64,000 nucleotides of DNA from Actinomycetes bacterium (GTDB taxonomy: Bacteria > Actinomycetota > Thermoleophilia > Solirubrobacterales > Solirubrobacteraceae), in assembly GCA_021792455.1 (NCBI GenBank), contig JAJYUP010000002.1, forward strand, positions 19,040 through 83,039. The letters are read 5' to 3'. The notes under the pieces are model-generated. The model was not told where the DNA came from. It was given only the letters and a program-made list of their open reading frames with translations, and did not search any database. Below, one piece after another: positions 1 through 64,000 of this stretch (positions within the stretch are counted from its first letter, which is position 1; each line of letters starts with the position of its first letter). The position numbers were made by a program, and so were the translations under genes.

Positions 1-3
1 CTG

Positions 4-810
4 ATGACCGCAAAAGCGAGAGTCCTTGCTGCCACTGCGCTGTTCGCAGCGATCTCGCTCGTGTCCACGGGCGGTGCGAGTGCAAGCGAAAGTGCGAGCG
101 CGAAGATCATCTATCGGTGCACGCACGGCGAGTCGATAGGCGGCTTCCCAGAGCAGGCGTATGCGAAGGCGCTGAGAGAACTGCCGACTGAAGTGATCGA
201 GTACGGGGAATGCGCGGAACTGATCCGCGACGCAGAGGTCGAAGCGGCGGGCAAGGGCGGCAGATCGGCTGGGAGCCGCAAAGGAGGCAAAGCCGGCGCA
301 GGCGCTCTGGCGGGCGGCGGCAGGAGCTCTGGCGGCGCGGGCGCAGGCGGGGTGAGCTCAGGATCTGCGCTTGGCAGCTCGACCGCTGGCGAGGGCGTGG
401 GCGCAACCGCCGGTGGGAGCACCGCTGCTGCCGGCGGGGAAGGCATCCACAGTGAAGCGGGCGAAGGAGGCGAAGCGATCGGGAACAGACCGCTGCCAAG
501 GACGCCCGCACAGCAGAGCGCTCTCAGCTCCGCAAGCGCGAAGGGCGGTGGACCTGTCCGCCTCGGCAACGAGGCGCTCCGCCCAGGGGTCCTGCAAACC
601 AGCGTCTCCTCAGGCCTCAGCGCGCTCCCAGCTCCACTCCTTGCGGTGATCGCGCTGCTGATCGCCTCGATGCTCGCCTTTGGCGCGCGTGGGCTGACGC
701 TCGTGAGCGCTCGCAGGGCGACACCGAGCGGCGGCAGCGGGCCGCCGCATCGGAGCGCTCGCAGGCGCAGGCTGACGGTGCGGCGCAGGCGCGGCGCAAA
801 CGGCGGCTAG
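4..810 (+). CDS. Hypothetical secreted/membrane-anchored protein: signal peptide, short Cys-containing domain, Gly/Ala/Ser-rich linker, C-terminal TM helix and Arg-rich tail
   Basis: N-terminus MTAKARVLAATALFAAISLVSTGGASA looks like a signal peptide; low-complexity GGRSSGGAGAGG; hydrophobic LLAVIALLIASMLAFGARG then RRRRLTVRRRRG. Confidence 0.6.
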   Translation: MTAKARVLAATALFAAISLVSTGGASASESASAKIIYRCTHGESIGGFPEQAYAKALRELPTEVIEYGECAELIRDAEVEAAGKGGRSAGSRKGGKAGAGALAGGGRSSGGAGAGGVSSGSALGSSTAGEGVGATAGGSTAAAGGEGIHSEAGEGGEAIGNRPLPRTPAQQSALSSASAKGGGPVRLGNEALRPGVLQTSVSSGLSALPAPLLAVIALLIASMLAFGARGLTLVSARRATPSGGSGPPHRSARRRRLTVRRRRGANGG

Positions 811-816
811 AGAGAC

Positions 817-3051
817 GTGGTGTCTGCATACGCCCCAACTGAGGCGCCCCCTTCGGTGCTCAGACGCACAGGCGGCGATGAGGCATCGTCAGGGGGCAAG
901 TGGTCGGCAGGCGGCAGCGCGCTGCACCAACCCAGAGGCACGCGCCTGCTCGCGCTGCTGCCAACGGTCCTCATCGCGGGCGCCCTCTGCCTCATCACCT
1001 TCATCGCAGGGGGCGGCCTCGAGAAGGGGCCGACGACGAGCGTCGAGCTCGCGATCACGATCGGCGCTGGTCTCATCTCAGCGGCGGCGATCCTGATCGC
1101 CCCGGAGGGCCGCCCCCTCAGCGGCGCCTCGGCGGCAGGGCTTCTGTTCGTCTTCGCAGCGTTGAGCGCGATCTCGATCGCCTGGTCGGTGACGCCGAAC
1201 GCCAGCTGGGAGGACGCCTCGCGCCTCTTCGCCTATGCGTCTCTGTTCGCAGCGGCGGTCCTGTCCGCGCGCGCTGCGCCCTCCGGCTGGAAGGCGGTGC
1301 TTGGCGGCGTCGTGCTCGCGGCGAGCGTGATCTGCGCATATGCGCTCGCGACGAAGGTCTTCCCTGGCCAGCTCGACCCGAACGACCCCTACCCGCGGCT
1401 GCGCGCACCCTACGGCTACTGGAACGCGACGGGACTCACCGCCGCGATGGGGATGATCGCTTGCCTCTGGCTCGGCTCGAGGAGGTCTGGCCACGCCGTG
1501 ATCACCGCCCTCGCATACCCCGCGATCGGCCTCATGCTGATCACGCTCATGCTCTCCTACTCTCGCGGCTCAGTCGCAGTCGCGGTGCTTGGCGCGGCAC
1601 TCTGGCTGTCCATCGTGCCCCTCAGGCTGCGCGGCGCGACCCTGCTCATCGCAGGCGCGCTCGGTGCCGCGATCGCGGTCGGGTTCGACTTCGCTGAAAG
1701 CGCGCTCAGCTCAGAAAACGTCGCGCTCGCGCAGCGGATCGCGGCAGGTCACAGGCTTGGCGTGCTGCTGCTCGGCGTGCTGATCGCACTCACGGCCGCT
1801 GGGCTGACGATCGGGTTCCTCACCGCACGCCATCCTCCCCGGGAGAGGACGCGCCGGAGGGCGGGAGCGGCGCTCTTCACGCTGCTCGTGCTCGCTGTGC
1901 TCGCCGGCGCAGGCGCGCTGTCGCTCACCCACCGCGGACTCGCGGGCACGATCACCCACGACGTCAACACGCTCGTCAACCCGAACGCTGTCGTCCCTGG
2001 CAACACGCCAGGGCGCCTCACATCCGCTGGCAGCGTGCGCGCCCGGTACTGGCAGCAGGCCCTCGAGGTCTTCGAAGCACACCCGATCCTCGGGGTTGGC
2101 GCCGAAGGCTATGCGACCGCAAGGCTGCGATACCAGACAGGGAACGCCTACGTCGTGCACGCGCACAGCTACGTGATGCAGACGCTCGCCGACCTCGGCC
2201 TCCTCGGAATCATCGTCACGCTCGCGCTGCTGATCGCATGGATCGCCGCCGCAGGAGCGGCAACGCACCCACTGAACCGCAGATGGCACCGCTGGCGCTG
2301 GCGAAAAGTCGCCCTCGAGTACACGCCAGAGCGGATCGGCCTGCTGACGATGGTCTGCATCGTCGTCACCTTCGGGCTGCACTCGCTCGAGGACTGGACG
2401 TGGTACGTGCCTGGCACCGCCTGCGTCGCGCTGCTGTGCGCAGGTTGGGTTGCAGGACGAGGCCGGCTCCATACGAGCGCGACGGCGGCAGGGCGCGAGG
2501 CGATTGGCGCCCGCAACGCAGGCCCGCTGCACGCCGGCGGGACGGCAGCGCAGCGTGGGCCGCTGCACACCCGCAGCACGCTCACGACGAGGTCGCGCAG
2601 ACGCCTCAGGCTGCTCGCCGCAGCCGCCGCGCTCGCCGCCTCGCTGCTGATCGCATGGTCACAGTGGCAGCCGCAGCGCTCCTCAGAAGCATCGGCGCAG
2701 GCGCTCAGCCTGCTCGCGAGCCACCCTCGGCAGGCGCTCGCGAAGGCGAGGGAAGCGCACAGCATCGACCCGCTCTCCGCAGGCGCGATGTTCACGCTTG
2801 CGGCCGCGCAGCAGGGCAACGGCGAGGCTCGCGCAGCAGAAACGACCCTGCTGAGGGCGGCGCAGCAGCAGCCCGCGAACCCTGCAACCTGGCTTGCGCT
2901 CGGCAGGTACGAGCTGAGCCGAGACCCTCAGGCGGCGCTGAGAGAGCTTCGCGCCGCCCTCTACCTCGACCCACAGTCGATCACGGTCGAGAACGAGTAC
3001 GTGCTCGCACTGCGCGCGACGGGGCAGGGCGCTGCGGCAGAATCGCGCTGA
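817..3051 (+). CDS. O-antigen ligase/polymerase-like multi-TM protein with C-terminal TPR-like region
   Basis: Many TM segments; HPILGVGAEGYATARLRYQ...VVHAHSYVMQTLADLGLLG resembles Wzy_C/O-antigen ligase motif; C-terminal Ala-rich helical repeats (NPATWLALGRYELSRDPQAALRELRAALYLDP). Confidence 0.8.
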   Translation: MVSAYAPTEAPPSVLRRTGGDEASSGGKWSAGGSALHQPRGTRLLALLPTVLIAGALCLITFIAGGGLEKGPTTSVELAITIGAGLISAAAILIAPEGRPLSGASAAGLLFVFAALSAISIAWSVTPNASWEDASRLFAYASLFAAAVLSARAAPSGWKAVLGGVVLAASVICAYALATKVFPGQLDPNDPYPRLRAPYGYWNATGLTAAMGMIACLWLGSRRSGHAVITALAYPAIGLMLITLMLSYSRGSVAVAVLGAALWLSIVPLRLRGATLLIAGALGAAIAVGFDFAESALSSENVALAQRIAAGHRLGVLLLGVLIALTAAGLTIGFLTARHPPRERTRRRAGAALFTLLVLAVLAGAGALSLTHRGLAGTITHDVNTLVNPNAVVPGNTPGRLTSAGSVRARYWQQALEVFEAHPILGVGAEGYATARLRYQTGNAYVVHAHSYVMQTLADLGLLGIIVTLALLIAWIAAAGAATHPLNRRWHRWRWRKVALEYTPERIGLLTMVCIVVTFGLHSLEDWTWYVPGTACVALLCAGWVAGRGRLHTSATAAGREAIGARNAGPLHAGGTAAQRGPLHTRSTLTTRSRRRLRLLAAAAALAASLLIAWSQWQPQRSSEASAQALSLLASHPRQALAKAREAHSIDPLSAGAMFTLAAAQQGNGEARAAETTLLRAAQQQPANPATWLALGRYELSRDPQAALRELRAALYLDPQSITVENEYVLALRATGQGAAAESR

Positions 3052-3140
3052 GGCCGCTGAGCGTGCGAGCCCTCCTGCTCACCGCCCCACCTCGCCCGCC
3101 GCTTCGAGCCGTCGCCCCCCGCCACCTGCCACAGCGGGCC

Positions 3141-3836
3141 TCAGAACCGCTGTCTGCGTGCACTCGCAAGCATGATCGCGCGCGCCCCCCACAGCCCGCA
3201 GGCAGTGGATATCGAGACCTCCGTGAACCGGAACTCTGCGAGCAGTGCCCTCAGAGAGCGCCTGTTGTAGAAGCGCAGGTGGTCTGAGCGGGGGTCGAAC
3301 TCGCGCGCGAAGGCCGAGGGCATCAGCGCGCCGCGAAGCAGCGCAAGCGGCTCGTGGGCGGGCGTGGTGATCAGCAGCTTCCCAGACGGGCGCAGCACGC
3401 GCCGGACCTCTGAGAGCCAGGAGGCGGTATCGGGCACGTGCTCGATCACCTCTGAGGCCCAGACGATGTGAAAGGAGGCGTCCTCGAACGGCAGCGGCGC
3501 GCAGGGGTCGATCTGCACGAGGCGGAGGTGAGGGTGCAACAGCGCCGCCCTCCTCAGCGGCTCCCTGCCAACATCTGCCGCGAGGACCTCCGCACCTGCG
3601 CTCGCCGCTTCTGCGGCAAACCACCCTTCCCCGCAGCCGAGGTCGAGCAGCTCGCAGGACGCGGGCGGCGAGAGACGACCTGACGCGGCAGCGCCGCCCA
3701 GGCGGCAGGCATCGATTGCCGAAAGCAGGAAGTGCAGACGCAGCCGCGCGAGATGAGGCTGCGCGCCCATCGGCACGCTCTCCCAAGCCGTCTCATAGAG
3801 GTCCTCGCAGCACACAGGGGAGCAATGCTTGCGCAC
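3141..3836 (-). CDS. Class I SAM-dependent methyltransferase
   Basis: LLDLGCGEGWFAAEAASAGAEVLAADVG motif I; EVIEHVPDTASWLSEVRRVLRPSGKLLITTP. Confidence 0.85.
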   Translation of the reverse strand: MRKHCSPVCCEDLYETAWESVPMGAQPHLARLRLHFLLSAIDACRLGGAAASGRLSPPASCELLDLGCGEGWFAAEAASAGAEVLAADVGREPLRRAALLHPHLRLVQIDPCAPLPFEDASFHIVWASEVIEHVPDTASWLSEVRRVLRPSGKLLITTPAHEPLALLRGALMPSAFAREFDPRSDHLRFYNRRSLRALLAEFRFTEVSISTACGLWGARAIMLASARRQRF

Positions 3837-4005
3837 AGGCGGCGAGGAGGCGTCGTCGAACTGCTCGGATCGCAGGTGCCGACACGCGCCACCGCGCCAA
3901 AAGCGCCGAGGACGCGAGAAAGCGACGTTGCACAGATCGCAGAGAAAGCCGATACCGACTATCGTCCCCGCCTGTGCATCTCCTGGTCGCCAGATCGGTG
4001 AGGCG

Positions 4006-4998
4006 TTGAGAGTCGCGTTCGACAGCCGGCCCTCGGCGAAGCTTGGCCGGCTCGGCCGCTACACGCGGTGCCTGCTCGACGCGCTGCAGCAAACAGCGCC
4101 AGCCGGCTCAGAGATCATCGAGAGCCACAACCCGCGCGCTGCGGACGTCTACCACTCACCATGGATGCAGGGCGCTCTGCTTCGCAGCCCATGCCCGATG
4201 GTCGTCACGATCCACGACGTCTCGAGCCTCAAGCGCCGCAGCGAATGCCTCAGGCTCTCGACTGTGCCGCGCCTGCGCCACCTCGCGGTGCAGCGGGCAG
4301 ATCGGGTGCTCGTGCCGACGCGCACCGTCGCCGCTGACGCGATCGCCCGCCTCGAGCTTCACCCTGACCTCGTGACGGTGATCCCCCAGGCCCCTGACCC
4401 TGCGCTCGAGCCCGCCTCTCAGCTCGAGATCGAAGCTGTCCGCAGGCGCTACCAGCTGCCTCAGTGCTACCTGCTCTCGATCGGCTGCATGCACCGCCCT
4501 GGAGCGAGACGGGAGATTGCGAAGCTCGCCTCCCTGCGCAGAAGCATGCCGCTCGTGCTCGTCGGCAAGCCAAGCCCCTGGGCGAGAGAGCTCAAAGGCG
4601 TGAGGCTCACAGGACAGATCGACTCTGACAGGGAGCTTGCGGCGATCTACAGCGGAGCGCATGCGCTGCTTCTGCCATTCGAGGTCGAGGGCTATGGCAT
4701 CGCCGCCGTCGAGTCCCTTGCATGTGGCACGCCTGTTGCAGCGTTCGACAAGCCGGCGATGAGGGAGCTGCTGAGAGGCAGTGCGACGCTCGTGCCGCCA
4801 GGCGACTTCGAGAGCCTCATCTCAGCCGCCGAACAGGCGAGCCGCCCTGCGCCGGCGCCGCCGAGCTGGAGCTGGCAGGACGCGGCGGCGGCGACGTGGA
4901 CGGCGTATGAGCAGGCGATCAGCAGCGGCCTCGAAGCCTGCGTGCGCCCGCGGATCGCAGGCCGCCGAAGGCAGATGCAGCTGCGCGCAGATCAGTAG
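4006..4998 (+). CDS. Glycosyltransferase family 4 (GT-B)
   Basis: GRLGRYTRCLLDAL...; EGYGIAAVESLACGTPVAAFDKPAMRELL C-terminal GT4 signature; start taken as in-frame TTG 4006 rather than the upstream ORF extension. Confidence 0.8.
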   Translation: MRVAFDSRPSAKLGRLGRYTRCLLDALQQTAPAGSEIIESHNPRAADVYHSPWMQGALLRSPCPMVVTIHDVSSLKRRSECLRLSTVPRLRHLAVQRADRVLVPTRTVAADAIARLELHPDLVTVIPQAPDPALEPASQLEIEAVRRRYQLPQCYLLSIGCMHRPGARREIAKLASLRRSMPLVLVGKPSPWARELKGVRLTGQIDSDRELAAIYSGAHALLLPFEVEGYGIAAVESLACGTPVAAFDKPAMRELLRGSATLVPPGDFESLISAAEQASRPAPAPPSWSWQDAAAATWTAYEQAISSGLEACVRPRIAGRRRQMQLRADQ

Positions 4999-5053
4999 AC
5001 GATCAGACCGGCTCCCGTCTCGCGCGGAGGCCGATCTGCCCCATCAGGGGCCG

Positions 5054-6496
5054 TCAGTAGGCGCCGCGCCGCAGCAGCACGGCAGGCACCGTCTTCACGA
5101 GGATCGCGAGGTCGAGCGCGAGGGACCACCGCTCGAGGTAGATGAAGTCGAGCCGGACGAGATCGTCGAAGTCGAGCTCAGAGCGGCCTGAGACCTGCCA
5201 GAGCCCCGTCATCCCCGGCAGCACGAGGTACCGCTTTCGGTGCCAGTCCTCGAGCAGCTCGAAATCGCGCACTGGCAGAGGTCTTGGGCCGACGAGCGAC
5301 ATCTCGCCCCTCAGCACGTTCACGAGCTGGGGCAGCTCATCCAGGGAGAAACGGCGCAGGAAGCGCCCAACGCGCGTCAGGCGCGGATCGTCGCGGATCT
5401 TGAACAGCGCGCCTGACGCCTCGTTCAGCGGCTCGACGTCGGCGAGTCGCTCCTCAGCATCGGTGTACATCGTCCGGAACTTCAGGCATTGGAAGGGCTG
5501 CTGGCCGATCCCTGGCCTCGTCGAGCGGAACAGCACAGGTCCTTTCGAGGAGAGCCGCACTGCAAGCACGATCAGCATCAGCAGGGGGCTGAACAGCACG
5601 AGCAGAAGGCTCGCTCCGACGACGTCGAAGCCGCGCTTGATCGCGAAGTCGATCCCCTCGAAGACGGGTGGCCCAAGCTCGAACAGAGGCACAGACTCGC
5701 CTGGCACGAACTCTGCACGCTGGATGAGGATCTCCATCGTCGACGGCGCGATCCTCACCCTCACCCCCCGCTGATGGCACCTGTCGACGAGATCGACGGC
5801 GCCAGCCTCAGGGAAGGAGGGATCGGCGATGATCACCTCATCCACGTGCCGAGCGCTGAGCACGCCGTCGAGATCCTCGACTCTGCCAAGGCACGTGAGG
5901 CCGCTGCCGGGCAGCTCCGTAGGCGCGAGGAACCCGACGATCTCGATTGCAGACGGCGACCTCGAGGCATCCCTCAGGGCGGCGGCAACGTCGACTATGT
6001 GCTCGTCGGTGCCGACGAGCACGGCCCGCCGCCTGTACCCTGCAGCAGCGAGCAGGACGCCTGTCAGCCGCTCATAGAGGTGCCTCGCAGAGGCGACGTA
6101 GAGGACGGCGAACGCGAAGGAGCCGTAGAAGAGGTAGTAGCTCGAGAAGTGTTCTCCGTTCACGATCGCAAGCAGCGCGAGCAGCAGCGTGACCTGGAAC
6201 AGGGAGGCGACGATCCGTGTGAAGCCAGGGCGCTGACCCCTGCCTGAGTACAGCCCTGAGCGCGCGAACAGCAGCGCGGTGATGAGGTACGCGATCGCGA
6301 CGAGCCCCCTCGTCTCTTTCAGGACAGCGCCCAGCTGAAGCGCGCCAAGCACCGCCGCCTTCAAAAGCAGCGCGGTGAAGATCGCAAGCGATACGCCAAG
6401 GAAGTCGATCGCAAGCAGCGATAGGACACGGCCAACGCGTCTTGCGGTGTCCATCCGCAAGAGGAACGAGAACGCCGGCGGGCGCTTCTGGCGCAT
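5054..6496 (-). CDS. Polyprenyl-phosphate sugar-1-phosphate transferase (exopolysaccharide biosynthesis polyprenyl glycosylphosphotransferase)
   Basis: N-terminal TMs; KRGFDVVGASLLLVLFSPLLMLIVLAVRLSSKGPVLFRSTRPGIGQQPFQCLKFRTM...RRFSLDELPQLVNVLRGEMSLVGPRPLP; start uncertain (ORF open to 6802). Confidence 0.9.
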   Translation of the reverse strand: MRQKRPPAFSFLLRMDTARRVGRVLSLLAIDFLGVSLAIFTALLLKAAVLGALQLGAVLKETRGLVAIAYLITALLFARSGLYSGRGQRPGFTRIVASLFQVTLLLALLAIVNGEHFSSYYLFYGSFAFAVLYVASARHLYERLTGVLLAAAGYRRRAVLVGTDEHIVDVAAALRDASRSPSAIEIVGFLAPTELPGSGLTCLGRVEDLDGVLSARHVDEVIIADPSFPEAGAVDLVDRCHQRGVRVRIAPSTMEILIQRAEFVPGESVPLFELGPPVFEGIDFAIKRGFDVVGASLLLVLFSPLLMLIVLAVRLSSKGPVLFRSTRPGIGQQPFQCLKFRTMYTDAEERLADVEPLNEASGALFKIRDDPRLTRVGRFLRRFSLDELPQLVNVLRGEMSLVGPRPLPVRDFELLEDWHRKRYLVLPGMTGLWQVSGRSELDFDDLVRLDFIYLERWSLALDLAILVKTVPAVLLRRGAY

Positions 6497-6639
6497 GTCC
6501 CTCTCCGCGCCGTCGGCGTGAACGCGCCGCAGGCTTCGCGCCCTGCGCGACTCAGGGAGGACATGTGCGCCGTTGCGGGCGGCCTCTGCGCCGCGCTCAC
6601 CGGCGTCCGCAACGCCCGCGCTGAGCTCTGCGCCGTCAG

Positions 6640-6745
6640 CGGCCCTTCGCTCGCGAGACTCGATGTCACCTCGCCCGCCCTCGACGACGGCGCCCACCTC
6701 GCCCTTCGCGGCGGCGCCCACCTCGCGCTCGCAGACGGCTGAATC
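6640..6745. repeat. Short GC-rich imperfect tandem repeat (about 24 bp, GGCGCCCACCTCGCsCTTCGC) upstream of the sugar transferase
   Basis: gacggcgcccacctcgcccttcgc / ggcggcgcccacctcgcgctcgca read directly. Confidence 0.45.
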
Positions 6746-6954
6746 AGAGTCGAGGTCGCTCAATGCGGCGGACCCGAGAGGACGTCCCATCTCAATGCTC
6801 ACAACGCGCTAGCGTCGCAGATGTCGCGGTCGGGCGCATCTGTTGTCGATGTCGAGTCGAGCTCAGGCGCGCCTCGGCGTCACCTTCCAGCGCCTGATCT
6901 CACGCCGTCCGCGAAAGGGGCGCCTTCGCTCCGCCACCGCCTCTCAGCGTCTTC

Positions 6955-7896
6955 TCAGCCGACGAGCGTCTCGACGCCAGAGGCCTCTATCGTGCGCGCC
7001 AAGCCATCCCTCAAGGACACCTTTGGAGTCCACTGAAGCAGCTGCTCTGCGAGCGAGATGTCTGGGCGCCGCTGCTTTGGGTCGTCTACTGGGAGCGCCT
7101 CGAAGACGATCTCAGAGCTCGAGCCCGTCACCTCGAGCACCGTCTCGGCGAGCTGCAGCAGCGTGAACTCGTCGGGGTTGCCGATGTTCACGGGGTCGTG
7201 GTATCCAGACTCCGCGAGCGCGATCATCCCCCTTATCAAGTCGGTCACGTAGCAGAACGAGCGCGTCTGGCTGCCGTCTCCAAAGACGGTGATCGGGCGG
7301 TTGCCGAGCGCCTGCCTCAGAAAGGTTGGGATCGCCCGCCCATCGTGGGGCCTCATCCTCGAGCCATAAGTGTTGAAGATGCGCACGATCGAGGTGTCAA
7401 CTCCCTGCTGCCGGTGGTAGGCCATCGTCAGCGCCTCTGCGTAGCGCTTCGCCTCGTCGTAGACGCCCCTTGGCCCAATTGGGTTGACGTGGCCCCAATA
7501 CCCCTCCGGCTGGGGATGGACCTCAGGGTCACCGTAGACCTCGCTCGTCGAGGCGAGCAGGAAGCGGGCGCGCTTGCTCTTCGCAAGCCCAAGGGTGTGA
7601 TGGGTGCCGTAGGAGCCGACCTTCAGGGTGTGCAGCGGCAGCCGGAGGTAGTCGATCGGCGAGGCGGGAGAGGCGAGGTGATAGACGAAGTCGATCGGCT
7701 CCTCGATGCGGTAGGGCTCGATTATGTCGACGTTCAGGTGCGCGAAGGCAGCTTCGTCGCGGATGTGCTCTATGTTGACGAGAGAGCCTGTCTCGAGGTT
7801 GTCGACGCAGATCACCCTGTGGCCGCGGGACAGCAGCTCGTCGCACAGATGGGAGCCGAGGAAGCCGGCGCCGCCGGTCACGAGGCAGGTGGACAC
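6955..7896 (-). CDS. NAD-dependent epimerase/dehydratase, UDP-glucuronate decarboxylase-like
   Basis: [19 protein letters not shown] Rossmann motif; [56 protein letters not shown] start inferred at 7896. Confidence 0.85.
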
Positions 7897-7920
7897 GCCG
7901 TGAGGATAACCTCTTTGACG

Positions 7921-9579
7921 ATGAGCGCACAGGAGCAGGCATCGCCAGCGCACGATCCGATCGCGGTCAGCGCGAGCGACGAGCAGCGGACGATCGCGCC
8001 GATCGTCGGGCCTCACGACCCGCGGAGGTTCACGGACTCTGGGATCGAGATCAAGTCGCTCTACACGGAGCAGGACCTGCCAGAGCAGCTGCATCTCGGC
8101 GAGCCTGGCAGCTTCCCGTTCACGAGGGGCGTCCACAGGGAGATGTACAGGAGGCAGCTGTGGACGATGCGCCAGTACGCTGGCTACGCCTCCGCGAAGG
8201 AGAGCAACGAACGGTACAGGTACCTGCTCAGCAAGGGCTCGACGGGCCTCTCGATGGCCTTCGACCTGCCAACCCAGCTCGGCCTCGACTCTGACAACCC
8301 CCGCTGCCTTGGGGAGGTCGGCAGGACGGGAGTCGCGATCGACACGATCGAGGACATGAGGACCGCCTTCGCGGAGATACCTCTCGAGAAGGTCTCGACC
8401 TCGATGACGATCAACGCGCCTGCCGCCTGCCTGCTCGCGCTCTATCAGATCGTCGGCGAAGAGCAGGGGCTCAAAAGCGATCAGCTCAGGGGCACGACCC
8501 AGAACGACGTGTTGAAGGAGTACATCGCGCGGGGCAACTACATCTACCCACCGCAGCCGACGATGCGCCTCACGACTGACATCTTCGAGTACTGCCAGGA
8601 GCACATCCCGAAGTGGAACACGATCTCGATATCTGGCTACCACTTCCGCGAGAAGGGCTGCTCCGCCGTCCAGGAGGTCGCCTTCACTCTCAGCTCAGGA
8701 ATCGCCTACGTCACAGCAGCGATGGAGAGGGGCCTCGACGTCGACGACTTCGCGCCAAGGCTTGCGTTCTTCTTCAACGGCCACAACAACGTCTTCCAAG
8801 AGGTCGCGAAGTTCAGGGCGGCGAGGAGGATGTGGGCGCAGATCATGAGGGAGCGGTTTCACGCCAAGAGCGAGAAGTCGATGATGCTCCGCTTCCACAC
8901 GCAGACGGGCGGAGTCACCCTCACCGCCCAGCAGCCGGAGAACAACATCGTCAGGGTCGCCCTCCAGGGCTTCGCAGCCGTCTGCGGCGGAACCCAGTCC
9001 CTCCACACGAACGGCTTCGACGAGGCGCTCGCTCTGCCGACGGAGCGCTCAGCGAAGATCGCACTCAGAACGCAGCAGATCCTCGCGCATGAGTCTGGCG
9101 CGGCAGACACCGTCGACCCCTTCGCAGGCTCATACTTCGTAGAGGCGCTCACAGACGAGATCGAAGAGAGGGCGAACGAGCTGATCGCGAAGGTCGACTC
9201 CCTTGGAGGCTCTGTGAACGCGATTGCGTTCATCACCGCTGAGATCGACGAGTCCGCTTGGGGCTACCAGGAGCGCTATCGCCTCAAGCAGGACATAGTC
9301 GTCGGGGTCAACGCCTTCGAGGAGGAGGACGTCGAGGTGCCTGACCTGCTCCGCGTCGACCCCGCCTCTGAGCGGGAGCAGGTCGAGCGGCTGAAGGCGT
9401 TCAAGGCCCGTCGCGACAACGCCCTCGCGCAGCAGCGCCTGCAGGAGCTGAAGAGCGCCGCCGCAGGCAGCGAGAACCTCGTCCCCTTCATAAAGCAGGC
9501 GTTGAAGGACGACTGCTCGATTGGCGAGGTCTGCGGCGCGATGAAGGACGTCTTCGGCGCCTACAGCCCAACCTTCTGA
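7921..9579 (+). CDS. Methylmalonyl-CoA mutase-family large subunit (TIM-barrel part only, no B12-binding domain)
   Basis: [69 protein letters not shown]; ends [14 protein letters not shown] with no cobalamin DxHxxG domain. Confidence 0.92.
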
Positions 9580-9634
9580 ACCTCCGTCGAGGCCTGACAC
9601 CCGCATCTGAGGAACCCGCGAGGGGGCTTCGGAG

Positions 9635-9782
9635 GCGACGCTGCATGCAGCGTCGCGGGCAGGCCCGCATGCGGGCCTGCCGACGGAGAGGCGCATGCGC
9701 CTCTCCGCAGCCGGCGCATGCGCCGGCTGTTGCGCAGAGCCGCATGCGGCTCTGCGAAGGAGCCCGCACATGTGCGGGCTCC
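9635..9782. repeat. Array of six near-contiguous perfect palindromes (22-24 bp), each centred on CATG
   Basis: Checked base by base: 9635-9656, 9658-9681, 9684-9707, 9708-9729, 9733-9756, 9759-9782; five have a GCATGC centre, the last ACATGT. Confidence 0.97.
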
Positions 9783-9805
9783 AAGGGAGCAAATAGGATG
9801 GCGCG

Positions 9806-10306
9806 GTGGCGATGCAGGATCTCTCAATCGGGACGAGCGCATATGAAGTCGTTCTCGCGCTCCACATCGCAGGCGCGCTCGTCGCCTTCGGATCGATCTT
9901 CGCCTTCCCGATCATGTTCGCGCTCGCACGCAGGCAGGATCACAGGAGCCTTCCGCTCATGCACAGGATCGAACGGATGATCGAGAGGGTGCTCATCAAC
10001 GGGGGGCTTCTCATCGTCGTCGGCGCAGGCGCCTACCTCGCGACTGCAGGCAAAGACTGGAGCAGGTTCTTCGTTGATTGGGGCCTTGGCGCAGCGATCG
10101 TGATTGGAGGGCTCGTCGGCTCAGTGATGATCCCGGCGAGCAGGCGTGCGGAGGCGGCCGTGAGCCGGGATGTCGAGAAGGCCTCCGAAGGGGAGCTCGA
10201 GCTGAGTGACGAGTACAGGCGCCTCGCGCGGCGGCTGACAGTGACGGGCCTGCTCTGCAGCGCGCTCGTGCTTGCGACGATCTTCATCATGGTGCTGAAG
10301 CCGTGA
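9806..10306 (+). CDS. Four-TM integral membrane protein, DUF2269-like
   Basis: VVLALHIAGALVAFGSIFAFPIMFALARRQ ... LVLATIFIMVLKP; four hydrophobic segments. Confidence 0.65.
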   Translation: MAMQDLSIGTSAYEVVLALHIAGALVAFGSIFAFPIMFALARRQDHRSLPLMHRIERMIERVLINGGLLIVVGAGAYLATAGKDWSRFFVDWGLGAAIVIGGLVGSVMIPASRRAEAAVSRDVEKASEGELELSDEYRRLARRLTVTGLLCSALVLATIFIMVLKP

Positions 10307-10383
10307 GCCGCGGTGCGGTCAGCCTCGCGCCGGCGAGGTGACCGCTACGCTGAGGCCGTGAACCTCGATGAGGGCGAGATCTC

Positions 10384-11427
10384 GTGAGCGAGAGCGGCGA
10401 CTGGAGGGTCGCCGTCGTTGGCGCGACTGGGCAGGTCGGATCACTGATGCTGCGCCTCCTGCGAGAGAGGGGCTTCCCTGCGCGGCAGATCGTGCCCTTC
10501 GCCTCAGAGCGCTCCATAGGGCGCGAGCTCGAAGATGGGCTCGTCGTTCAGGGCCTCAGCGAGGAGGCGATTCAGGGCTTCGACCTCGCGATCTTCTCCG
10601 CCGGAGGGTCGACCTCTGGGCAGTGGGCCCCACGGTTCGTCGCAGCAGGAGCGGTCGTGATCGACAACTCCTCGCGTTGGCGGATGGACAACGACGTTCC
10701 CCTCGTTGTCGCAGAGGTCAACCCTGACGCGCTGAGCGCCCACAAAGGGATCGTTGCGAACCCAAACTGCTCGACGATGCAGATGGTCGTCGCGCTGAAG
10801 CCGCTCTACGACGCTGCAGGGATCGAGCGGCTCGTGATCTGCACCTACCAGGCGGTCTCTGGCACAGGCAGGCGCGCGGTCGAGGAGCTGCTCGACCAGT
10901 CGCACGCGATCCTGCACGGCAAGGCGATCGACGCGCCAGCCGCCTACGCGCACCAGATCGCCTTCAACGTGCTGCCTCATGCGGGCTCCTTCGCGGACGG
11001 AGACGACCACACCGACGAGGAGCGGAAGCTGATGAACGAGACGAGGAAGATCCTCGAAGACGAGGAGATCGCGATCAGCGCGACCTGCGTTCGCGTGCCA
11101 GTCCTCAACGGACACTCTGAGGCGGTGAACGTGCAGACCTCTGAGGAGCTCTCACCAGCACGCGCCCGCGAGCTGCTCGAAGCGGCACCTGGCGTGAGCG
11201 TGATCGACGACCCGAAAGCCGCGCTCTACCCGCTCGCGATCGACGCAGACGGCTCAGACGAGGTCTTCGTCGGTCGGATCCGCCGCGACCCAGGTCATCC
11301 ACGTGCGCTCGAGCTCTGGATCGTCGCAGACAACCTGCGCAAGGGTGCGGCGACGAACGCGATCCAGCTCGCAGAGATCCTCGATGAGCGGGGCTTGGTG
11401 GGCCGCAGCGCCGCAGCACGCGCCTGA
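10384..11427 (+). CDS. asd: Aspartate-semialdehyde dehydrogenase
   Basis: VAVVGATGQVGSLMLRLLRERGFPARQIVPFASERS; VANPNCSTMQMVVALKPL active-site Cys; HSEAVNVQ. Confidence 0.95.
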   Translation: MSESGDWRVAVVGATGQVGSLMLRLLRERGFPARQIVPFASERSIGRELEDGLVVQGLSEEAIQGFDLAIFSAGGSTSGQWAPRFVAAGAVVIDNSSRWRMDNDVPLVVAEVNPDALSAHKGIVANPNCSTMQMVVALKPLYDAAGIERLVICTYQAVSGTGRRAVEELLDQSHAILHGKAIDAPAAYAHQIAFNVLPHAGSFADGDDHTDEERKLMNETRKILEDEEIAISATCVRVPVLNGHSEAVNVQTSEELSPARARELLEAAPGVSVIDDPKAALYPLAIDADGSDEVFVGRIRRDPGHPRALELWIVADNLRKGAATNAIQLAEILDERGLVGRSAAARA

Positions 11428-11641
11428 GCAGTAGAAGGCGAGGAGCAGCAGGGGCGCCGAGGGGTCGAAGATGAGGGTGCCGAAGGCGCGCCCACAGCGA
11501 AGCACGGCAGGCGCGAGGGACGAGGGGCAGCGGCGAGGCCGGAGCGCTCGATGGCGAGCGGGGCGAGGCAGGCAGGACAGCGACTGACGACGGCCAAGAA
11601 TTCTGGGAGGAGTTGCGCCGACTCGCGCGAAACATCTCTCG

Positions 11642-12550
11642 ATGATCTCATCGGAGGCGCAGCGCACGCTCGTGAAGTCGCCGCCTGAGCTTTGGGCGGA
11701 GCTGAGCGACCCGGCTAGCCTCGCTCGCCATCTCGGTGCCCTCGGTGAGGTGAAGATCACCCGCCTGCAGCCTGAGCAGTCGATCGAGTGGGAGGCGGAG
11801 GCCGCCTCAGGCACGGTGGAGCTGAAACCGTCTGGCTGGGGCACGAAGGTGCGCCTGACGGTGAGACGCGAGCTGAGCACGGGAGAGGCCCCAGGGGCGC
11901 GACGCACGGACGATGGCGGAGCGGATGCGAGCGGGCTGGAGGCGGATGCGACGGAGCTCGTGGCCGATGCGACGGAGCTCGTGGCCGATGCGACGGAGCT
12001 CGTGGCCGATGCGACGGAGCCGGTGGCGGGCAGGCGAGCGGTCCCGCAGCCGCAGACAGGGCAGGAGGAGGTCGCTGGCGAGTCAGAGGACGCAGCACAC
12101 CCGAGAGGCACGGGCTGGCGGGCTTTCTTCAGGGCGCTCAAACCTCGGCGTCGGCGGATCGCCGCAACGACCCAACCGGCCATCGCAAGCGGTGAGAAGC
12201 TCGGCCTCGCGACCGATCCGGAGCGCGCGGCAGGGCAAGAGGGGGGTCCCGCTCCAGAGGAGGCGGGGCAGCGGCAGGAGGTGAGCGGCGGGGAGCAGGC
12301 GGGCAGGAGGCAGGAGGCGAGCGGCCGAGAGCAGGCGGGACAGCGGCAGGCAGCAGGTGATCGGCGAGAGCCTCGCGATCCAGGGGCAGCCTGTCCGCCA
12401 GGCCCCTCTCATCCAGACCCATCGGCGGGGGCGATCGCTGCGGAGGTCAAAGCCCTCGAGGTCGAGATCGCGCAGCAGACGACAGAGATCCTCGCAGCCG
12501 TGCTCGACAGGCTGGGCGCTGCCCACCACCGGCCCTTCTCGCGAATCTAG
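11642..12550 (+). CDS. SRPBCC/CoxG-like domain protein with long low-complexity repetitive tail
   Basis: N-terminal SSEAQRTLVKSPPELWAELSDPASLARHLGALGEVKITRLQPEQSIEWEAEAASGTVEL; ATELVAD repeats; C-terminal helix EVEIAQQTTEILAAVLDRLG. Confidence 0.55.
   Translation: MISSEAQRTLVKSPPELWAELSDPASLARHLGALGEVKITRLQPEQSIEWEAEAASGTVELKPSGWGTKVRLTVRRELSTGEAPGARRTDDGGADASGLEADATELVADATELVADATELVADATEPVAGRRAVPQPQTGQEEVAGESEDAAHPRGTGWRAFFRALKPRRRRIAATTQPAIASGEKLGLATDPERAAGQEGGPAPEEAGQRQEVSGGEQAGRRQEASGREQAGQRQAAGDRREPRDPGAACPPGPSHPDPSAGAIAAEVKALEVEIAQQTTEILAAVLDRLGAAHHRPFSRI
11940..12022 (+). repeat. In-frame 21-bp tandem repeat (GATGCGACGGAGCTCGTGGCC), about four copies
   Basis: Consecutive gatgcgacggagctcgtggcc units encoding (DATELVA)n. 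Confidence 0.9.
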
Positions 12551-12587
12551 GCAGTGGCGATCGACATCCCTCCCGCCAGATGGGCAG

Positions 12588-12687
12588 GAGACTGAGCGGC
12601 TCGACTGGAGAGGCAGATCGGTCCGGCTCGGCCCACCGAGACTGAGCGGCTCGACTGGAGAGGCAGATCGGTCCGGCTCGGCCCACC
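12588..12687. repeat. Perfect 50-bp direct tandem repeat, two copies, upstream of the carboxylase beta gene
   Basis: gagactgagcggctcgactggagaggcagatcggtccggctcggcccacc at 12588 and 12638. Confidence 0.95.
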
Positions 12688-12825
12688 GTGAGGGAGATCG
12701 AGCGGGCTCGTATCGCCAGCGACGCCACCACATCACGCCCCAGCAGCCTTCCCGCGGCTCCACACTGGACTTGACACCGCGGCAGACAGCGCTTGACAGA
12801 GCGGCACAGATAAGATGCCCCGCCG

Positions 12826-14391
12826 ATGCGCCAGCGGGCACCAGAGACATATGAGGAGCGGATCGCCCAGCTCCATGAACTGCGGGCGGCCGCCGTGCAC
12901 TCCGCGCCGGAGGCGGAGGAGAAGCAGCATGCGCGCGGCAAGTACACCGCGAGAGAGCGAGTCGAGAAGCTGCTCGATGAGGGCTCCTTCCAGGAGCTCG
13001 ACACCTTCGTGCGTCACAGGACCTACGACTTCGACATGCAGAAGAACAGGCCTTGGGGAGACGCCGTCGTCACTGGCGTCGGCACGATCGAAGGCCGTCA
13101 AGTGTGCGTCTTCTCTCAGGATTTCACGGTCTTTGGGGGCTCTCTTGGCGAGGTGATGGGCGAGAAGATGTGCAAGATCATGGATCTCGCCGCGAAGATC
13201 GGCTGCCCGATCATCGGCATCAACGACTCTGGAGGCGCTCGCATCCAGGAGGGCGTCGTCTCGCTTGGGGCCTATGGCAACGTCTTCCTGCGCAACGTGC
13301 GCTGCTCAGGGGTGATCCCCCAGATCAGCCTCGTCATGGGGCCGTGCGCCGGCGGCGCTGTCTACTCGCCTGCGATCACGGACTTCATCTTCATGGTCCG
13401 TGAGACCTCGCACATGTTCATCACCGGCCCTGACGTGATCAAGACGGTCACCGGCGAGGAGGTCGGCTTCGAGGAGCTTGGCGGGGCGATGTCCCACAAC
13501 ACGAAGTCTGGAGTCGCACACTTCGCCTCCGACGACGAGGACGCGTGCCTGCAGGACTGCCGCTTTCTGCTCAGCTTCCTGCCTTCGAACAACCTCCAGA
13601 ACGCGCCGAGGTTCCCGTCTGAAGACGACCCGCAGCGCATGGACGAGGAGCTCGACGACGTCGTGCCTGACAACCCGAACAAGCCGTACGACATGCGCGA
13701 CGCTGTCCGGCTCATCGTCGATGATGGCGAGTTCTTCGAGGTTCATGAGCACCACGCCAAGAACATCATCTGCGGGTTCGCGAGGCTCGATGGCTGGTCG
13801 GTCGGGATCGTCGGCAACCAGCCGAACCAGCTCGCCGGCGTGCTCGACATCGCCGCCTCAGCGAAGGCGGCGCGATTCGTCAGGACCTGCGACGCGTTCA
13901 ACATTCCGCTCATCACCTTCTGCGACGTGCCGGGGTTCCTTCCTGGGACCGCCCAGGAGTGGGGCGGGATCATCAGGCATGGCGCGAAGCTGCTCTACGC
14001 CTATGCGGAGGCGACGGTTCCGAAGATCACGGTCATCACGAGAAAGGCCTATGGCGGTGCCTATGACGTGATGGCCTCGAAGCACCTAGACGCAGACTTC
14101 AACTTCGCCTGGCCAACGGCGGAGGTCGCGGTGATGGGGCCTGAGGGCGCGGTCAACATCATCTACCGCAGGGACATAGCCTCGAGCCCCACCCCTGATG
14201 AGCGGCGCCAGAAGCTGATGGACGACTACAAGGCGCGCTTCGCGAACCCATACACAGCCGCTGAGCGAGGCTACATCGACGACGTCATCGTCCCGCGCGA
14301 AACGAGGCCGAGGCTGATAGGAGCGCTTCACACCCTCCAGAGCAAGCGTCAAGCTGGGCCCAAGCGCAAGCACGGCAACATCCCCCTCTAG
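12826..14391 (+). CDS. pccB: Acyl-CoA (propionyl-CoA) carboxylase beta / carboxyltransferase subunit
   Basis: [121 protein letters not shown]. Confidence 0.95.
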
Positions 14392-14414
14392 CCCTCCGCG
14401 CTTCGGTTGCCGCC

Positions 14415-14642
14415 ATGCACCACCGCCGATCGCTCGTGAAGCTCGTCAACCCCACCGCGGGCGCCTGTCCGGAGGAGGCGGCGGCGATCGCCGCCGCAAT
14501 AGAGCAGTTCATCGCGGAGACGACACCTGTGCGGGGGCCGCAGCGCCGAGAACGCGATCGCTGGCGTGAGGCGGCGCTGCTCGAAGGCGTGCTCAGCGGC
14601 CCAGCATGCGACCTCGCCGAAGACGTCTGGCTAAATACCTGA
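14415..14642 (+). CDS. Acyl-CoA carboxylase epsilon-like small subunit
   Basis: 75-aa ORF directly downstream of carboxylase beta; CPEEAAAIAAAIEQFIAET...DRWREAALLEGV resembles actinobacterial AccE/PccE. Confidence 0.55.
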   Translation: MHHRRSLVKLVNPTAGACPEEAAAIAAAIEQFIAETTPVRGPQRRERDRWREAALLEGVLSGPACDLAEDVWLNT

Positions 14643-14667
14643 AAGGCAGTTCTGTTTCGGGTATTAT
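14634..14667 (+). promoter_or_regulatory. Candidate promoter/operator for sulfite reductase: AATACCTGAAA-N10-TTTCGGGTATT inverted repeat over CTGAAA-N17-TATTAT
   Basis: 10/11 matching arms at 14634-14644 and 14655-14665; hexamers at 14639 and 14662 spaced 17 bp. Confidence 0.5.
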
Positions 14668-14737
14668 CTGCCTGCCGGCGACTGGCAAGCGCGCTCGTCG
14701 CTGATCAGCAGATCGGCCGGCATTCGCCCAAGCCAGC

Positions 14738-16591
14738 ATGAGGAGCAACACGATGCAGTCGGTCTCACCGCCAACGGACACGGGAGCAGGAACGATCGAG
14801 GACCCTGAGGTCCTGCAGCACGTGCCTGGTCACGTGATCCCCATCATCCAGCGCGAGTTCGACGACTTCGAGTCCGAAGCGAAGAAGTTCCTCGACGGCC
14901 AGACGCCGGAGGAGCAGTTCGTCAAGTTCCGCTTGAAGCAGGGTGTCTATGGGCAGCGCCAGCCGAACGTCCAGATGGTGCGAACGAAGCTGCCCTTCGG
15001 CGCGATCACGCCTGAGCAGATGGAGAAGTTTGCGGATGTCGTCGAAAGGTACGCACCGCTGCGGAAGGGTCACATCACGACGAGGCAGAACATCCAGATG
15101 CACCACATACCTCTCCTCGACGCTGAGAAGGCGATCCGTGAGCTCGGCGAGGCTGGGTTGTCGAGCAGGGAGGGCTGCGGCAACACGATCCGGAACGTCA
15201 CCGCCGATCCGTTCGCAGGCGTCGCGGCGGACGAGCTGTTCGACCTCACACCCTATGCGGCGGCCTACGTGCGCTACTTCGTCCGCCATCCGACCGCCCA
15301 GGACATGCCACGCAAGTTCAAGACCTCGTTCGACGGCAGCCCCTCAGGCAGGGCTCTCGGCGGCATCCATGACCTCGCGTTCTGCGCACGGCTGCGCCCT
15401 GGCCGGGATCCCTCGGAGCCGATGCAGGTGCGCGGCGTGCAGATGCTCGTCGGTGGCGGCACCTCGATAATGCCGCGGACAGCCCAGGAGCTCTACGACT
15501 TCGTTGCTCTCGACAACGGCGACTACCTCAGGGTCACTGAGGCGCTGCTGCGCGTCTACGACCGCCAGGACTGGCTGCGGCCGAACCGCGCGCGCGCCCG
15601 GATAAAGGTGTTCGTCGACAAGCACGGCATCGAGGCGCTCCGTCGCGAGGTCGAGGCGGAGCTTCGAGGCGAGTGGGTCTCCGAAAGGGACTTCTCGCTC
15701 CAGCCGCTGCTCATGCTCCACGACGAGCAGCGCAACGCGCCCGCTCCGCGGCAGGCCCACTGCAGCCCGAACGGCGATCTCTCCGACTTTCAGCGGTTCT
15801 GTGAGAGCAACGTCGCCCAACAGCGCCAGGCGGGCTTCGTCACCGTGGAGGTGATGGTCCCGCGCGGCGATCTCAGCCCTGCGCAGTTCAGGGGCCTCGC
15901 AGAGATCATGCGCCGCTGCTGCGGCGGGTACGCGAGGACGACCGTGCAACAGAACATCGTGCTGCGGTGGGTGCGCCAAGAGAGCGTCTACGAGGTGTGG
16001 CAGGCGCTGTGCGAGCTGCGCCTTGGCAGCCCAGGCTCACGGGAGCTCGTCGACGTCGTCTCCTGCCCTGGCACCGACTCCTGCAAGCTTGGGATCACGA
16101 GCTCTATGGGATTGAACGAGGCGCTCGCCAACCGCATCAGCTCGCTCCGCATCACGGACCCGCTCACGAGGGCGATCCAGATCAAGATCAGCGGCTGTCC
16201 GAACGGCTGCGGCCAGCACCATCTCGGATCGATCGGCTTCTATGGGGCCTCGATCAAGGTCGGCAAGCACACGATCCCCGCCTACATTCCGCACGTCGGG
16301 GGGTCCTCCGACGGCCTCGTCAGATTCGGCCAGCGCCTGAAGCTCCGTCTCCCTGCAAAGAGGGTCCCAGATGCCGTCGAGCGCTGGATACACCACTATC
16401 AGAGCAACCGCGCGGATGGTGAGCCATGGAGTCAGTTCATCGAGCGGACCGGCCTCAGCGACCTCGAAGCTCTCGTGAAGGATCTCGCGATGCCTGTCGA
16501 CTTCGGACTGCAGACGATGAACGAATTCATCGACTGGAAGCGGAGCGCGCCCTTCGAGGTGATACGGGGAGAGGGCGAGTGCGCGGTGTGA
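14738..16591 (+). CDS. sir: Ferredoxin-type nitrite/sulfite reductase, siroheme [4Fe-4S]
   Basis: RKGHITTRQNIQMHHIPL; GCGNTIRNVTADPFAG; CPGTDSCKLGITSSMGL and ISGCPNGCGQHHLGSIGFYG siroheme/FeS motifs. Confidence 0.92.
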   Translation: MRSNTMQSVSPPTDTGAGTIEDPEVLQHVPGHVIPIIQREFDDFESEAKKFLDGQTPEEQFVKFRLKQGVYGQRQPNVQMVRTKLPFGAITPEQMEKFADVVERYAPLRKGHITTRQNIQMHHIPLLDAEKAIRELGEAGLSSREGCGNTIRNVTADPFAGVAADELFDLTPYAAAYVRYFVRHPTAQDMPRKFKTSFDGSPSGRALGGIHDLAFCARLRPGRDPSEPMQVRGVQMLVGGGTSIMPRTAQELYDFVALDNGDYLRVTEALLRVYDRQDWLRPNRARARIKVFVDKHGIEALRREVEAELRGEWVSERDFSLQPLLMLHDEQRNAPAPRQAHCSPNGDLSDFQRFCESNVAQQRQAGFVTVEVMVPRGDLSPAQFRGLAEIMRRCCGGYARTTVQQNIVLRWVRQESVYEVWQALCELRLGSPGSRELVDVVSCPGTDSCKLGITSSMGLNEALANRISSLRITDPLTRAIQIKISGCPNGCGQHHLGSIGFYGASIKVGKHTIPAYIPHVGGSSDGLVRFGQRLKLRLPAKRVPDAVERWIHHYQSNRADGEPWSQFIERTGLSDLEALVKDLAMPVDFGLQTMNEFIDWKRSAPFEVIRGEGECAV

Positions 16592-17325
16592 GCGAAGAGG
16601 CGGCACCTGCCTCAGAGGGTGGCGCGACGTTCGCGCCGCAGCCAACTCAGGTCGAGCCAACTGAGGTCGAGCCAACTGAGGTCGAAGGCGTGCTCACCTC
16701 CACGCTCCTCAGCGCAGTTCAGAGGCATGGGTCAGGGGCGGTCCTGCTCTGCTCGTTCCAGAAGGAGGAGTCTGTGCTCATCGACGAGCTCGTCCGCATC
16801 GGCGGCGGCAGCACGCCGGTGAGAATCGTGATGATCGACACAGGCGTCCTCTTTGAGGAGACGATTCAGACCTCGCGCGAGCTCCAGCGCCACTTCGGAA
16901 TCGAGGTCGAGGTGCAGGACGCGACTGGCCCTTGGACTGGACCTGAGAAATGCTGCTCGGCGGCGAAGGTCGCGGCACTTGGCCGCGCCCTCCAGCACGC
17001 GACGGCGTGGATCACAGGCGTCAGGCGAGAGCAGGCGCCGACGAGGGCGAACGCGCAGCTGATCGAACGGGATGAGGCTCGCGCGATCGAGAAGTACAAC
17101 CCACTCGCCTTCTGGACGGAGGAGGACATCTGGCGGCGCATCCACCGCAGGGGCCTGCCATACAACATCCTGCACGACCATGGCTACGACTCGATCGGGT
17201 GCAGACCCTGCACGATGCCGGGCAGGGGACGGGCAGGACGCTGGGCGGGGACGGAGAAGACGGAGTGTGGGCTGCATGTGCCGCCGCAGGCGATGCCGCT
17301 TGCAGCAGAGACCAGACAGGATTGA
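16588..17325 (+). CDS. cysH: Assimilatory adenylyl-sulfate (APS/PAPS) reductase with [4Fe-4S] Cys motifs
   Basis: GTG start overlaps sir stop by 4 bp; EKCCSAAKV...GCRPCTMP (CC...CxxC) and TEKTECGLH motif. Confidence 0.9.
   Translation: MSEEAAPASEGGATFAPQPTQVEPTEVEPTEVEGVLTSTLLSAVQRHGSGAVLLCSFQKEESVLIDELVRIGGGSTPVRIVMIDTGVLFEETIQTSRELQRHFGIEVEVQDATGPWTGPEKCCSAAKVAALGRALQHATAWITGVRREQAPTRANAQLIERDEARAIEKYNPLAFWTEEDIWRRIHRRGLPYNILHDHGYDSIGCRPCTMPGRGRAGRWAGTEKTECGLHVPPQAMPLAAETRQD
16637..16690 (+). repeat. In-frame 15-bp tandem repeat (GAGCCAACTGAGGTC), encoding VEPTE repeats in the CysH N-terminus
   Basis: caactcaggtcgagccaactgaggtcgagccaactgaggtcgaa. Confidence 0.8.
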
Positions 17326-17347
17326 TCCTGCCTCGAGGCGAAGAGGA

Positions 17348-17376
17348 TTGACTCTGGAGCCAAAGCACCCCAATAT
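17348..17376 (+). promoter_or_regulatory. Candidate sigma70-type promoter upstream of TauE/SafE-cysDN (TTGACT-N17-CAATAT)
   Basis: TTGACT at 17348-17353, CAATAT at 17371-17376, inside a short intergenic gap; pattern only. Confidence 0.3.
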
Positions 17377-17415
17377 GTTGGTCGTGAGATCCAGCGTTAG
17401 CATCACGTTAGGTGA

Positions 17416-18402
17416 ATGATGCTTGGCATCAAAGTTGAGACCGTGCTGTTCGGGGCCCTCGTCGGGCTGCTGATCGGCTTCACCGGCATTGGCGGCGGGT
17501 CCATCATGACCCCGCTGCTCATCATCGCGCTTGGCGTCGCGCCGGTCACCGCGATAGGCACCGACCTCGCCTACGGGGCAGTCACGAAGACCTTCGGCGC
17601 AGTCAACCACCTCCGCAGGCGCAACATCGACTTCCGCGTGTACAAGTGGCTCGCCCTTGGGTCCCTGCCGGGCACGCTGCTTGGCGTCATCCTCGTCGGC
17701 AGGCTCCGTGCCTCCTATGGGCACCGCTTCGAAGATGTCCTGCTTGGGGTCGTCGGCGGCGCTCTGCTCATCGTCGCGATCGTCGTTCTCCTCAGGACGA
17801 TGCTGCCCATGCAGCCTGATCGCAGGGAGGGGCAGCGCTTCGAGTTCACAACCGGCGCGAAGCTCGCCGCGGTTCTGCTTGGGCTCTTCCTTGGCACGAT
17901 CCTTGGGCTCACCTCCGTCGGCACTGGCGCCCTCATCGGCGTTGCGATGATGCTCGTCTTCAGGCTGACGCCTCAGCGCACCGCCGGCACGAGCGTGTTC
18001 CTCGGCGCCTGCCTGCTGTGGGTCGCAGCGATTGGTTACCTCGCGATCGGACAGGTCGACTTCACGCTCATGGGCAACATCCTCATCGGTTCGATCCCTG
18101 GCGTCTGGGTCGGATCGCTGCTCGTCAACAGGGTGGCTGACCAGGCGCTGCGCGTCACGCTCGCAGCGGTGCTGCTCGGATCTGCGCTCGCAAGCCTTGG
18201 CAAGGCGGGTGCGAGCATGCCAACCACAGCTATCATCGGCGCACCGCTTGGGGTCGGCGCGCTTGGCTGGCTCACGCATCGCCGGCGCGCCAGGCCTGCT
18301 CTGGGCGCAGGTGGCGCAAGGGCGAGAACAGGCGGCGGCATCGGCGTCGGCACAGGCACGCTCGCTGCGGGAACAACGAGACTGAGACCAGAGGATCACT
18401 GA
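17416..18402 (+). CDS. Sulfite exporter TauE/SafE family permease
   Basis: GFTGIGGGSIMTPLLIIALGVAPVTAIGTDLAYGAVTK; second half TSVGTGALIGVAMMLVFRLTPQRTAGTSVFLG; located in the sulfur operon. Confidence 0.88.
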   Translation: MMLGIKVETVLFGALVGLLIGFTGIGGGSIMTPLLIIALGVAPVTAIGTDLAYGAVTKTFGAVNHLRRRNIDFRVYKWLALGSLPGTLLGVILVGRLRASYGHRFEDVLLGVVGGALLIVAIVVLLRTMLPMQPDRREGQRFEFTTGAKLAAVLLGLFLGTILGLTSVGTGALIGVAMMLVFRLTPQRTAGTSVFLGACLLWVAAIGYLAIGQVDFTLMGNILIGSIPGVWVGSLLVNRVADQALRVTLAAVLLGSALASLGKAGASMPTTAIIGAPLGVGALGWLTHRRRARPALGAGGARARTGGGIGVGTGTLAAGTTRLRPEDH

Positions 18403-18405
18403 CTG

Positions 18406-19323
18406 ATGAGCGTCACAGCGCGACCGGAGCTGAGCCACCTCCAGGCGCTCGAGTCAGAGGCGATTCACGTGATGAGAGAGGTCGCCGCCGAATTCGAGCG
18501 CCCTGTCATGCTGTTCAGCGGGGGCAAGGATTCGATCGTGATGCTCCGCCTCGCAGAGAAGGCGTTCCGGCCTGGCCGCTTCCCCTTCCCGCTGATGCAC
18601 GTCGACACTGGCCACAACTTCCCTGAGGTGATCGAGTTCAGGGACCGTCGTACAGCGGAGCTTTCCGAGCAGCTCATCATCGCCTCCGTTCAAGAGTCGA
18701 TCGACAAGGGGCGCGTCGTCGAGGAGACGGGCCCAAGGGCCTCACGCAACCGCCTCCAGACGGTGACGCTGCTCGACGCGATCGCCCACCATCGCTTCGA
18801 CGCCGCTTTTGGAGGTGCCAGGCGGGACGAGGAGCGCGCGCGGGCGAAGGAGCGGATCTTCTCCTTCAGAGACGACTTCGGCCAGTGGGACCCGAAGAAC
18901 CAGCGACCAGAGCTGTGGAACCTCTACAACGGCAAGATCCGGCGGGGCGAGCACGTGCGGGTGTTCCCGCTCTCCAACTGGACTGAGCTCGACGTCTGGG
19001 AGTACATCGATCGGGAGTCCCTCGAGGTCCCCTCCATCTACTTCGCGCACGAGCGCAAGGTGTTCAAGCGCGACGGGATGCTGTACGCGTGGCGCGAGGA
19101 CGCTCAGCTCATCGACGGAGAGCAGGTCTTCACCGAGAAGGTGCGCTATCGCACCGTTGGGGACATGAGCTGCACTGGCGGCATACGGTCTGAAGCTGCA
19201 ACGCTCGGTGAAGTGGTCGCAGAGATAGCGGCAGCGAGGATCACGGAGCGTGGGGAGACGCGAGCGGATGACCGGTTCTCTGAGGCTGCGATGGAGGACC
19301 GAAAGAAGGCGGGCTACTTTTGA
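18406..19323 (+). CDS. cysD: Sulfate adenylyltransferase subunit 2
   Basis: SHLQALESEAIHVMREVAAEFERPVMLFSGGKDSIVMLRLAEKAF; HVDTGHNFPEVIEFRD; ends DDRFSEAAMEDRKKAGYF. Confidence 0.96.
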   Translation: MSVTARPELSHLQALESEAIHVMREVAAEFERPVMLFSGGKDSIVMLRLAEKAFRPGRFPFPLMHVDTGHNFPEVIEFRDRRTAELSEQLIIASVQESIDKGRVVEETGPRASRNRLQTVTLLDAIAHHRFDAAFGGARRDEERARAKERIFSFRDDFGQWDPKNQRPELWNLYNGKIRRGEHVRVFPLSNWTELDVWEYIDRESLEVPSIYFAHERKVFKRDGMLYAWREDAQLIDGEQVFTEKVRYRTVGDMSCTGGIRSEAATLGEVVAEIAAARITERGETRADDRFSEAAMEDRKKAGYF

Positions 19324-20609
19324 CGCTCGACCTGCTCCGATTCACGACCGCCGGATCTGTCGACGACGGCAAGAGCACGCTCATAGGCAGGCTGCTCTAC
19401 GACTGCAAGCAGGTCTTCGACGACCAGCTCCAGCATGTCGCGGAGGCGAGCGTGAGGCGCGGAGGCGCGGGCTCGCTCGACCTCGCGCTGCTCACGGACG
19501 GGCTTCGCGCAGAGCGCGAGCAGGGCATCACGATCGACGTCGCCTATCGCTACTTCGCAACCTCTGCCCACGACGGGACGCCTGGCAGGCGCTTCATCAT
19601 CGCGGACTGCCCTGGCCACCAGCAGTACACCCGCAACATGGTCACTGGCGCCTCCAACGCCGACCTGTCCGTCATCCTCATCGACGCGCGGAGAGGGGTG
19701 CTCGAGCAGAGCAAGCGACACGCCTTCATCAGCTCGCTGCTTGGCATCCCCCACATGGTCATCGCCGTCAACAAGATGGACCTCGTCGATTACTCGCAAG
19801 ACCGCTTCGACGAGATAGTCGCCGACTTCGCAGGCTTCGCTGCGAAGCTGCATTTCGCCTCCGACCTCACCTACGTCCCGATCTCCGCGCTCGACGGCGA
19901 CAACGTCGTCAAGCAGTCGGCGAGGATGAGCTGGTATGAAGGGCCGACCCTGCTGCAGCTGCTCGAGACGGTCGAGGTCGCCTTCGACCACCCCTTCGAC
20001 GTTCCAGCGCGCTTTCCAGTTCAGTGGGTGATCAGGCCTGATGGGGCCTCTGGCGCGGCGGACTACAGGGGCTACGCGGGTCAGATCGCATCCGGAGCGC
20101 TGCGCGTCGGAGAAGAGATAACAGTGCTGCCCGCAGGCCAGCGCACGAGGATCGCCGCGATCGACACCTACGACGGTGCTCTCGAGACCGCGGTGGCACC
20201 GATGTCGGTCACGCTGCGCCTGCAGGACGAGCTCGACGTCTCCCGGGGCGAGCTGATCTGCCCGGCAGACGACCCGCCCCGCATCGCCAAGGAGCTGGAG
20301 GCAGACATCTGCTGGATGACGGACACGCCGCTCCACGAGGGGGGGCGCTGCCTTCTCAAGCACACGACGAGAACGGCTTCCGCGATCGTCGAGCGCCTGC
20401 TCGACGTCATCGACGTACACACGCTGCAGCGCTCGAGCTCGCCTCAGCAGCTGCGCCTCAACGACATCGGCAGGGTCAGCCTCCGCATGAGCACGCCGCT
20501 CGCGATCGACCCCTATCGCGAGAACCGGCGCACAGGCAGCTTCATCCTCATCGACGAAGCCACGAACGGGACAGTCGCGGCTGGGATGATCTGCGCGCCA
20601 GACAGTTGA
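19320..20609 (+). CDS. cysN: Sulfate adenylyltransferase subunit 1 (GTPase)
   Basis: LRFTTAGSVDDGKSTLIGRLLYD P-loop; EREQGITIDVAYRYF; DCPGHQQYTRNMVTGAS; VNKMDLVD. Confidence 0.96.
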   Translation: MTLDLLRFTTAGSVDDGKSTLIGRLLYDCKQVFDDQLQHVAEASVRRGGAGSLDLALLTDGLRAEREQGITIDVAYRYFATSAHDGTPGRRFIIADCPGHQQYTRNMVTGASNADLSVILIDARRGVLEQSKRHAFISSLLGIPHMVIAVNKMDLVDYSQDRFDEIVADFAGFAAKLHFASDLTYVPISALDGDNVVKQSARMSWYEGPTLLQLLETVEVAFDHPFDVPARFPVQWVIRPDGASGAADYRGYAGQIASGALRVGEEITVLPAGQRTRIAAIDTYDGALETAVAPMSVTLRLQDELDVSRGELICPADDPPRIAKELEADICWMTDTPLHEGGRCLLKHTTRTASAIVERLLDVIDVHTLQRSSSPQQLRLNDIGRVSLRMSTPLAIDPYRENRRTGSFILIDEATNGTVAAGMICAPDS

Positions 20610-20639
20610 CCCCTGCTGTCAACTATTGTTCCGTCTGCA

Positions 20640-20777
20640 AATGTCGTCCACGACCTGCCCGCCGATGTCCGACACGTCCTGCCTGCCAATCTCCACGACC
20701 TGCCCGCCGATGTCCGCGACCTGCCCGCCGATGTCCGACGGGTCCAGCCTGCCAATGTTCGAGCCGTCATGCCTGCC
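20640..20777 (+). repeat. Six imperfect 21/24-bp tandem units ((A/G)ATGTCCGxxxCxxCCTGCCxGCC) between cysN and the carboxylase alpha gene, in the same reading frame
   Basis: Units aatgtcgtccacgacctgcccgcc, gatgtccgacacgtcctgcctgcc, aatctccacgacctgcccgcc, gatgtccgcgacctgcccgcc, gatgtccgacgggtccagcctgcc, aatgttcgagccgtcatgcctgcc. Confidence 0.9.
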
Positions 20778-22583
20778 ATGTTCTCGAAGGTACTCGTAGC
20801 CAACCGCGGAGAGATCGCGATCCGCGTCATCAGGGCGCTCGAGGAGATGGGGATCGCCTCGGTCGCCGTCTACTCTGAGATCGATCGAGACGCACTGCAC
20901 GCAAAGCGCGCAGCGGAGGCCTACAACCTCGGAGACGGGCCCGCTTCTGAGAACTACCTGCACGTCGAAAAGATGATCGACGTCGCGAGGCGGGCAAAAG
21001 CAGACGCGATCCACCCTGGCTACGGCTTCCTCGCGGAGAACGCGCCCTTCGCGTCGGCCTGCGAGCAGGCGGGCATCGTCTTCATCGGGCCGCCCCCATC
21101 TGCGATCGAGGCGATGGGCAGCAAGACGAAGGCGAGAGAGCTGATGAAGGCGGCTGGCGTGCCGATCGTGCCCGGTACGACAGAGCCTGTTGCAAGCGTC
21201 GAGGAGGCGCTCGAGCTCGCAAAGAAGGAGATCGGCTTCCCCGTCGCGGTGAAGGCTGCAGGCGGCGGGGGCGGCAAGGGCTTCAGGGTTGCCCTGAAGG
21301 AGTCTGAGCTGCAGTCCGCCTTTGAGGGCGCAAGCAGGGAAGGAGAGAAGTTCTTCGCAGATGGGACGGTCTATCTGGAGCGGTACCTGCCAGACCCCAG
21401 GCACGTAGAGGTGCAGATCCTTGGCGACAGGCACGGCAACGTCATCCATCTCGGCGAGCGGGACTGCTCGATCCAACGTCGCCACCAGAAGGTGATCGAG
21501 GAGTCGCCCGCGCCAGAGTGGATAGTCGACCCTCAGCTGCGCGAGCGCATCGGCAAGATCGGCGTCGAAGCTGCGAGGGCGGTCGGCTACGTCGGTGCAG
21601 GCACGATCGAGGGCCTGCTCCAGGACGGCGAGTACTACTTCCTCGAGATGAACACGAGGGTTCAGGTCGAGCATTGCGTCACGGAGATGACGACGGGCAT
21701 CGACATCGTGAAGGAAGGGGTGAGGGCCGCCGCGGGCGAGCCGCTGTCGATCAGCCAGGAGCAGGTGTCACTGCGAGGGCATGCGATCGAGTGCCGCATC
21801 AACGCAGAGGACGCCTCGAAGGGGTTCGCCCCCGCCCCAGGCAAGATCGGCCGCTACAGAGAGCCGTCTGGGCCGGGCGTGCGAGTCGACTCCGGCGTCG
21901 GCGAGCATGGTGAAGTCTCGCCGATGTACGACCCTATGGTCGCGAAGCTGATCGTCTGGGACGTCGACCGCAGGCAGGCGACGAAGCGGATGCTGCGCGC
22001 CCTGAACGAATATGAGATCGAGGGCCTGAGGACGCTCATTCCATTCCACAAGGCCCTGTTGTCGAGCGAGCAGTGGGAGAGAGGCGAGACCTGCAGAGAC
22101 CTGCTCGAAGACAAGCAGTGGCTGAAGAGCCTTGCCTTCGAACCGAAGGAGCCGGAGGCTGGAGCGCAGCAGACGCAGAAAGAGGCGCTCGTCGAGCGCT
22201 CCTACACCGTCGAGGTCTCAGGCAAGCGGTTCGACGTGAAGGTGCTCGGCGCGCCAGTCGCAGGCGGCGCGATCGCGAATGCCACCTCGAACGGCGCCCA
22301 GAGCGCGCAGCGATCAGGGCCGAAGCGCGCCAAGCGTGGGGGCAGCTCAGGCGGTGGCCCCGATACGCTCAGCTCGCCTCTCCAAGGAAACATGTGGAAG
22401 GTGCTCGTGCAGCAGGGGGACACCGTCGAGGAGGGACAGCTGCTCTGCATAATCGAGGCGATGAAGATGGAGAACGAGATCACCGCCCACAAGCCTGGCG
22501 TCATCGTCGAGCTGCCGATCGAGGAGGGGGCCCCAATCGCGGCGGGCGCCCCAATCGCGACGATAAAGGACGCCGCCTCTTAG
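20769..22583 (+). CDS. pccA: Acyl-CoA (acetyl/propionyl-CoA) carboxylase alpha: biotin carboxylase + biotin carboxyl carrier domain
   Basis: KVLVANRGEIAIRVIRALEEMGI; AAGGGGGKGFR; EMNTRVQVEHCVTEMTTGIDIV; C-terminal EAMKMENEI biotinylation motif. Confidence 0.95.
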   Translation: MPAMFSKVLVANRGEIAIRVIRALEEMGIASVAVYSEIDRDALHAKRAAEAYNLGDGPASENYLHVEKMIDVARRAKADAIHPGYGFLAENAPFASACEQAGIVFIGPPPSAIEAMGSKTKARELMKAAGVPIVPGTTEPVASVEEALELAKKEIGFPVAVKAAGGGGGKGFRVALKESELQSAFEGASREGEKFFADGTVYLERYLPDPRHVEVQILGDRHGNVIHLGERDCSIQRRHQKVIEESPAPEWIVDPQLRERIGKIGVEAARAVGYVGAGTIEGLLQDGEYYFLEMNTRVQVEHCVTEMTTGIDIVKEGVRAAAGEPLSISQEQVSLRGHAIECRINAEDASKGFAPAPGKIGRYREPSGPGVRVDSGVGEHGEVSPMYDPMVAKLIVWDVDRRQATKRMLRALNEYEIEGLRTLIPFHKALLSSEQWERGETCRDLLEDKQWLKSLAFEPKEPEAGAQQTQKEALVERSYTVEVSGKRFDVKVLGAPVAGGAIANATSNGAQSAQRSGPKRAKRGGSSGGGPDTLSSPLQGNMWKVLVQQGDTVEEGQLLCIIEAMKMENEITAHKPGVIVELPIEEGAPIAAGAPIATIKDAAS

Positions 22584-22717
22584 CTCGGGCGCCGTCTCCC
22601 GCGCGGACGCCACCCACTCAACGTGAGCACCGTCTCCCGCGAGGACGCCCCCTCTCAGCGCGGGCGCCGTCTCCCGCGAGGACGCCCCCTCTCAGCGCGG
22701 GCGCCGTCTTCTCGATC
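22569..22717 (+). repeat. 37/38-bp tandem repeat, four units, the first overlapping the 3' end and stop codon of the carboxylase alpha gene
   Basis: gacgccgcctcttagctcgggcgccgtctcccgcgcg (22569), then homologous units at 22606, 22644, 22681. Confidence 0.9.
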
Positions 22718-22741
22718 GGCGTCTCAGGCCTCCCCGGCCTC

Positions 22742-23449
22742 TCACGCCTCCCCTCCCGCTTCTTCGATCAGCTTCACGGCCTCTCTCACCGTGGCCACTT
22801 CCGCTGTCGGCTTCCGCTCCGATGCCTCGAGCGCTCTTCTGCTGCGGTTCACCCAGATCACTGGAATCCGCTGCTTCACGCAGGGCGCGACGTCGTGGTA
22901 GTGGCTCGCCGCGACGTGCACCCAGCCCTTCTTGCCGCCGATTCGCCGCGCAAACTCGACGAAGTGTGCCGCTTCAGGCTTGTATGAGCGCACCTGCTGA
23001 GCCGTTACGACGAGATCGAAGTCGATCGGTATGTGCCGGCGCGTCTGGCCGAGCAGCTTGTCGTCGATGTTCGCGATCAAGCCGAGACTGCACCTCTTCG
23101 CGAGCTTCTGCAGCTGGGCGTTCGTTTCCTTGAACGGCAGCCAGCGCGGAATCGAGTCGGGCAGAAATCCTGACCTCGACGGTTCGAGATCCCAGCCTAT
23201 CCTCGCAGCGATCTCGATAGCGGTCCGCCTCAGCACCTCAGCGTAGAGCTCGTATGACCCGGCTTCTATCTCCTGCGAGACCTCGTGGAAGAGCGCAATC
23301 AGCGCCGCCCTGTCGACCATCTGAAAGCCGTCTCTCTCCGCCTCCCGCACGAAGGCGTCATAGACCCCGGACTCCCAGTCGATCAACGTCCCATAGACGT
23401 CGAACGTCACCCATGTGAGATTCTTCGGAAGCGGCATCAGCTCGCGCAT
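22742..23449 (-). CDS. HAD superfamily hydrolase, haloacid dehalogenase type II-like
   Basis: LTWVTFDVYGTLIDWESG; SLGLIANIDDKLL; GWVHVAASHYHDVAPCVKQRIPVIWVNR. Confidence 0.85.
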   Translation of the reverse strand: MRELMPLPKNLTWVTFDVYGTLIDWESGVYDAFVREAERDGFQMVDRAALIALFHEVSQEIEAGSYELYAEVLRRTAIEIAARIGWDLEPSRSGFLPDSIPRWLPFKETNAQLQKLAKRCSLGLIANIDDKLLGQTRRHIPIDFDLVVTAQQVRSYKPEAAHFVEFARRIGGKKGWVHVAASHYHDVAPCVKQRIPVIWVNRSRRALEASERKPTAEVATVREAVKLIEEAGGEA

Positions 23450-23613
23450 TATGCCTCGTTCAGGCGCTGGAGCGCTCGCAGGAGGCGCTCGCCGTGGCGG
23501 CACATCCGCGATCGCAGCGGCCGCCATCGCAGCGGCCGACCTCCGCCCTCGCCCAGCACTCTATCGAAGTGGTCGACGCTGGACCAGGCGCTTCGGTTAG
23601 AGTTCGCCGCGAC

Positions 23614-24780
23614 ATGGACCTGCTCGAGTATCAAGGCAAGCAGCTGTTCAGGGCTCATGGCCTCGCCGTCTCTGAGGGCAGGGCTGCGGACACCGTCGAG
23701 GACGCCGTCGCCGCCGCCGATGCGATCGGATACCCGGTCGTCGTGAAGGCCCAAGTGCTCATCGGCGGTCGCGGGAAGGCGGGCGGCGTCAAGCTCGCCA
23801 GCAGCGCCGAGGAGGCGAGACAGCACGCCTCGAAGATCCTTGGCATGGACATAAGGGGACACACAGTCCACACGCTGTGGATCGAGCACGCCTCGGAGAT
23901 CGCCTCTGAGTACTACGCAGCGGTGCTGCTCGACCGCTCGGCGAAGCAGCCGCTCGTGATGTTCAGCACCGAGGGCGGCGTCGAGATCGAGCAGATCGCA
24001 AAGCAGACACCAGAGAGGCTCATCCGCCACCACGTCGACTACCTCGAGGGACTCAGCAGAGCGGAGTCGCTGCAGATCGCGACGGAGGGCGGCGCCGAGG
24101 AGGACGTGCGCGAGGGCGTAGCAGACGCGCTGCTCGCCCTTTATGAGGTCTGGCGGCAGGAGGACGCGACCCTCGCAGAGATCAACCCCTTGATCGTCAC
24201 GCCAGACCGGCAGGTGAAGGCACTCGACGCGAAGGTCTCGCTCGACGGCAATGCGCTTTACCGCCACCCTGACCACGCAAGCCTGTCTGACAGCCGCAAC
24301 GAAGACCCAATCGAGCGGAAGGCGAAAGAACAGGGGGTCCAGTACGTCAAGCTCGACGGCGACATCGGCATCCTTGGCAACGGCGCAGGTCTCGTGATGT
24401 CCACTCTCGACGTCGTTGCGCAGGCTGGCGGCAAACCCGCGAACTTCCTCGACGCAGGGGGCGGGTCCGACGCCGAGAAGATCAAGCAGGCGGTCGAGAT
24501 CATCCTCGCCAACGACGCAGTGAAAGCGGTCCTCTTCAACATCTTCGGCGGCATCACGAGGTGCGACGAGGTCGCGAGGGGGCTCATCGGAGCGTTTGAG
24601 GAGATGGGCCCAGCGATCTCAGTTCCGTTCGTCGTTCGACTCGACGGCACGAACGATGAGGACGGACGCAGGCTCATCGAGCAGGCGGCGCTGCCAAATG
24701 TGCACCCAGCGAAGACGATGAACGAAGCTGCAGAGAAGGTCGTGGCACTCGCCGCGGCGCAGAGCGGGAGGCAGGTCTGA
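23614..24780 (+). CDS. sucC: Succinate-CoA ligase (ADP-forming) beta subunit
   Basis: [52 protein letters not shown]. Confidence 0.97.
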
Positions 24781-25688
24781 TGTCCGTTCTCGTCGACAGC
24801 AGCACCCGCCTCGCCGTCGCTGGCATCACCGGCCGTGAGGGGTCTTTTCACACGCTCAACAACAGGCGGTACGGCACGAACGTGGTCGGCGGGGTGACCC
24901 CTGGCAAGGGCGGCCAGGACGTCGAGGGCATCCCCGTCTTCGACAGCTGGGCTGAAGCCGTTGCGCAGACGCAGCCGAACACGGCGATGATCTTCGTCCC
25001 TCCGCGTTTTGCAGCAGATTCGATCCTCGAGGCGGCCGATGCGGGCATAGAGCTGATCGTCGCGATCACAGAGGGCATCCCCGCCCATGACGAGCTGCGC
25101 GTCTACAACACGCTGCAGCGCCACCGGGAAGACGGGCACCGCGCACGCCTCGTCGGGCCGAACTGTCCTGGGATCCTCTCGCCTGGCAAGGCGAACGTCG
25201 GGATCATCCCCGCCTCGTTCTTCAAGGAGGGCAACGTCGGTGTCGTCTCGAGGTCTGGCACGCTCACCTACCAGATCGGAAACGAGATCGCCCAGGCGGG
25301 GTTCGGCAACAGCACGATCGTCGGCATCGGCGGCGATCCTGTGCCTGGATCCTCCTTTGTCGACATCCTGCAGCTTTTCGAGCAGGACGACGAGACGGAG
25401 CTCATCGTGCTCTCAGGAGAGATCGGCGGCTCCGCGGAGGAGGAGGCAGCGGACTACATCGAGCAGTTCGTCACAAAGCCGGTCGTCGCCTACATCGCCG
25501 GCTTCACGGCGCCGCCTGGCAAGCAGATGGGACACGCAGGCGCGATCGTGTCTGGCTCCTCTGGCACCGCGGCCGCAAAGGCGGAGGCCCTCGAAGCAAA
25601 GGGGGTCCGTGTGGGTCGCACGCCGACGGAAGTCGCAGCGATCGCCGTCGAGATGCTTGGCGTCGCGCCGCAGTCGCGAGTACTCTGA
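24780..25688 (+). CDS. sucD: Succinate-CoA ligase (ADP-forming) alpha subunit
   Basis: [67 protein letters not shown]. Confidence 0.97.
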
Positions 25689-25692
25689 CAGC

Positions 25693-26214
25693 GTGGATGC
25701 TGAGGTATCGCGGACGCTCGCTGAGCTGGAGCGCAAGCTGCGCGAGCTCGAGCGCGTACTCTCCGTCGAGGCGGGCAGGCAGTCTCACGAAGCAGGCGGC
25801 CGCCCGGAGACGGGCTTGCCTCGCGAGGACCTCTCGGCGCATCGGCACAGCGACGAGGTCGCTGAATCGCAGCCGCATGCGCGCCTCGTCGACGAGAGTG
25901 TCGCGATCGGTGAAGATCTTCCCCCACCTCGCCCTCGCAGCAGCGACCCAGACGCCTCCGCCTGGGAACGCGGTGGGAGCGATCAGGCGCCCTCAGCAGC
26001 CGCACCGCGACCACTCTCGGAGCCTGCGCAGGAGTCGCCCTCGACAGCGGAGCAGCCGCCCCGAGACGAAGTGATCGAGCTTCAGCAGCTCGTTCACTTC
26101 AGAGAGAGGCTGCAGAGCACGATGCAGCAGCTGATAGACGAGTACACGGCGATCATCACGCTCCGCAAGTCAAGCGAGCGCACCGATCAGCACGGGCAGT
26201 CTCGGCACCCATGA
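25693..26214 (+). CDS. Hypothetical coiled-coil protein with disordered middle
   Basis: GTG start just after sucD; VDAEVSRTLAELERKLRELERVLS and ELQQLVHFRERLQSTMQQLIDEYTAIITLRKSS helices flanking low complexity. Confidence 0.5.
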   Translation: MDAEVSRTLAELERKLRELERVLSVEAGRQSHEAGGRPETGLPREDLSAHRHSDEVAESQPHARLVDESVAIGEDLPPPRPRSSDPDASAWERGGSDQAPSAAAPRPLSEPAQESPSTAEQPPRDEVIELQQLVHFRERLQSTMQQLIDEYTAIITLRKSSERTDQHGQSRHP

Positions 26215-26296
26215 GCAGGATCAGGGCGGGGGACCCTCAGCAGGGCGGGCAGCCAGCCGGCGAGCATGATCAGCCCGACCTATAAGCTTCGCCCTC

Positions 26297-27382
26297 ATGC
26301 CTCCTGTGAGCACGATCTCCTTCGCGCGCGGTGCGCCTTCGCTCGACATAATCGACGTTGCTGGGCTCAGGGCTGCCGCGCAGAGAGCGTTTGACAGCGA
26401 TCCTGGTGGTGCGACCGCGTACGGGACCTCTGTCGGCTATGGACGCCTGCGAGCCTGGGTGGCCGACACGCATGGAGTCGAGCCGGACAGAGTCATCGTC
26501 ACGAACGGCTCGATGCAGGCAGACGCGTTCCTCTTCGAGCATCTCGTCAGGCCCAGCGACGATGTCATCGTCGAGCGACCGACATACGACCGGACACTGC
26601 TCTCGCTGCGCAGCAGACAGGCGAATGTTCGCGCGGTCGAGCTCGAGCGGGACGGCATCGACATCACCGAGCTCACGCGCCTCGTGCAGGGCGGGACCAA
26701 GCCGAAGCTTGCGCACATCATTCCGAACTTCCAGAACCCAGCCGGCTACACGATGTCGCTGCAGAAGCGCAGGCAGCTCGTCTCGCTCGCCTCGCAGCAC
26801 GACTTCCTCATCTTCGAGGACGACCCCTATGTCGCCCTGCGCTTCAGCGGCGAGCCGCTGCCAAGCATGCTCTCCATGGACGAAGAGCGAGTGCTGTATG
26901 CATCATCCTTCTCGAAGACAGTCTGCCCAGGCATCAGGGTCGGATACCTCATCGGCCCACCAGAGCACATCGCCGCAATCGCCCAGATTGCGACGAACAC
27001 GTACATATCACCCAACATGGTCGCCCAGGCGATCGTCTATGAGTTCTGCGCCTCAGGGGCACTCGAGCGCTCGATTGAGACCGTGAAGACGGCACTCGCA
27101 GAACGCGCGGAGTGTCTCTGCGACACGCTCAGCAGAGAGCTGCCTGAGGCGAGCTTCACGGCGCCTCAGGGCGGCTACTTCATGTGGGTCGTGCTGCCTG
27201 AGGGCACCAACGTCGACGCGCTGCAAGCGATCGCTGCAACCAGAGGGGTTGCGTTCGTGAAGGGAGGCGACTTCCTGCTCGAGGGCGGCGAGAACGCTCT
27301 GAGGCTCGCCTACTCAGGAGTCACCGTCGAGCAGATCGCCACTGGCGTGAAGCGACTCGCCGAGGCCTACCACTCCCTCTGA
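26297..27382 (+). CDS. PLP-dependent aminotransferase, class I/II (2-aminoadipate transaminase/MocR-type fold)
   Basis: YGTSVGYGRLRAWVADTHGVEPDRVIVTNGSMQADAF; YASSFSKTVCPGIRVGYL PLP Lys; PQGGYFMWVVLPEG. Confidence 0.9.
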   Translation: MPPVSTISFARGAPSLDIIDVAGLRAAAQRAFDSDPGGATAYGTSVGYGRLRAWVADTHGVEPDRVIVTNGSMQADAFLFEHLVRPSDDVIVERPTYDRTLLSLRSRQANVRAVELERDGIDITELTRLVQGGTKPKLAHIIPNFQNPAGYTMSLQKRRQLVSLASQHDFLIFEDDPYVALRFSGEPLPSMLSMDEERVLYASSFSKTVCPGIRVGYLIGPPEHIAAIAQIATNTYISPNMVAQAIVYEFCASGALERSIETVKTALAERAECLCDTLSRELPEASFTAPQGGYFMWVVLPEGTNVDALQAIAATRGVAFVKGGDFLLEGGENALRLAYSGVTVEQIATGVKRLAEAYHSL

Positions 27383-27437
27383 TCCGCCCCTGAGCCGCGG
27401 TCGACGTTCAATCGATCTGCAGCCGGATCCGCGTGCT

Positions 27438-27509
27438 GCCGGCGCGCAAACCTCGGGCTGCCGCCTTGCCGGCGCGCAAACCTCGGGCTGCCGCCTTGCC
27501 GGCGCGCAA
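27438..27509. repeat. 30-bp tandem repeat (GGCGCGCAAACCTCGGGCTGCCGCCTTGCC), 2.3 copies
   Basis: Units at 27441-27470, 27471-27500, partial 27501-27509. Confidence 0.95.
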
Positions 27510-27574
27510 CGCCGCGGCCGCTGACAGCAGGATTGGCGTATGAGCGCCCGCCGACTCCGCGGGTCGCCTCGCTC

Positions 27575-28300
27575 TCAGCGACCGTAGCGTTGACCGAGCA
27601 CCAGCTGATCTGGCAGCGCGGTGCGCGGAGGCGGGGAGGGATCGGCGATCACGGAGACCGTCTCCGCGACGCTCCGAGTCACTTCGCAGCGCACGCCATC
27701 GTTCGTCTCGATTGCGACGCTCTGCTCGTCGCGACGCGCGACCGTGCCCTTCAACCCCGGCTCGATGCCAGACTCCTTCAGGTAGTGCAGCAGATCCTCC
27801 GCCTCGTTCTCGAAGCGAAGGATCTTCACGCTCGCGCCGACCTCGACGTCAGCGAGCGGGACGCCCTGCACTCTGTCGCCTGCAACGATCGCATGGCCGT
27901 GCGGGCAGGTCTTCGCGTCGCCGATCGCAGCCATCATCCTTGCTTCGAGCACCGGCGACATCGCGTGCTCGAGCCGCTCCGCCTCCTCATGAACCTCATC
28001 CCACGGGATCGCAAGCACGTCGGTGAGGAAGCGCTCGATGAGCCGATGGCGGCGGACGACGCTTTCAGCGTAGGTCGCGCCAGGGGGGGTGAAAGAGATC
28101 ACCCTGCTTGAGCTGCGGGTGATGTAGCCGTCCTTCTCGAGACGGCCGATCATCTCGTGAACCGTCGGCGCCGACAGCTGCATCGCGCGAGCGACATTCG
28201 CCGCAGTCATCGGCAGACCAGCCTCGCGCAGCCAGAACAGGCTCTGGAGGTACTCCTCCTCCGCTGCTGTTGCGCCCTCGTTTGGCATTGCAAGCATGCT
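27575..28300 (-). CDS. DtxR/MntR-family metal-dependent transcriptional regulator
   Basis: EEEYLQSLFWLREAGLPMTAANVARAMQLSAPTVHEMIGRLEKDGYI wHTH; RHRLIERFLTDVLAIPWDEVHEEAERLEHAMSP; FeoA/SH3-like C-terminus; exact start uncertain. Confidence 0.92.
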   Translation of the reverse strand, partial: SMLAMPNEGATAAEEEYLQSLFWLREAGLPMTAANVARAMQLSAPTVHEMIGRLEKDGYITRSSSRVISFTPPGATYAESVVRRHRLIERFLTDVLAIPWDEVHEEAERLEHAMSPVLEARMMAAIGDAKTCPHGHAIVAGDRVQGVPLADVEVGASVKILRFENEAEDLLHYLKESGIEPGLKGTVARRDEQSVAIETNDGVRCEVTRSVAETVSVIADPSPPPRTALPDQLVLGQRYGR

Positions 28301-28345
28301 AGACGACGGTCGCCCCTCCAACAGCGGTAGCGTGCGGCGGCGAGG

Positions 28346-28822
28346 ATGGCAGTCGCCGCTGAGCCGAAGATCCCTACGCGCGCGCTGATCGTCTCCGAGG
28401 CGTTCGGTGAAAAGCTCTCCGCAGAGAGGGTTGCGACGCTCCTTGCCGCAGGCATCTCAGACCGCCGACAGGTCGATCCAGACCTCGCCGGCCACCGCAG
28501 CCTGAAGCTCCACCCGCAGCTCGAGCCGGAGCCATGCCCAATTGCGAGCAGCGACGATCTCGCGGGCTGCTTCGCAAGGATGAGATCCGCACGCGCCCTC
28601 ATCATCGCGGTGCCCAGTCTCGATGAGGCGACGATGCTTGGCAGCACCGCCTTCGAGCTCGGAAGCGAGGCGCGTCAGAGAGGCGTTCCATGCTTCGCCG
28701 TCACCGCCCACAACGGCCTGCCCCCATTCGACGCGAGGATCCTCGATCTGCAGGCCATCCTTCAGGCCGCCTCGGATCGAGCGCTGCGACACGCTGGACG
28801 AAGGCTCGCCGAGATGATCTGA
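28346..28822 (+). CDS. Short glycerate kinase-like protein (N- and C-terminal segments only)
   Basis: RALIVSEAFGEKLSAERVATLLAAGI resembles GarK/GlxK APDSFKxSLSAxEVAxAIxxG; LDEATMLGSTAFELGSEARQRGVPCFAVTAHNGL resembles GEGRLDxQTxxGKAPxxVAxxAxxxGVPVxAxxG. Confidence 0.45.
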   Translation: MAVAAEPKIPTRALIVSEAFGEKLSAERVATLLAAGISDRRQVDPDLAGHRSLKLHPQLEPEPCPIASSDDLAGCFARMRSARALIIAVPSLDEATMLGSTAFELGSEARQRGVPCFAVTAHNGLPPFDARILDLQAILQAASDRALRHAGRRLAEMI

Positions 28823-28864
28823 GGCGCCCAGGCGCTGCTGCGCGGCGGTACGGGCCCTTCGATC

Positions 28865-29055
28865 TCTGCCCTCAACCTTTTCCTGACACTGCGCAAACCC
28901 CGGCTGTGGCGGTGTGGGGTAGGGCGTGACCATGCGGTACGTCGGCTGGATGTCGTGGCGGCTGTTGAGGCGAAGCTCGGCGATGAGAAGGCGTAGGAGC
29001 GCCTTGGCTTGCTTGGGCTCGCCGTCGGCGCGGTCGGCTTCGAGTTGACCGGGGA
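28865..29055 (-). pseudogene. Remnant of serine recombinase C-terminus
   Basis: LEADRADGEPKQAKALLRLLIAELRLNSRHDIQPTYRMVTP...EKVEG resembles C-termini of large serine recombinases; no catalytic domain nearby. Confidence 0.5.
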
Positions 29056-29515
29056 GCGCATCCCAGCGTGCTGTGAAGCCTGACCGGGTTGCAGAACCCC
29101 TCGATGCACTCGAAGATCGCAGAGCGCAGCTCGGCCCTTGTGGCCCGGCCGCCCGGCGGCGCGTGGTGCAGCGGCCTCTCCCTCGGCAGGGTCGCGGAGA
29201 GCGTCTGCGCGACGGCGTTCGCACAACAGGTTCCGACCGCGCCCGTCGACCGGGCGATCCCGGCGTCGTGGCAGGCCTGGCCGAACCTCAGCCCGATGAG
29301 CTGCCCACCTTGGTCGGCGTGATGAATCGTCCCGGCGTCGGGCTTGCGGGCCGCCACCGCCATGCTGAGCGCGTCTGTGACGAGCTCCTGGCGCACCCAG
29401 CTGCGCAACGACTGCCGCGAGATCCCCAACGACTCGGCGAGGTCCGGGATCGAGCGCCGCTGACAAACCAGCCCTACCGCCTCACGCCGGAGATCCCCCG
29501 GATACGGCGGCTTCG
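29035..29515 (-). pseudogene. IS3-family transposase remnant: OrfA HTH fused to OrfB C-terminus with the middle deleted
   Basis: PYPGDLRREAVGLVCQRRSIPDLAESLGISRQSLRSWVRQ (OrfA HTH) runs directly into DAGTIHHADQGGQLIGLRFGQACHDAGIARSTGAVG...RAELRSAIFECIEGFCNPVRLHSTLG (OrfB rve end). Confidence 0.85.
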
Positions 29516-29856
29516 ATGTCAGTTCTCCAGTCCATCGCTGGTTGGATGCGGTCGTGCACGCCGCCGAGCTGCGCGCGCTCCTCGCTGCTTGGCGCGATCT
29601 GGGCGGCGCACAGAGCGTACACGCCGGTGACCTTGACGTGGCTGAGGCGGACGCGCACGGTCGCCTCCTGTGGTTCGCGCAGCGCACGCTCGGCCAGCCA
29701 TGCGGCGGCGCTCTCGCCAGCGGCGCTCGGGACTAGACGAAAGGCACCGATCGCAGTGACGAGCTCCGGAAGTGCATCGATGGCTTGCCGATCGACGCGC
29801 AGATAGGCTCGTGCGCGATCGAGAACCTCGCGTGACAGCGGCTCGGGTGAGCTCAT
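29482..29856 (-). CDS. Hypothetical protein, possibly truncated at its C-terminus by the IS3 remnant
   Basis: MSSPEPLSREVLDRARAYLRVDRQAIDALPELVTAIGAFRLVPS...; C-terminus runs into IS remnant sequence. Confidence 0.4.
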   Translation of the reverse strand: MSSPEPLSREVLDRARAYLRVDRQAIDALPELVTAIGAFRLVPSAAGESAAAWLAERALREPQEATVRVRLSHVKVTGVYALCAAQIAPSSEERAQLGGVHDRIQPAMDWRTDIEAAVSGGSPA

Positions 29857-30001
29857 GGCGGCACAGAGCGTACCCGCTGCCCCGCGTCGCGACGGTGGGG
29901 CTGAACGCTCAGCGGCTCCGTCCGCACCACCACGGGGTTTGCACAACGTACGGCCCTGTCCAAGCGCAAGCAGCCCGTGGACCGCTAGGCTCGCTCCCCA
30001 A

Positions 30002-31096
30002 ATGCACGCCGGAGAGAGCACTCCATCGAGGACGCGGTCGCTGCCGAGCCCTGGAGCGCGCCGGGCGAGCGTCATCGGTGCAGGCTCGTTTGGCACAGCG
30101 CTCGCGGTGCTTCTCGCAAGGGCAGGACTGCGGACGACACTGCAGCCGAGAACGGCAGAGCAGAGCGCAGCGCTCACTGCACAGCAGCAGAACGCCGTCT
30201 ACCTTCCTGGAGTCGAGCTGCCTCCGCAGTTGCGGATAGAGCCTGCGTCGGAGGGCCTCGTCAGAGCGGACTACGTGTTCCTCGCCGTGCCATCGAAGGA
30301 GATCGCGTCCGTTGTCGATCTGCTCAGACGTGGTCCGCTCAGCGGCAGGAGCGCAGTCGTGTCGGTCGCGAAGGGACTCGTCCCCCCGCATGGCGATCCG
30401 CCGAGCACGGTTCTTCGCAACGCACTCAGCGGACGGGCCGTCGCCTGCATCGGCGGACCCGCCCACGCGCAGGAGATGGTCCACTCTGGCGCGGGCCTGG
30501 TCGTCGCCTCGGAGCAGGAGGAGCTCGCCAGAGAGCTTGCCCAGGTGTTCACGAGAGCAGGCGTTGTGTGCGAGGTCTCGAACGACCCGATCGGCGTCGA
30601 GCTCGCTGGCGCTGCGAAGAACGCGGCCGCGCTTGCGACTGGGGCAACGGAAGCGCAGGGACCGAACGCGGCGGGAGCGGCCGCGGGCCACATCTTCGCG
30701 GAGGTGTGGCGCTACGCTGAGCGCCTTGGAGCGCGCCCAGAGTCGATGATAGGGCTCGCAGGAACGGGCGACCTCGTCGCGACGGCGCTCGCGCGCGAGA
30801 GCCGCAACCGGCGCGCAGGCGAGCTGCTCTCTGAAGGGGTACCGGCAGCAGAGATCCCTCAGAGGATCGGCCAAGCGGTTGAGGCGCTCGAGTCCGTCCC
30901 GCTGCTCGCGAGCACCCTCGCGCGGGTCGGCATCGCCGCGCCCGTCACAACAGCGCTTGGCGCACTGATATCGGGCGAGATGCCGCTTCCTGAGTGGGTC
31001 GCCCTCGTCCGTGCGACCGTCCCGCCGCCCGCGCGTTGGCGCCGGCCTCAGCGTGGATGGCTGCGCCGCCTGCTCGCTTGGCTTTACCGCAGGTGA
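30002..31096 (+). CDS. gpsA: NAD(P)-dependent glycerol-3-phosphate dehydrogenase
   Basis: ASVIGAGSFGTALAVLLARAG; VFLAVPSKEI; GVELAGAAKNAAALATGATEAQ; GLAGTGDLVATALARESRNRRAGELL. Confidence 0.93.
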   Translation: MHAGESTPSRTRSLPSPGARRASVIGAGSFGTALAVLLARAGLRTTLQPRTAEQSAALTAQQQNAVYLPGVELPPQLRIEPASEGLVRADYVFLAVPSKEIASVVDLLRRGPLSGRSAVVSVAKGLVPPHGDPPSTVLRNALSGRAVACIGGPAHAQEMVHSGAGLVVASEQEELARELAQVFTRAGVVCEVSNDPIGVELAGAAKNAAALATGATEAQGPNAAGAAAGHIFAEVWRYAERLGARPESMIGLAGTGDLVATALARESRNRRAGELLSEGVPAAEIPQRIGQAVEALESVPLLASTLARVGIAAPVTTALGALISGEMPLPEWVALVRATVPPPARWRRPQRGWLRRLLAWLYRR

Positions 31097-31127
31097 GTGC
31101 GGCAGCAGCGGCATCGGGGCGCGGTGC

Positions 31128-31451
31128 TCAGCCCACAGCCTGAGCCCTGTGCTCAGCCGCCCAGCGCACGATAGCCCCTGACCCCGTTATCACCTCGCCG
31201 CCGTCGAGCAGGAGGATCGGGACTGAGCGCTGGCCGCTCAGACGCTCGACCTCAGCGCGGTCCTCCGCCCGCGTCGGCCAGGTCCAGGGCTTTGCGCGAC
31301 CTCCCTTCACCGTCTTCATCTCATAGCTGCAGCCCGCCTCATCGAGCGCCTTCGCCGCCCGCCCGCAAGGATGCGCAAGCTGGTTGAGAGGCCCAGGCAG
31401 ACTGCCGAACGACTTGCCATGACTGCACACGTAGAGAATCATGTGCTTCAT
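31128..31451 (-). CDS. Glutaredoxin/GST N-terminal domain-like small protein
   Basis: MILYVCSHGKSFGSLPGPLNQLAHPCGRAAKALDEAGCSYEMKTV...RSVPILLLDGGEVITGSGAIVRWAAEH. Confidence 0.7.
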   Translation of the reverse strand: MKHMILYVCSHGKSFGSLPGPLNQLAHPCGRAAKALDEAGCSYEMKTVKGGRAKPWTWPTRAEDRAEVERLSGQRSVPILLLDGGEVITGSGAIVRWAAEHRAQAVG

Positions 31452-31465
31452 GTTACATGATTCTC
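31434..31465. promoter_or_regulatory. Perfect 11-bp inverted repeat GAGAATCATGT-N10-ACATGATTCTC overlapping the start of the glutaredoxin-like gene
   Basis: Arms 31434-31444 and 31455-31465, exact reverse complements. Confidence 0.6.
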
Positions 31466-31539
31466 CTCGGGCTGCAGCTTTACCACGCTCACGCCCAAGA
31501 CGCTTGGCACTCGCCTCCACGCTCAGGCGCTCGCTCTTC

Positions 31540-31623
31540 ACCGCCGCATCGATCGGCCGCACCGCCCCATCGATCGGCCACACCGCGCTCTCGACCAGTC
31601 GGACACTGCCACCGCTATCGTTG
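31540..31623. repeat. 21-bp imperfect tandem units (ACCGCCsCATCGATCGGCCrC) between the glutaredoxin-like gene and the helicase
   Basis: accgccgcatcgatcggccgc / accgccccatcgatcggccac / accgcgctctcgaccagtcgg. Confidence 0.75.
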
Positions 31624-31628
31624 CACCG

Positions 31629-34109
31629 ATGAGCTCGCGCTCTCAGCGCAGCCGCGAGGATCGAGGCGCGCAGCCAACCGCGCGACGCGTTCTCAGCGAG
31701 CCCAAGTCGTCGGCCTCTACCTCCATGAGCTCGCGGCGAGCGTTCCGCCCGCCGTCCCACTTGGCTGAAGGGGACAGTATGCCGGGCGCTCACGCGCCTC
31801 GCCTGCCATGGGATCAGCTGCTTCGCCTCGCCCGCAGTGACGGCCGCCTCGTCGCGGACTCCTTCACACCACCGATCCCGCCAACGCTCGAGGAGATTCC
31901 GAGCGACCTGCACAGCAGTGTGCTGCAGGGACTGCGAAGCCTCGGGGTGAGTCATCTCTACAGCCATCAAGCTGAGGCGCTTCAGGCTGTCTTCCACTCC
32001 CCAATCATCGTCACGACCTCCACTGCCTCCGGGAAGTCGCTCTGCTTCAACCTGCCCACCCTCGAGGTGCTCTGCAGGGACCCGAAGGCGCGAGCACTCT
32101 ACATCTATCCAACCAAGGCCCTCGCCCAGGACCAGGCGCGCGCGCTCCAGGCCTTTGCGCTTCAGCATCGGATCAGGCCTGCGATCTACGACGGCGACAC
32201 GCCGAAGCAGGCGAGAGCCGAGATCAGACGCTCCTCCAACGTCGTCATCACCAACCCAGACATGCTTCATCTCGGCATCCTGCCGAACCATCAGTCCTGG
32301 GCGCAGCTGTTCAGCAATCTCGCGCTCGTCGTCGTCGATGAGGCGCACGTCTACAGAGGAGTGTTCGGATCGCATGTCGCGAATCTGCTCAGACGTCTCA
32401 GGAGGGTCGCAAGCGCATATCGCACCTCTCCTCGCTTCATCCTCACCTCTGCGACGATCGCAAACCCGATCCAGCTCGCGCAAAGGCTCACTGGACTTGA
32501 CGATTTCACGCTCATAGACGTGGACGGCGCGCCTTCTCCTGCACGCCAGATCGCCGTCTGGAACCCTCCGATCATCGATCGCAGGCTTGGCAGCAGAGCC
32601 TCTGCGATCGGCGAGGCGGCGCAGATCATCGAGACGCTCGTCAGCGAAGGGGCGAGGGTCATCTGCTTCGTACGCTCACGCAAGGCTGTTGAGCTCCTCA
32701 CGCGGCTGGTCAGGGATCGCCTGCTCTCGAGCGATCCCCACCTCTCCCAACTCGTCGTTCCCTACAGAGCCGGTTATACGCCACAGCAGCGGCGGGAGCT
32801 CGAGCGCCGTCTCGTTGTCGGGGAGGTCAGGGCAGTCATCTCCACCGACGCGCTCGAGCTTGGGATCGACATTGGGCAGCTCGACGCCGCGCTCGTCGTC
32901 ACCTTCCCTGGAACCATCGCCTCGCTGCGCCAGATGTGGGGACGCGCCGGGCGTCGCAGCACTGGGCTTTCGCTCTACATAGCTGGCGAGGATGCACTCG
33001 ACCAGTTCTTCGCAAGGCATCCCCACCAGTTCCTGGAGCGGCCTGTCGAGTCCGTCATCCTCAACCACCTGAGCGCCCAGGTGCATCTTCCCCACCTGCT
33101 CTGCGCCGCTCATGAGGCGCCGTTGAGCGCGGAGGATGAGCGGTTCTTTGGGCCAGACCTGCACAGCTGTGCCGAGGCTCTCGTCTCTGCGGGGAAGCTG
33201 CGGGGCAGAGACCAGCACCCCCGAACGCCAGGGCAGCTGCAAGCGCGCTCCTACGTTCCTGTGCGCCCTGGAGAGTACCCGGCCGCCTCGATCTCGCTCA
33301 GGTCCGCGTCTGCAGGCAGCTTCGACATCGTCCAGCTTCACTCTGGCGAGCTGCTTGGCAGCACTGAGGAGGAGCGGGCGTTCGCAACGGTGCACGAAGG
33401 TGCGATCTACATGCACCTCGGCAGGCAGTATCAGGTCGTTGCGCTCGACCTGCAGCGCAGGCGCGCGCTCGTTGCGCCATTCGACGGAGACTGGTACACG
33501 CAGCCGAAGATTCAGACCGAGATGGTCATAGAGAGGCTGCATCAGGGCCGCAGCGCGCTTGCCGTACAGCTCTGCTTCGGGGAGGTGTGTGTCACGCAGA
33601 CGGTGACAGCGTACGCGCGCAAGCGCATCGCAGACCACTCTCAACTCGACCTGAACACACTTGCGCTGCCGCAGAGCAGCTTTCAGACCCAGGCGGTTTG
33701 GTTCCAGCTCGAGGTGGCTTTGGCGGAGATCCCGCTGCAGGCGATGCTCTCAGCGCTGCACGCGACAGAGCACGCTCAGATCGCGGTGCTGCCGCTGCTC
33801 GCGATGTGCGACCGCTGGGACATTGGAGGCCTCTCGACGAACCTGCACCCCCAGACCTCCTCGCCGACGATCTTCATCTACGACGGCTACCCAGGTGGGA
33901 TTGGCATCGCTGAGGTCGCCTTCGCCCGCTTCGAGGAGCTCTGCGCCAACGCGCTGAGGCTGATCGCAGAGTGCCCCTGCGAGCAGGGGTGCCCATCCTG
34001 CGTGCAGTCACCGAAGTGCGGGAACCTCAACGAGCCACTCTCAAAGCATGGAGCGCAGATGCTGCTCGAATCCATGTGTGGTGGGGGGACGCCGCTTGGC
34101 TGCACGTGA
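31629..34109 (+). CDS. mrfA: DEAD/DEAH-box helicase, MrfA/YprA family, with C-terminal DUF1998-type Zn-binding domain
   Basis: SHLYSHQAEALQAVF; TTSTASGKSLCFNLP; VVDEAHVYRGVFGSHV; ILTSATIANP; CPCEQGCPSCVQSPKCGNLNEPLSK; true start may be downstream (e.g. MPGAHAPRLPWDQLL). Confidence 0.92.
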   Translation: MSSRSQRSREDRGAQPTARRVLSEPKSSASTSMSSRRAFRPPSHLAEGDSMPGAHAPRLPWDQLLRLARSDGRLVADSFTPPIPPTLEEIPSDLHSSVLQGLRSLGVSHLYSHQAEALQAVFHSPIIVTTSTASGKSLCFNLPTLEVLCRDPKARALYIYPTKALAQDQARALQAFALQHRIRPAIYDGDTPKQARAEIRRSSNVVITNPDMLHLGILPNHQSWAQLFSNLALVVVDEAHVYRGVFGSHVANLLRRLRRVASAYRTSPRFILTSATIANPIQLAQRLTGLDDFTLIDVDGAPSPARQIAVWNPPIIDRRLGSRASAIGEAAQIIETLVSEGARVICFVRSRKAVELLTRLVRDRLLSSDPHLSQLVVPYRAGYTPQQRRELERRLVVGEVRAVISTDALELGIDIGQLDAALVVTFPGTIASLRQMWGRAGRRSTGLSLYIAGEDALDQFFARHPHQFLERPVESVILNHLSAQVHLPHLLCAAHEAPLSAEDERFFGPDLHSCAEALVSAGKLRGRDQHPRTPGQLQARSYVPVRPGEYPAASISLRSASAGSFDIVQLHSGELLGSTEEERAFATVHEGAIYMHLGRQYQVVALDLQRRRALVAPFDGDWYTQPKIQTEMVIERLHQGRSALAVQLCFGEVCVTQTVTAYARKRIADHSQLDLNTLALPQSSFQTQAVWFQLEVALAEIPLQAMLSALHATEHAQIAVLPLLAMCDRWDIGGLSTNLHPQTSSPTIFIYDGYPGGIGIAEVAFARFEELCANALRLIAECPCEQGCPSCVQSPKCGNLNEPLSKHGAQMLLESMCGGGTPLGCT

Positions 34110-34142
34110 CGTGAGGTCGTGCAGCCTGCGGCGCAAGCGGCC

Positions 34143-35486
34143 TCAGCCAGCCGCTGCAAGCTGACGAGCTTTGTTGCCCATCGCAATCCTCTGAAGATCG
34201 ATCGTCTCGTCGTAGAGGTTCGCGTCGACCCCCTCCTCTAGGGCAACCTCGCGCAGCGGACGGCCTGACTCCGTCGCCTTCTTCACGATCGCGCTCGCCC
34301 TGTCGTAGCCGATCGCGCGGTTGAGGGCGGTCGCGACCGCGAGCGTCGCACCTGCAGAGGCTGCACAACCCTGCCTGTTCGCCTTCAGGCCGTCGATGCA
34401 CTTCTCCGCGAACGCAACCGACGCCGCGCTCAGCAGCCGCAGCGACTGGATGAGGTTCCTTGCGATCAGCGGGATGCGCACGTTCAGCTCGAACTGGCCC
34501 TGCATCCCGCCGATCGTGATCGCCGCGTCGTTACCGATGACCTGGGCGCACACCTGGAGCACGACCTCTGGGATCACGGGGTTCACCTTGCCGGGCATGA
34601 TCGAAGAGCCCTTCTGGAGCTCAGGCAGGATCAGCTCGCCGATGCCTGCGCGCGGGCCGGAGCCCATCAAGGCGATGTCCTGGGCGATCTTCGTCAGCGA
34701 CACCGCGCACACCTTCAACGCACCTGAGAGCTCGACGAGGGCGTCCCTGCTCGCCTGCGCCTCGAATCGGTTCACAGGCGCGGCGATCTGGCGCAGCCCC
34801 GTCTCCCTCTTCAGGCGCAGACGGACCTTCTCGGCGAACTTCGGGTGCGCGTTCAGCCCCGTACCGGTCGCCGTCCCGCCGAGCGGGATTTCACCGACGC
34901 GCGGCAGCGCAGCCTTCACGCGCTCCCCGGCGAGCGCGACCTGCGCGGCATACCCGCTGAACTCCTGACCGAGGGTGACGGGGACCGCGTCCATCAAGTG
35001 GGTGCGGCCTGACTTCACGATCCCGTCGAAGCTCCTGCTCTTGCGGGCAAGCGAGCGCTCGAGCTTTCTCAGCGACGGCAGCAGCTGCCTGCTTGCGAGC
35101 TCGAGCGCGGCGAGGTGCACAGCAGATGGGAAGACGTCGTTGGATGACTGGCCCATGTTCACATCGTCGTTCGGATGCACGCCCTCGCCAGCGAGCGCCG
35201 CGATCACCTCGTTCGCGTTCATGTTCGTCGAGGTGCCAGAGCCCGTCTGGAAGACATCGATTGGGAACTGGTCGTCGTGCCTGCCGGCGAGGATCTGGCC
35301 TGCGGCCTTCTCGATCCGCGCGGCCTTTCGCTTCTCGAGCAGGCCGAGCTCGCTGTTCACGGCAGCGGCCGCACCCTTCAGTCGCGCAAGCCAATGAACG
35401 ACCTCCATCGGAACCTGCTCGCCTGAGATCGGGAAGTTCTCGACTGCCTTCGTCGTCTCTGCACCCCAGAGCTGCTGGTCTGTCAT
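34143..35486 (-). CDS. fumC: Class II fumarate hydratase
   Basis: DVFQTGSGTSTNMNANEVIA; DDVNMGQSSNDVFPSA; SGRTHLMDAVPVTLGQEFSGY; GSSIMPGKVNPVIPE. Confidence 0.9.
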   Translation of the reverse strand: MTDQQLWGAETTKAVENFPISGEQVPMEVVHWLARLKGAAAAVNSELGLLEKRKAARIEKAAGQILAGRHDDQFPIDVFQTGSGTSTNMNANEVIAALAGEGVHPNDDVNMGQSSNDVFPSAVHLAALELASRQLLPSLRKLERSLARKSRSFDGIVKSGRTHLMDAVPVTLGQEFSGYAAQVALAGERVKAALPRVGEIPLGGTATGTGLNAHPKFAEKVRLRLKRETGLRQIAAPVNRFEAQASRDALVELSGALKVCAVSLTKIAQDIALMGSGPRAGIGELILPELQKGSSIMPGKVNPVIPEVVLQVCAQVIGNDAAITIGGMQGQFELNVRIPLIARNLIQSLRLLSAASVAFAEKCIDGLKANRQGCAASAGATLAVATALNRAIGYDRASAIVKKATESGRPLREVALEEGVDANLYDETIDLQRIAMGNKARQLAAAG

Positions 35487-35521
35487 CGAATCTCCTTGTC
35501 GCGGTCTTCAGGCACCGCACG

Positions 35522-36412
35522 TTATCCACAGAACGCGGAGATCTCCCTCGCGAAGCCGATCGGGTCGTCGTAGGCCATGAGAAACCCACTGCCCTGCAGG
35601 ATTCTGAGCTGACCGTTTGGCAGCAAATCGAGGGCTTCTTCTGCGATCGACAGCGGATGCATCCTGTCCCTGTCCGCCCAGAGGAGCAGCACAGGCATCG
35701 TCAGCTGCGGGTACAAGCTGAGAAGGTCTGGTCTTGGCCCTGAGGGCCAGCGGCGCGCGCACTTCGACCAGGAGCGGGCGAGATTGGCGTTGCCTGGCAC
35801 ATCTGCGAACGCCTGGCGCATCAGATCTGCTGCTGCACGCTCCCCAGAGGCGGACAGCCTCATACCCCGCTCAGGGCTGAACAGGAGCTTTGCGGCGTGC
35901 GTCAGCAGTCGGTCGAGCCCTGGCATCGCCCCCGCTCCAGCGCACAGCCGCCATGCGGCACGCAGTCTGGGATGCTGAGGGCGCCGGTGCATAGAGCTCG
36001 GCATCAACACGAGCTTCGACGGCCTGAGCGCGCCGATCTCGATCGCGCGCAGCAGGATGAGAACGGCTGCGCCATGACCACCGATGATCGGCCTCGGTCC
36101 AAGCACGTCAGCGGCGAAGCCGCCGATCACCTCCGCAAACCAGTCCAGGGTGTAGGGGTGCCTTGGACGATCCTCTGAGTCGCCGTGGAGAGGCATGTCT
36201 GGGAGCACGACCCTGAACCGCTCAGCAAGCTGGGATGCCGAAGGAGCGAACTCCTGGTGTGAGAGCAGCCCAGAGTGCAGGAGTCCGATCGGCTGGCCAG
36301 CCCCGAGCTCCCAGTAGGCGACTCTCGCTCCGTCGCTGTGGTGGTACAGGCGCAGCCTCACAGAGCGAATCGTAAGCCTGCGTTCAGGCGGCCGCGGACT
36401 GAGGGCCCGCAT
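35522..36412 (-). CDS. Alpha/beta hydrolase
   Basis: GAGQPIGLLHSGLLSHQEFAPSASQLAERFRVVLPDMPLHGDSEDRPRHPYTL; PVLLLWADRDRMHPL. Confidence 0.8.
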   Translation of the reverse strand: MRALSPRPPERRLTIRSVRLRLYHHSDGARVAYWELGAGQPIGLLHSGLLSHQEFAPSASQLAERFRVVLPDMPLHGDSEDRPRHPYTLDWFAEVIGGFAADVLGPRPIIGGHGAAVLILLRAIEIGALRPSKLVLMPSSMHRRPQHPRLRAAWRLCAGAGAMPGLDRLLTHAAKLLFSPERGMRLSASGERAAADLMRQAFADVPGNANLARSWSKCARRWPSGPRPDLLSLYPQLTMPVLLLWADRDRMHPLSIAEEALDLLPNGQLRILQGSGFLMAYDDPIGFAREISAFCG

Positions 36413-36476
36413 CTCGGGGCGAAGCGCCGCGCCGCAGGCCTCGACAGCCCTCAGGAGTCTGACCGCTCGAGGGCCC

Positions 36477-39400
36477 TCAGGCTGTCACTGACCGCAGCGC
36501 GATGAGAAGCGGCAGGCCATCGATGCTCGCCTCCTCCGCGTGCTCGCGCCCGCCCTCTTTGCGGGAGTCGGGTTGCGGGTCAGCTCGTTCAGGCTCGCGC
36601 GCCCCGTCGCTCGCGAGCGTGAGGTCAGCGCTGCTCAGCTCGAGCTCAACTGCGAGCGTCTCGCCGCATAGGTAGTGCTCGTGCTCAGCGGCGCTTTCGA
36701 TCAGCTCCTGCCCGCCGCTGAGAGTGAGCACGATTCGGTCCTCCACTGCGAGGCCCGCGTTCCTCCTCGCTCCCTGAACCGCGTGGACGATCTCTCTCGC
36801 CAAACCCTCTCTGCGCAGGTCCTCGTCGATCCTCAGCTCGAGCGCGACCGCGTGAGCGCCTTCACGCTCGACGGAGTAGCCCTCTGGAGCGATCATCGTC
36901 AGGACCACGTCCTCTGAGGTGAGGGCGTGCTCCCTGCCTCCGACTGAAATTCCGATTCGTCCGCGATCCTCGCCTGAGAGGAGGGCCTTCGCGACCTCGT
37001 CGGCGTCGAGCGCAGCGATCGCCTCCGCGACGAGGGGCATCTCTCTGCCGAAGATCGGCCCAAGGCGCCGGTAGTTCGCCTTGAGCTCGTAGCGGCTCAG
37101 CTCGCCAGCCGCATCGACGAACCTCACCTGCCGCACATTCAGCTCCTCGCGCACGATCTCCACGAGCCGCTCGATCGCCGCCCGCTCGCGGCCATCGGCG
37201 ACGACAACGGCCTCTGACAGCGGCTGGCGCACCTTCACCTTCGCCTTCGCTCTCGCGGCAAGTCCGAGCTTCACCGTCTGCCTCGCGGTCGCCATCGCGC
37301 GCTCGAGCTCGAGGTCACGGCCGCCGAGCTCACTCCCCGTTGGGAAGTCACAGAGGTGCACGCTGTCGAGCGTCCCATCGAGGTTGTCGTAGATCTCATC
37401 GGCGACAAACGGGCAGAATGGAGCGAGCAGCCTGCAGACGACGATCAGGCACTGCCTCAGCGTGCGGAAGGCAGCCGCATCGCCGTCCCAGAACCGGCGC
37501 CTCGAGCGGCGGACGTACCAGTTCGAGAGATCGTCGACGAGCTCCGCGACTGCCCTGCCGGCGGCCGTCGCATCGTAGTCGTCGAGCCGATCGGTGACGA
37601 GCTCGACCGTCGCGGAGGTGCGGGAGAGCGCCCAGCGGTCGAGGTCGCTCATCTCACCCGCCGACCCTTCCGCCAGCGACCGCTCGTTCGCGTGCGCGTA
37701 GAGGACGTAGAAGCAGTAGGTCGACCACAGCTGCTTGAGGAACCGGCGCACACCCTCAGCGATCGCCTCCTCAGAGAATCGATAACCATCCCATGGCTGC
37801 TTCGAGGTGAAGAAGTACCAGCGGAACGCATCCGCCCCCCAGGTGTCGATCACCTGCCACGGCTCGACGGCGTTGCCGCGGCTCTTGCTCATCTTCTGGC
37901 CTTCGGCGTCGAGTATGAGGCCGAGGCAGAGCACGTCTCGATAAGGCGCCTGATCGAACAGCAGCGTCGAGATCGCAAGCAGCGAGTAGAACCAGCCCCT
38001 CGTCTGATCGAGGGCCTCGCAGATGAAGTCGGCTGGAAAGTGCTCTCGGAAGCTCTGATCGTTCTCTGCGGGCCAGTGATGCTGAGCGAAGGGCATCGCC
38101 CCAGAGTCGAACCAGACATCGATCACCTCAGGCACGCGGCGCATCGGCTCACCGCATCGCACGCCGACCCCTTTGCCTGCCGGGAGCTCACGGCCGTGGT
38201 AGAGGCTCAGGCCGGTTTCGTCCTCGCAGGGGAACTCGATCTCATCGACGTACGGGCGGTGGTGGTCCTCTAGCCTCCTGCCAGAGAGACGCTCGAGCTC
38301 CGCAAAGGACCCGATCACCTTCGTGTGGCCGTATCGGCAGCGCCACACCGGCAGGGGCGTGCCCCAGTAGCGCTCCCTGGAGAGCGCCCAATCGACGTTG
38401 CCCTTCAGCCACTCGCCGAAGCGCCCGTGCTTTATGTGGGGCGGGTGCCAGCTCACGCTCTCGTTCGCGCGCAGCAGGCTCTCGCGCACCGCCGTCGTGC
38501 GGATGTACCAGGAGAGCCTCTGGTAGTAGATGAGAGGCGTGCCGCAGCGCCAGCAGTGTGGGTAGGAGTGCTCATACTCCTCCCGCCTGAACAGGAGGCC
38601 GTTCTGCCTCAGGTCTTCGATCAGCTCCTCGTTCAGCTGCGGGTCCTTCACGAAGCGCCCCTCATAGGAGCGCCTCCCATCGATGCTTCGGACGAGATGG
38701 CCATATGTCCCGTCGGAACGCACGGGATTGAAGACGCTGTGCGGGTTCTCCTCGTCCACAAGCCCTGCGGCGATCGCCGCCCTCATGTCGTCCTCGCCGA
38801 AGGCGGGGGCTATGTGCACGAGGCCTGTCCCGTCCTCTGTCGTCACGAAGTCCCCGGCGATGATCGGAGCGCCCCCGTCCAGCTGTCCCGTTGAGAAGAT
38901 CGGCGCCTTGTAGAACCTGCCGAGAAGCTTCGACCCAGGGAACCTCTCCACCACCTCGACCCCCTCGCCGAGAACCTTCTCTGCGAGGGCGGCCGCAACG
39001 ATCAGGATCTCCCCGCTCACGCGCACCTTTGCGTACTCGATGTCGGGACCGACGGCGACGGCGAGGTTGCCGGGCAGCGTCCATGGCGTCGTCGTCCAGA
39101 TCAGGAGGCTCTCCTCCCCGTACGTCAGCGTCAGCTTCACGTAGACGCTTGGGTCGCTCACCTCCTCGTAGCCGAGCGCGACCTCATGGGAGGAGAGGGT
39201 CGTGCCGCAGCGTGGACAGTAGGGCACGACCTTGTGGCCCTCGTAGAGCAGGTTCTTCTGCGCGATCTGCGAGACCGCCCACCAGACCGACTCGATGTAG
39301 CTCTCGTCGAGCGTCCTGTAAGCGTGCTCGAGATCGATCCAGAACCCGATCCGTTCGGTGAGGCGATCCCACTCCTGCAGGTGGGCGAACACCGACTCGC

Positions 39401-39812
39401 GGCACTTTGCGTTGAACGCCTCGATGCCGTAGCGCTCGATGTCCGTCTTCGAGCGCAGCCCGAGCTCCTGCTCGACAGCGATCTCGACTGGAAGGCCATG
39501 ACAGTCCCACCCGCCCTTGCGATCCACCTGAAAACCCCGCATCGTCTTGTAGCGGGGGTAGATGTCCTTGAAGACGCGCGAGAGCACGTGATGCGCGCCA
39601 GGCCTGCCATTCGCAGTTGGAGGGCCCTCGTAGAAGACCCAACGCTGCGCGCCTTCCCGCAGGCGCACGGACTTCGCGAAGACATCGCGTGCGCGCCAAC
39701 GCTCGAGGACCTCGACCTCGACCTCGGCCAGCGACGCGCTTGCGCTGACGGAGCGCGGCGGGACGAGGGGGTTCACGCTGTTCACGGAGGAGCCGCTCAT
39801 CGGGCGGCCCAT
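36477..39812 (-). CDS. ileS: Isoleucine--tRNA ligase
   Basis: [62 protein letters not shown]; start at 39812 or 39800. Confidence 0.96.
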   Translation of the reverse strand: [1111 protein letters not shown]

Positions 39813-39869
39813 TTTAGGTCCCAGCGCGCCCCCACCAGAGCGACTCGCTGAAGGCTGCGAGTCGGGGGG

Positions 39870-40199
39870 TCAGGAGGCGAGAGTCGGCTCCAGCTCGGCC
39901 TGAATCCGCTTCTTCGGATAGGCCCCGACAACCGTCTTCACCGGCTCGCCCCCCTTGAAGAGGATCATCGTCGGGATGGACATCACCTGGTAGGCGGCGG
40001 CGGTCTGCTGGTTCTCGTCGACGTTCAGCTTCACTATCTTCAGATCGCTGCGTTCGCCGGCGATCTCCTCGAGGACAGGTGCGACGACCCGGCAGGGCCC
40101 GCACCATGGCGCCCAGAAGTCGACGAGCACCGGGGTGCTGGACTCGATCACCTCGGCCTGGAAGGTCGAGTCGGTCACTTCGCTCAAATTGCCTGCCAT
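39870..40199 (-). CDS. trxA: Thioredoxin
   Basis: VLVDFWAPWCGPCRVVAPVLEEIA (WCGPC); VMSIPTMILFKGGEPVKTVVGA. Confidence 0.96.
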   Translation of the reverse strand: MAGNLSEVTDSTFQAEVIESSTPVLVDFWAPWCGPCRVVAPVLEEIAGERSDLKIVKLNVDENQQTAAAYQVMSIPTMILFKGGEPVKTVVGAYPKKRIQAELEPTLAS

Positions 40200-40411
40200 C
40201 AGGTCTCCTGTCGTATGCCGCGGTCTCTGCCACCACTATACGAAGGGGAGCATCATGCGCATGAAGTGAGACAGGCTGCGCGAGCGGACATGAGGCCGTC
40301 AGCGCAACGGCGGTGAGCGCTCACCTCAACCGTGAGCACCACGAGACGCCGTCGATCGGCGCAGCCGGTGCCAGGCGAGCCGGCAGGGCAGCCGGCGAGC
40401 GACCCCTCGTG

Positions 40412-41200
40412 CTAACGAGCCTGCACATAGACCGTCCATCGCCCGACCTCGCGCACGATCGGCGGGTGGATCCCCGTCAGCGCAGTGAACAGGTGCGGCG
40501 AGACGTAGACCTCGATCAGCGCTGCGATCACGAGCAGAGGCAGGGCGATCGCAACGGTCACGATCGTCGCCGCGAGCAGCTGATCCCACTCGCCCCTCCG
40601 GGACGCGATGATCCAGGCGGCGAGTGGCAAAAACAGCGCGATCAACTCGATCACGGCGTGCGGCAGGACTCCCAGAAGCAGGATCCCGGGCGAGACGCGA
40701 AGGAAGCGCGACAAGCCCGCAAGCGTGCGGCCAAGGACGAGGGCCTGGGTGCACAGGGAGAATGCTGTCGCGCACGCGACGAACACGATCGCGATGCGAC
40801 CCCCGTGCTGATGAGCCCATCGTGAAAGCCCTTTCTGCGCCTGCGCCTGCAACGGCAGCGAGCTGCAGGCCACGAAGCCGGCGAAGCAGGCGAGCGCGTG
40901 CAGCGCGAGCACGAGCAGGTTGTGCGAGAGCACCTCGAGCACTGAGCCGAGCCCCCCGACGGCGAAGGGCGGCTGCAGCTTCAGGATCTGGGTGTAGCTG
41001 CCATACAGGGAGGAGATGAGGAAGACGGCGGCGAGGAGACCGGCGGCCGCGAGCGCTGAGCCGAGCACCCAGCGTCCGACGATCCGCAGCGGTTCCCGCT
41101 GCCAGCACGCAAGAGTCGTGCGTGTGCGCTCTGCGCCGACGGAGAGGGCATACGCTGAGACGTCCACCACCTGTTGATCGGCCGATTTCCACCACACCAT
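40412..41200 (-). CDS. Stage II sporulation protein M (SpoIIM)-like membrane protein
   Basis: Multi-TM; RVSPGILLLGVLPHAVIELIALFLPLAAWIIA matches the SpoIIM-family PHxxxEL motif; start inferred at ATG 41200. Confidence 0.75.
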   Translation of the reverse strand: MVWWKSADQQVVDVSAYALSVGAERTRTTLACWQREPLRIVGRWVLGSALAAAGLLAAVFLISSLYGSYTQILKLQPPFAVGGLGSVLEVLSHNLLVLALHALACFAGFVACSSLPLQAQAQKGLSRWAHQHGGRIAIVFVACATAFSLCTQALVLGRTLAGLSRFLRVSPGILLLGVLPHAVIELIALFLPLAAWIIASRRGEWDQLLAATIVTVAIALPLLVIAALIEVYVSPHLFTALTGIHPPIVREVGRWTVYVQAR

Positions 41201-41388
41201 GAGGGGCGGGCGGCGTGGAGGCGCAGTGCGGAGCGCGCCGCGTGGCCCGGCGGCGCCGAGGAGGGGGCGAGGCGCAGGAGAGCGACGCCCAAGAGGGCGA
41301 GCGGGGCGCAGTGGCAGTGAGAGCGGCGCCCTCTCATCGAGACCCTCGGCCGAGGGGGTCGCGGCGAGCTGGGGGAAACCTCGGCGAG

Positions 41389-42159
41389 CTAGCGGAGCGT
41401 AGGCTCTCTGCGCGCTGCGGGCGATGTTTCGCGCCAGCTCGAGGTCAGGCGCAGCCGCGGAACCAGCCACATCGCCTCTGCCGTGATCTTCCAGGACATC
41501 TTGCTCGTGCCCTGCCGTCGATCACGGAAGACGATCGGAACCTCCTTCACCCTGAAGCCGCATCGCACCGCCCTGTAGGTCAGCTCCACCTGGAAGGCGT
41601 ACCCCTGAGCACGAACGCTGTCGAGGTCGATCGCCTCCAAGACCTCCCTGCGAAAGCACTTGAACCCGCCCGTCAGGTCATGCACCGGCAGACCCAGGAC
41701 GATCCGCGCATACGTCGAGCCGCCGTAGCTGATGAAGCGCCGCAGCAGGCCCCAGTCGGTCACCCCGCCTCCCTTCACGTAACGGGACCCGAGGGCCAGA
41801 TCGGCCTCACCTTCAGCGACCTCCAGGAGGCGCGCGAGATCGGCGGGGTCGTGCGAGAAGTCGGAGTCCATCTCCATCACGAACCCTGCGCCCTCCCGGA
41901 GCGCATGACGGAACCCTGCGAGGTAGGCGGGGCCGATGCCTTCCTTGCGATCGCGGTGCATCACCTGCACCCAGTCGTGCTCAGCCGAGAGCCGGTCGGC
42001 GATCGCACCCGTTCCGTCTGGCGAGCCATCATCGACGATCAGGATCGAGAAGCCCAATGGGGACGCCTGCGCCAGCACCTTTGCTGCGGCGGTCACGATT
42101 GCCTCGATGTTCTCGGACTCGTTGTATGTAGGCAGCACAAGCCAGGGTGAGCCTGTCAT
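41389..42159 (-). CDS. Polyprenol monophosphomannose synthase / GT2 glycosyltransferase (DPM1-like)
   Basis: LVLPTYNESENIEAIV; ILIVDDGSPDGTGAIAD; GFVMEMDSDFSHDP; LTGGFKCFRREVLEAID. Confidence 0.92.
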   Translation of the reverse strand: MTGSPWLVLPTYNESENIEAIVTAAAKVLAQASPLGFSILIVDDGSPDGTGAIADRLSAEHDWVQVMHRDRKEGIGPAYLAGFRHALREGAGFVMEMDSDFSHDPADLARLLEVAEGEADLALGSRYVKGGGVTDWGLLRRFISYGGSTYARIVLGLPVHDLTGGFKCFRREVLEAIDLDSVRAQGYAFQVELTYRAVRCGFRVKEVPIVFRDRRQGTSKMSWKITAEAMWLVPRLRLTSSWRETSPAARREPTLR

Positions 42160-42179
42160 CGCGACGTACCCTAGAGCAG

Positions 42180-42689
42180 ATGGGAGTTGATCACCTGCAG
42201 CACCCGGACGCTCATCTCGAGCAGAGCTCCCGCTCAGATCTGTCGAACACCGAGATAGCCGATGCTCTCGAAGAGCTTGGCAGCCTCTATGCGCTCGATG
42301 AAGCGGACGCCTACAGGGTGCGCGCCTACAGGAACGCAGCCGCGAGCATCAGATCCTGCCCTTCATCGGTCGCTGCGCTCGCTCGGCAGGGCCATGCGAG
42401 GCAGCTGCCGCACGTCGGCGAGACGATCGAAGCAAAGATCATCGACCTGCTGCAGACCGGATGGATCCCGGCTACATGCAGGCTCACCCAGCGCTTCCCG
42501 AAGGGCCTCACAGAGATCATGCGGCTACCTGGGATCGGCCCAAAGCGGGCACGACTGCTCTACGAGCAGATCGGGGTCGACTCATTGCCTGCGCTCCGCC
42601 TCGCTGCCGAGCAGCACCGCCTCCGCGGCATTCAGGGCCTGTCCGCGAGATTCGAGCAGAGCGTGCTCGAGGCGATCGACGCAAGCTAG
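42180..42689 (+). CDS. Stand-alone helix-hairpin-helix protein resembling the N-terminal region of DNA polymerase X
   Basis: NTEIADALEELGSLYALDEADAYRVRAYRNAAASIRSCPSSVAALARQGHARQLPHVGETIEAKIIDLLQTG; IMRLPGIGPKRARLLYEQIGV; ends after the HhH with no palm or PHP domain. Confidence 0.8.
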   Translation: MGVDHLQHPDAHLEQSSRSDLSNTEIADALEELGSLYALDEADAYRVRAYRNAAASIRSCPSSVAALARQGHARQLPHVGETIEAKIIDLLQTGWIPATCRLTQRFPKGLTEIMRLPGIGPKRARLLYEQIGVDSLPALRLAAEQHRLRGIQGLSARFEQSVLEAIDAS

Positions 42690-42852
42690 AAGGCCCGAGT
42701 GAGCAAACGGCTGCTGCTCCCCGACGCGATCGAGCTCGACGCCGCCTGAGCCGCGAGTCTCACCGACGAGCTGGCGTTACACCACCATCGCCTATTTGAC
42801 TGCCGCATGCGCAAACGGGACAGGCGTTGAGCGTCCGCGTCAGTGATGGCGC

Positions 42853-43374
42853 CTACGCCGCGCTGCGGTCACGGTGGATCGCCTTCAGGCCTGGCGTGCG
42901 CTGAAGCTCGATCGGTCGGATCGGCGAATTCGGCACGACGTAGAAGCGCACGCCGTCACGATCCTCGATCGCTCTCACCGCATCGTGCTGGCGGCGCCAC
43001 GCAAGCGCCCAAATGATCGCAAAACCCGCGCCGATACCCGGGATCTGTGCCGCGAGAAACCCGAGGCCTCCGGCGATCAGCGCGAACAGGAACAGCGGCC
43101 AAAGCCTGTTGAGGAGGATCCTGGCCGGCTGCACGAGCGGCAGCGCAGAGCTCGCGCGGGCAGCAGCGAGCAGGCGGGCGATCGGCGGATTCGCCTCCGC
43201 ACGGCGGCCGAGCCAGATCCCAACCGCGCCGGCGAGCACCCACCACCCGGCCATCCCCGCGATCAGCACGTGATGAGAGGAGGCGGCGGCGGAGAGCACT
43301 GTGACGGTCGCAAGCGCAGTCGCAACGCCAGCGGTCAGCACAACGGTGCTCTTCAGGAACTCAGCGAACCGCAC
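42853..43374 (-). CDS. Hypothetical membrane protein
   Basis: Several TM segments: TAGVATALATVTVLSAA, LIAGMAGWWVLAGAVGIWLG, WPLFLFALIAGGLGFLA. Confidence 0.6.
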   Translation of the reverse strand: MRFAEFLKSTVVLTAGVATALATVTVLSAAASSHHVLIAGMAGWWVLAGAVGIWLGRRAEANPPIARLLAAARASSALPLVQPARILLNRLWPLFLFALIAGGLGFLAAQIPGIGAGFAIIWALAWRRQHDAVRAIEDRDGVRFYVVPNSPIRPIELQRTPGLKAIHRDRSAA

Positions 43375-43384
43375 AGACCGCCGC

Positions 43385-44203
43385 TCACAGCAGCGCCTCG
43401 AGCAGACTGCGCACGCCAGCCTGACCGTCCACCTCGAAATCAGCCTCTTCGATCAGCTCCGCTGGCGCCTCCTCAGAGCTCACGGCGACGCAGATCACAT
43501 GTTCCAGCTCCCCTGACTGTGCGAGCGCACGCAGGCCGTGGAAGGCATCGATGTCGGTTGAATCGTCGCCGACGTAGACCGCTGCCTTCATTCCTGAGAC
43601 GCCACTGCCATCATCGTGCGAAAGCAGCTTCGCGATCCCGGAACCCTTGTCGAGGCCAAGGGGCGGACGGACCTCCAGGACCTTTCTGCCCCAATACGCG
43701 GCGAAGCCCTCGCGCTCCGCCTCGCGCGCCACCTCAGCAACCGCCTCGGCGGCCGCATCCTCATCGGGCGCTCCTCGCCAATGCAGCGCGAAGATCGCAC
43801 CCTTGTCCTCCCCGCGCACCCGCAGGCGTTGGCGCTCGCTCGTCATCGCCCTCGCTGCGAACTCCTTCACGCGCTCGGCCCATGTCGCCAGCTCTGGGTC
43901 GACCTCCACCTGCGTCGCAGCTGGCCGCAGCAGCTCGCCGCCATGATTGCCGACGTAGGCGATGCTGCCGATTGCAACGATCTGGCGCGCAGTGACGGCG
44001 CGGCGGCCGCTCACGCATGCGACGAGCCCGTAGCGCTTTGCGATCTCTATCAACAGGGTCCTCGTCGCTTCTGGGACCTGCGCATCGTCTGCGTGGCGAA
44101 CGATCGGCGCAAGCGTGCCGTCGATGTCGAGCAGCACTACGGCATGCGCTGGATCAGCGCGCAGCGGCTCTAGCGCATCAGCGAGCGTGGCGGCTGGCGA
44201 CAC
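43385..44203 (-). CDS. otsB: Trehalose-phosphatase
   Basis: AVVLLDIDGTLAPIV; VACVSGRRAVTARQIV; YVGNHGGE; LDKGSGIAKLL; YVGDDSTDIDAFHGL; GTG start inferred. Confidence 0.9.
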   Translation of the reverse strand: MSPAATLADALEPLRADPAHAVVLLDIDGTLAPIVRHADDAQVPEATRTLLIEIAKRYGLVACVSGRRAVTARQIVAIGSIAYVGNHGGELLRPAATQVEVDPELATWAERVKEFAARAMTSERQRLRVRGEDKGAIFALHWRGAPDEDAAAEAVAEVAREAEREGFAAYWGRKVLEVRPPLGLDKGSGIAKLLSHDDGSGVSGMKAAVYVGDDSTDIDAFHGLRALAQSGELEHVICVAVSSEEAPAELIEEADFEVDGQAGVRSLLEALL

Positions 44204-44260
44204 GCCTCTAGTATGCCGACGATGCAGCGCAACGTGCCCCATTGGCAGCGCAACGAGCCT

Positions 44261-44344
44261 CGCACGAAGCGCGGCCTGCCCCCAGAGGAGCGCGGCCTGC
44301 CCCCAGAGGAGCGCGGCCTGCCCCGCACGAAGCGCAGCCTGCAC
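44261..44344. repeat. 21-bp tandem repeat, four units (CCAGAGGAGCGCGGCCTGCCC and CGCACGAAGCGCrGCCTGCmC), between otsB and TauE/SafE
   Basis: Units at 44261, 44282, 44303, 44324. Confidence 0.95.
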
Positions 44345-44355
44345 CACTCGAGCGG

Positions 44356-44742
44356 ATGAACAGTCGGCACGCTCAGGCTCGAAGGCGAGACACGACGCTG
44401 CGCCTCGTTCTCATCGGCACCGCAGCTGGGGTCTTCAGCGGGCTGTTCGGCGTCGGCGGCGGCGCCGTGATCGTCCCAATGCTCGTGCTTTGGATCCGCT
44501 TTGGCGAGAGAGAGGCGACGGGCACGTCGCTCACCGCAATCGTCTTCATCTCCGCGTTCGCGGCTGTCCTCCAAGGCGTCTATGGAAATGTCGATGTCCT
44601 GTCGGGGATTCTGCTTGGGATCCCAGCGGTCGCTGGGGTGCTGCTTGGAACGAGGCTGCAGCAGCGTGTGCACACAGAGGCGATCTCACTGCTGTTCGCC
44701 TGCGTGCTGATCGCAAGCGCGATAGAGCTCATCCTCCAGTGA
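44356..44742 (+). CDS. Half-length TauE/SafE permease (first of pair)
   Basis: GVFSGLFGVGGGAVIVPMLVLWIRFGEREATGTSLTAIVF; about 128 aa. Confidence 0.8.
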   Translation: MNSRHAQARRRDTTLRLVLIGTAAGVFSGLFGVGGGAVIVPMLVLWIRFGEREATGTSLTAIVFISAFAAVLQGVYGNVDVLSGILLGIPAVAGVLLGTRLQQRVHTEAISLLFACVLIASAIELILQ

Positions 44743-44907
44743 TTCGCTGGAACCACCTGGTGACCTGCTCGAGACTCTTCGCTGAGGCACCCGTCTGCGA
44801 CGGACGGTTCTTCCAGCGAGCGGCCCGACGACGACGCAGCTCGTCGGACCCTGAGCTCAGAAGCGGTCGTACACGCGTGATCCCCACGCTCACGGGGGCG
44901 AGCTGAG

Positions 44908-45327
44908 ATGCAGGCGGCCGCTGAGTACATAGGCGTCGGACTGCTTGCCGGCCTCATCTCAGGAATGCTTGGAGTGGGCGGGGGCATCGTGCTGGTCCCG
45001 GCGCTCGTGATCCTCTTGCATCTAAGCCAGCACCACGCGGAGGGCACCTCCCTTCTCGCGATCATCCCTGTCGTCCTCGCAGGCGCGCTCAGCCAGCGCC
45101 GCTATGGCAACGTTCGCGCACGCGCGGGCCTCACGATCGGTGTCGCGTCGGTTGGTGGCGCGGCAGGCGGGGTCGTGCTCGCCAACGCGCTCTCAGGCAG
45201 GACGCTGCGATACGCGTTCGCAGCGCTGATCATCCTCATGGCGGCGCGCCTCGTGCATCGAGTCGCGCGGACGCGCATACGGCGCATGAACCATCCTGCA
45301 GCCCAGGACCAGGAGCCGCCCCGCTGA
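44908..45327 (+). CDS. Half-length TauE/SafE permease (second of pair)
   Basis: GLISGMLGVGGGIVLVPALVILLHLSQHHAEGTSLLAIIPVVLAGALSQRRYGNV; 139 aa. Confidence 0.8.
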   Translation: MQAAAEYIGVGLLAGLISGMLGVGGGIVLVPALVILLHLSQHHAEGTSLLAIIPVVLAGALSQRRYGNVRARAGLTIGVASVGGAAGGVVLANALSGRTLRYAFAALIILMAARLVHRVARTRIRRMNHPAAQDQEPPR

Positions 45328-45461
45328 AGCCGAGAGCCCGGTGGGACCCCGTGGGAGAGTGCCCGCTCGCCCCAGACCTCGCCCTCGTGCCGCGTCAGCT
45401 CCAGCAGGCAGCGCCAAGCCAACTGCCGTCCCGGAAGCGAAGAACCTCTACACTGCGAAGC

Positions 45462-45713
45462 ATGGGGCTTGACAATCCACTTCACGTCGTCTTGCTGCTG
45501 CTCGTACTGCTGCTCGTGTTCGGAGCGAAGAAGCTGCCTGAGATAGGCCGCTCCCTCGGCACCGGGCTTCGCGAGTTCAAGCAGTCGATCAGTGGTGAAA
45601 GCCACGGACCAACACTCACAGCCGGCGTGCAGCACGCACCCGCGGCCCAGCCCGCTGCCCAGGCGCCGGCTGAGCAGCAAGTGCAGCCACAGCAGACGCC
45701 ACCAGCCGCTTAG
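45462..45713 (+). CDS. tatA: Sec-independent translocase TatA/E-like
   Basis: LHVVLLLLVLLLVFGAKKLPEIGRSLGTGLREFKQSI. Confidence 0.9.
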   Translation: MGLDNPLHVVLLLLVLLLVFGAKKLPEIGRSLGTGLREFKQSISGESHGPTLTAGVQHAPAAQPAAQAPAEQQVQPQQTPPAA

Positions 45714-45751
45714 CTCGAGACCACCAGCTGCCAGCGGCCGGGGTCGCGAGG

Positions 45752-47509
45752 CTAGAGGATGCTTGCCGTCATACGCTCGACCTCGGCTATCGAGGTGAGC
45801 CCGGCCCTGACCTTCTCCAGAGCATCTGCGCGGAGTCGTCTCATGCCATCTCGCTCAGCGACTGCCGCGAGATCGTCGAGGTCGCGCTCCATCACACGCG
45901 CGCGCACATCCTTCGTCACGCTCATCACCTCATAGACGCCGACACGCCCGCGGTAGCCGCTGCCAGCGCATCGTGAGCAGCCAACCGGCTCGAAGATCTC
46001 CGTGTGTGCCAGCTCGTAGCGCTCGAGCAGATGCTCAGGCAGCCTAGTCTGCTTCTTGCAGTGGGGACAGAGCACACGCACGAGTCGCTGCGCGACGACG
46101 CAGTCGATCGCGCTCGCGACCAGGAACGGCTCTATGCCCATGTCGATCAGACGGCCAAGTGCGCTCGGCGCATCGCGGGTGTGCAGCGTCGAGATGACGA
46201 GGTGGCCGGTGAGAGCGGCCTCCACCGCGATCTGGGCAGTCGCGCGATCCCTTATCTCGCCGACCATGATCACGTCAGGGTCGGCGCGGAGCATCGACCT
46301 CAGCCCCGTCTCGAACGTCACCCCCGCCTTCGGCGCGACCTGAATCTGCTTTATCGACGGCAGCCGCGCCTCGACGGGATCCTCGATCGTCAGCACGCTC
46401 CGTGGGCCAGCGCCGATCGAGCTCAGTGCTGCATACAGCGTCGTCGACTTCCCAGACCCCGTCGGCCCAGTGACGAGGATCGCGCCGTGGGGCCGCTCGA
46501 TCGCCGCAGAGAAGCGCTCCTGCTCCTGCGGTTGCATCCCAAGCGCACTCAGCTCTCGGATCGACGCGAGACCCTCGAGAATCCGCATCACAACCCCCTC
46601 GCCGTGCACGAGCGGCAGCGTCACAACGCGGATGTCGACGCGCCTGCCGTCGATCGTGAGCGCCAGGCGCCCGTCCTGGGGAAGCCTCCGCTCGGAGATG
46701 TCGAGCTCAGCCATGATCTTCACTCGGGAGACGACGCTTGGCGTGATCGCACGGCGCACCGTCGCCGCCTTGTGCAACACGCCGTCGACCCTGAATTCGA
46801 CGTCTGTGTCGCCCTCCTGCGGGTTGACGTGGATATCGGATGCCCCCTGCGCCACCGCCTGGGCGATCAGCGAGTGCACAAGCTTCACTATCGGGGCATC
46901 GTTCGGTGCCTCCTCGAGAAGGAGCTCGGGCTCAGGCTCAGCATCCGCGATGCCTTCGATGCTCTCTCCGAAGTTCTCGAGCTTCGTCGCGAGCTGCGCG
47001 ATGTCCTCAGCCGCTGCGGCGGCCACGCGGACCCGCCGCCCCGTGATCATCGCGACGTCGTCCGCCGTCAGCACGTTCGTCGGATCTGCCATCGCGAGCA
47101 GCAGCGATCCGTCCTCATCGAAGCTGACGGGTATCGCCTGGTAGCGCTTCACTGCCTCCGCGCTCAACAGCGTCGCCGCGCCCATGTCTGCTTCGATCGC
47201 TCCGAGATCTATGTATTGAACGCCGAACCGCGCAGCGAGCACTCTCGCGAGCTCGTCGCCGCGCAGCACCTTGCGCTCGAGCAGCATCTGGCCGGTCGGC
47301 ACGCCGCGCTCGCGCGCCGCGGCAACTGCATCCTCGACCTCCTCGCGAGATGCGAACCCCATTTCCACAACGATGTCGCCGATCAGTCGATGACGACGGC
47401 TCGCTCGCGCCGCCCCATCGAGGCTCTCAGGTCTGTGCACAGCGATCGTCTGAACGCTATCGTCCATCGTCAGGCTGATCGGCAGCAACCGGCCGCTACT
47501 TGATGGCAA
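45752..47509 (-). CDS. GspE/PulE/PilB-type secretion or pilus assembly ATPase
   Basis: GAILVTGPTGSGKSTTLYAALSSI Walker A; LRADPDVIMVGEIRDRATAQIAVEAALTGHLVISTLHTRDAPSALGRL; CPHCKKQTRLPE...GCSRCAGSGYRGR. Confidence 0.95.
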   Translation of the reverse strand: MPSSSGRLLPISLTMDDSVQTIAVHRPESLDGAARASRRHRLIGDIVVEMGFASREEVEDAVAAARERGVPTGQMLLERKVLRGDELARVLAARFGVQYIDLGAIEADMGAATLLSAEAVKRYQAIPVSFDEDGSLLLAMADPTNVLTADDVAMITGRRVRVAAAAAEDIAQLATKLENFGESIEGIADAEPEPELLLEEAPNDAPIVKLVHSLIAQAVAQGASDIHVNPQEGDTDVEFRVDGVLHKAATVRRAITPSVVSRVKIMAELDISERRLPQDGRLALTIDGRRVDIRVVTLPLVHGEGVVMRILEGLASIRELSALGMQPQEQERFSAAIERPHGAILVTGPTGSGKSTTLYAALSSIGAGPRSVLTIEDPVEARLPSIKQIQVAPKAGVTFETGLRSMLRADPDVIMVGEIRDRATAQIAVEAALTGHLVISTLHTRDAPSALGRLIDMGIEPFLVASAIDCVVAQRLVRVLCPHCKKQTRLPEHLLERYELAHTEIFEPVGCSRCAGSGYRGRVGVYEVMSVTKDVRARVMERDLDDLAAVAERDGMRRLRADALEKVRAGLTSIAEVERMTASIL

Positions 47510-48439
47510 GCCCCCGCTCGAGCGCTCCCTTGACTCCTGCGTCGAGCGCGTTCAGCCGGTGAAGGGCAAGCGCCTCGGCCGATGCGAAGCGGATCTGCGC
47601 ACCCTCTGCGCCATGGTGCGCCGCAACGCAGTGCTCGAGGGCAAGCAGCCTGCCTGGTGCCAGACCCTCAGGCGCGCCCGCCTCGATCATCCGCAGTCCG
47701 AGCTCCACGTGCCCAAGCAGCCTGCCCTCCTCCGTCTGTCCGATCTCCGCCCCATAGGTGAACTCCGCCGTGCGGCCGATGTCGTGCAGCACCGCAGCGC
47801 AGATCAGCAGATCGCGGTCGAGCCGAGGGTGCACGGTGCACAGCTCTACTGCCATGCTTGCGACGGCGACCGTGTGCTCGAGCAGGCCTCCGAGATAGGC
47901 GTGATGATGGCGTGCGGTGCGGCGCCCGGGCTCAGCCGGCAGACCGCAGGGCGCAAGCCGCAGATTCCGTCGAACACGCTCACTCGCGAGCACCCGCTCG
48001 CAGAGGAGGCGCAGTCGCTCGTCGTAGACCTCCCGAACGAGGTGCTCGAGGAACCCTTCGAGCTCATCGAGGTCGAGCCGAGAGGCGGGCAGAAAATCTG
48101 CGAGCGCGCGATCTGAGACCTGGGTGCGCTCGGCCCTCTGAAGCGAGATCTGCAGCTCGCCTCTGAATCGCTGCACCCTGCCGTCGACGAGCACGATGTC
48201 ACCGCGCTCGAAGCGAGAGCTGAGCAGGTCGGCGTCCCTGAACGCTCTCGCGAGGATCGACCCGGTGCCGTCACGCAGCTCCAAGGTCAGATAAGGCGCG
48301 CCATTGCGCGAGACCTGCCGCTCCTTGCGCACGCATGCAAACACCGCATGCACCTGCTCGCCCTCCCTCAGCGTCGCGATTTGAACGCGCGACCCATCCT
48401 GCTCGAGGGCGCCTCTGGGTCCCGCGGAGGCGCTCATAG
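47496..48439 (-). CDS. YhaM-like 3'-5' exoribonuclease: OB-fold plus HD domain
   Basis: OB-like VFACVRKERQVSRNGAPYLTLELRDGTGSILARAF; HD region HHHAYLGGLLEHTVAVASMA...AAVLHDIGRTAEF; start uncertain (ORF to 48479). Confidence 0.78.
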
Positions 48440-48679
48440 CAGGACTCGCCAAGGCCACCGATGGTCGCTGGGCCACCACGGACCAGCGACTTCGCCGCTG
48501 TCAGCAAGCCGCCGCGGATCAGCGGGCCGCCGCGGGTCCTCAGGCGCACTCTGGAGGAGCGGTTGCCGTTCGCTCATTCCATGCCCTTGCATCACTGCGC
48601 AGCAATCGATCACGGCGACCTCATCGAATCGCCGGCTCCAACGAAGCTGGCACTGGGGATCGGGCGTTCATGATGTACG

Positions 48680-49561
48680 GTGATTCAGATGCAGCCTCTA
48701 CTTTGGGATCATCGACCTGACGGCTTGAGAGCCCCAGCAATGATCTGCGCATTCGAGGGCTGGAACGATGCCGGAGACGCCGCCTCGGGCGCAGCCTCGT
48801 TCATAGCAGCGCAGCTGGACGCGCGTCGGTTCGCAGGTATAGATCCCGAGGAATTCTACGACTTCCAGAGCAGCCGACCACGGATCGCGCTCGCCGAAGG
48901 CAACGAGCGAACGATCACCTGGCCGACGGTGGAGATGTTCGAGGCACGCGCTCCACGCGCCAATCGAGATCTCGTCCTCGTCCAGGGCATCGAGCCTTCG
49001 CTGAAGTGGCGCACGTTCTCGACGCTCGTCGTCGACCTCGCAGAAGCGCTCGGCGTTCAGATCATCGTCACGCTTGGCGCTCTGCTCGCAGACATCCCAC
49101 ATTCGCGTCCGGTCGCAATGACGGGCTTCGCCTCGGATCCTGCGATGCTCACGCGCCTGAATCTGCAGCCGTCGAGCTACGAGGGACCGACTGGAATCAT
49201 CGGGGTGCTGCACAACGCGTGCGCCCGCGCAGGGCTGCCCTCGGCGAGCATCTGGGCGAGCGTGCCACATTACGTCGCGGCCGCCTCGAACCCAAAGGCA
49301 AGCCTTGCCCTCGTCCGGAAGCTCGAAAGCATCGTAGGAGTGTCCGTCGACGTCTCAGAGCTGGAACTGGCCTCCGAGGAGTACGAACGTCAGATCGGCC
49401 TCGCGGTGCAGAGCGACCCTGACATCCAGGCGTTCGTAGAGCGGCTCGAACGAGCGACCGATGAGCAACGGGAGTCGCTGCACCCGGAGAGCCTCCCCTC
49501 AGGTGAGTCGCTCGCCAGGGAATTCCAACGGTTCCTCAGGCAGCGCGGGGACGGACGCTGA
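48680..49561 (+). CDS. PAC2 (proteasome assembly chaperone) family protein
   Basis: PAMICAFEGWNDAGDAASGAASFIAAQL; LVLVQGIEPSLKWRTFSTLVVDLAEALGV; PTGIIGVLHNACARAGLPSASIWASVPHYVAAASNPKA. Confidence 0.9.
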   Translation: MIQMQPLLWDHRPDGLRAPAMICAFEGWNDAGDAASGAASFIAAQLDARRFAGIDPEEFYDFQSSRPRIALAEGNERTITWPTVEMFEARAPRANRDLVLVQGIEPSLKWRTFSTLVVDLAEALGVQIIVTLGALLADIPHSRPVAMTGFASDPAMLTRLNLQPSSYEGPTGIIGVLHNACARAGLPSASIWASVPHYVAAASNPKASLALVRKLESIVGVSVDVSELELASEEYERQIGLAVQSDPDIQAFVERLERATDEQRESLHPESLPSGESLAREFQRFLRQRGDGR

Positions 49562-49562
49562 C

Positions 49563-49715
49563 CCCAACTCCTGGCGCAAGCCGTACCCAACTCCTGGCGC
49601 AAGCCGTCCCCCACTCCCGGCACGAGCCGTCACGCTGTGGGCACCGGCCTTCGCCCTCGCGCGAGGCGGACGCCGTCACGCTCACTCATCCCAGGCGGAC
49701 GCCGTCACGCTCACC
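49563..49715. repeat. Two families of short intergenic tandem repeats (about 23 bp CCCAACTCCTGGCGCAAGCCGT; about 29-bp period AGGCGGACGCCGTCACGCTCAC)
   Basis: Direct reading downstream of the PAC2 gene. Confidence 0.85.
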
Positions 49716-49770
49716 GTCCACAGGCGCGCCCATCCTCGCCCTCGGCGGCGCGATCGTTCTCCAGCCAGGT

Positions 49771-51933
49771 TCAAGCTTCCGCGACCGGACAAAGCACTCG
49801 GTAGTCGCACATCGAGCAGGCGGCTCGCGATGGCGTCGGCTCGAAGCGTTCCTGCATGATCGCCTCGCCCACCTCCAGCGCGACGGTTCTCACCCACTCG
49901 GTGTCGGCTGAGCCCGCGGGCAGGGGCACCTTCACGTCGTCGAGAAGGTGGTAGTAGGCCAGCGTGCAGCCAGTGAGCTGCCACGACTCCGACGCGGCCA
50001 GCGCGTAGAGCGAGAGCTGAACGTCTTCGCGGAGCTGCTCTTCGCTCTTTGGCCTGCCTGTCTTGTAGTCGATCACCTCATAGCCGCCACCTGGCAGCCT
50101 GTCGATCCGATCGACCCTGCCGCGGACGTGGTGAGTGCCGATTTGGAATGCGAACGAGCGCTCAAACCACACGGGCTCGGACGCCTGTTCTGAGAGACGT
50201 GCGTGATAACGGCGCAACGCCGCCGTCGCCTTCTCGCGCAACCTCCTGTCCTCCGGGCCGTCGCCGAAGCCGCCGCGGCGCCAGCACTGCATGAACAGCG
50301 CGAGCAGCTCTTCGCAGGTCTGGCCGCCAGAGGCGTGGTAGCGCTCGAGGACCTGATGCATCGCGATCCCGAAACGCTGGTTGCGAGTCAGCTCCGTCGG
50401 CACACGCAGCACCCTCGCAAACTTGTAGCGCAAAGGACAGGCGCGATAGAGGTCGATGTCAGAAGCCGACAGAAGAAGGGCACCTTCCCTCCGCGGCAAG
50501 AACCGCTGCAGGGACGGCTCCCCCGCAGGCGCACGCGTCCGCGCAGAGCCTGCTTGATGGCCGCTCGCACGCCCAGCCAGCAGTTCCTCGTCGAGCGTCG
50601 AGCTCTCGAATATCTCCCGCTGCAGCGGTGTGACGGCTGCAAGCAGACGCGCGTTCACGTCCGCCAGCGCCTCCGCGATGCTCTGCCCCTTCGGGCGTTC
50701 GAGCAGCGCCGCGAGCTTCACCAACTCGAGGTAGCGCACGACTCCGTGGGAGACATCGATGTCGGTGTCCAGACGCAGCTCGCCGAGTCGGGCGCCGATG
50801 CTCGAAACGCCGTCGAGCAGCTCCCGGCGCATCGCACGAAGCGCAGCTTCGATCATCTCCTCAGGGTCTGCCCGCTCAACACCGCGCTCTTCCCACTCGC
50901 AGTGCCACGCCTCGCGCAGCTGCTCGGCCACCAGCGCAGGCACACGTTCAAAGCCACCCTCGGAGCGCTGCGGGTAGGAGAACACGACGCTCTCGCTCAC
51001 GCCCTCGATCACCTCCGCCAGCGCCCCCTGCTCGAGCGATCCTTCGACGCCGTCGATCGAGGCCGCGTGCAGACCGATCACATAGGCGTGCGAGAGGCCT
51101 GCCGCACATCGCATCGCGAGGCCTCTCAGCTCGACCGCTGCGGTTCGCTCCGCCTGGCCGAGAGGGCCGCTGTTGTGCCCATCAGCCACGGAATCAGGCT
51201 TGCGCGCGTCCGCTATCCCAACGAGGTGCGCAGCGAACTTCTTCGCACCACACCAAGGGAAGCGGTGCTCGAACGAGGCAGCTGTCTCCTGCAGCCAGGA
51301 CAGGCTCGCCCTCAGATCGACCCTCTCCACCTGGCCTGTGAGCGGCCTCGCGCGGGAGAGACCGATGCGATCGAGCAGAAGCGCGGTGAACTGCTCCGGT
51401 CGGAGCTCCTGCAGCGCAGCATCGAGCTCGCGGTGGAGCGAAAGAAACCGACGCAGGCGGTCCTGAGCCTGCGGCGAGACCTGCGGGGACTCGATCGCAG
51501 GGGCAAGTGCGGAGACGATGTCGAGCCTCCGCCGGCGCGCGATCTGGATCACCTGAGCGAGATCGACGTGGCGAAGCTCCACCGGCGAGGCGAGCAGCGC
51601 GCGCGAGGTCGCGCCCGCATCGTCAGGATCGAGCAGCACACGCATCCATGCAAGCGCGTCCTTCACCTCTCGTCGGGAGAGCAGAGCTTCAGGTCCAAGC
51701 ACCCTGTGCGGAATCGCGCGCTCCTGCAAGGCGCTCGCGATCGCTCTGCTCTCAGGGCCGACAGACGGCGCGATCACAGCGATCTTGCCCGGCTCCACCC
51801 CCTCTCTGAAGACGAGTCGCTCTATCTCGGCCGCGACAGCGCCTGCCTCTGCGGACTCGTCAGCGCACCGCCAGAAGCGCACCTCGCAGCGAACTCTGGA
51901 AGGGGTGTCTCCCGGTGGATCCGCCAATGCCAC
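49771..51933 (-). CDS. PD-(D/E)XK nuclease with UvrD-like helicase C-terminal half (AddB/RecB-type); N-terminal motor half absent
   Basis: Starts in 2A/2B-like region FWRCADESAEAGAVAAEIERLVF...IAVIAPS...REVKDALAWMRVLLDPDDA; nuclease YEVIDYKTGRPKSEEQLREDVQLSLYALA; Fe-S type Cys: CPLRYKF ... CSMCDYRVLCP. Confidence 0.8.
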   Translation of the reverse strand: MALADPPGDTPSRVRCEVRFWRCADESAEAGAVAAEIERLVFREGVEPGKIAVIAPSVGPESRAIASALQERAIPHRVLGPEALLSRREVKDALAWMRVLLDPDDAGATSRALLASPVELRHVDLAQVIQIARRRRLDIVSALAPAIESPQVSPQAQDRLRRFLSLHRELDAALQELRPEQFTALLLDRIGLSRARPLTGQVERVDLRASLSWLQETAASFEHRFPWCGAKKFAAHLVGIADARKPDSVADGHNSGPLGQAERTAAVELRGLAMRCAAGLSHAYVIGLHAASIDGVEGSLEQGALAEVIEGVSESVVFSYPQRSEGGFERVPALVAEQLREAWHCEWEERGVERADPEEMIEAALRAMRRELLDGVSSIGARLGELRLDTDIDVSHGVVRYLELVKLAALLERPKGQSIAEALADVNARLLAAVTPLQREIFESSTLDEELLAGRASGHQAGSARTRAPAGEPSLQRFLPRREGALLLSASDIDLYRACPLRYKFARVLRVPTELTRNQRFGIAMHQVLERYHASGGQTCEELLALFMQCWRRGGFGDGPEDRRLREKATAALRRYHARLSEQASEPVWFERSFAFQIGTHHVRGRVDRIDRLPGGGYEVIDYKTGRPKSEEQLREDVQLSLYALAASESWQLTGCTLAYYHLLDDVKVPLPAGSADTEWVRTVALEVGEAIMQERFEPTPSRAACSMCDYRVLCPVAEA

Positions 51934-51966
51934 GCTCTCACGATACGCACCTCCTAAGCTCTGAGT

Positions 51967-53109
51967 GTGACCACGATCGATTGGAGAGTCGCCCAGCTCG
52001 TTGCAGAGACTGTGACTGGCACCCCGGCGCACGACGGAGATCTCCTGCCGCCACCGTCAGTTGGCGAGCTCGCCGCGGAGATCAGCCGCTACTCGCACCT
52101 CACCCTCACGGCACAGCCGCCACCGATCGAGCTCGTGGATCGGCCGCGCTGGATAGCCGCGAACCTGAACACGATGAAGCCCGTGCTCGAGCCTCTTGGG
52201 GATCGGCTCGGCACCGGCCTCGGGCCGCTCGCGCCGGCAGCGCGCTCAGCCGCCGGTCTGCTGCTCGGCGCCCAGGTCGGCGCGCTCACAGGGATGCTCG
52301 CGCAACGCGTGCTCGGCCAGTATGACCTCTCCCTCCTCGACGACTCGGTTCAACCGCGCCTGCTGCTGCTCGCACCGAACCTCGCCGAGGCGGCCGCGAA
52401 CCTCTCACTCGACAGTCACGAACTGACCGCATGGGTGACGATTCACGAGGTGACGCACGCCGTGCAGTTCAGCGGAGCGCCATGGATGCGCGGGCATCTT
52501 GGCGGACTGCTTCGCGAGCTGATCGACAGCATGCAGGTGCGACCGGCAAACAGTTGGGGCCTCTCGCTGAAGGACCTGTCTGCGCTTCGGGACATCTCGA
52601 ACTTGAGGGCTGAGATCGGTGAGCTGATCGCGCAGGCGCGGAGAGGCGAGCTGCTGCGCATCACCCTCGGCGAGGATCGCTGGACGCTCGTCGATCGCAT
52701 CCAGTCGGCGATGTCGTTGATCGAGGGTCACGCTGAGCACGTCATGGACGTCGTCGGCGCGCGCGTCCTGCCCTCCCTGCCAGAGCTGCGAGCGGCCCTC
52801 GACCGCCGTCGCCGCACGCGCCCGCTGCCCTGGCGGGTGCTCGAACGTCTGCTCGGACTCGAGCTGAAGATGCGCCAGTACGAGCTTGGCCGCCGTTTCT
52901 GCGATGCGGTAGTCGCCGAAGATGGCCCAGGCAGGCTGGCGATCGCGTTCCGATCGCCAGCCCTGCTGCCGACCAGCGAGGAGCTGAACCAGCCGGAGCT
53001 TTGGATGTCTCGCACGTCGTCGACCGCTGCTGAGACCGAAGCTCCCATCCACACGGATGGAGCGAGCGGTGAGGACGAGGGCGGCGGGCAGGTCAGGGGC
53101 GAGACGTGA
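51967..53109 (+). CDS. Zinc-dependent metalloprotease-like protein, DUF2342/F420-biosynthesis-associated family
   Basis: LTAWVTIHEVTHAVQFSGAPWMRGHLGGLLREL (HExxH); EGHAEHVMDVVG. Confidence 0.82.
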   Translation: MTTIDWRVAQLVAETVTGTPAHDGDLLPPPSVGELAAEISRYSHLTLTAQPPPIELVDRPRWIAANLNTMKPVLEPLGDRLGTGLGPLAPAARSAAGLLLGAQVGALTGMLAQRVLGQYDLSLLDDSVQPRLLLLAPNLAEAAANLSLDSHELTAWVTIHEVTHAVQFSGAPWMRGHLGGLLRELIDSMQVRPANSWGLSLKDLSALRDISNLRAEIGELIAQARRGELLRITLGEDRWTLVDRIQSAMSLIEGHAEHVMDVVGARVLPSLPELRAALDRRRRTRPLPWRVLERLLGLELKMRQYELGRRFCDAVVAEDGPGRLAIAFRSPALLPTSEELNQPELWMSRTSSTAAETEAPIHTDGASGEDEGGGQVRGET

Positions 53110-54278
53110 GGTCTGGCAGAATGGCAGCTGTGACGACTGAGGCCGAGATTCGCAGCGCGCTGCGCTCTGTGATCGATCCTGAGTTGCGCCGGTCGATCGT
53201 CGAGCTCGACATGGTCCGCTCAGTGCAGATCAACGCAAATGGCGTCGTAGACGTCACCGTCTCGCTCACAACGCCGGGGTGCCCGATCAGGGGGCACTTT
53301 CAGAAGTCGGTCGTCGCGGCGCTCTCCGACCTCGACGGCGTAAGCCACGTCAACGTCTACTTCGACGTGCTCGACGACTCAGAGAAGGCCGCGTTGAAGC
53401 AGAAGCTCGGGCGCGGGAGCCTCCCTGAGGGATCGCTCGCGGAGGTCGGGTCGGTGCTTTGCGTCGCCTCCGGCAAGGGCGGGGTCGGCAAGTCGACGCT
53501 GACCGCCAACCTCGCCGCCGCGCTCTCCGCCGAAGGCAGGCGCACGGGTGTGCTCGACGCCGACGTGTGGGGATACTCGATCCCGCGCATGTACGGTCTC
53601 GGCGCTGTCCGACCGAGCGTCTCAGCAGAGCGGAAGATCGTGCCACTTCAGGCCTCAGGCGTGAAGGTGATGTCGATCGGCTTCTTCGTGGAGGAGGACG
53701 CAGCGGTCGTCTGGCGCGGGCCCATGCTGCACAAGGCGCTCACCCAGTTCTTGGAGGACGTCGAATGGGGTGCGCTCGACCACCTGCTCATCGATCTGCC
53801 ACCTGGCACCGGAGACGTCTCGATGACGCTCGCCCAGCTGCTTCCGCAAGCGCGCTTCGTGATCGTCACGACGCCGCAGCCGACCGCCCAGAAGGTCGCG
53901 CGCCGCTCCGGCGAGATGGCGCGCAAGCTCTCTCTCGAGATAGCAGGAGTGATCGAGAACATGTCCGGTTTCGTCACGCCATCGGGTGAACGCTTCCAGA
54001 TATTCGGGGAGGGCGGAGGGCAACAGCTGGCCGATGAGCTCGACGTGCCCCTGCTCGGCAAGGTGCCCCTCACCATGCCACTGCGCGAGCACGCGGACAG
54101 TGGCACTCCACTCGTGCTCGAGAACCCAGACGATCCGGCCAGCCAGGCGATCCGCTACGCGGCGAAGGGCCTGGTCGCGCTCAGCCCCCTGCCATCGCTG
54201 CCGGTCATACAGGTGTCCCAGCACCCAGCGCCCCCTGCCGCACCGAAACCCGTGGGGATGTCGCTGCCGATGGCCTAG
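53106..54278 (+). CDS. mrp: Mrp/NBP35 family P-loop Fe-S cluster carrier with N-terminal MIP18 (DUF59) domain
   Basis: TEAEIRSALRSVIDPELRRSIVELDMVRSV; VASGKGGVGKSTLTANLAAALS; IDLPPGTGDVSMTLAQLLPQA; VIENMSGF. Confidence 0.94.
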   Translation: MRSGRMAAVTTEAEIRSALRSVIDPELRRSIVELDMVRSVQINANGVVDVTVSLTTPGCPIRGHFQKSVVAALSDLDGVSHVNVYFDVLDDSEKAALKQKLGRGSLPEGSLAEVGSVLCVASGKGGVGKSTLTANLAAALSAEGRRTGVLDADVWGYSIPRMYGLGAVRPSVSAERKIVPLQASGVKVMSIGFFVEEDAAVVWRGPMLHKALTQFLEDVEWGALDHLLIDLPPGTGDVSMTLAQLLPQARFVIVTTPQPTAQKVARRSGEMARKLSLEIAGVIENMSGFVTPSGERFQIFGEGGGQQLADELDVPLLGKVPLTMPLREHADSGTPLVLENPDDPASQAIRYAAKGLVALSPLPSLPVIQVSQHPAPPAAPKPVGMSLPMA

Positions 54279-54524
54279 CGGCCAGTCGGCTCACATCCCA
54301 GGAGCGAGCGACCGCCTCTCAGGGTCCGCCCGCCTCAGCTGCCGCGGCGAGACGGCACGCCCATCGAGGATTGCAGCCCCCCTCACCGGTAACGTAGGGA
54401 CACTCATCTGCGAGAACCTGGAGCTGGGCGCGAGGACCCGAAGCACCAACTGGACGCGATCAGGGTCTGCTTAGAACAACGAGAACCCGAGGCAACAACG
54501 AGGACCGGAGGTGCCAAGGGCTAC

Positions 54525-56183
54525 ATGGGACACACAACAGCAAACGAGATGGCACCAAACGAGCAGCAGACGACGGGCAGCGAGGCACGGCCAACGGCCG
54601 TGGCACCCGCAAGCGGCGACAAGCGGGAGGGTGGCGAGGCGCTTGAGAGCAGCATGGCACCAACGCGTGGCGAGGCGCTCGCAGAGGAGGGCAGAGAGCC
54701 TCCGATGGACTCGGAGGGCAGCGGCGTCAACGAGCGTGTAGAGAAGATGAGCAGGCTGCGCGCGGAGGGCCGTGAGCCATACCCGCATGCGCGCGTCCCG
54801 GACCGGGCGCGCATCGCAGCGGTGCTCCAAGCCCATCCCGCGAGCACCCTCGGACATGGCGAGCATCCGGCGCTTCGCTACACACTCGCTGGACGGCTCA
54901 CGTCGCGACGCGTTCACGGAAGAAGGGCATTCCTCGACCTCAGAGACAACACTGGTGAGATCCAGCTCTACGCGCAATCTGACGTGCTTGGGCCAGAGTG
55001 CTACGAGCAGCTGCTCCGGCTCGACATCGGGGACATCATCAGCGCGAACGGCTGCTTATATCTCACGCAGCGGGGCGAAGTCGTACTGAACGTGCACGGG
55101 TTCGAGCTGCTCACGAAGGCGCTCCGACCGCCGCCTTCGCGGTTTCATGGCGTCGAGGACGCGGGCACACGCCACCGCTACAGGGAGCTCGACCTGATGG
55201 CGAACGAGGAGACGCGCCAGCTGTTCTCGACGAGAGCGAAGACTGTCGAGGCGCTCAGGTCGTTCCTTGCTCTCGAGGGGTTCACAGAGGTGGAAACGCC
55301 CGTGCTTCAGAGCCTCGCTGGAGGCGCGAGCGCCCGGCCATTCACCACGCACCACAACGCGCTGGACGCCGACCTCTCGCTGCGCATATCGGTCGAGTTG
55401 TATCTGAACCGATGCCTGATAGGCGGCCTCGAGAACGTATACGACCTCGGCAAGTGCTTCCGCAACGAGGGGATCTCCTACAGGCACAGCCCCGAGTTCA
55501 CGATGCTCGAGTGGCTGCAGAGCTACGCTGACCACACCGACGTCGCGGAGCTGACCGAAGCAATGATCGCGAGCGTCGCAACGGAGGTGCTTGGCACGAC
55601 GGAGGTCGAGCGCAGCGGCGAGACGATCGACCTCTCGAGGTGGAAGCGAACGACGATGCGGGAGGTGATCGCAAGCAGGCTTTCGATCGACATCTTGGAA
55701 AGCGACGCGAGTGAGCTGCTCGCGCTGCTCGCTGACCATGGCGAGCCGATCGACCGCAGGTCGAGCTGGGCACAGGCGGTGCACACGATCTACACAAAGC
55801 TGATCGAGCACACAATCATCGCACCAACGCTCGTCTTCGACTTCCCAGTCGAGATGTTTCCGATAACGAAGCGGCACAGCGAGGACCCTCGTCTCGCTGA
55901 GCACTTCGACGCCGTGGTCGCCGGGATCGAGCTCGTCAGCGGCGACAGCGAGCTCACAGATCCCATCGAGCAGAGGAGACGCTTCCTCGAGCAGCGCGAG
56001 CGCCGAGGAGAGCAGGCGACTGAGGCTCATCCGCACGACGAGGAGTATGTGCGCGCGCTCGAATACGGCCTGCCTCCATCCGCCTCTGGCGGGATGGGAG
56101 TCGATCGCCTGCTCATGATCCTCACTGGCAGAGCGCACCTGCGCGAGGTGCTCCCATTCCCGACGCTGCGTGAGCGCCAATGA
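54525..56183 (+). CDS. lysS: Lysine--tRNA ligase, class II, with roughly 70-aa disordered N-terminal extension
   Basis: VNERVEKMSRLRAEGREPYPH; GGASARPFTTHHNALDADLSLRISVELYLNRCLIGGLENVYDLGKCFRNEGISYRHSPEFTMLEWLQSYAD; GMGVDRLLMILTG. Confidence 0.95.
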   Translation: MGHTTANEMAPNEQQTTGSEARPTAVAPASGDKREGGEALESSMAPTRGEALAEEGREPPMDSEGSGVNERVEKMSRLRAEGREPYPHARVPDRARIAAVLQAHPASTLGHGEHPALRYTLAGRLTSRRVHGRRAFLDLRDNTGEIQLYAQSDVLGPECYEQLLRLDIGDIISANGCLYLTQRGEVVLNVHGFELLTKALRPPPSRFHGVEDAGTRHRYRELDLMANEETRQLFSTRAKTVEALRSFLALEGFTEVETPVLQSLAGGASARPFTTHHNALDADLSLRISVELYLNRCLIGGLENVYDLGKCFRNEGISYRHSPEFTMLEWLQSYADHTDVAELTEAMIASVATEVLGTTEVERSGETIDLSRWKRTTMREVIASRLSIDILESDASELLALLADHGEPIDRRSSWAQAVHTIYTKLIEHTIIAPTLVFDFPVEMFPITKRHSEDPRLAEHFDAVVAGIELVSGDSELTDPIEQRRRFLEQRERRGEQATEAHPHDEEYVRALEYGLPPSASGGMGVDRLLMILTGRAHLREVLPFPTLRERQ

Positions 56184-57715
56184 CGCAGCCGAGCGACATG
56201 AGCCCTGCTGCAGGCGGCGCAGATGTCAAAGAGCCGGCGTTGAGCCCATCTGCCCCATCTTCGACCGCAGGACGCGCGCTTCGAGCGCCCTCCAGCGCTG
56301 CGGAGTCGACGTTCGAGGCGATGAGCTTCGCGGAGGCGCCGCAGATCAAGAGCGAGGTGCCTGGCCCGCGCTCGCGGGAGCTGCTCGAAGCGCAGGAGGC
56401 GCTCGAGAGCAACGCCCGCTCCTATCCGCGCAGCGTGCCGATCGCGATCGAGCAGGGGCGAGGCGCAACGATGCGCGACGTCGACGGCAACACCTTCATC
56501 GACTTCTTTGGGGGCGCTGGCGTCTTGAACGTCGGGCACAGCAACGAGGCTGTCCTCGCCGCCGCCGAAGCGCAGCAGCGCAAGCTCGTGCACGCGCTCG
56601 ACTTCCCGACCCAGACGAAGATCACGCTGATGCGCAAGCTCAAGCGCCTGCTCCCTGGCCGCCTGCGAGACAGCGCGAAGTTCCACTTCGGCGGTCCTAC
56701 GGGCTCTGACGCAGTCGAGGCCGCCTTGAAGCTCGCGCGCGCGCACACGGGACGGCACACGGTCATCGCCTTCCAGGGCTCCTACCACGGAATGACCGCA
56801 GGTGCCCTCTCAGTGACGAGTGACCTGTCCTTCGCGAGGCCGGTCAGCGCCCCAGTCCATTTCATGCCCTACCCGTACTGCTACCGGTGCCCGCTCGGGT
56901 TGGAGCGGCAGAGCTGCGGAATGGCGTGCGCCCACCTGCTCGAGAGCAGCTTGACCGACCCTCACAGCGGTATCCCAAAGCCGGCAGCGCTGATCATCGA
57001 GCCGATTCAGGGTGAGGGCGGGACGATCGTGCCGCCTCCGGGCTACCTCAGGGAGGTGCGCCGAATCGCAACTCAACAGGGCGTGCCCATGATTCTCGAC
57101 GAGATTCAGACGGGGTTTGGGCGCACCGGAGCAATGTTCGCCTGCGAGCACGAAGGAATCGCGCCCGACGTGATCACCATGTCGAAGGGGCTCGGCGGGA
57201 TAGGGTTCCCGCTCTCGTGCATAGCGTTCGACGCTGCGCTGGACAGCTGGGAACCGGGGGCGCACATAGGCACCTTCAGAGGCCACCAGGTTGGGATGGC
57301 AGCTGGCGCGGCAGCCATCGATTTCATCGAGCAGCATCAGCTCGCAGAACACGCTGCGCGCCTCGGTGAGCTCGCCCTTTCGATGCTCGCAGAGGCCGCA
57401 GAGACGATGCACGCAGTCGGCGAGGTCAGAGGCAGGGGCCTGATGATCGGATTGGAGCTCGTCGAGGACCAGTCGAGCAGGCAGCCAGCCCGAGAGCTCG
57501 CGGCAAGCCTTCGAAGAGAGTGCTGTCAGAGGGGCTTGATCATCGAGATCGGCGGGCACCACCGCAACGTCGCGCGTCTGCTGCCGCCGCTCGTGATCAG
57601 CCGCAGAATGCTGCTGAAAGGGATCGACATCCTGATAGAGACATTGCGAGAGCTCGAAGCTGCAAAGCCTGACGCCTCAGGCGCAGCTCGGCTACGCGGG
57701 AAGACAGGGCGCTGA
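56180..57715 (+). CDS. Class III PLP-dependent aminotransferase (4-aminobutyrate/diaminobutyrate-like)
   Basis: ATG overlaps lysS stop by 4 bp; VDGNTFIDFFGGAGVLNVGHSNEAV; GSDAVEAALKLARAHTGR; PYPYCYRCPLGLERQSCG; DEIQTGFGRTG...TMSKGLGGIGFPLSCI. Confidence 0.9.
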   Translation: MTQPSDMSPAAGGADVKEPALSPSAPSSTAGRALRAPSSAAESTFEAMSFAEAPQIKSEVPGPRSRELLEAQEALESNARSYPRSVPIAIEQGRGATMRDVDGNTFIDFFGGAGVLNVGHSNEAVLAAAEAQQRKLVHALDFPTQTKITLMRKLKRLLPGRLRDSAKFHFGGPTGSDAVEAALKLARAHTGRHTVIAFQGSYHGMTAGALSVTSDLSFARPVSAPVHFMPYPYCYRCPLGLERQSCGMACAHLLESSLTDPHSGIPKPAALIIEPIQGEGGTIVPPPGYLREVRRIATQQGVPMILDEIQTGFGRTGAMFACEHEGIAPDVITMSKGLGGIGFPLSCIAFDAALDSWEPGAHIGTFRGHQVGMAAGAAAIDFIEQHQLAEHAARLGELALSMLAEAAETMHAVGEVRGRGLMIGLELVEDQSSRQPARELAASLRRECCQRGLIIEIGGHHRNVARLLPPLVISRRMLLKGIDILIETLRELEAAKPDASGAARLRGKTGR

Positions 57716-57836
57716 GTTCGCAGCTCGCCCTCCGGCGAAGCGGCGTCTCGTGCTTCCGCGAAGCTGCCATCGCGCTGAGGGACAGGGGCGAAGCCAGCCT
57801 CGACGCCAGGGAAGCTGAATCTGTGGCGCCGCCTCG

Positions 57837-58103
57837 CTACCGCGCGTTCGCAAAGTACTCAGCGTTTATCTGAGCGAACCGCTGCCACTCCTCAGGCAGC
57901 TGATCCTCAGCGAAACAGGCGTCGACTGGACACGCCTCGACGCAGGCATCACAATCGATGCACTCCTCTGGATCGATGTAGAGCTGATCCGCCTCGTCGT
58001 AGCCAGGCTCATCGGGCGTCGGGTGGATGCAGTCCACTGGACAGACCTCCACACAGGAGTTGTCCTTCGTGCCGATGCACGGCTCAGCGATCACGTAGGC
58101 CAT
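57837..58103 (-). CDS. 7Fe/8Fe-type bacterial ferredoxin
   Basis: MAYVIAEPCIGTKDNSCVEVCPVDCIHP...YIDPEECIDCDACVEACPVDACF. Confidence 0.95.
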   Translation of the reverse strand: MAYVIAEPCIGTKDNSCVEVCPVDCIHPTPDEPGYDEADQLYIDPEECIDCDACVEACPVDACFAEDQLPEEWQRFAQINAEYFANAR

Positions 58104-58407
58104 TCGGTTGTTTCCTGGTTCCTGTCGGTTGGTTCGTCGGGGCAGGCCCCATTGTATTCGCCACACCGCCGGGCGGTGGAGCCGCGAGCGGGCAGAGATG
58201 GCGGCCCAGAGCCTGAACGAGGCCTCCACACCGATGCTGTCCAGCTCGCGAGAGGCCGCTGGAAAGGCGATCGAATCGAGAGACCGCTCGCAGAGCTGCG
58301 GTGCAGGACGATCCCAGGGTATCGGCACGACGCCATCGCCGCCTCGGTGCAGCACGATCAGGAAGCGTTGGCAGAGCATCACCCCAGAGCTGCGGTACGT
58401 TGAAGTG

Positions 58408-59311
58408 ATGCTGCTGCTCGCAGGGGCAACGGGTGAGGTCGGCAGCGCACTGCTGCGGAGGCTCACAGCCGATCGGGTTGCTGTGCGCTGCCTCGCGCAC
58501 CCCCCACGCCGCCTCCGTGACCTCCGGGTTCGTGTCCAAATCGCGATCGGCGACCTCGCGGAGCAGGCGGTACAGCAGTCTGCCATCAGCTCCGTGATCT
58601 TCGCGCCGTCCCTCGTCTATGCGCTGAAAGACAGGTGGCTGACCCTGCTGGAGCGGCTCGCCCTGTTGCCGGCCCTACCGCTGCCTGGCGATGGCAGCTC
58701 CCTGTATCAGCCCCTGTGGGCAGAGGATGTGCTGCAGGGTGCATCGCCACAGTGCTGAGGCGCAAGGGAGAGGCAGAGACCGCCTCCACCCACCGGTCGG
58801 CAAGCAGGCAACCCACCCTCAGTGGTCAGACGGTCGCTGAACGCCGTCGCGCTCAACAGAGCTGCGAGCGCGACGACAGGCCCCTGATCGCGCACAGCGG
58901 TCAAGCGCACGCTCAGCACAGCGGTGAGCAGCGCGATACGCGCAGCTGCGAGCAGCTGTTGGAGCGAGATGAGCATGAGCCCGCAGAGTGCGAGAGCAAG
59001 TGGTCCTCAGCGCGCTGCGAGCTTGCAGGTCCTGAGACTCTCAGCCATGAGCAGATCGTCGCGAAACTGCTGAGGCTGGCAGGCAGAAGCCGCTTGTGCA
59101 CGTCCCTTCGCCGATCGCATCGGCGGCGCTTGCGCTGCTTCAGCGGCTGGCAGGCGATCGTTCGCCCGCGACCTGGGACGAAGCGCAGCTGATGCTCTCC
59201 TCGATGATCTCAGAGCGCGGATCCGCAGACCTCGAAGCGCTCGGTGTGCGCCCTGCGCCTCTGAAGCCCGTGCTGAGCCGCGCGCGCTCCGGGGAGGCAC
59301 AGCTCAACTGA
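58408..59311 (+). pseudogene. Decayed NAD(P)-binding / NDUFA9-like atypical SDR gene (frameshifts, internal loss)
   Basis: Frame 1: MLLLAGATGEVGSALLRRLTADRVAVRCLAHPP...VIFAPSLVYALKDRWLTLLERLALLPALPLPGDGSSLYQPLWAEDVLQ; then ELAGPETLSHEQIVAKLLRLAGRSR; then another frame ATWDEAQLMLSSMISERGSADLEALGVRPAPL. Confidence 0.7.
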
Positions 59312-60746
59312 GAGGTGGCCTTCGCTGCCCCCAAGGGCAGGCTTCCTCGAGCTCTGCCGCGAGCCTGAGCAGGGTCGCCTCGTCCGCTGGCCGGCCCGCG
59401 AGCTGGACAGCGAGCGGCAACCCATCCTCTCCGTCGAAGAGCGGCACCGAGATGGCTGGCTGCCCCGTCGCGTTGAAGACAGGGGTGAACGGAGTGAACA
59501 GTCCGGAGCGGCCGAACGTCTCGATTGGGTTCGGAGCCGAGGTGTCAAGCGTGCCGAGCGGGAGCGGTCGCTCCGCCAGCGCGGGCGTGAGCAATGCGTC
59601 ATATGGCTGCAGGAAAGCGACAAGCGAGCGTGCAAACGCCTGCAGCTGGGTTGTGCTCGCAAGCACCTGCACCGCGTTCATGCCCTCGACGGCTGAGTGG
59701 ATCGCCCAGCTCATCGGCTCCATGTCACTCTCGCTCGCCTGGACGCCGGCGACAAGCGCGCTGAAGGCGATCGAGAGGGCGACATGGGCGCAGAAGACAG
59801 AGCCGAAAAGCGCCGAAAGGCCCTCGATCCGCCAAGGCGGCTCCACCTCCTCCACCGAGTGCCCAAGGTCACGCAGCAGCGCTGCAGCTTCGCGCACGGC
59901 ACGTGCGGCGAGCGGATGCACCTGCGCCTCCGCGAGAGGGGAGAGCGTGCTCGCGGCGATCCTGAGCGTCCGGCTCCCATCCTCCGCACGCCCCCTCTCG
60001 CCAGCATGCGCAAACGGCTGCGCAGGAGGCGGTGCCCAGGTCGCGTCTCCAACCTCGTAACCCGCGATGACATCGAGGATCGCCGCTGTGTCCGCAACGG
60101 AGCGCGTGAGCACCCCGTCGACGACGAGCAGCGAGTCGCCAAGTTCAGGCGCACAGGAGACGCGGCCGCGTGCCGGCTTCAGACCGACGAGACCGCAACA
60201 GGCGGCGGGTATGCGGATCGAGCCGCCGCCGTCGTTGCCATGCGCGACGGGGACGAGGCCAGCGGCCACCGCCGCCGCCGCACCGCCAGAGGAGCCGCCG
60301 CAGCTGCGCTCGAGATCCCAAGGATTGCGGGTGGGACCGAACAGGCGTGCCTCTGTCGTCGGCAGGATGCCGTACTCTGGCAGAGTGGTGGTGCCGACGA
60401 TGATGAAGCCAGCACGCTTGAGGCGCGTCACGACGGAGTGATCCCATGTCGCTACGTGGTGAGCCATCAGCTGACAGCCAAGCGTCCAGCGCAGACCCTC
60501 GACTGGTCGGTTGTTCTTGATCGCGATCGGCACGCCTGCGAACGGACGCTCGTCCGCTCGTGAGACCTGTGCAGCCGCCGCGAGCGCTCGCTCGTGATCG
60601 ACTTGAACGAAAGCATTGAGGCGCGGATTGAGCTGATCGATCCTCGCAAGCGAGATCTGCACGAGCTCACTCGCCGAGATCTCACCTGAGCGGACCATAT
60701 GCGCGAGCTCGAGCGCGGACTTGAACATGAGACCAGCGTCAGACAC
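59304..60746 (-). CDS. Amidase (amidase signature family)
   Basis: [87 protein letters not shown]. Confidence 0.93.
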
Positions 60747-60854
60747 GGCTCCTCCTCCTGCGTGATGCGATGCCAGGGCAACCGACTGCCCCTGCGCCGG
60801 CAGCTCGGCGATGGGACCAGCGCAGCCTATCGGCCGCGTTCCTGCGACGATTCA

Positions 60855-60890
60855 TGACTGCCCAGCAGTCAGCGGGGTCGGCCCCGCTGA
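60855..60890 (+). promoter_or_regulatory. Two overlapping perfect stem-loops upstream of gltA (7-bp stem, 3-nt loop; 9-bp stem, TCGG tetraloop)
   Basis: TGACTGC-CCA-GCAGTCA (60855-60871) and TCAGCGGGG-TCGG-CCCCGCTGA (60869-60890). Confidence 0.55.
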
Positions 60891-60941
60891 GACTGAGCAG
60901 CGCCGCCTCGGCGTCCCGTCGTCAGCTGGAAGGCCACTGAA

Positions 60942-62087
60942 GTGAGTGATCCTCGACCATCTCCACACATCCCTTCTGCCCCAGGCTCCCCGATGCCCAC
61001 ACGAGAGCACCCTGAGGTGCAGTCAGGCCTCGAGGGTGTCGCAGCATTTGCGACGCAGATCGCGGAGCCCGACAGGGCCGGCGGCTCGCTTCGTTACCGC
61101 GGAGTCGACATCGAGGAGCTGGTCGGCAACGTCGGATACGAGAAGGTGTGGGGCCTGCTCGTCGACGGCCACTTCGAACCAGGCCTGCCGCCCGCACAGC
61201 CACATCCGCTGACGGTTCGCTCAGGAGACCCGCGAGTGGACGTGCAGTCGGCGCTTGCGATGCTCGCCCCTGAGTGGGGCTTTGGCCAGTTGATCGACAT
61301 CAGCGACGAGCAGGCGCGGGAGGATCTCGCGAGGGCATCGGTGATGGCGCTCTCCTTCGTGGCGCAGTCCGCCCGCGGTGCCGGGCGGCCACCAGTGCCT
61401 CAGGATGAGGTCGACAAGGCGAAATCGATCCCAGAGCGCTTCCTGATCCGGTGGCGCGGCGAGGCCAACCCCGACCACGCTCGCGCGATTGACGCCTACT
61501 GGATCTCCGCCGCCGAGCACGGGATCAACGCCTCGACGTTCACCGCGAGGATCGTCGCCTCCACCGGCGCCGACTGCGCGGCCGCGCTCTCCTCCGCAGT
61601 CGGCGCACTCTCCGGCCCGCTGCACGGCGGCGCCCCCTCGCGAGTGCTGAAGATGATCGAGGAAGTGGAAGCGACGGGCGACGCGGAGGGCTGGGTGAAG
61701 AAAGCGCTCGACCGTGGCGAGCGGCTGATGGGCTTCGGCCACCGGGTCTACCGCGCAGAGGACCCCCGCGCCCGGGTGCTGAGACGCACCTGCCGCGAAC
61801 TGGGCTCGCCCCGGTTTGAGGTCGCCGAGGCCCTGGAGAGGGCGGCCCTCGCGGAGCTGCAGGCCCGGCGGCCTGAGCGCGTGCTGGCGACGAACGTCGA
61901 GTTCTGGTCTGCGGTGATTCTCGACCTCGCCGAGGTGCCCGCAGAGCTGTTCACATCGATGTTCACCTGCGCGCGGGTGGCAGGCTGGTCCGCGCACATC
62001 CTCGAGCAGAAGCGCGAGGGACGTCTCATCCGGCCGACGGCAAAGTACGTCGGCGAGCCACCGCGACCGGTGAGCGCGGTCGCCTGA
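60942..62087 (+). CDS. gltA: Citrate synthase
   Basis: GVAAFATQIAEPDRAGGSLRYRGVDIEELV; GPLHGGAPSRVLKMIEEV; MGFGHRVYRAEDPRARVLR; ARVAGWSAHILEQKREGRLIRP. Confidence 0.93.
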   Translation: MSDPRPSPHIPSAPGSPMPTREHPEVQSGLEGVAAFATQIAEPDRAGGSLRYRGVDIEELVGNVGYEKVWGLLVDGHFEPGLPPAQPHPLTVRSGDPRVDVQSALAMLAPEWGFGQLIDISDEQAREDLARASVMALSFVAQSARGAGRPPVPQDEVDKAKSIPERFLIRWRGEANPDHARAIDAYWISAAEHGINASTFTARIVASTGADCAAALSSAVGALSGPLHGGAPSRVLKMIEEVEATGDAEGWVKKALDRGERLMGFGHRVYRAEDPRARVLRRTCRELGSPRFEVAEALERAALAELQARRPERVLATNVEFWSAVILDLAEVPAELFTSMFTCARVAGWSAHILEQKREGRLIRPTAKYVGEPPRPVSAVA

Positions 62088-62130
62088 GTACGTCGGCGAG
62101 CCACCGCGACCGGTGAGCGCGGTCGCCTGA
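62045..62130 (+). repeat. Perfect 43-bp tandem duplication of the gltA 3' end including its stop codon
   Basis: gtacgtcggcgagccaccgcgaccggtgagcgcggtcgcctga at 62045-62087 and 62088-62130. Confidence 0.97.
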
Positions 62131-62327
62131 GAAGGCCGTTTCGACCGTCGGCTCGCCGGAGTGCAGCACGGCGCAGCGCCCAGCAAGTGGCAAGCGGCGC
62201 GCTCACCTGAGCGGATTGACTCGATCAGCGGCGCCTGAACGTGTGCGCTGTATGAACGCGCGAAGGCCTGGGCGTCGCACGCACGCCCAGGCCTCGCCCC
62301 ACCTCTGTCAGAGGTCTGGTCAGCTGA

Positions 62328-63953
62328 TCACATCATCCCGCTCATGTCTGGCATCCCTGCGCCCGCGCCAGCGGTCTCCTTCTCAGGCACCTCCGCGACG
62401 ATCGCCTCCGTGGTGAGGATGTTCTTCGCGATCGACGCGGCGTTCTGAAGCGCAGAGCGAGTGACCATCGCAGGGTCAATGACGCCCGCCGCAACGAGAT
62501 CAACGATCTCGTTCGTCGCGGCGTTGAGGCCATAGCCCGCCTTCGCCTTGCGCACGTCGTTGACGACGACGGAGCCCTCGAGTCCGGCGTTCTCGGCGAT
62601 CTGACGCAGCGGCTCCTCGAGAGCACGCAGCACGATCCTCGCGCCAGTCGCCTCGTCATCCTCGAGACCGTCGAGGCTGACTGCAGAGGTCGCCTCGAGG
62701 AGTGCAACACCGCCCCCAGGCACTATGCCCTCCTCGAGCGCCGCCCTCGTCGCCTGAAGGGCGTCCTCGACGCGGTGCTTCTTCTCCTTCATCTCCGTCT
62801 CAGTCGCAGCGCCGACCTTGACGACGGCGACGCCGCCGGAGAGCTTCGCGAGCCTTTCCTGCAGCTTCTCCCTGTCGAAGTCGGAGTCGGTGTTCTCGAT
62901 CTCGGTCTTGATCTGGTTGATGCGACCCTTGATCGCCTCGGCATCACCAGCACCATCGACGATCGTCGTCGTGTCCTTCGCAACGACGACCCTGCGAGCG
63001 CGGCCAAGCTGCGAGAGCTGGGTGTTTTCGAGCTTGAGGCCCATCTCCTCGGTGATCACCTCACCGTTGGTGAGGATCGCGATGTCCTCGAGCATCCGCT
63101 TGCGACGGTCGCCGAACCCAGGCGCCTTGACCGCAACGCCAGTGAACGTGCCACGCAGCTTGTTGACGACGAGCGTGGCAAGCGACTCGCCCTCGACATC
63201 CTCCGCGATGATGAGCAGCGGCTTGCCAGACTGAATGACCTGCTCGAGCACAGGCAGCACGTCGCGCACGGATCCGATCTTCTGGTTGGCGATGAGGATG
63301 TAGGGCTCCTCGAGCACAGCCTCCATCCGATCCTGGTCGGTGACCATGTACGGCGAGATGTAGCCCTTGTCGAACTGCATGCCCTCCGTGAACTCGAGGT
63401 CCATGCCGAACGTCTGACCCTCCTCGACGTTGACTACGCCATCCTTGCCGACCTTCTCGATCGCATCGGCGATGACGTCGCCGATCTCCTCATCGCCGGC
63501 GGAGATCGTCGCGACACGCGCGATCTGCTCCTTGCCGGAAACCTCCTTCGACTGCGACGCGATGTTCGCAACGACCTGGTCGACAGCCTTCTCGATCCCC
63601 CGCTTGAGGGCAAGCGGATTCGCTCCGGCCGCAACGTTCTTGAGGCCCTGCCTGACTATCGCCTGGGCGAGCACGGTGGCGGTCGTCGTGCCGTCGCCGG
63701 CGACATCGTTGGTCGCGGTCGCAACCTCGCGCACGAGCTGCGCACCCTGGTTCTGGAAGACGTCCTCGACCTCGATCTCACGGGCGATCGTGACGCCGTC
63801 GTTGGTGATCGTGGGGGCGCCGAACTTCTTGTCGAGCACGACGTAGCGGCCCTTCGGTCCAAGCGTGACCTTCACCGCATTTGCGACAGCGTCAACGCCA
63901 GCCTCGAGCGCCTTGCGCGCCTCGGCATCGTACTTGAGCTCCTTGTGTGCCAT
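62328..63953 (-). CDS. groEL: 60-kDa chaperonin GroEL
   Basis: [70 protein letters not shown]-terminus [13 protein letters not shown]. Confidence 0.98.
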
Positions 63954-64000
63954 TTCTCTCTCGTTCTCCTTGCAATCTCGATTTGGACGAGCAGCTGCGC

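What the first reader, a model, noticed from the sequence alone, without database searches (positions are those of the whole stretch)
9635..9782. Array of six consecutive perfect palindromes, all centred on CATG but with different arms
Seen directly: between the acyl-CoA mutase gene and a membrane protein gene there are six perfect inverted repeats: GCGACGCTGCATGCAGCGTCGC (9635-9656), GGCAGGCCCGCATGCGGGCCTGCC (9658-9681), CGGAGAGGCGCATGCGCCTCTCCG (9684-9707), CAGCCGGCGCATGCGCCGGCTG (9708-9729), CGCAGAGCCGCATGCGGCTCTGCG (9733-9756), GGAGCCCGCACATGTGCGGGCTCC (9759-9782). Gaps are only 0-3 nt and centres are 23-26 bp apart. Arm sequences differ between units while self-complementarity is perfect in every one, so the shape rather than the sequence appears to be maintained. 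As RNA or ssDNA each folds into a 9-10 bp stem with a CAUG tetraloop; that loop is itself self-complementary (possible kissing interactions). Terminators normally have a U-tract and longer loops, REP/BIME elements share sequence, and CRISPR repeats are identical with spacers; none of these fits. Function is unknown: possible structured 3'UTR/ncRNA, protein-binding platform, or product of a palindrome-generating mobile process.
Basis: partly seen in the sequence, partly recalled or inferred. Interest (0 to 1): 0.88.

Follow-up and report, generated by a model that had tools for sequence, protein, structure and literature searches.

The report
Mobile arrays of self-mirroring DNA palindromes
Soil bacteria of the Solirubrobacteraceae family carry dispersed runs of three or more perfect 24-letter DNA palindromes just after genes, whose letters change freely as long as both halves change together, which suggests that the DNA itself copies one half onto the other.

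Summary
In detail: six perfect 22-24 bp palindromes centred on RCATGY lie at 9635-9782. They are one member of an apparently undescribed family. I collected 158 distinct arrays (530 units; 502 perfect over 20 bp). A scan of 85,462 species genomes gave 98 real arrays, all in Solirubrobacterales MAGs. In the order, hits fall in 4 of 54 genera, all in one family.

Arrays sit close downstream of stop codons. Many occupy the same intergenic site in several species. Identical arrays also occur at unrelated loci of one genome. Orthologous arms differ by 350 two-sided versus 22 one-sided changes, with no G-U excess. A two-base model fits arm-to-arm copying at about 200-300 times the mutation rate. Point mutation plus selection underpredicts two-sided change about 20-fold.

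Best reading: a clade-specific, dispersing REP/BIME-like element with no RAYT in nearly all carriers, kept symmetric at DNA level, probably by hairpin template switching, and possibly used as hairpin clusters at gene 3' ends. The factor that reads the CATG core and the dispersal enzyme are unknown.

The parts
9635..9656 (.). palindrome unit 1, GCGACGCTGCATGCAGCGTCGC
   Evidence: perfect, arms 11
9658..9681 (.). palindrome unit 2, GGCAGGCCCGCATGCGGGCCTGCC
   Evidence: perfect, arms 12
9684..9707 (.). palindrome unit 3, CGGAGAGGCGCATGCGCCTCTCCG
   Evidence: perfect, arms 12
9708..9729 (.). palindrome unit 4, CAGCCGGCGCATGCGCCGGCTG
   Evidence: perfect, arms 11
9733..9756 (.). palindrome unit 5, CGCAGAGCCGCATGCGGCTCTGCG
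   Evidence: perfect, arms 12
9759..9782 (.). palindrome unit 6, GGAGCCCGCACATGTGCGGGCTCC (core ACATGT)
   Evidence: perfect, arms 12
7198..9579 (+). upstream gene: methylmalonyl-CoA mutase family protein (ORF start probably overextended); the array lies about 55 bp after its stop codon
   Evidence: PF01642, E 9e-214; ORF list
9806..10306 (+). downstream gene: DUF2269 predicted integral membrane protein
   Evidence: PF10027, E 2e-11; mutase-DUF2269 synteny seen in most genus genomes that hold the gene, four of which carry an array in between

Best explanation
The array belongs to a clade-specific family of short dispersed elements. Each element is a run of three or more (3-6) abutting 24-bp palindromes. 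The core YRCATGYR is nearly fixed and the outer part of each arm is nearly free, provided the two arms match. Shown: the elements spread within genomes, persist at the same gene-end sites across species, and change their arms in pairs. Inferred: symmetry is kept at DNA level. In single-stranded DNA (lagging strand) or a cruciform each unit folds into a 10-bp hairpin with a CATG loop. When one arm mutates, the replicating polymerase switches template inside the hairpin and copies one arm onto the other, so a one-sided change is soon either erased or made two-sided. Inferred and weaker: the fixed CATG core is read by an unknown host factor or dispersal enzyme, and at gene 3' ends the hairpin clusters act in both directions as transcription-end or RNA-end structures, which would explain their retention there and their relative scarcity between divergent genes.
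For: Family: 158 distinct arrays and 530 units, 502 perfect over 20 bp, 387 distinct sequences. Less biased census of 800 kb of genome G002: CATG centres with 8/8, 7/8, 6/8 matching outer pairs number 29, 8, 19, whereas the other 15 cores give at most 5 at 8/8; so units are perfect or unrecognisable, and nearly all perfect ones lie in 8 arrays. Covariation: 350 two-sided against 22 one-sided differences in orthologous arrays, transversion pairs about as common as transition pairs; strict set 64 against 5; six-species alignment 19 of 30 pairs changed on both sides, none on one side only. DNA level: 34 mismatched pairs of 4240 outside the core, G-T 4, A-C 7, others 23; gene-oriented set G-U 3, A-C 3, others 14. 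Model: at the observed mismatch level selection alone predicts about 0.006-0.009 two-sided change per pair, arm conversion about 0.385, observed 0.14-0.24; one-sided and mismatch levels fit conversion at about 200-300 times the mutation rate. Dispersal: an identical 72-bp triplet at two unrelated loci of one genome, shared sequence ending just outside the palindromes at GGA...GAACG; within-genome dialects 13 SD above label permutation; end motif GATGYTGTT next to CCnnnnGG ends. Gene ends: co-directional 84, convergent 34, divergent 17 against junction counts 407, 94, 95 in G002; median 13 bp from stop codons. At one site genome G002, without the array, has a single hairpin GCAGCCTTTTGGCTGC after the same stop codon. 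Template switching at quasipalindromes makes them more perfect in E. coli (PMC7202029) and is proposed to create and maintain RNA hairpins (PMC8794818).
Against: No polymerase event, ssDNA intermediate or dispersal enzyme was seen. Ordinary template switching should act on every hairpin-forming repeat in every bacterium, yet arrays of this kind were found only in this family, so something clade-specific is still missing. Template switching alone does not explain the fixed CATG core or the usual minimum of three units. The one-sided to two-sided ratio comes partly from arrays selected for palindromicity and similarity; the 800 kb census and the site-based orthology are the less biased parts. 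Arm-pair divergence (0.14-0.24) is below the neutral model value (0.385), so the arms are also constrained. 17 arrays do lie between divergent genes. No expression data exist for the 3'-end role.
Confidence: 0.6

Rival explanations
1. Dedicated DNA-hairpin substrate: an unknown recombinase, transposase or nuclease recognises the folded unit by its CATG loop and stem shape and, when it cuts and religates, regenerates the second arm by fill-in. Perfect symmetry is then a by-product of that enzyme's reaction, not of ordinary replication.
For: Fixed YRCATGYR core with free stem, as in structure-plus-loop recognition; dispersal with defined ends and no obvious target duplication; patchy distribution within one family; three abutting units as the usual minimum.
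Against: No candidate enzyme was found. The HUH Y1 transposase family is missing from 23 of 24 genus genomes and 7 of 8 array-bearing sister genomes tested. Two-sided changes also accumulate at orthologous, apparently unmoved sites.
Confidence: 0.22
2. Selection on RNA: tandem hairpins in mRNA 3' ends (intrinsic hairpin-cluster terminators or RNA-stabilising ends) are maintained by ordinary compensatory mutation.
For: Position just after stop codons, more arrays between convergent than divergent genes, RNA fold z -8.0, single hairpin in place of an array at one site; hairpin clusters near stop codons without U-tracts are reported to terminate transcription, more so in GC-rich genomes (PMC8355165).
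Against: No wobble excess: G-U is 3 of 20 and 4 of 34 mismatches, about the random share, whereas an RNA-type model predicts over 90% G-U and more than 20-fold too little two-sided change. Transversion pair changes are about as common as transitions. The loop would not need to be CATG.
Confidence: 0.12
3. REP/BIME elements mobilised by a RAYT transposase.
For: Intergenic, palindromic, clustered, dispersed, clade-specific, conserved non-palindromic motif beside one end; Stenotrophomonas BIMEs were noted to keep palindromes through complementary changes (PMC2817692).
Against: No Y1_Tnp in nearly all array carriers, and four matches in a relative without array hits; no array beside the Y1_Tnp matches of the genus; no shared arm sequence; perfect rather than imperfect palindromes.
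Confidence: 0.04
4. Chance, assembly artefact or neutral local curiosity.
For: None beyond the fact that the genomes are MAGs.
Against: Independent MAGs, orthologous positions, controls near zero.
Confidence: 0.01

Closest known systems
REP / BIME / REPIN elements with RAYT transposases (PMC2817692, PMC3116915)
   Same: Short palindromic, intergenic, high-copy, clustered, clade-specific, dispersing; conserved short motif beside the palindrome; some complementary change within palindromes reported.
   Different: Here arm sequence is free, symmetry is perfect, units abut at 24 bp, the core is fixed as RCATGY, arrays of at least three are the rule, and no RAYT is present in nearly all carriers.
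Hairpin-cluster intrinsic terminators (PMC8355165)
   Same: Several hairpins within tens of bases after stop codons, no U-tract needed, common in GC-rich genomes.
   Different: Those are ordinary short hairpins of any loop, not recurrent dispersed elements with one fixed loop and perfect Watson-Crick symmetry.
Quasipalindrome-associated template-switch mutation (PMC7202029) and its proposed role in hairpin maintenance (PMC8794818)
   Same: Makes imperfect inverted repeats more perfect in one event; predicts two-sided changes without G-U intermediates.
   Different: Known as a mutational mechanism at single sites and in rRNA stems; I found no description of it as the force that keeps a dispersed bacterial element family symmetric.
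Long perfect inverted repeats in Nematomorpha mitochondrial genes (PMC6649704)
   Same: Perfect inverted repeats preserved alongside other constraint.
   Different: Inside coding genes of mitochondria; not short abutting arrays and not dispersed elements.

Membership tests
REP/BIME | Extragenic location | tested here: met
   Arrays lie at gene junctions: 84 co-directional, 34 convergent, 17 divergent (my own ORF scoring, with ORFs cut at the array)
REP/BIME | High copy, dispersed within a genome | tested here: met
   About 10 arrays per Mb in G002; identical copies at unrelated loci
REP/BIME | Conserved element sequence shared by copies | tested here: not met
   239 distinct 8-mer arms; only YRCATGYR nearly fixed
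REP/BIME | Associated RAYT (Y1_Tnp) gene in the genome, flanked by REPs | tested here: not met
   1 of 24 genus genomes and 1 of 8 array-bearing sister genomes have Y1_Tnp; no array beside the genus matches
REP/BIME | Short conserved motif beside the palindrome | tested here: inconclusive
   GATGYTGTT next to one class of array end, G at -3 in 79%; not GTAG, partner unknown
Intrinsic (U-tract) terminator | GC stem followed by a U-run | tested here: not met
   0 terminator-like sites at 9300-10100
Hairpin-cluster terminator | Two or more hairpins within about 80 nt after a stop codon | tested here: met
   Median 13 bp from stop codons; six hairpins in the window fold
Hairpin-cluster terminator | Transcript 3' ends map to the cluster | not testable with these tools
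   No RNA data
Structured RNA element | Compensatory change passing through or tolerating G-U pairs | tested here: not met
   G-U 3/20 and 4/34 of mismatches, about the random share
Rfam families | Score above gathering threshold | tested here: not met
   No match in the window
Template-switch-maintained palindrome | Two-sided changes in excess of what single mutations allow, no wobble bias | tested here: met
Template-switch-maintained palindrome | Direct observation of one-step two-sided events | not testable with these tools
   Needs mutation-accumulation or reporter data

The most novel reading that the evidence does not exclude
A selfish or domesticated DNA element whose inherited character is symmetry itself: it spreads as a triplet of hairpins recognised by the CATG loop, and a dedicated or hairpin-driven reaction rewrites one arm from the other at each replication or transposition, so that sequence drifts freely while shape persists.
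Probability: 0.3. Interest if true: 0.92.

Novelty: new variant of a known kind. Interest (0 to 1): 0.8.

Why it matters
Covariation is the accepted proof of a functional RNA. Here is a natural bacterial data set in which covariation is nearly total, yet wobble pairs are not favoured and the pattern fits a DNA copying process. It offers hundreds of replicate hairpins, at orthologous and at moved positions, to measure how fast arms are rewritten and whether template switching can imitate selection on RNA structure. That bears directly on the open question how perfect stems are kept (PMC8794818). It also adds a dispersed-repeat family that lacks the transposase type known to go with REP elements.

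Tried and rejected
Rfam: nothing. U-tract terminator and sigma-70 promoter: none. RAYT/Y1_Tnp as mobiliser: rejected. SbcD (hairpin nuclease) loss as the reason: only one genus genome scores over the NCBIfam cut-off and 13 more give weak hits, so its presence is unclear; not followed further. Viral origin: the one viral contigs match has no palindromic arms. Other lineages: 17 pattern matches outside Solirubrobacterales are plain tandem repeats without palindromic arms. MAFFT misplaced arms in a first ortholog alignment (A1); an ungapped unit alignment (A2) replaced it. The search for empty orthologous sites gave one clean case only. Literature searches found no earlier description in the held library; subscription papers and preprints are not held.

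Full report
OBSERVATION. The six palindromes are at the stated coordinates and perfect. Only one other palindrome with arms of at least 8 bp exists in the 64 kb window, and shuffled sequence gives about one palindrome with arms of at least 11 bp per 0.6 Mb. They lie about 55 bp after a methylmalonyl-CoA mutase family gene and 23 bp before a DUF2269 gene. As single-stranded DNA the stretch folds into exactly six hairpins with CATG loops, z -9.25.

A FAMILY. The window's own genome (G000, a 3.15 Mb, 83% complete MAG) holds further arrays with other arms, at least on contigs C111, C114, C117 and C131. A pattern for three consecutive RCATGY cores is strongly enriched in most genomes of the genus against its reversed control. 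I fetched about 95 loci and scanned 85,462 species genomes for three cores at exact 24-bp spacing: 115 loci, of which 98 are real palindrome arrays, all in MAGs titled Solirubrobacterales or Solirubrobacteraceae; the other 17 are coding or simple tandem repeats without palindromic arms. Contig lengths identify G007 with isolate palsa_744, so the genus is probably GTDB 'Palsa-744' (that name is from memory). In 232 genomes of the order, 29 have hits, in 4 genera, all in one family, with controls near zero; within genera the distribution is patchy.

ANATOMY. In the first set, arrays hold 3 (48), 4 (29), 5 (8), 2 (4) or 6 (3) units with centre spacing 24 (157 of 234), range 22-26. In sister genera the usual form is exactly three abutting 24-mers, 72 bp. 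The unit consensus is about CGGRGSSGYRCATGYRCSSCYCCG; CATG is required by my search, the R and Y beside it are nearly invariant, and positions 7-12 from the centre are highly variable. If loop sequence is left free, all hairpins inside arrays have CATG, but the arrays were defined by CATG; in-register neighbours just outside show the rare variants TATA, CACG and CTTG. One class of array end is preceded by GATGYTGTT.

SYMMETRY WITHOUT SEQUENCE. 502 of 530 units are perfect over 20 bp; 34 of 4240 pairs outside the core are mismatched. To lessen selection on palindromicity I took 800 kb of G002 and scored every CATG by its eight outer pairs: 8/8 29, 7/8 8, 6/8 19; the 15 other palindromic cores give 0-5 at 8/8. 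So there is a sharp perfect class and almost no partly decayed class, and nearly all the perfect units lie in 8 arrays.

SAME SITES, DIFFERENT ARMS. Flank comparison shows arrays at the same intergenic site in up to six species. The window site (mutase-DUF2269) carries an array in G000, G007, G015 and a partly decayed one in G003, a lone remnant unit in G013, and none in the other syntenic genomes. Unit-by-unit similarity of orthologous arrays is higher in the orthologous orientation (mean 7.4) than reversed (5.2) or between unrelated arrays (5.0), so part of the sharing is inheritance; at the window site itself the arms are too diverged to tell. Across orthologous arrays, differences are two-sided 350 times and one-sided 22 times. 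In the six-species alignment A2 98.3% of cells pair, 19 of 30 pairs change on both sides, none on one side only, and sliding partners by 1-3 columns destroys the signal. In the strict set (pairs chosen for similarity, hence biased low) arm pairs differ two-sided at 0.14 while fourfold codon sites differ at 0.39.

RNA OR DNA? If RNA pairing were the reason, G-U should dominate the exceptions. It does not: oriented by the upstream gene, G-U 3, A-C 3, others 14; strand-free, G-T 4, A-C 7, others 23. Pair changes are transitions and transversions about equally. A 16-state model scaled to the fourfold distance makes the point quantitative: selection strong enough to hold mismatches near 0.8% predicts two-sided divergence below 0.01; an RNA-like version predicts over 90% G-U; arm-to-arm conversion at 200-300 times the point-mutation rate predicts mismatch 0.007-0.010, one-sided 0.010-0.015 and two-sided 0.385, to be lowered by constraint on part of the arm (observed 0.008, about 0.011-0.015, 0.14-0.24). 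The model ignores stochastic tunnelling and array-to-array conversion; the latter can spread but not create symmetric variants. I therefore infer copying of one arm onto the other. Template switching at quasipalindromes is the known reaction of that kind (PMC7202029; PMC8794818).

DISPERSAL. Arrays of one genome resemble each other more than arrays of other genomes (difference 0.45, 13 SD above label permutation). Two loci of one genome (L195, L246) share an identical 72-bp triplet with unrelated flanks; the shared stretch ends at GGA on one side and GAACG on the other. L231 and L247, again one genome, differ by a single two-sided pair. No target duplication was evident by eye. The RAYT transposases that go with REP elements (PMC2817692) are missing in nearly all carriers.

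PLACE AND LIKELY ROLE. Junctions with arrays: co-directional 84, convergent 34, divergent 17; convergent and divergent junctions are equally common in G002 (94 and 95), p 0.017 by count and 0.001 by intergenic length; median distance 13 bp to stop codons and 31 bp to starts (gene calls are my own ORF scoring). At one site where two species have an array, G002 has a single hairpin GCAGCCTTTTGGCTGC after the same stop codon. Hairpin clusters close to stop codons are reported as U-tract-free terminators (PMC8355165). A bidirectional 3'-end role is therefore plausible but only inferred; harmless-site retention of a mobile element would look similar.

VERDICT. Real, not chance, not an artefact, and not a member of REP/BIME by the tested criteria, though it works like one in location and spread.

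Noticed in passing
window 14478-14497: Single perfect 20-bp palindrome GCGGCGGCGATCGCCGCCGC, about 87 bp after the carboxyltransferase gene stop (14391); GATC-centred, not part of the family.
   Followed up: no
window about 11900-12100: Head-to-tail coding repeats (ATELVAD repeated) within the ORF at 11642-12550, which has no Pfam match.
   Followed up: no
L093:1584 and 4616, L095:1071 (genome G010): A second palindrome family centred on CGCG: GGATTCGTTCCGCGCGGAACGAATCC twice and GGATTGCTTCCGCGCGGAAGCAATCC once; the variant differs by two-sided changes, so arm conversion may not be limited to CATG units.
   Followed up: no
L141:3909, L154:3863, G002 C2 near 95.7-96.0 kb: Similar palindromes around CCATGG (GTATAACCATGGTTATAC, CGCTGTATCACCATGGTGATACAGCG, CGTATAACCATGGTGATACG), AT-rich arms, at separate loci near array sites; they look like an operator of a dimeric regulator.
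   Followed up: no
L083:3970, L085:2398: 24-bp perfect palindromes with core GTATAC in register beside CATG arrays: core variants of the same element.
   Followed up: partly
genomes G001, G006, G009, G011, G016, G018, G020: Genus members with no hit to the strict triple-core pattern, although several are over 90% complete; useful as array-free comparison genomes.
   Followed up: partly
L186 (G007:C232:27434-27796): The only full-length Y1_Tnp (IS200/IS605-type) match found in the genus; no CATG palindromes within 1.5 kb.
   Followed up: yes
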